From Bacteroidales bacterium (GTDB lineage: Bacteria > Bacteroidota > Bacteroidia > Bacteroidales > F082), in assembly GCA_016281295.1 (NCBI GenBank), contig JAEEII010000257.1:1-5691 (forward strand): 5,691 nucleotides of DNA. The letters are read 5' to 3'. This document shows, piece by piece, positions 1-5,691 of this stretch (the stretch's first letter is position 1; each line of letters starts with the position of its first letter). Both the position numbers and the translations under genes were made by a program. The notes beneath the pieces are model-generated. The model did no database searches and was not told where the DNA came from. It saw nothing but the letters and a program-made list of their open reading frames with translations.

Positions 1-111
1 GAGGGTCTGACTGTTCAGCGTGTGAGTGCCCTGCTGTCCCAGCTGGGCAAGAGCGGTGCGCTGACTGTCACCGAGGAGAAGCGGAAGCACTACTACTCCA
101 TCGGTGAGTAA
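1..111 (+). CDS. Winged-helix protein, C-terminal fragment (5' truncated by window edge)
   Basis: The frame is open from base 1 and stops at TAA 109-111, giving 36 residues of a C-terminus. It starts EGLTVQRVSALLSQL, identical over these 15 residues to residues 81-95 of the protein encoded at 2251-2598. It then continues with a basic wing (residues such as EEKRKHYYS) that aligns with the other protein's VEKRKSFYS. The shared part fits the recognition helix and beta-wing of a winged helix-turn-helix DNA-binding fold, so I read this as the end of a small phage DNA-binding regulator or architectural protein. The nucleotide sequence is also very close to that of the paralogue, pointing to a duplication or continuing homogenisation. 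Function is inferred from fold only; start, N-terminus and promoter lie outside the window. Confidence 0.85.
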   Translation, partial: EGLTVQRVSALLSQLGKSGALTVTEEKRKHYYSIGE

Positions 112-126
112 TCACCGCTGACCTCT

Positions 127-174
127 TGGGGGTTGGGTCACGAGGGGGGAGCGTGTCTCCCCCATCAGCCCCCA
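127..174 (+). terminator. Nested G/C-rich stem-loops after the first wHTH gene
   Basis: GGGGGAG (145-151) pairs perfectly with CTCCCCC (157-163) around a 5-nt loop. TGGGGG (127-132) can pair with CCCCCA (169-174) outside it. The stems begin 15 nt after the stop codon. No U-tract follows directly, so this may be a 3'-end stabiliser or a weak terminator rather than a classical intrinsic one. Confidence 0.5.
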
Positions 175-223
175 TCCAATACCTCTCTATTTCTCCTTTC
201 TTTCTTTCTCTCTCCTCTGTGTG

Positions 224-251
224 GACTTTACCGCTTTAATGCGGTAAAGTC
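224..251 (+). terminator. Perfect 11-bp hairpin, probable terminator
   Basis: GACTTTACCGC (224-234) and GCGGTAAAGTC (241-251) are perfect inverted repeats around TTTAAT. The copy at 3140-3167 keeps the stem with a G-C to A-T compensatory change, so pairing appears to be selected. No U-run follows; GCCCGGGC lies 3 nt beyond. Confidence 0.65.
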
Positions 252-254
252 TGC

Positions 255-262
255 GCCCGGGC
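255..262 (+). promoter_or_regulatory. GCCCGGGC boundary palindrome, site 1
   Basis: An 8-bp perfect palindrome, 3 nt past the hairpin and 37 nt before the next -35 box. It is one of six related sites (five full GCCCGGGC octamers plus one GCCCGGG), all intergenic. Role unknown. Confidence 0.55.
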
Positions 263-299
263 AGAAAAATTGTTAAAAAAATAACTTTTAAAAAACCTA

Positions 300-328
300 T
301 TGACGAAAGGCGAATAGTAGTGTATAAT
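300..328 (+). promoter_or_regulatory. Sigma-70/sigma-A promoter for the 375-782 gene
   Basis: TTGACG (300-305), a 17-nt spacer and TATAAT (323-328). It is preceded by A/T-rich sequence that could act as an UP element. The predicted transcription start is near 335, leaving a leader of about 40 nt that contains GCAAGAGAGA. Confidence 0.85.
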
Positions 329-374
329 TATTCATGTAAGCAAGAGAGACAAAAAAAGAAAGGAAATGAAAAAA

Positions 375-782
375 ATGGGTTATTTTTATGCTGGCGGCAA
401 AACTAATCAGCAGATTCATGCCAGGGGGAAGATTGGGGAAAGCAATCAGAAGTATCTTTCTTCTCGTGTTGGCAAGATTCGTAATGACGAGGGGAATTTT
501 GTGGTTTTTGAATATCTGGAAATTCCTAACAGCACTAGGGCCATCACTCGTTCGATTGAGGGTGATGTGCGCCTGATGCTGGAAAGGGCTGGATACAAAA
601 ATGTTCAGAATGACCATTTTGTGTGGGAAACTACGAAAGAGCGCAAGATGGAAGATTATCACAATTTTGCCCATCTCGCTATTCAGTTCGCTATGGCTTA
701 TTGTGATTTTAGGGGCATCCCTTACATTCATCATGTTGTTGCTAATGGTAGCGTTAGGAAAAATGTCAAGAGGCGTAAATAA
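375..782 (+). CDS. Putative GIY-YIG/T5orf172-like nuclease-fold protein
   Basis: I place the start at ATG 375 (135 aa) rather than the in-frame ATG at 366. The SD AAAGGAA ends directly at 366, and the same SD with an A-rich spacer sits 11-12 nt before ATG 848 in the next gene. The protein begins GYFYAGG (residues 2-8), followed by KIGES (19-23), R31 in SSRVGKI, and E62 in RSIEGDVRLML. That order (GxY-like strand, K-IG-x-S, Arg, Glu in a helix) resembles the T5orf172/MUG113 branch of the GIY-YIG superfamily, which is common in phages. If correct, it would bind or cut nucleic acid. The C-terminus from about residue 85 is an unrecognised helical extension ending in a basic tail (VRKNVKRRK). The match is by eye and the active-site tyrosine pair is incomplete, so activity is uncertain. 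It is a single-gene unit with its own promoter; the next promoter starts 5 nt after its stop. Confidence 0.8.
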   Translation: MGYFYAGGKTNQQIHARGKIGESNQKYLSSRVGKIRNDEGNFVVFEYLEIPNSTRAITRSIEGDVRLMLERAGYKNVQNDHFVWETTKERKMEDYHNFAHLAIQFAMAYCDFRGIPYIHHVVANGSVRKNVKRRK

Positions 783-786
783 CCTC

Positions 787-815
787 TTGACAAATACCCC
801 TTTTTATGCTATACT
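787..815 (+). promoter_or_regulatory. Extended -10 promoter for the 848-1507 exonuclease
   Basis: TTGACA (787-792), a 17-nt spacer and TATACT (810-815), with TG at 807-808 forming TGC-TATACT. The upstream gene ends at 782, so no terminator separates the two genes and read-through is likely. Confidence 0.88.
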
Positions 816-847
816 ATAAGAGAACTAAGGGAAAGGAAATAAAAAAA

Positions 848-1507
848 ATGATTGACCTGCACACTCCTATTATTATGATTGACACCGAGACCACCAACGA
901 CATTGACTGCCCCTTTGTGTATGATGTGGGCTATCAGATTTTCACCCTTGCGGATGGTGTTCTCTGTGAAAAGTCCTTTGTCAATGCTGACATTTTTCTT
1001 GATAGAGAGCTGATGACCTCTGCTTACTTTGCTGAGAAAATCCCCCAGTATTGGGATGATATTAAGGCTGGCAAGCGCACTCTCCGCAAGTGGTACAACA
1101 TCAAGCGCGAGATTGCCGAGGACTGCAAGCGGTTCGGTGTTGTGTTCGCCTGCGCTCATAATGCCGCTTTTGATAATCGTGCGCTGAACACGACCCAGCG
1201 TTATCAGACCACCAGCAAGAGCCGCTATTTTCTACCCTATGGCATTGAGTGGCTGGACACCCTCAAAATGGCTCGTCAAGTGCTGAAAAACGATGATGAC
1301 TATGGCGCTTTCTGCTATGCGAATGAGTATCTGACGGCGAGGGGTTGCCGCCGCTATACTGCGGAGATTATTTACCGCTGGCTGTCTGGTTCTGCTGACT
1401 TTGAGGAAAGTCACACTGGTCTTGAAGATGTCAAGATTGAGCGTCAGATTTTTGAGTTCTGCGTGAGTGCTGACCCCGAAATCAACGGCAAGCTTTGGAA
1501 CGATTAA
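848..1507 (+). CDS. DEDDh-family 3'-5' exonuclease (DnaQ-like), copy 1
   Basis: A 219-aa protein of the DEDDh exonuclease superfamily, which removes 3'-terminal nucleotides from DNA or RNA by two-metal catalysis. The motifs are complete: Exo I as IDTET (D12, E14), Exo II as HNAAFD (N105 to D109), a DTLKMAR segment (137-143), and Exo III as HTGLED (H189, D194). It has no polymerase or accessory domain, so it is a stand-alone enzyme; sequence alone does not say whether it acts on DNA or RNA. The ATG at 848 is chosen because AAAGGAA stands about 11 nt upstream; an in-frame ATG at 806 lies inside the promoter, before the transcription start. A strong stem-loop begins at its stop codon. The protein at 4631-5302 is a paralogue, about 53% identical by hand alignment, with all catalytic residues at the same positions. 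A role in host-DNA degradation, phage DNA repair or RNA turnover is possible but not shown. Confidence 0.93.
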   Translation: MIDLHTPIIMIDTETTNDIDCPFVYDVGYQIFTLADGVLCEKSFVNADIFLDRELMTSAYFAEKIPQYWDDIKAGKRTLRKWYNIKREIAEDCKRFGVVFACAHNAAFDNRALNTTQRYQTTSKSRYFLPYGIEWLDTLKMARQVLKNDDDYGAFCYANEYLTARGCRRYTAEIIYRWLSGSADFEESHTGLEDVKIERQIFEFCVSADPEINGKLWND

Positions 1508-1534
1508 AGCCCTGTTAAAAAATTAACAGGGCTT
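1507..1534 (+). terminator. 12-bp stem-loop at the exonuclease stop codon
   Basis: AAGCCCTGTTAA (1507-1518) pairs perfectly with TTAACAGGGCTT (1523-1534) around AAAA. The stem's first base is the last base of the TAA stop. It is symmetrical, so it could end transcription on either strand; the downstream T-run is only two bases and belongs to the stem. Confidence 0.8.
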
Positions 1535-1535
1535 C

Positions 1536-1542
1536 GCCCGGG
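1536..1542 (+). promoter_or_regulatory. GCCCGGG boundary motif, site 2 (7 of 8 bases)
   Basis: GCCCGGG followed by A instead of C, 1 nt beyond the stem-loop and 10 nt before a -35 box. It is the only imperfect member of the set. Confidence 0.5.
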
Positions 1543-1552
1543 AATTGCAGAC

Positions 1553-1581
1553 TTGATTTTTTTAAAAAAAAATGATATAAT
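1553..1581 (+). promoter_or_regulatory. Extended -10 promoter with no gene behind it
   Basis: TTGATT (1553-1558), a 17-nt spacer that is nearly all A/T, and TATAAT (1576-1581) with TG at 1573-1574. Transcription would start near 1588 and run through GCCCGGGCGCCCGGC (1619-1633). No reading frame follows except a 7-codon ATG-initiated one without an SD. It may drive a small RNA or simply read into the array downstream. Confidence 0.65.
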
Positions 1582-1618
1582 TATTATAGAAAAATGAAAA
1601 AAGAAAAAAATTTGTAAT

Positions 1619-1633
1619 GCCCGGGCGCCCGGC
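1619..1633 (+). promoter_or_regulatory. GCCCGGGC plus GCCCGGC, doubled boundary motif, site 3
   Basis: The octamer GCCCGGGC (1619-1626) is followed at once by GCCCGGC. Together they contain the 12-bp palindrome CCGGGCGCCCGG (1621-1632). In RNA this could form a hairpin; in DNA it offers two overlapping sites. Confidence 0.5.
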
Positions 1634-1637
1634 AAAA

Positions 1638-1677
1638 TGCACAAATAAACTCTATTTTCGCCTTTGATTTTTGTGCA
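1638..1677 (+). repeat. Inverted repeat TGCACAAA / TTTGTGCA
   Basis: TGCACAAA (1638-1645) and TTTGTGCA (1670-1677) are perfect 8-bp inverted repeats separated by 24 nt. The right arm ends 10 nt before the -35 box at 1688. It could be a divided operator or the 3' hairpin of a short transcript from the 1553 promoter. Confidence 0.45.
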
Positions 1678-1687
1678 ATTTACCATC

Positions 1688-1716
1688 TTGAAATCTTCTA
1701 AAATTTCTGCTATACT
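1688..1716 (+). promoter_or_regulatory. Array promoter A (extended -10)
   Basis: TTGAAA (1688-1693), a 17-nt spacer and TATACT (1711-1716) with TG at 1708-1709. First of four promoters spaced 137, 143 and 153 bp apart, each followed by about 100 nt of purine-rich leader. Confidence 0.8.
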
Positions 1717-1722
1717 GTTAAG

Positions 1723-1822
1723 TGTCAGGGGGAAAGAGAAGCGGGCATCCCAAGCCGTCCCTGCTCCGTCCTTAAAGCGCATAAGGTTTCCAAAATAAAA
1801 AATAAAAAAAGTTTGGAAAACC
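1723..1822 (+). ncRNA. Leader/short RNA A
   Basis: This is the predicted transcript from promoter A to the next -35. It starts GTGTCAGGGGGAAAGAG, an SD-like purine run with no ATG placed to use it. It contains a 5-bp hairpin CCTTA/TAAGG (1770-1786). It ends in a hairpin GGTTTCCAAA/TTTGGAAAACC (1785-1794 and 1812-1822, one bulge) with an A-rich loop. I see no gene here; a small RNA or a decayed gene leader are both possible. Confidence 0.4.
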
Positions 1823-1824
1823 CC

Positions 1825-1853
1825 TTGACAACAGCCCTAATTTGTGGTATAAT
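1825..1853 (+). promoter_or_regulatory. Array promoter B (consensus, extended -10)
   Basis: TTGACA (1825-1830), a 17-nt spacer and TATAAT (1848-1853) with TGG just before the -10. It is a full match to consensus. Confidence 0.9.
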
Positions 1854-1859
1854 AAGAGT

Positions 1860-1966
1860 GTCAAGAGGGAGAGGTACAACCCCTTCCGATGGTCTGGCTG
1901 AAAAAATCCAGAGCGTTAGGCAAACAGGATAAAAAAAATCTCTTTAAAAAAAGTACGGGATACCCT
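1860..1966 (+). ncRNA. Leader/short RNA B
   Basis: The RNA starts with GTCAAGAGGGAGAGG. GGGAGAGG (1867-1874) can pair with CCCCTTCC (1880-1887) around TACAA, with one mismatch, which would hide the SD-like run. A second hairpin is TCTGG/CCAGA (1893-1897 and 1908-1912). An ATG at 1889 opens 53 codons, but the frame runs through the next promoter and its spacing from the SD is poor, so I do not call a gene. Confidence 0.45.
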
Positions 1967-1967
1967 C

Positions 1968-1996
1968 TTGACAAGCCCACAAATTTATGGTATAAT
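1968..1996 (+). promoter_or_regulatory. Array promoter C (consensus, extended -10)
   Basis: TTGACA (1968-1973), a 17-nt spacer and TATAAT (1991-1996) with TGG before the -10. The bases around it (CCTCTTGACA, TATGGTATAAT) are nearly those of promoters B and D. Confidence 0.9.
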
Positions 1997-2002
1997 GAAT
2001 AC

Positions 2003-2111
2003 AGTCAAGAGGGAGAAGGCCCCAAGCGACGTAAGACCTATTTAGGCTGACCGCAAAAAGGGCGATAAAAAGAAGTGGAGCCGCCCCCCAACAAAAAAAT
2101 AAAAAAGTTGG
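2003..2111 (+). ncRNA. Leader/short RNA C
   Basis: The RNA starts with AGTCAAGAGGGAGAAGG, almost the same as leader B, and has no usable start codon after it. It ends in CCAAC/GTTGG (2088-2092 and 2107-2111) around a 14-nt A-rich loop. The end of leader A has the same layout with a compensated base pair (CCAAA/TTTGG). I see no gene. Confidence 0.42.
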
Positions 2112-2120
2112 AAAAACCTC

Positions 2121-2149
2121 TTGACAAAACCCCAAGCCTATGGTATAAT
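2121..2149 (+). promoter_or_regulatory. Array promoter D (consensus), drives the 2251-2598 gene
   Basis: TTGACA (2121-2126), a 17-nt spacer and TATAAT (2144-2149) with TGG before the -10. It is the promoter nearest to the wHTH gene and, since none is visible in 2599-3021, probably also serves the RNA block and tRNA. Confidence 0.92.
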
Positions 2150-2155
2150 AAGTAT

Positions 2156-2250
2156 GTAAGTGAGAGAGAGTTCTCCACTTCACATAAGCCTTGCCGCTAC
2201 TAAAAGGCATAAGAATCTGGTAGCAAAAATTTTAGAAAGAGGTAGATACT
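2156..2250 (+). promoter_or_regulatory. Structured 5' leader of the wHTH gene: hairpin plus possible pseudoknot
   Basis: The first hairpin is AAGTG-GAGA / TCTC-CACTT (2158-2162, 2164-2167, 2172-2180) with one bulged A and a GAGT loop. Next, GCCTT (2188-2192) can pair with AAGGC (2204-2208), and GCTAC (2196-2200) with GTAGC (2220-2224). The order a-b-a'-b' is that of an H-type pseudoknot. The SD (AAAGAGG, about 2236-2242) lies 12 nt beyond. This could be a translational control element or autoregulatory site; no known riboswitch class is recognised. Confidence 0.5.
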
Positions 2251-2598
2251 ATGACTACTCCTAAGACCACTCAGCGCACTGCCATCCTGTACGCCATTGA
2301 CAACCTGCCCGATGCTCCTGCGGAGATTATCGAGAAGTGGAACGCCATGCTGACCGCCATCGACAAGAAGAACTCTGCCGAGCGGAAGCCCACCGCCAAG
2401 CAGACTGAGAATGTCGGCATCAAGGCCGCCATTGTCGCTGGCATGGAGAGCGGTGAGCAGTACAGCGCCGCTGACATCGCCAAGGCCCACGAGGGTCTGA
2501 CCGTTCAGCGTGTGTCCGCTCTGCTGTCTCAGCTTGTGGCTGAGGGTGCCATCGTCAAGACGGTGGAGAAGCGCAAGAGCTTTTACAGCCTTACGTAA
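2251..2598 (+). CDS. Small winged-helix DNA-binding protein
   Basis: A 115-aa protein with SD AAAGAGG 8 nt before ATG 2251. Residues 1-45 form a helical region (AILYAIDNLPDAPAEIIEKWNAML...). A basic linker RKPTAKQTENVGIKAAI follows at 45-61. Residues 71-96 read as a helix-turn-helix (YSAADIAKAHEGLTVQRVSAL...) and 97-114 as the beta-wing (AIVKTVEKRKSFYSL). Many gut-phage genomes carry small proteins of this shape; the family's role is not settled, and regulator or DNA-architecture protein are both reasonable. The C-terminal third is nearly identical to the fragment at 1-111, including at nucleotide level. It is preceded by four tandem promoter-leaders and followed by a hairpin, the structured RNA block and tRNA-Lys, probably on one transcript. 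Confidence 0.92.
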   Translation: MTTPKTTQRTAILYAIDNLPDAPAEIIEKWNAMLTAIDKKNSAERKPTAKQTENVGIKAAIVAGMESGEQYSAADIAKAHEGLTVQRVSALLSQLVAEGAIVKTVEKRKSFYSLT

Positions 2599-2618
2599 TC
2601 CCTAACTCCTGCGGCTCT

Positions 2619-2641
2619 GAGGGGTGAGCCTATCGCCCCTC
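2619..2641 (+). terminator. Terminator-like hairpin after the wHTH gene
   Basis: GAGGGG (2619-2624) pairs with CCCCTC (2636-2641) over an 11-nt loop. No U-tract follows; since no promoter is seen before the tRNA, read-through is probably substantial. It may instead be a processing site. Confidence 0.45.
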
Positions 2642-2647
2642 TCCAAA

Positions 2648-2727
2648 TGGGATTGTATTGTAAGCGGATAACATGCCTATGGGCGTTCTCCCTGTGGCGT
2701 TGTGGGGTTCAAGTCCCACCAATCCCA
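2648..2727 (+). ncRNA. tRNA-like fold with defects (possible degenerate or unusual tRNA)
   Basis: TGGGATTG (2648-2655) pairs perfectly with CAATCCCA (2720-2727) as an acceptor stem. GTGGG/CCCAC (2702-2706 and 2715-2719) makes a T-stem around GTTCAAGT, which contains the TTCAA core but has 8 rather than 7 bases. A D-arm of three pairs (TGT/ACA, 2659-2673) has a loop containing GG. The anticodon arm is wrong: ATGGG/CCTGT (2679-2695) needs wobbles, and its loop CGTTCTC has G where U33 should be. No CCA is encoded. It could be a decayed tRNA, a tRNA mimic, or the closing domain of a larger RNA. I cannot assign an anticodon. Confidence 0.45.
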
Positions 2728-3021
2728 AATTTTGCCATCTGCTGACACGACAAGCGGTGAGGGGGGTCGTGACCCCAAAAAGCGAGCAACGGCTTACAGA
2801 GAGCGCTGGACTCCGCGCCCATTGAGGCGGGAAGTGCTGGTAAAATGCCTCTAACACCAGACGCCAAAACCTAAGGGCATAGGGAATGGCAACAACGGGG
2901 CACGGATTTTTGAAATGGGTAAAGGCGTTGAGCGTGTATGTCTACCCCATTATAAAAACGCTACAAAGGGCCTGGGGCAAAAGGGCCTACACAGGGGTAA
3001 GAGCCTAGTCCCCTGAAATCT
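2728..3021 (+). ncRNA. Candidate structured RNA between the tRNA-like fold and tRNA-Lys
   Basis: About 290 nt with no convincing reading frame but many possible pairings. TTGCCAT (2732-2738) pairs with ATGGCAA (2886-2892) as a long-range closing stem. GGGGT/ACCCC (2763-2767, 2772-2776) makes a hairpin. CTGGT/ACCAG (2837-2841, 2856-2860) interlocks with ATGCC/GGCAT (2845-2849, 2876-2880) as a pseudoknot. AATGGGTA/TACCCCATT (2914-2921, 2943-2951, one bulge) interlocks with AGCGT/ACGCT (2931-2935, 2958-2962) as another. CAGGGG/CCCCTG (2992-2997, 3010-3015) closes a last hairpin 6 nt before tRNA-Lys. Large phage RNAs such as GOLLD and ROOL are known to sit beside tRNA genes, but I cannot match this to either. 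All pairs were found by eye. Confidence 0.45.
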
Positions 3022-3097
3022 GCGCGTGTAGCTCAGTAGGTAGAGCACCGCCCTTTTAAGGCGGGTGTCGAGAGTTCGAGCCTCTCCACGCGCACCA
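3022..3097 (+). tRNA. tRNA-Lys (anticodon TTT), CCA encoded
   Basis: It folds fully: acceptor GCGCGTG/CACGCGC, D-arm GCTC/GAGC, anticodon stem CCGCC/GGCGG with loop CTTTTAA (anticodon TTT), and T-arm GAGAG/CTCTC with loop TTCGAGC. It ends in ACCA, so no host CCA addition is needed. It has no promoter of its own and would be cut from the transcript that carries the RNA block. It reads AAA and AAG, which suits the lysine-rich, A-rich genes around it. Confidence 0.97.
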
Positions 3098-3139
3098 ATA
3101 TTCTTCTTTCCTCCTTTCTTTCTTTCTTCTTTCGGCGGA

Positions 3140-3167
3140 GATTTTACCACTTTAACGTGGTAAAGTC
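3140..3167 (+). terminator. Hairpin with compensatory change, probable terminator
   Basis: GATTTTACCAC (3140-3150) pairs with GTGGTAAAGTC (3157-3167) around TTTAAC, with one T-G wobble. Against the copy at 224-251 one pair has changed from G-C to A-T on both sides. It probably ends the wHTH/RNA/tRNA transcript. Confidence 0.65.
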
Positions 3168-3172
3168 TTTGC

Positions 3173-3180
3173 GCCCGGGC
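3173..3180 (+). promoter_or_regulatory. GCCCGGGC boundary palindrome, site 4
   Basis: A perfect octamer, 5 nt after the hairpin and 31 nt before the next -35 box. Confidence 0.55.
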
Positions 3181-3211
3181 GGAAAAAGATTGTTAAAATT
3201 TTCACACCCCC

Positions 3212-3240
3212 TTGACACCAAGAGAGAAAGAGAGTATAAT
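3212..3240 (+). promoter_or_regulatory. Consensus promoter for the 3271-4312 operon
   Basis: TTGACA (3212-3217), a 17-nt purine-rich spacer and TATAAT (3235-3240). It is one of two promoters here without a TGn extension. The leader before the first ATG is only about 24 nt. Confidence 0.92.
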
Positions 3241-3270
3241 GGATGTAGAAAATGAGAAGGAGATAAAAAA

Positions 3271-3459
3271 ATGACTTATAATCCTAACTGCCCTCATTGC
3301 GACACCGAACTTGATTTTGATGACCACTATGACATGTATGATGACGGAGACGCCATCATCTGCCGTGCTATCGGTCATTGCCCCAAGTGCGGAAAGCACT
3401 TTAAGTGGGAAGATATTTACACCTTTTGTGGTTTCCAAGATTTGGAGGAGGACGAGTAA
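3271..3459 (+). CDS. Zinc-ribbon miniprotein, copy 1
   Basis: A 62-aa acidic protein with SD AAGGAG (3257-3262) 8 nt before ATG. CPHC (C7, C10) and CPKC (C37, C40) form a four-cysteine zinc ribbon, joined by a very acidic stretch (DFDDHYDMYDDGD). The second knuckle sits in GHCPKCGKHFKWE, repeated almost exactly in the protein at 4127-4312, so both belong to one family. Zinc ribbons of this size in phages usually bind nucleic acid or a host protein; with its low pI, protein binding or DNA mimicry are both possible. It is the first gene of the operon; its TAA shares one base with the next ATG (TAATG at 3457-3461), implying translational coupling. The specific function is unknown. Confidence 0.92.
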   Translation: MTYNPNCPHCDTELDFDDHYDMYDDGDAIICRAIGHCPKCGKHFKWEDIYTFCGFQDLEEDE

Positions 3460-3719
3460 TGGAATGGAAAATTTTGGAATACATTAGGGACTACCCCTAT
3501 TGCCGTCAGCGTTACATTGCCAAGGCTTGCCACACTTGGTTTTTGAATGAGGATTTTCTCAACGCTTTACAGAGACTTTACAAAGGTGGCTTTATTGACT
3601 GCCGATACCATCACGATCCCGCCCAAATGGAATTTTATAATGAATGGTACTTGACAGACAAGGGAAAGTGTGCTATAATGAATGTAGAAAACAAGGAAGG
3701 AGATTTTCTGTATGGCTAA
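3459..3719 (+). CDS. Small winged-helix-like protein
   Basis: I start at ATG 3459 (86 aa). It overlaps the previous stop and has GGAGGAGG (3444-3451) just upstream; an in-frame ATG at 3405 lies inside the zinc-ribbon gene with no good SD. The N-terminal half is helical (ILEYIRDYPYCRQRYIAKA and on to DFLNALQRLYKGGFID), followed by the wing-like end YNEWYLTDKGKCAI. The YLTxKG pattern is typical of winged-helix regulators such as the MarR or PadR type. It is probably DNA-binding, although the family is not recognised. The 3' end carries the -35 and -10 boxes (3651-3679) and SD of the next gene, and the last 8 nt overlap that gene's start. The final residues (ENKEGDFLYG) may therefore be set by those control signals rather than by protein function. 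Confidence 0.88.
   Translation: MEWKILEYIRDYPYCRQRYIAKACHTWFLNEDFLNALQRLYKGGFIDCRYHHDPAQMEFYNEWYLTDKGKCAIMNVENKEGDFLYG
3651..3679 (+). promoter_or_regulatory. Extended -10 promoter inside the 3459-3719 coding sequence
   Basis: TTGACA (3651-3656), a 17-nt spacer and TATAAT (3674-3679) with TGC before the -10. It encodes LTDKGKCAIM in the upstream gene's frame. It gives the last two operon genes a separate supply of transcript. Confidence 0.88.
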
Positions 3720-4113
3720 GCCTGTTTTGAATGAACGCACGATTGCGGACTACATGAAGCGCAATAAGTGCAACCGCGAGGAAGCGATTGACCTCATCAA
3801 GTACGATATTGCCGTTGAGGATGGCGAGGACACCGAGTATGACCTCACCGCTGAGCAGGAAGCGAATGTGCGTGAGATGACCCGCAAGGTGGAACACGCC
3901 AAGCAGGACGGCAAGGTGAAGCGTGAGCGCAAGCCCAACGAACTGAAAGAGGCTATCGTCGCGGAGATTGCCGAGTTTCTGCGTGAGGACGCGCAGGGGC
4001 AGATGTATGAGGACGTTGAAATCACCAACAAGTCCCGCATGATTGCCTTCACGGTGGGCGAGAAGCACTTTGAACTCACCCTCATTGAGAAACGTCCCCC
4101 CAAGTCCAAGTAA
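3712..4113 (+). CDS. Conserved phage-type hypothetical protein
   Basis: A 133-aa protein with SD AAGGAG (3697-3702) 9 nt before ATG 3712, which overlaps the previous gene by 8 nt. The N-terminus (NERTIADYMKRNKCNREEAIDLIKYD) is helical, followed by an acidic segment and a charged linker rich in Lys and Arg (HAKQDGKVKRERKPNELK). The C-terminal part reads as a helix (EAIVAEIAEFLRE) and then three strands (YEDVEITNKSRMIAFTVGEKHFELTLIEKR). Similar two-part proteins are familiar from Clostridia phages without an assigned function, as I recall; this is not a database result. It has no enzymatic motif, signal peptide or membrane segment. The stop overlaps the SD of the zinc-ribbon gene that follows. 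A nucleic-acid or protein adaptor is the best guess, weakly held. Confidence 0.92.
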   Translation: MAKPVLNERTIADYMKRNKCNREEAIDLIKYDIAVEDGEDTEYDLTAEQEANVREMTRKVEHAKQDGKVKRERKPNELKEAIVAEIAEFLREDAQGQMYEDVEITNKSRMIAFTVGEKHFELTLIEKRPPKSK

Positions 4114-4126
4114 GGGGGCGCCCTCA

Positions 4127-4312
4127 ATGACCGATTACGAATGCCCTATTTGTCACAATGGCGACATTGAAGAAGATGATTGCTTTGACACCGACCATGG
4201 CACAAATGAAATCATTGAATACTATGTTGGTCATTGCATGACCTGTGGAAAACATTTCCAGTGGGAACGGCACTATAAGTTTGACCATCAAACACCCTAC
4301 CAAGAGGACTAA
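4127..4312 (+). CDS. Zinc-ribbon miniprotein, copy 2
   Basis: I start at ATG 4127 (61 aa, MTDYECPICH...). AAGGGGG (4112-4118) lies 8 nt upstream and overlaps the previous stop; the longer in-frame ATG at 4043 is inside the preceding gene. CPIC (C6, C9) and CMTC (C37, C40) are the metal ligands, with C37/C40 at the same positions as in the protein at 3271-3459. GHCMTCGKHFQWE matches that protein's GHCPKCGKHFKWE, and the acidic linker is again present though different in sequence (DIEEDDCFDTDHG). It is the last gene of the operon, and its stop codon lies inside the terminator stem. Two members of one family in a four-gene operon suggest they form a pair or act on related targets; this is inference. 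Confidence 0.9.
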   Translation: MTDYECPICHNGDIEEDDCFDTDHGTNEIIEYYVGHCMTCGKHFQWERHYKFDHQTPYQED

Positions 4313-4329
4313 TTAAAGTTAGTCCTCTT
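4302..4329 (+). terminator. 11-bp stem-loop overlapping the operon's stop codon
   Basis: AAGAGGACTAA (4302-4312) pairs perfectly with TTAGTCCTCTT (4319-4329) around TTAAAG. The TAA stop is the tip of the left arm, so the last codons are also terminator sequence. Only one T follows the stem. Confidence 0.82.
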
Positions 4330-4335
4330 TAACTT

Positions 4336-4343
4336 GCCCGGGC
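4336..4343 (+). promoter_or_regulatory. GCCCGGGC boundary palindrome, site 5
   Basis: A perfect octamer, 6 nt beyond the stem-loop and 46 nt before the next -35 box. Confidence 0.55.
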
Positions 4344-4389
4344 ACCCTAAGGTTACAAAAGAAAGACAAAGAAAGACATAATTGTTCCG

Positions 4390-4418
4390 TTGACATAACA
4401 CCACTTATCTGTTATAAT
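4390..4418 (+). promoter_or_regulatory. Consensus extended -10 promoter for the membrane peptide gene
   Basis: TTGACA (4390-4395), a 17-nt spacer and TATAAT (4413-4418) with TG at 4410-4411. The start codon is 23 nt after the -10 box. Confidence 0.92.
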
Positions 4419-4441
4419 AAAAGCAGAAAGGGGATAGAGTT

Positions 4442-4573
4442 ATGGAAACTAATCTGGCTTCTCTGTTCATTATTACTGTTGCGGGGCTTGCGTTTACTAT
4501 CTGGATTTTGGTTCAGTTGTATAAACATGACTACCCGAAGAAGAAAGAAAAAGATTTTGATTATTGGTCTTGA
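4442..4573 (+). CDS. 43-aa single-pass membrane peptide
   Basis: ATG 4442 lies 8 nt after AAAGGGG (4427-4433) and behind its own consensus promoter, which makes this short frame credible. Residues 5-27 (LASLFIITVAGLAFTIWILVQLY) form one hydrophobic segment long enough to cross a membrane. A charged tail follows (KHDYPKKKEKDFDYWS), which would lie in the cytoplasm by the positive-inside rule. There is no signal-peptidase site or lipobox. Phages often encode such peptides as inhibitors of host membrane proteins, superinfection-exclusion factors, or holin-like and toxin-like peptides, and the sequence does not choose between these. Its TGA stop (4571-4573) lies inside the -35 box of the following promoter, so the two units are packed without any spacer. 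Confidence 0.8.
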   Translation: METNLASLFIITVAGLAFTIWILVQLYKHDYPKKKEKDFDYWS

Positions 4574-4598
4574 CAACTCCCACATCTTGTGGTATAAT
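4570..4598 (+). promoter_or_regulatory. Consensus extended -10 promoter for the second exonuclease
   Basis: TTGACA (4570-4575), a 17-nt spacer and TATAAT (4593-4598) with TGG before the -10. The -35 box contains the upstream TGA stop. The leader has CAAGAGAAAGAGG, like the array leaders at 1860 and 2003. Confidence 0.92.
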
Positions 4599-4630
4599 GA
4601 TAACTGTAATCAAGAGAAAGAGGTAAAAAA

Positions 4631-5302
4631 ATGATTGATGTTAATGAGCGCATTATGATGATTGACACAGAAACCACTAATGACATTGAAGACCCCATCT
4701 GCTACGATGTGGGCTACCGTGTCTTTGACCTTGCGGGGAATGTGTATGAGGAAGCGAGCATGGTGAACGCCGATATTTTTCTCGACAAGGAATTTATGGC
4801 GAGTGCCTACTACGCCGAGAAAGTCCCCGACTACTGGCGGGACATTTGGGAGAAGCGCAGGGAGTTGCTGTCGTGGCGAGTTATCAAGGCGAGAATTTGG
4901 GAGGCTATTCAGCGTAACAATGTGACCATCGTTTCCGCCCACAATGCCCGCTTTGACTATCGCTCCCTCCATCTGACCCAGCGATACATCACTACTTCCC
5001 GCTGGCGGTGGGTGATGCCTTGGGGCGTTGAGTGGTGGGACACTCTGCGGATGTGCCGTGAAGTCTTTAAGGCTGATGAAAATTATCGTCCTTGGTGTGA
5101 GGAGCGAGGCTACATCACCGCAAATAATCAGCCGAAGATGACCGCCGAAGTGGTGTATAGATACATCACGGGGGACGAGGATTTCACCGAGAGCCACACA
5201 GGGCTTGAAGATGTGAAAATCGAAATGGAAATTTTCAAATATTGCCTTGACAAAATCCCCGACATTGACGGCAGGGCTTTCCCGCCGAAGGACAGGACCT
5301 AA
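4631..5302 (+). CDS. DEDDh-family 3'-5' exonuclease (DnaQ-like), copy 2
   Basis: A 223-aa protein with SD AAAGAGG (4617-4623) 7 nt before ATG 4631. All DEDDh residues are present and at the same positions as in the protein at 848-1507: D12 and E14 in IDTETT, D109 in HNARFD, and H189 and D194 in HTGLED. By hand alignment about 115 of 217 residues are identical (near 53%), with conserved blocks such as VNADIFLD, LTQRY/TTQRY and ESHTGLEDVKIE. Differences cluster at 75-100 and 145-175, which could alter substrate choice. It carries more tryptophans in the middle (RWRWVMPWGVEWWDTLR) than copy 1. It is a single-gene unit with its own promoter and a stem-loop at the stop codon. Both copies look intact, so neither is an obvious pseudogene. 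DNA or RNA as substrate is undecided. Confidence 0.94.
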   Translation: MIDVNERIMMIDTETTNDIEDPICYDVGYRVFDLAGNVYEEASMVNADIFLDKEFMASAYYAEKVPDYWRDIWEKRRELLSWRVIKARIWEAIQRNNVTIVSAHNARFDYRSLHLTQRYITTSRWRWVMPWGVEWWDTLRMCREVFKADENYRPWCEERGYITANNQPKMTAEVVYRYITGDEDFTESHTGLEDVKIEMEIFKYCLDKIPDIDGRAFPPKDRT

Positions 5303-5319
5303 TACCCCCAAGGGGTATT
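5301..5319 (+). terminator. 8-bp stem-loop at the second exonuclease stop codon
   Basis: AATACCCC (5301-5308) pairs with GGGGTATT (5312-5319) around CAA. Two bases of the TAA stop form the start of the stem. No U-tract follows. Confidence 0.75.
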
Positions 5320-5327
5320 GGGCTCCC

Positions 5328-5335
5328 GCCCGGGC
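5328..5335 (+). promoter_or_regulatory. GCCCGGGC boundary palindrome, site 6
   Basis: A perfect octamer, 8 nt after the stem-loop and 30 nt before the -35 box. Confidence 0.55.
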
Positions 5336-5338
5336 ATC

Positions 5339-5354
5339 CTTAAAAAATTTTAAG
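5339..5354 (+). repeat. A/T-rich palindrome upstream of the 5366 promoter
   Basis: CTTAAAA (5339-5345) and TTTTAAG (5348-5354) are perfect inverted repeats around AA. Their position 12-27 nt before the -35 fits an UP element or an operator. Confidence 0.4.
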
Positions 5355-5365
5355 TATTTAACCCC

Positions 5366-5394
5366 TTGACATTCTGGCTTGTATGTGCTATACT
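5366..5394 (+). promoter_or_regulatory. Extended -10 promoter for the 5424 operon
   Basis: TTGACA (5366-5371), a 17-nt spacer and TATACT (5389-5394) with TGC before the -10. Confidence 0.9.
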
Positions 5395-5423
5395 GTTTAT
5401 AGTAAATGAGAGGAGAACTTCAA

Positions 5424-5630
5424 ATGAAAATTTATGTTGTGATTGAGGTCATTGACGATTACCCCGAAGATGGCGGCGGTGAATACCCTGATGCGGTTTT
5501 TCTGAACTATGTCAATGCAGAGAAATACGCAACGCGGAAACGACAGGAAGCCAACGCCTGGGATAAAACCAATGTTTTTTACAGGGTTGAGACTTGGGAA
5601 ACTGCTGATGAAAGGGAGAATAAAGAATGA
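5424..5630 (+). CDS. Small hypothetical protein (68 aa)
   Basis: I start at ATG 5424 because AGAGGAG (5409-5415) stands 8 nt before it. The in-frame ATG at 5406 lies upstream of that SD and only about 5 nt from the predicted transcription start. The protein opens with a beta strand (MKIYVVIEVID), then an acidic glycine-rich loop (YPEDGGGEYPDAV), a probable helix (NAEKYATRKRQEANAW), a strand (VFYRVETWE) and an acidic tail. The strand-loop-helix-strand shape is common among small phage proteins of unknown function, and I do not recognise the family. Its TGA overlaps the next ATG (ATGA at 5627-5630), so the two are translationally coupled. Confidence 0.9.
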   Translation: MKIYVVIEVIDDYPEDGGGEYPDAVFLNYVNAEKYATRKRQEANAWDKTNVFYRVETWETADERENKE

Positions 5631-5691
5631 GTGATGAAATTCTGATGACTCTGCGCCACATCTTTGACGCTCGCATTGACAACGCGGCTGA
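5627..5691 (+). CDS. Start of a further gene, cut by the window edge
   Basis: ATG 5627 overlaps the previous stop as ATGA and has AAAGGGAG (5611-5618) 8 nt upstream. The frame stays open to the end, giving MSDEILMTLRHIFDARIDNAA. This is the N-terminus of an otherwise unseen protein with a helical, mixed-charge start. Nothing can be said of its function beyond operon membership. Confidence 0.8.
   Translation, partial: MSDEILMTLRHIFDARIDNAA

Follow-up and report, generated by a model that had tools for sequence, protein, structure and literature searches.

Palindromic words, hairpins and promoters in the window

The window is the whole stretch of DNA analysed here, with ten called genes in 5,691 nucleotides of a Bacteroidales bacterium assembly. 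A short mirror-image (palindromic) DNA word, GCCCGGGC, lies between neighbouring gene units. It occurs five times, with a sixth site, GCCCGGGA, departing from it by one mismatch (Table 1). The recurrence reported in the initial annotation is confirmed: the coordinates of all six sites were exact and none of the six falls within the 10 called genes, as had been noted by eye; small overlapping open frames cover some of them. About 0.08 exact copies are expected in the window against the 5 found. Among 2,000 dinucleotide shuffles of the window, 1832 contained no copy, 161 contained one and 7 contained two. When one mismatch is allowed, 6 copies are found against 1.99 expected, and at least 6 were reached in 2 of 200 shuffles.

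Stem-loops had been described 1-8 nt before five of the six sites. This holds, the measured distances being 1-6 nt and the site at 1619 being without a hairpin. None of these five hairpins was listed by an intrinsic-terminator scan, which looks for a hairpin followed directly by a U-tract. The hairpin at 5295-5326 is not significant because 17 of 200 shuffles fold equally well. In the minimum-energy folds at 255 and 3173, some of the palindrome's bases are themselves paired, with partners that precede the hairpin. The three promoters in or abutting genes (787, 3651 and 4570) do lack the word, as had been observed. Since three more (1825, 1968 and 2121) lack it as well, 6 of the 12 window promoters have it.

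Table 1 Features of the window
Feature	Position	Strand	Remarks
Hairpin without U-tract, before site 1	224-251	+	fold of 215-275, z -4.99
GCCCGGGC, CCGG-core palindrome, site 1	255-262	.	3 nt past hairpin 224-251; -35 of promoter 300 is 37 nt on
Sigma-A-like promoter downstream of site 1	300-328	+	11/12 consensus
Promoter without word	787-815	+	promoter scan; stop codon 4 nt before
Gene-end hairpin without U-tract, before GCCCGGGA	1507-1534	+	z -3.30
GCCCGGGA, one-mismatch copy	1536-1543	.	1 nt past hairpin 1507-1534
Promoter-like site downstream of 1536	1553-1581	+	10/12
GCCCGGGC, site 3	1619-1626	.	no preceding hairpin (z 0.18)
Promoter-like site downstream of 1619	1688-1716	+	10/12
Three consensus promoters without word (1825, 1968, 2121)	1825-2149	+	promoter scan; stretch without called gene
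Hairpin without U-tract, after tRNA-Lys gene	3140-3167	+	z -3.35; 86% like hairpin at 224
GCCCGGGC, site 4	3173-3180	.	hairpin ends 5 nt before; -35 is 31 nt on
Consensus promoter downstream of site 4	3212-3240	+	12/12
Promoter without word, within gene	3651-3679	+	promoter scan
Gene-end hairpin over stop codon of 4127-4312	4302-4329	+	z -2.64
GCCCGGGC, site 5	4336-4343	.	hairpin ends 6 nt before; -35 is 46 nt on
Consensus promoter downstream of site 5	4390-4418	+	12/12
Promoter without word, over stop codon	4570-4598	+	promoter scan
Gene-end hairpin over stop codon of 4631-5302	5295-5326	+	z -1.45, not significant
GCCCGGGC, site 6	5328-5335	.	hairpin ends 1 nt before; -35 is 30 nt on
Promoter downstream of site 6	5366-5394	+	11/12

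Placement, polarity and symmetry of the word in relatives

The best 80 of 126 confirmed stretches were used as relatives; a scan with a single window protein and a genome-contig search with A1 each confirmed none. Polarity, flank, gap, mismatch and in-gene counts were made on loci with at least 7 copies plus the window. Two loci, L003 and L017, are presumed near-duplicates of L002 and L018 from their matching hit tables; they were dropped from most counts and kept in the polarity counts, the conservation alignments and the promoter-upstream palindrome scan.

Among these relatives, which were not selected for the word, L076 carries 25 copies in 18.9 kb versus 0.14 expected, and several other loci are alike. 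In 120 viral loci, chosen by the site-promoter pattern itself, 625 copies of GCCCGGGC were counted versus 10 of CGGGCCCG. In the set of 23 site-rich sequences formed by the window and 22 relatives, coding sequence takes up 51% of the stretch, and no called gene covers 282 of the 295 copies. The word is 93.5% conserved versus 75-82% for its flanks (284 alignments, reciprocal pairs included). Seven whole records, 109-240 kb long, have almost all their copies within a single stretch of about 9-50 kb, where consensus sigma-A promoters are also at their densest. Many large phage contigs carry the word, some of them having record titles that point to gut or rumen samples; in MAG G029, 29 of 30 sites are on a single phage-like contig. 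Reading TAG as sense gained long open frames in 6 of 8 fetched relatives. A host signal was considered and rejected: a pattern scan of bacterial genomes gave, among the matches listed, mostly single sites per contig, which we took as chance. Together, the copy numbers above chance, the placement outside genes and the conservation in relatives strongly support the dedicated signal proposed in the initial annotation; among the relatives, on none of the counts named there (chance numbers, sites falling freely inside genes, loss in relatives) was it refuted.

The sites are polar in position. A hairpin lies 5' of the site at 170 of 320 sites and 3' at 16 (25 sequences), compared with 113 of 2500 random positions. 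A promoter lies within 160 nt downstream at 286 of the 320 and in reverse at 13, compared with 763 of 2500 random positions. Where both sides could be assigned, 78 sites agree in polarity and 2 disagree (seven records). Hairpin polarity is weak for the variant word GGCCGGCC (10 versus 4 in L063, 6 versus 5 in L069, 3 versus 1 in L079).

The original wording, that the palindrome marks every operon boundary, is too strong both for the window promoters and for the relatives set, where the word is present in 174 of 266 promoter-bearing gaps and absent from 92 (gaps of 60-400 nt only). A hairpin in the gap raises its presence (133/187 versus 41/79 without hairpin, p=0.003). The word precedes 1 of 38 promoters that abut a gene (less than 25 nt past a stop codon), 151 of 200 at 50-149 nt, and only 56 of 231 at 150 nt or more; it accompanies 4 of 17 promoters inside genes. 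Short gaps may simply be too small to accommodate the word. In convergent gaps it is present in 6 of 10 cases and in divergent gaps in 3 of 12, numbers that are too few and rest on doubtful gene calls; in a GC-rich region of G023 the gene caller fails.

Flanks were compared, and hairpin distances measured, on the 294 sites that remain when those less than 80 nt from the locus start or less than 200 nt from its end are dropped. Flank preferences are symmetric, with A at -1 in 1% and T at +1 in 2% of the 294. In 57 one-mismatch copies before promoters, changes at positions 1 to 8 number 18, 14, 3, 1, 0, 1, 12 and 8. Mismatches in the relatives are commonest at the outer positions, CCGG is nearly invariant and tolerance is symmetric. 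The dyad consensus spans about 12 bp, B-Y-GCCCGGGC-R-V, centred on CCGG. Upstream of promoters, 33 of the 83 sequences scanned have a repeated palindrome, with CCGG as its centre in 33/33, and the word has lineage variants: GCCCGGGC, GGCCGGCC and TGCCGGCA. Three other words were set aside: GCGGCCGC shows no hairpin-site-promoter order, while CCGATCGG and CGGCGCCG, partly in regulatory gaps, failed the promoter-upstream palindrome scan and are not claimed. The second word of L041, GGCGCGCC (3 copies), partly overlaps or neighbours GCCCGGGC and partly lies in genes. A LexA-type box stands 2-15 nt before the GC site in 33 of 90 cases (nine loci), which places the word among DNA operators.

A putative operator at unit boundaries and its alternatives

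Of the functions suggested in the initial annotation, binding of a regulator, here a putative one, and insulation of units are the best options. We consider it an evenly balanced proposition that GCCCGGGC is the core of a dispersed operator for a putative dimeric protein, which would form an insulating or silencing boundary between units. The protein would recognise the dyad of about 12 bp centred on CCGG, a copy of which would be placed in most sufficiently long gaps between transcription units, past the point where the upstream unit finishes, often at a hairpin, and ahead of the consensus sigma-A promoter that follows. The region is probably the early region of large phages. Once bound, the protein may keep neighbouring units apart, silence them in the manner of stoperators, or both, by blocking or slowing polymerase that reads through from the upstream unit; at a site within a promoter it would also block initiation. 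The symmetric flanks and mismatch tolerance around CCGG argue for a DNA operator bound by a dimer over a signal that acts in RNA, in modification or in packaging. If a polymerase held up by the bound protein comes to rest about 15 bp before it, hairpin and roadblock would combine poorly, since the RNA would end inside the abutting hairpin.

A possible, though weaker, alternative is that the site serves the next promoter only, which a bound protein of the phage or the host would activate or repress through contact with RNA polymerase, the upstream unit being irrelevant. The frequent downstream promoter fits this reading, as do three sites in L076 that lie between the -35 and -10 of a promoter. 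Raw site-promoter spacings have a 9.8-bp period (n=246, R 0.21; whole records n=105, R 0.40), and 0 of 2000 null draws reach either value. When paralogous cassettes were collapsed (five loci being swapped for whole records in these analyses), the period became weak (n=203, p=0.012), although spacings above 75 nt retained p=0.001 (n=74, period 11.6). A harsher blastn-based collapse, which over-merged 283 segments into 45, gave p=0.47, and records disagree on helical phase (19 records, Rayleigh p=0.30). Spacing was compared in the 46 alignments, reciprocal pairs included, that retain an intact word close to a promoter. Of these, 45 reach the -10, and the spacing is altered in 30 of the 45, by amounts unrelated to the helical turn, the pairs not being independent. 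Promoters inside or abutting genes, mostly without the word, also speak against this reading. Promoter scores differ little with and without the word (11.84 versus 11.93, p=0.045), so that an activator is not obviously needed. The activator version is disfavoured, the period of about 10 bp having weakened once cassettes of the same spacing and similar linkers were collapsed and spacing being variable between homologues. Because site-promoter spacing is not conserved, an insulating or silencing boundary is favoured over an activator site.

We regard it as unlikely that hairpin plus GC-rich palindrome replaces hairpin plus U-tract, or that the palindrome acts in RNA. In its favour, 106 of the 294 sites start 0-5 nt past the end of their best hairpin, and the partial pairing of the palindrome at 255 and 3173 points the same way. 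The earlier suggestion of an aid to termination where U-tracts are missing could apply to the 71 gene-end hairpins with a site within 8 nt, which are T-poor (mean 0.82 T of 8); there, the adjoining site itself leaves no room for a U-tract. It would not cover 66 other gene-end hairpins, which have a mean of 4.06 T of 8 after the stem and a site 9-60 nt on. In addition, 99 of 294 sites are without a good hairpin within 40 nt, the three sites in L076 lie inside promoters, and the symmetric flanks and mismatch tolerance fit a DNA-binding dimer.

Scarcely probable, too, is a role in recombination, whereby shared boundary words would let cassettes swap, possibly after cutting by a phage nuclease. 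Many cassettes of a given genome appear to be paralogues, 283 segments being reduced to 203 on collapsing, and a PD-(D/E)XK-like family with invariant E, D and K (A2) occurs in 15 of 33 loci with at least 3 sites versus 3 of 47 loci with fewer. No member of A2 turned up in G016 (19 sites), G011 (17) or G023, for which reason the family was dropped as an obligate partner, and eight bases are short for homologous recombination. Finally, a modification, restriction or packaging site, a reading that draws on the resemblance of eight-base GC palindromes to rare-cutter sites, is very improbable: the word stays within a single region and between genes, its many copies between genes over 9-50 kb disfavour packaging, and a search of the phage records for two methylase families found C5 methylase PF00145 in 0/29 records and N4/N6 methylase PF01555 in 2/29.

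Returning to the putative dimeric boundary protein, the searches made for a candidate binder yielded none. A Ren-like winged-helix family is equally common whether a locus has fewer than 3 sites (43/47) or at least 3 (29/33). In a 95-aa winged-helix family the helix varies, by eye, among users of the same word. Families shared by 7 and then 10 records resemble, by eye, mostly replication, metabolic and virion proteins. G027 (38.6 kb, 10 sites) was rejected as a minimal genome, as only some of its families recur in the other records and it is likely to be a fragment.

More tentatively, the observations could reflect a boundary system of a whole phage group, in which one dimeric protein at CCGG palindromes between most adjacent strong early units, in concert with hairpins and, for some lineages, with LexA of the host, would insulate each small early gene as a unit of its own that could later be silenced. 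Drift of the word (GCCCGGGC, GGCCGGCC, TGCCGGCA) around a fixed CCGG would then mean that the protein and dozens of sites coevolved. The literature searched held no description of a GCCCGGGC boundary element. If true, this reading would provide a sequence-based entry to the probable takeover region of a phage group that has been little studied, several of its members recoding TAG, make that region findable by pattern alone, and offer a clean test for protein-bound insulators between tandem strong phage promoters.

Comparison with known systems

The code-15 human gut phage phAss-1 has a protein distantly related to the exonuclease of the window (29.9% identity); its record is placed in the "code 15 clade", and 2 copies of GCCCGGGC were counted in 28.9 kb of its sequence. 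By word search, "palindrom", "promoter" and "terminator" are absent from the main text of the phAss-1 paper (PMC10607447).

T4-type promoter-early stem-loop cassettes likewise place a stem-loop and then an early promoter at gene boundaries; to our knowledge, they carry no GC palindrome between the two. In phage T7, the small DNA-binding protein Gp5.7 represses those promoters of the phage genome that the host polymerase uses (PMC5569994). It is a functional analogue of early shut-off. We know of no dispersed palindrome in that system.

In SP-beta, LexA (SOS) boxes are palindromic operators before several genes (PMC8270828). Similarly, GAAC-N4-GTTC boxes stand beside the GC site in several loci of the relatives; the window contains no LexA-type box. 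GCCCGGGC is a different word with a CCGG core, the LexA-type boxes being separate neighbours.

In cluster A mycobacteriophages (L5, TipsytheTRex), a single phage protein has more than 20 short sites, located at promoters and in small gaps between genes, and these stoperators are proposed to halt both initiation and elongation (PMC9283540). Each is a 13-mer without symmetry to which a monomer binds, and repression is lost when its orientation is reversed (PMC9283540). In contrast, GCCCGGGC is a perfect palindrome within a dyad of about 12 bp, and only its position is polar. Moreover, L5 sites are found throughout a temperate phage genome whereas GCCCGGGC sites are confined to one region; a tyrosine integrase (PF00589) was above cut-off in 1 of 26 records, hand-picked from those behind 79 loci, and in 0 of 8 further virus records. 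Cluster A stoperator specificities differ between lineages, and the protein that binds them is the immunity repressor of a temperate phage. Like stoperators, GCCCGGGC occurs in many copies, in intergenic gaps and at promoters.

Excess, placement and genomic context of the palindrome

The window holds five exact copies of GCCCGGGC in 5.7 kb, where the maximum in any of 2,000 shuffles was two. Counts in three relatives are 25 (18.9 kb), 18 (14.2 kb) and 20 (20.6 kb), for base-composition expectations of 0.14, 0.03 and 0.12, respectively. Across IMG/VR, GCCCGGGC lies 15-45 nt ahead of a perfect TTGACA-N17-TATAAT in at least 120 stretches, versus 18 for the reversed word CGGGCCCG. The palindrome is not universal among relatives: of 26 hand-picked records, 21 contain it (14 of those with at least seven copies) and five lack it, the reversed word being found in two (2 and 12 copies).

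In 23 site-rich sequences (loci with at least seven copies, plus the window), 282 of 295 copies fall outside called genes, the coding share being 51%; one viral locus, L011, accounts for 7 of the 13 in-gene copies. Across 284 alignments between homologues (reciprocal pairs counted), conservation is 93.5% at the site and 75-82% in its flanks; the site is unchanged in 214, and CCGG is kept in at least 34 of the 70 altered copies. The initial annotation observed the pattern correctly and was right to see in it a dedicated signal, given the excess over shuffles, the extragenic placing and the conservation in relatives.

Copies are confined to part of each long record: all 19 within 73.5-84.1 kb of G016 (120 kb), all 16 within 82.0-90.5 kb of G008 (109 kb), and 26 of 27 in the initial 20 kb of G026. 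In seven records analysed in 10-kb bins, the site-bearing stretch has the maximum density of consensus sigma-A promoters; in G001 (240 kb), sites spread across bins 110-160 kb, which contain 92 of 136 forward promoters. Judging from the host-type promoters and small genes, this is probably an early region. JAGCPW010000095.1 (L273, L290, L298), a 180-kb contig in a Eubacterium MAG bin, looks like phage and carries 29 GCCCGGGC within its first 23 kb, with one elsewhere in the 1.7 Mb bin.

The window itself is unidentified, phage-like sequence with seven sigma-A-type promoters scoring 12/12. Its small proteins gave no Pfam family above cut-off, and Rfam at gathering threshold returned the tRNA only. 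Relatives of its exonuclease were gathered with protein-family alignment A1, giving 126 confirmed IMG/VR stretches, of which 79 loci were kept, many from contigs >100 kb; no such relative was confirmed in bacterial genomes. The two winged-helix copies are 86% identical over 44 nt, and similar hairpin-plus-site pairs lie downstream of both. The promoter series is possibly an array of small RNAs.

Features of the window
Feature	Position	Remarks
Winged-helix gene, first copy	1-110	truncated by window start
Hairpin-plus-site pair	224-262	downstream of first winged-helix copy
Exonuclease-like protein 1	848-1507	paralogue; PHROGs 20187 and 192 for the pair
Dyad GCACAAA...TTTGTGCA	1639-1677	directly 3' of site 1619
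Promoter-like series	1688-2250	four, spacing 137-153 bp; no called gene
Ren-like winged-helix protein	2251-2598	second copy
tRNA-Lys gene	3022-3097	
Hairpin-plus-site pair	3140-3180	past tRNA-Lys gene
Exonuclease-like protein 2	4631-5302	paralogue; PHROGs 20187 and 192 for the pair

Reading TAG as sense gained very long open frames in some 20-kb pieces of 6 of 8 fetched records (L085, 406 to 2816 codons; L099, 216 to 2817; L120, L400 and others), the biggest gains being in pieces other than the site-bearing ones; G008 and G024 gained little. TAG is the stop of 0 of 10 called window genes versus 21 of 257 genes in relatives' site-bearing stretches. An unannotated family (A2, e.g. L016:8235-8684), present in 17 of the 26 records, has invariant E, D and K, by eye resembling a PD-(D/E)XK nuclease; three members tested gave no Pfam above cut-off and no PHROG match.

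Architecture of the site and its neighbours

Reading 5' to 3', a unit ends, a hairpin or another dyad follows, and after the GC palindrome comes an AT-rich stretch leading to the promoter. In 25 sequences, a hairpin lies 5' of the site in 170 of 320 cases and 3' in 16, with the promoter downstream in 286 and reverse-oriented in 13. When both strands of seven records were scored, 78 sites with both sides assigned were concordant and 2 discordant. The top hairpin ends 0-5 nt 5' of the site in 106 of 294 cases; for 99, no good hairpin is present in the nearest 40 nt. Site presence varies with promoter position. Inside genes, 4 of 17 promoters have one. By distance past a stop codon, the share is 1/38 below 25 nt, 27/59 for 25-49 nt, 151/200 for 50-149 nt and 56/231 from 150 nt upwards. 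The claim that the palindrome marks every operon boundary was overstated, since it occurs in 174 of 266 tandem promoter-bearing gaps (133 of 187 with a hairpin versus 41 of 79 without).

In nine loci, a LexA-type box lies 2-15 nt 5' of GCCCGGGC in 33 of 90 cases; its consensus is that given for SP-beta and B. subtilis LexA in PMC8270828. Over 80 sequences (L015, L020, L030, L031, L047, L049 and others), GAAC-N4-GTTC boxes number 130 versus 17 in reversed arrangement, and 69 match GAACATAYGTTC. Another dyad, GTTAG-N4-8-CTAAC (L063, L061, L039, L040, L004 and others), has 74 copies in loci with at least seven sites, where two control arrangements have 6 and 1, and 78 in loci with <3 sites, where they have 5 and 7. 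Of 80 sequences, 40 contain the GCACAAA...TTTGTGCA pattern, a raw count without control.

Recognition by a predicted dimer

The site has the pattern of a predicted DNA-binding dimer. Flank bias is symmetric: 1% of sites have A at -1 and 2% have T at +1; for A at -2 the figure is 6%, as it is for T at +2. Among 57 one-mismatch copies ahead of strong promoters, changes at positions 1 to 8 number 18, 14, 3, 1, 0, 1, 12 and 8; 13 copies carry A at position 1, with T at position 8, its mirror image, in 6. We scanned 83 sequences for palindromes 10-90 nt upstream of promoters (at least 4 G or C, at least 3 copies); 33 were positive, and CCGG was the centre of the top word in all 33 (GCCCGGGC in 28, GGCCGGCC in 4, TGCCGGCA in 1). 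TGCCGGCA is the word of a human faecal phage fragment in the public databases, whose 8.5 kb hold 10 copies. The 68 copies of the GGCCGGCC group likewise avoid A at -1 (1/68); C stands at -2 in 49 and G at +2 in 47, and hairpin polarity is weak.

A proposed boundary operator and its alternatives

Taken together, spacing, promoter scores, sites inside promoters and adjacent LexA-type boxes favour a putative operator that would silence or insulate at the boundaries of units; an activator site, part of a terminator and a modification site are less favoured. An activator touching polymerase would be expected to keep a constant helical phase to the promoter. Site-promoter spacing has a raw 10-bp period, weaker after collapsing paralogous cassettes (p=0.012), with the phase then inconsistent between records, and spacing is altered in 30 of 45 homologous alignments. 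Promoters score 11.84 with a site and 11.93 without (p=0.045), a difference too small to suggest activator dependence. In the viral locus L076, three sites fall in the -35/-10 spacer, as expected for a repressor. The boundary-operator reading has its weak points: no binding protein was found, roadblock geometry fits abutting hairpins imperfectly, and one third of promoter gaps carry no site. Modification and packaging, both raised initially, are disfavoured.

In the part of the phage literature covered, the word GCCCGGGC had a microscopy match only, and GGCCGGCC had none in the literature on phage operators. Among known systems, the mycobacteriophage stoperator comes closest: it has dispersion and intergenic placing in common with our element, but is asymmetric, monomer-bound and orientation-dependent (PMC9283540). 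We do not class the palindrome as a stoperator, because it lacks this asymmetry; it may nonetheless work in a stoperator-like manner.
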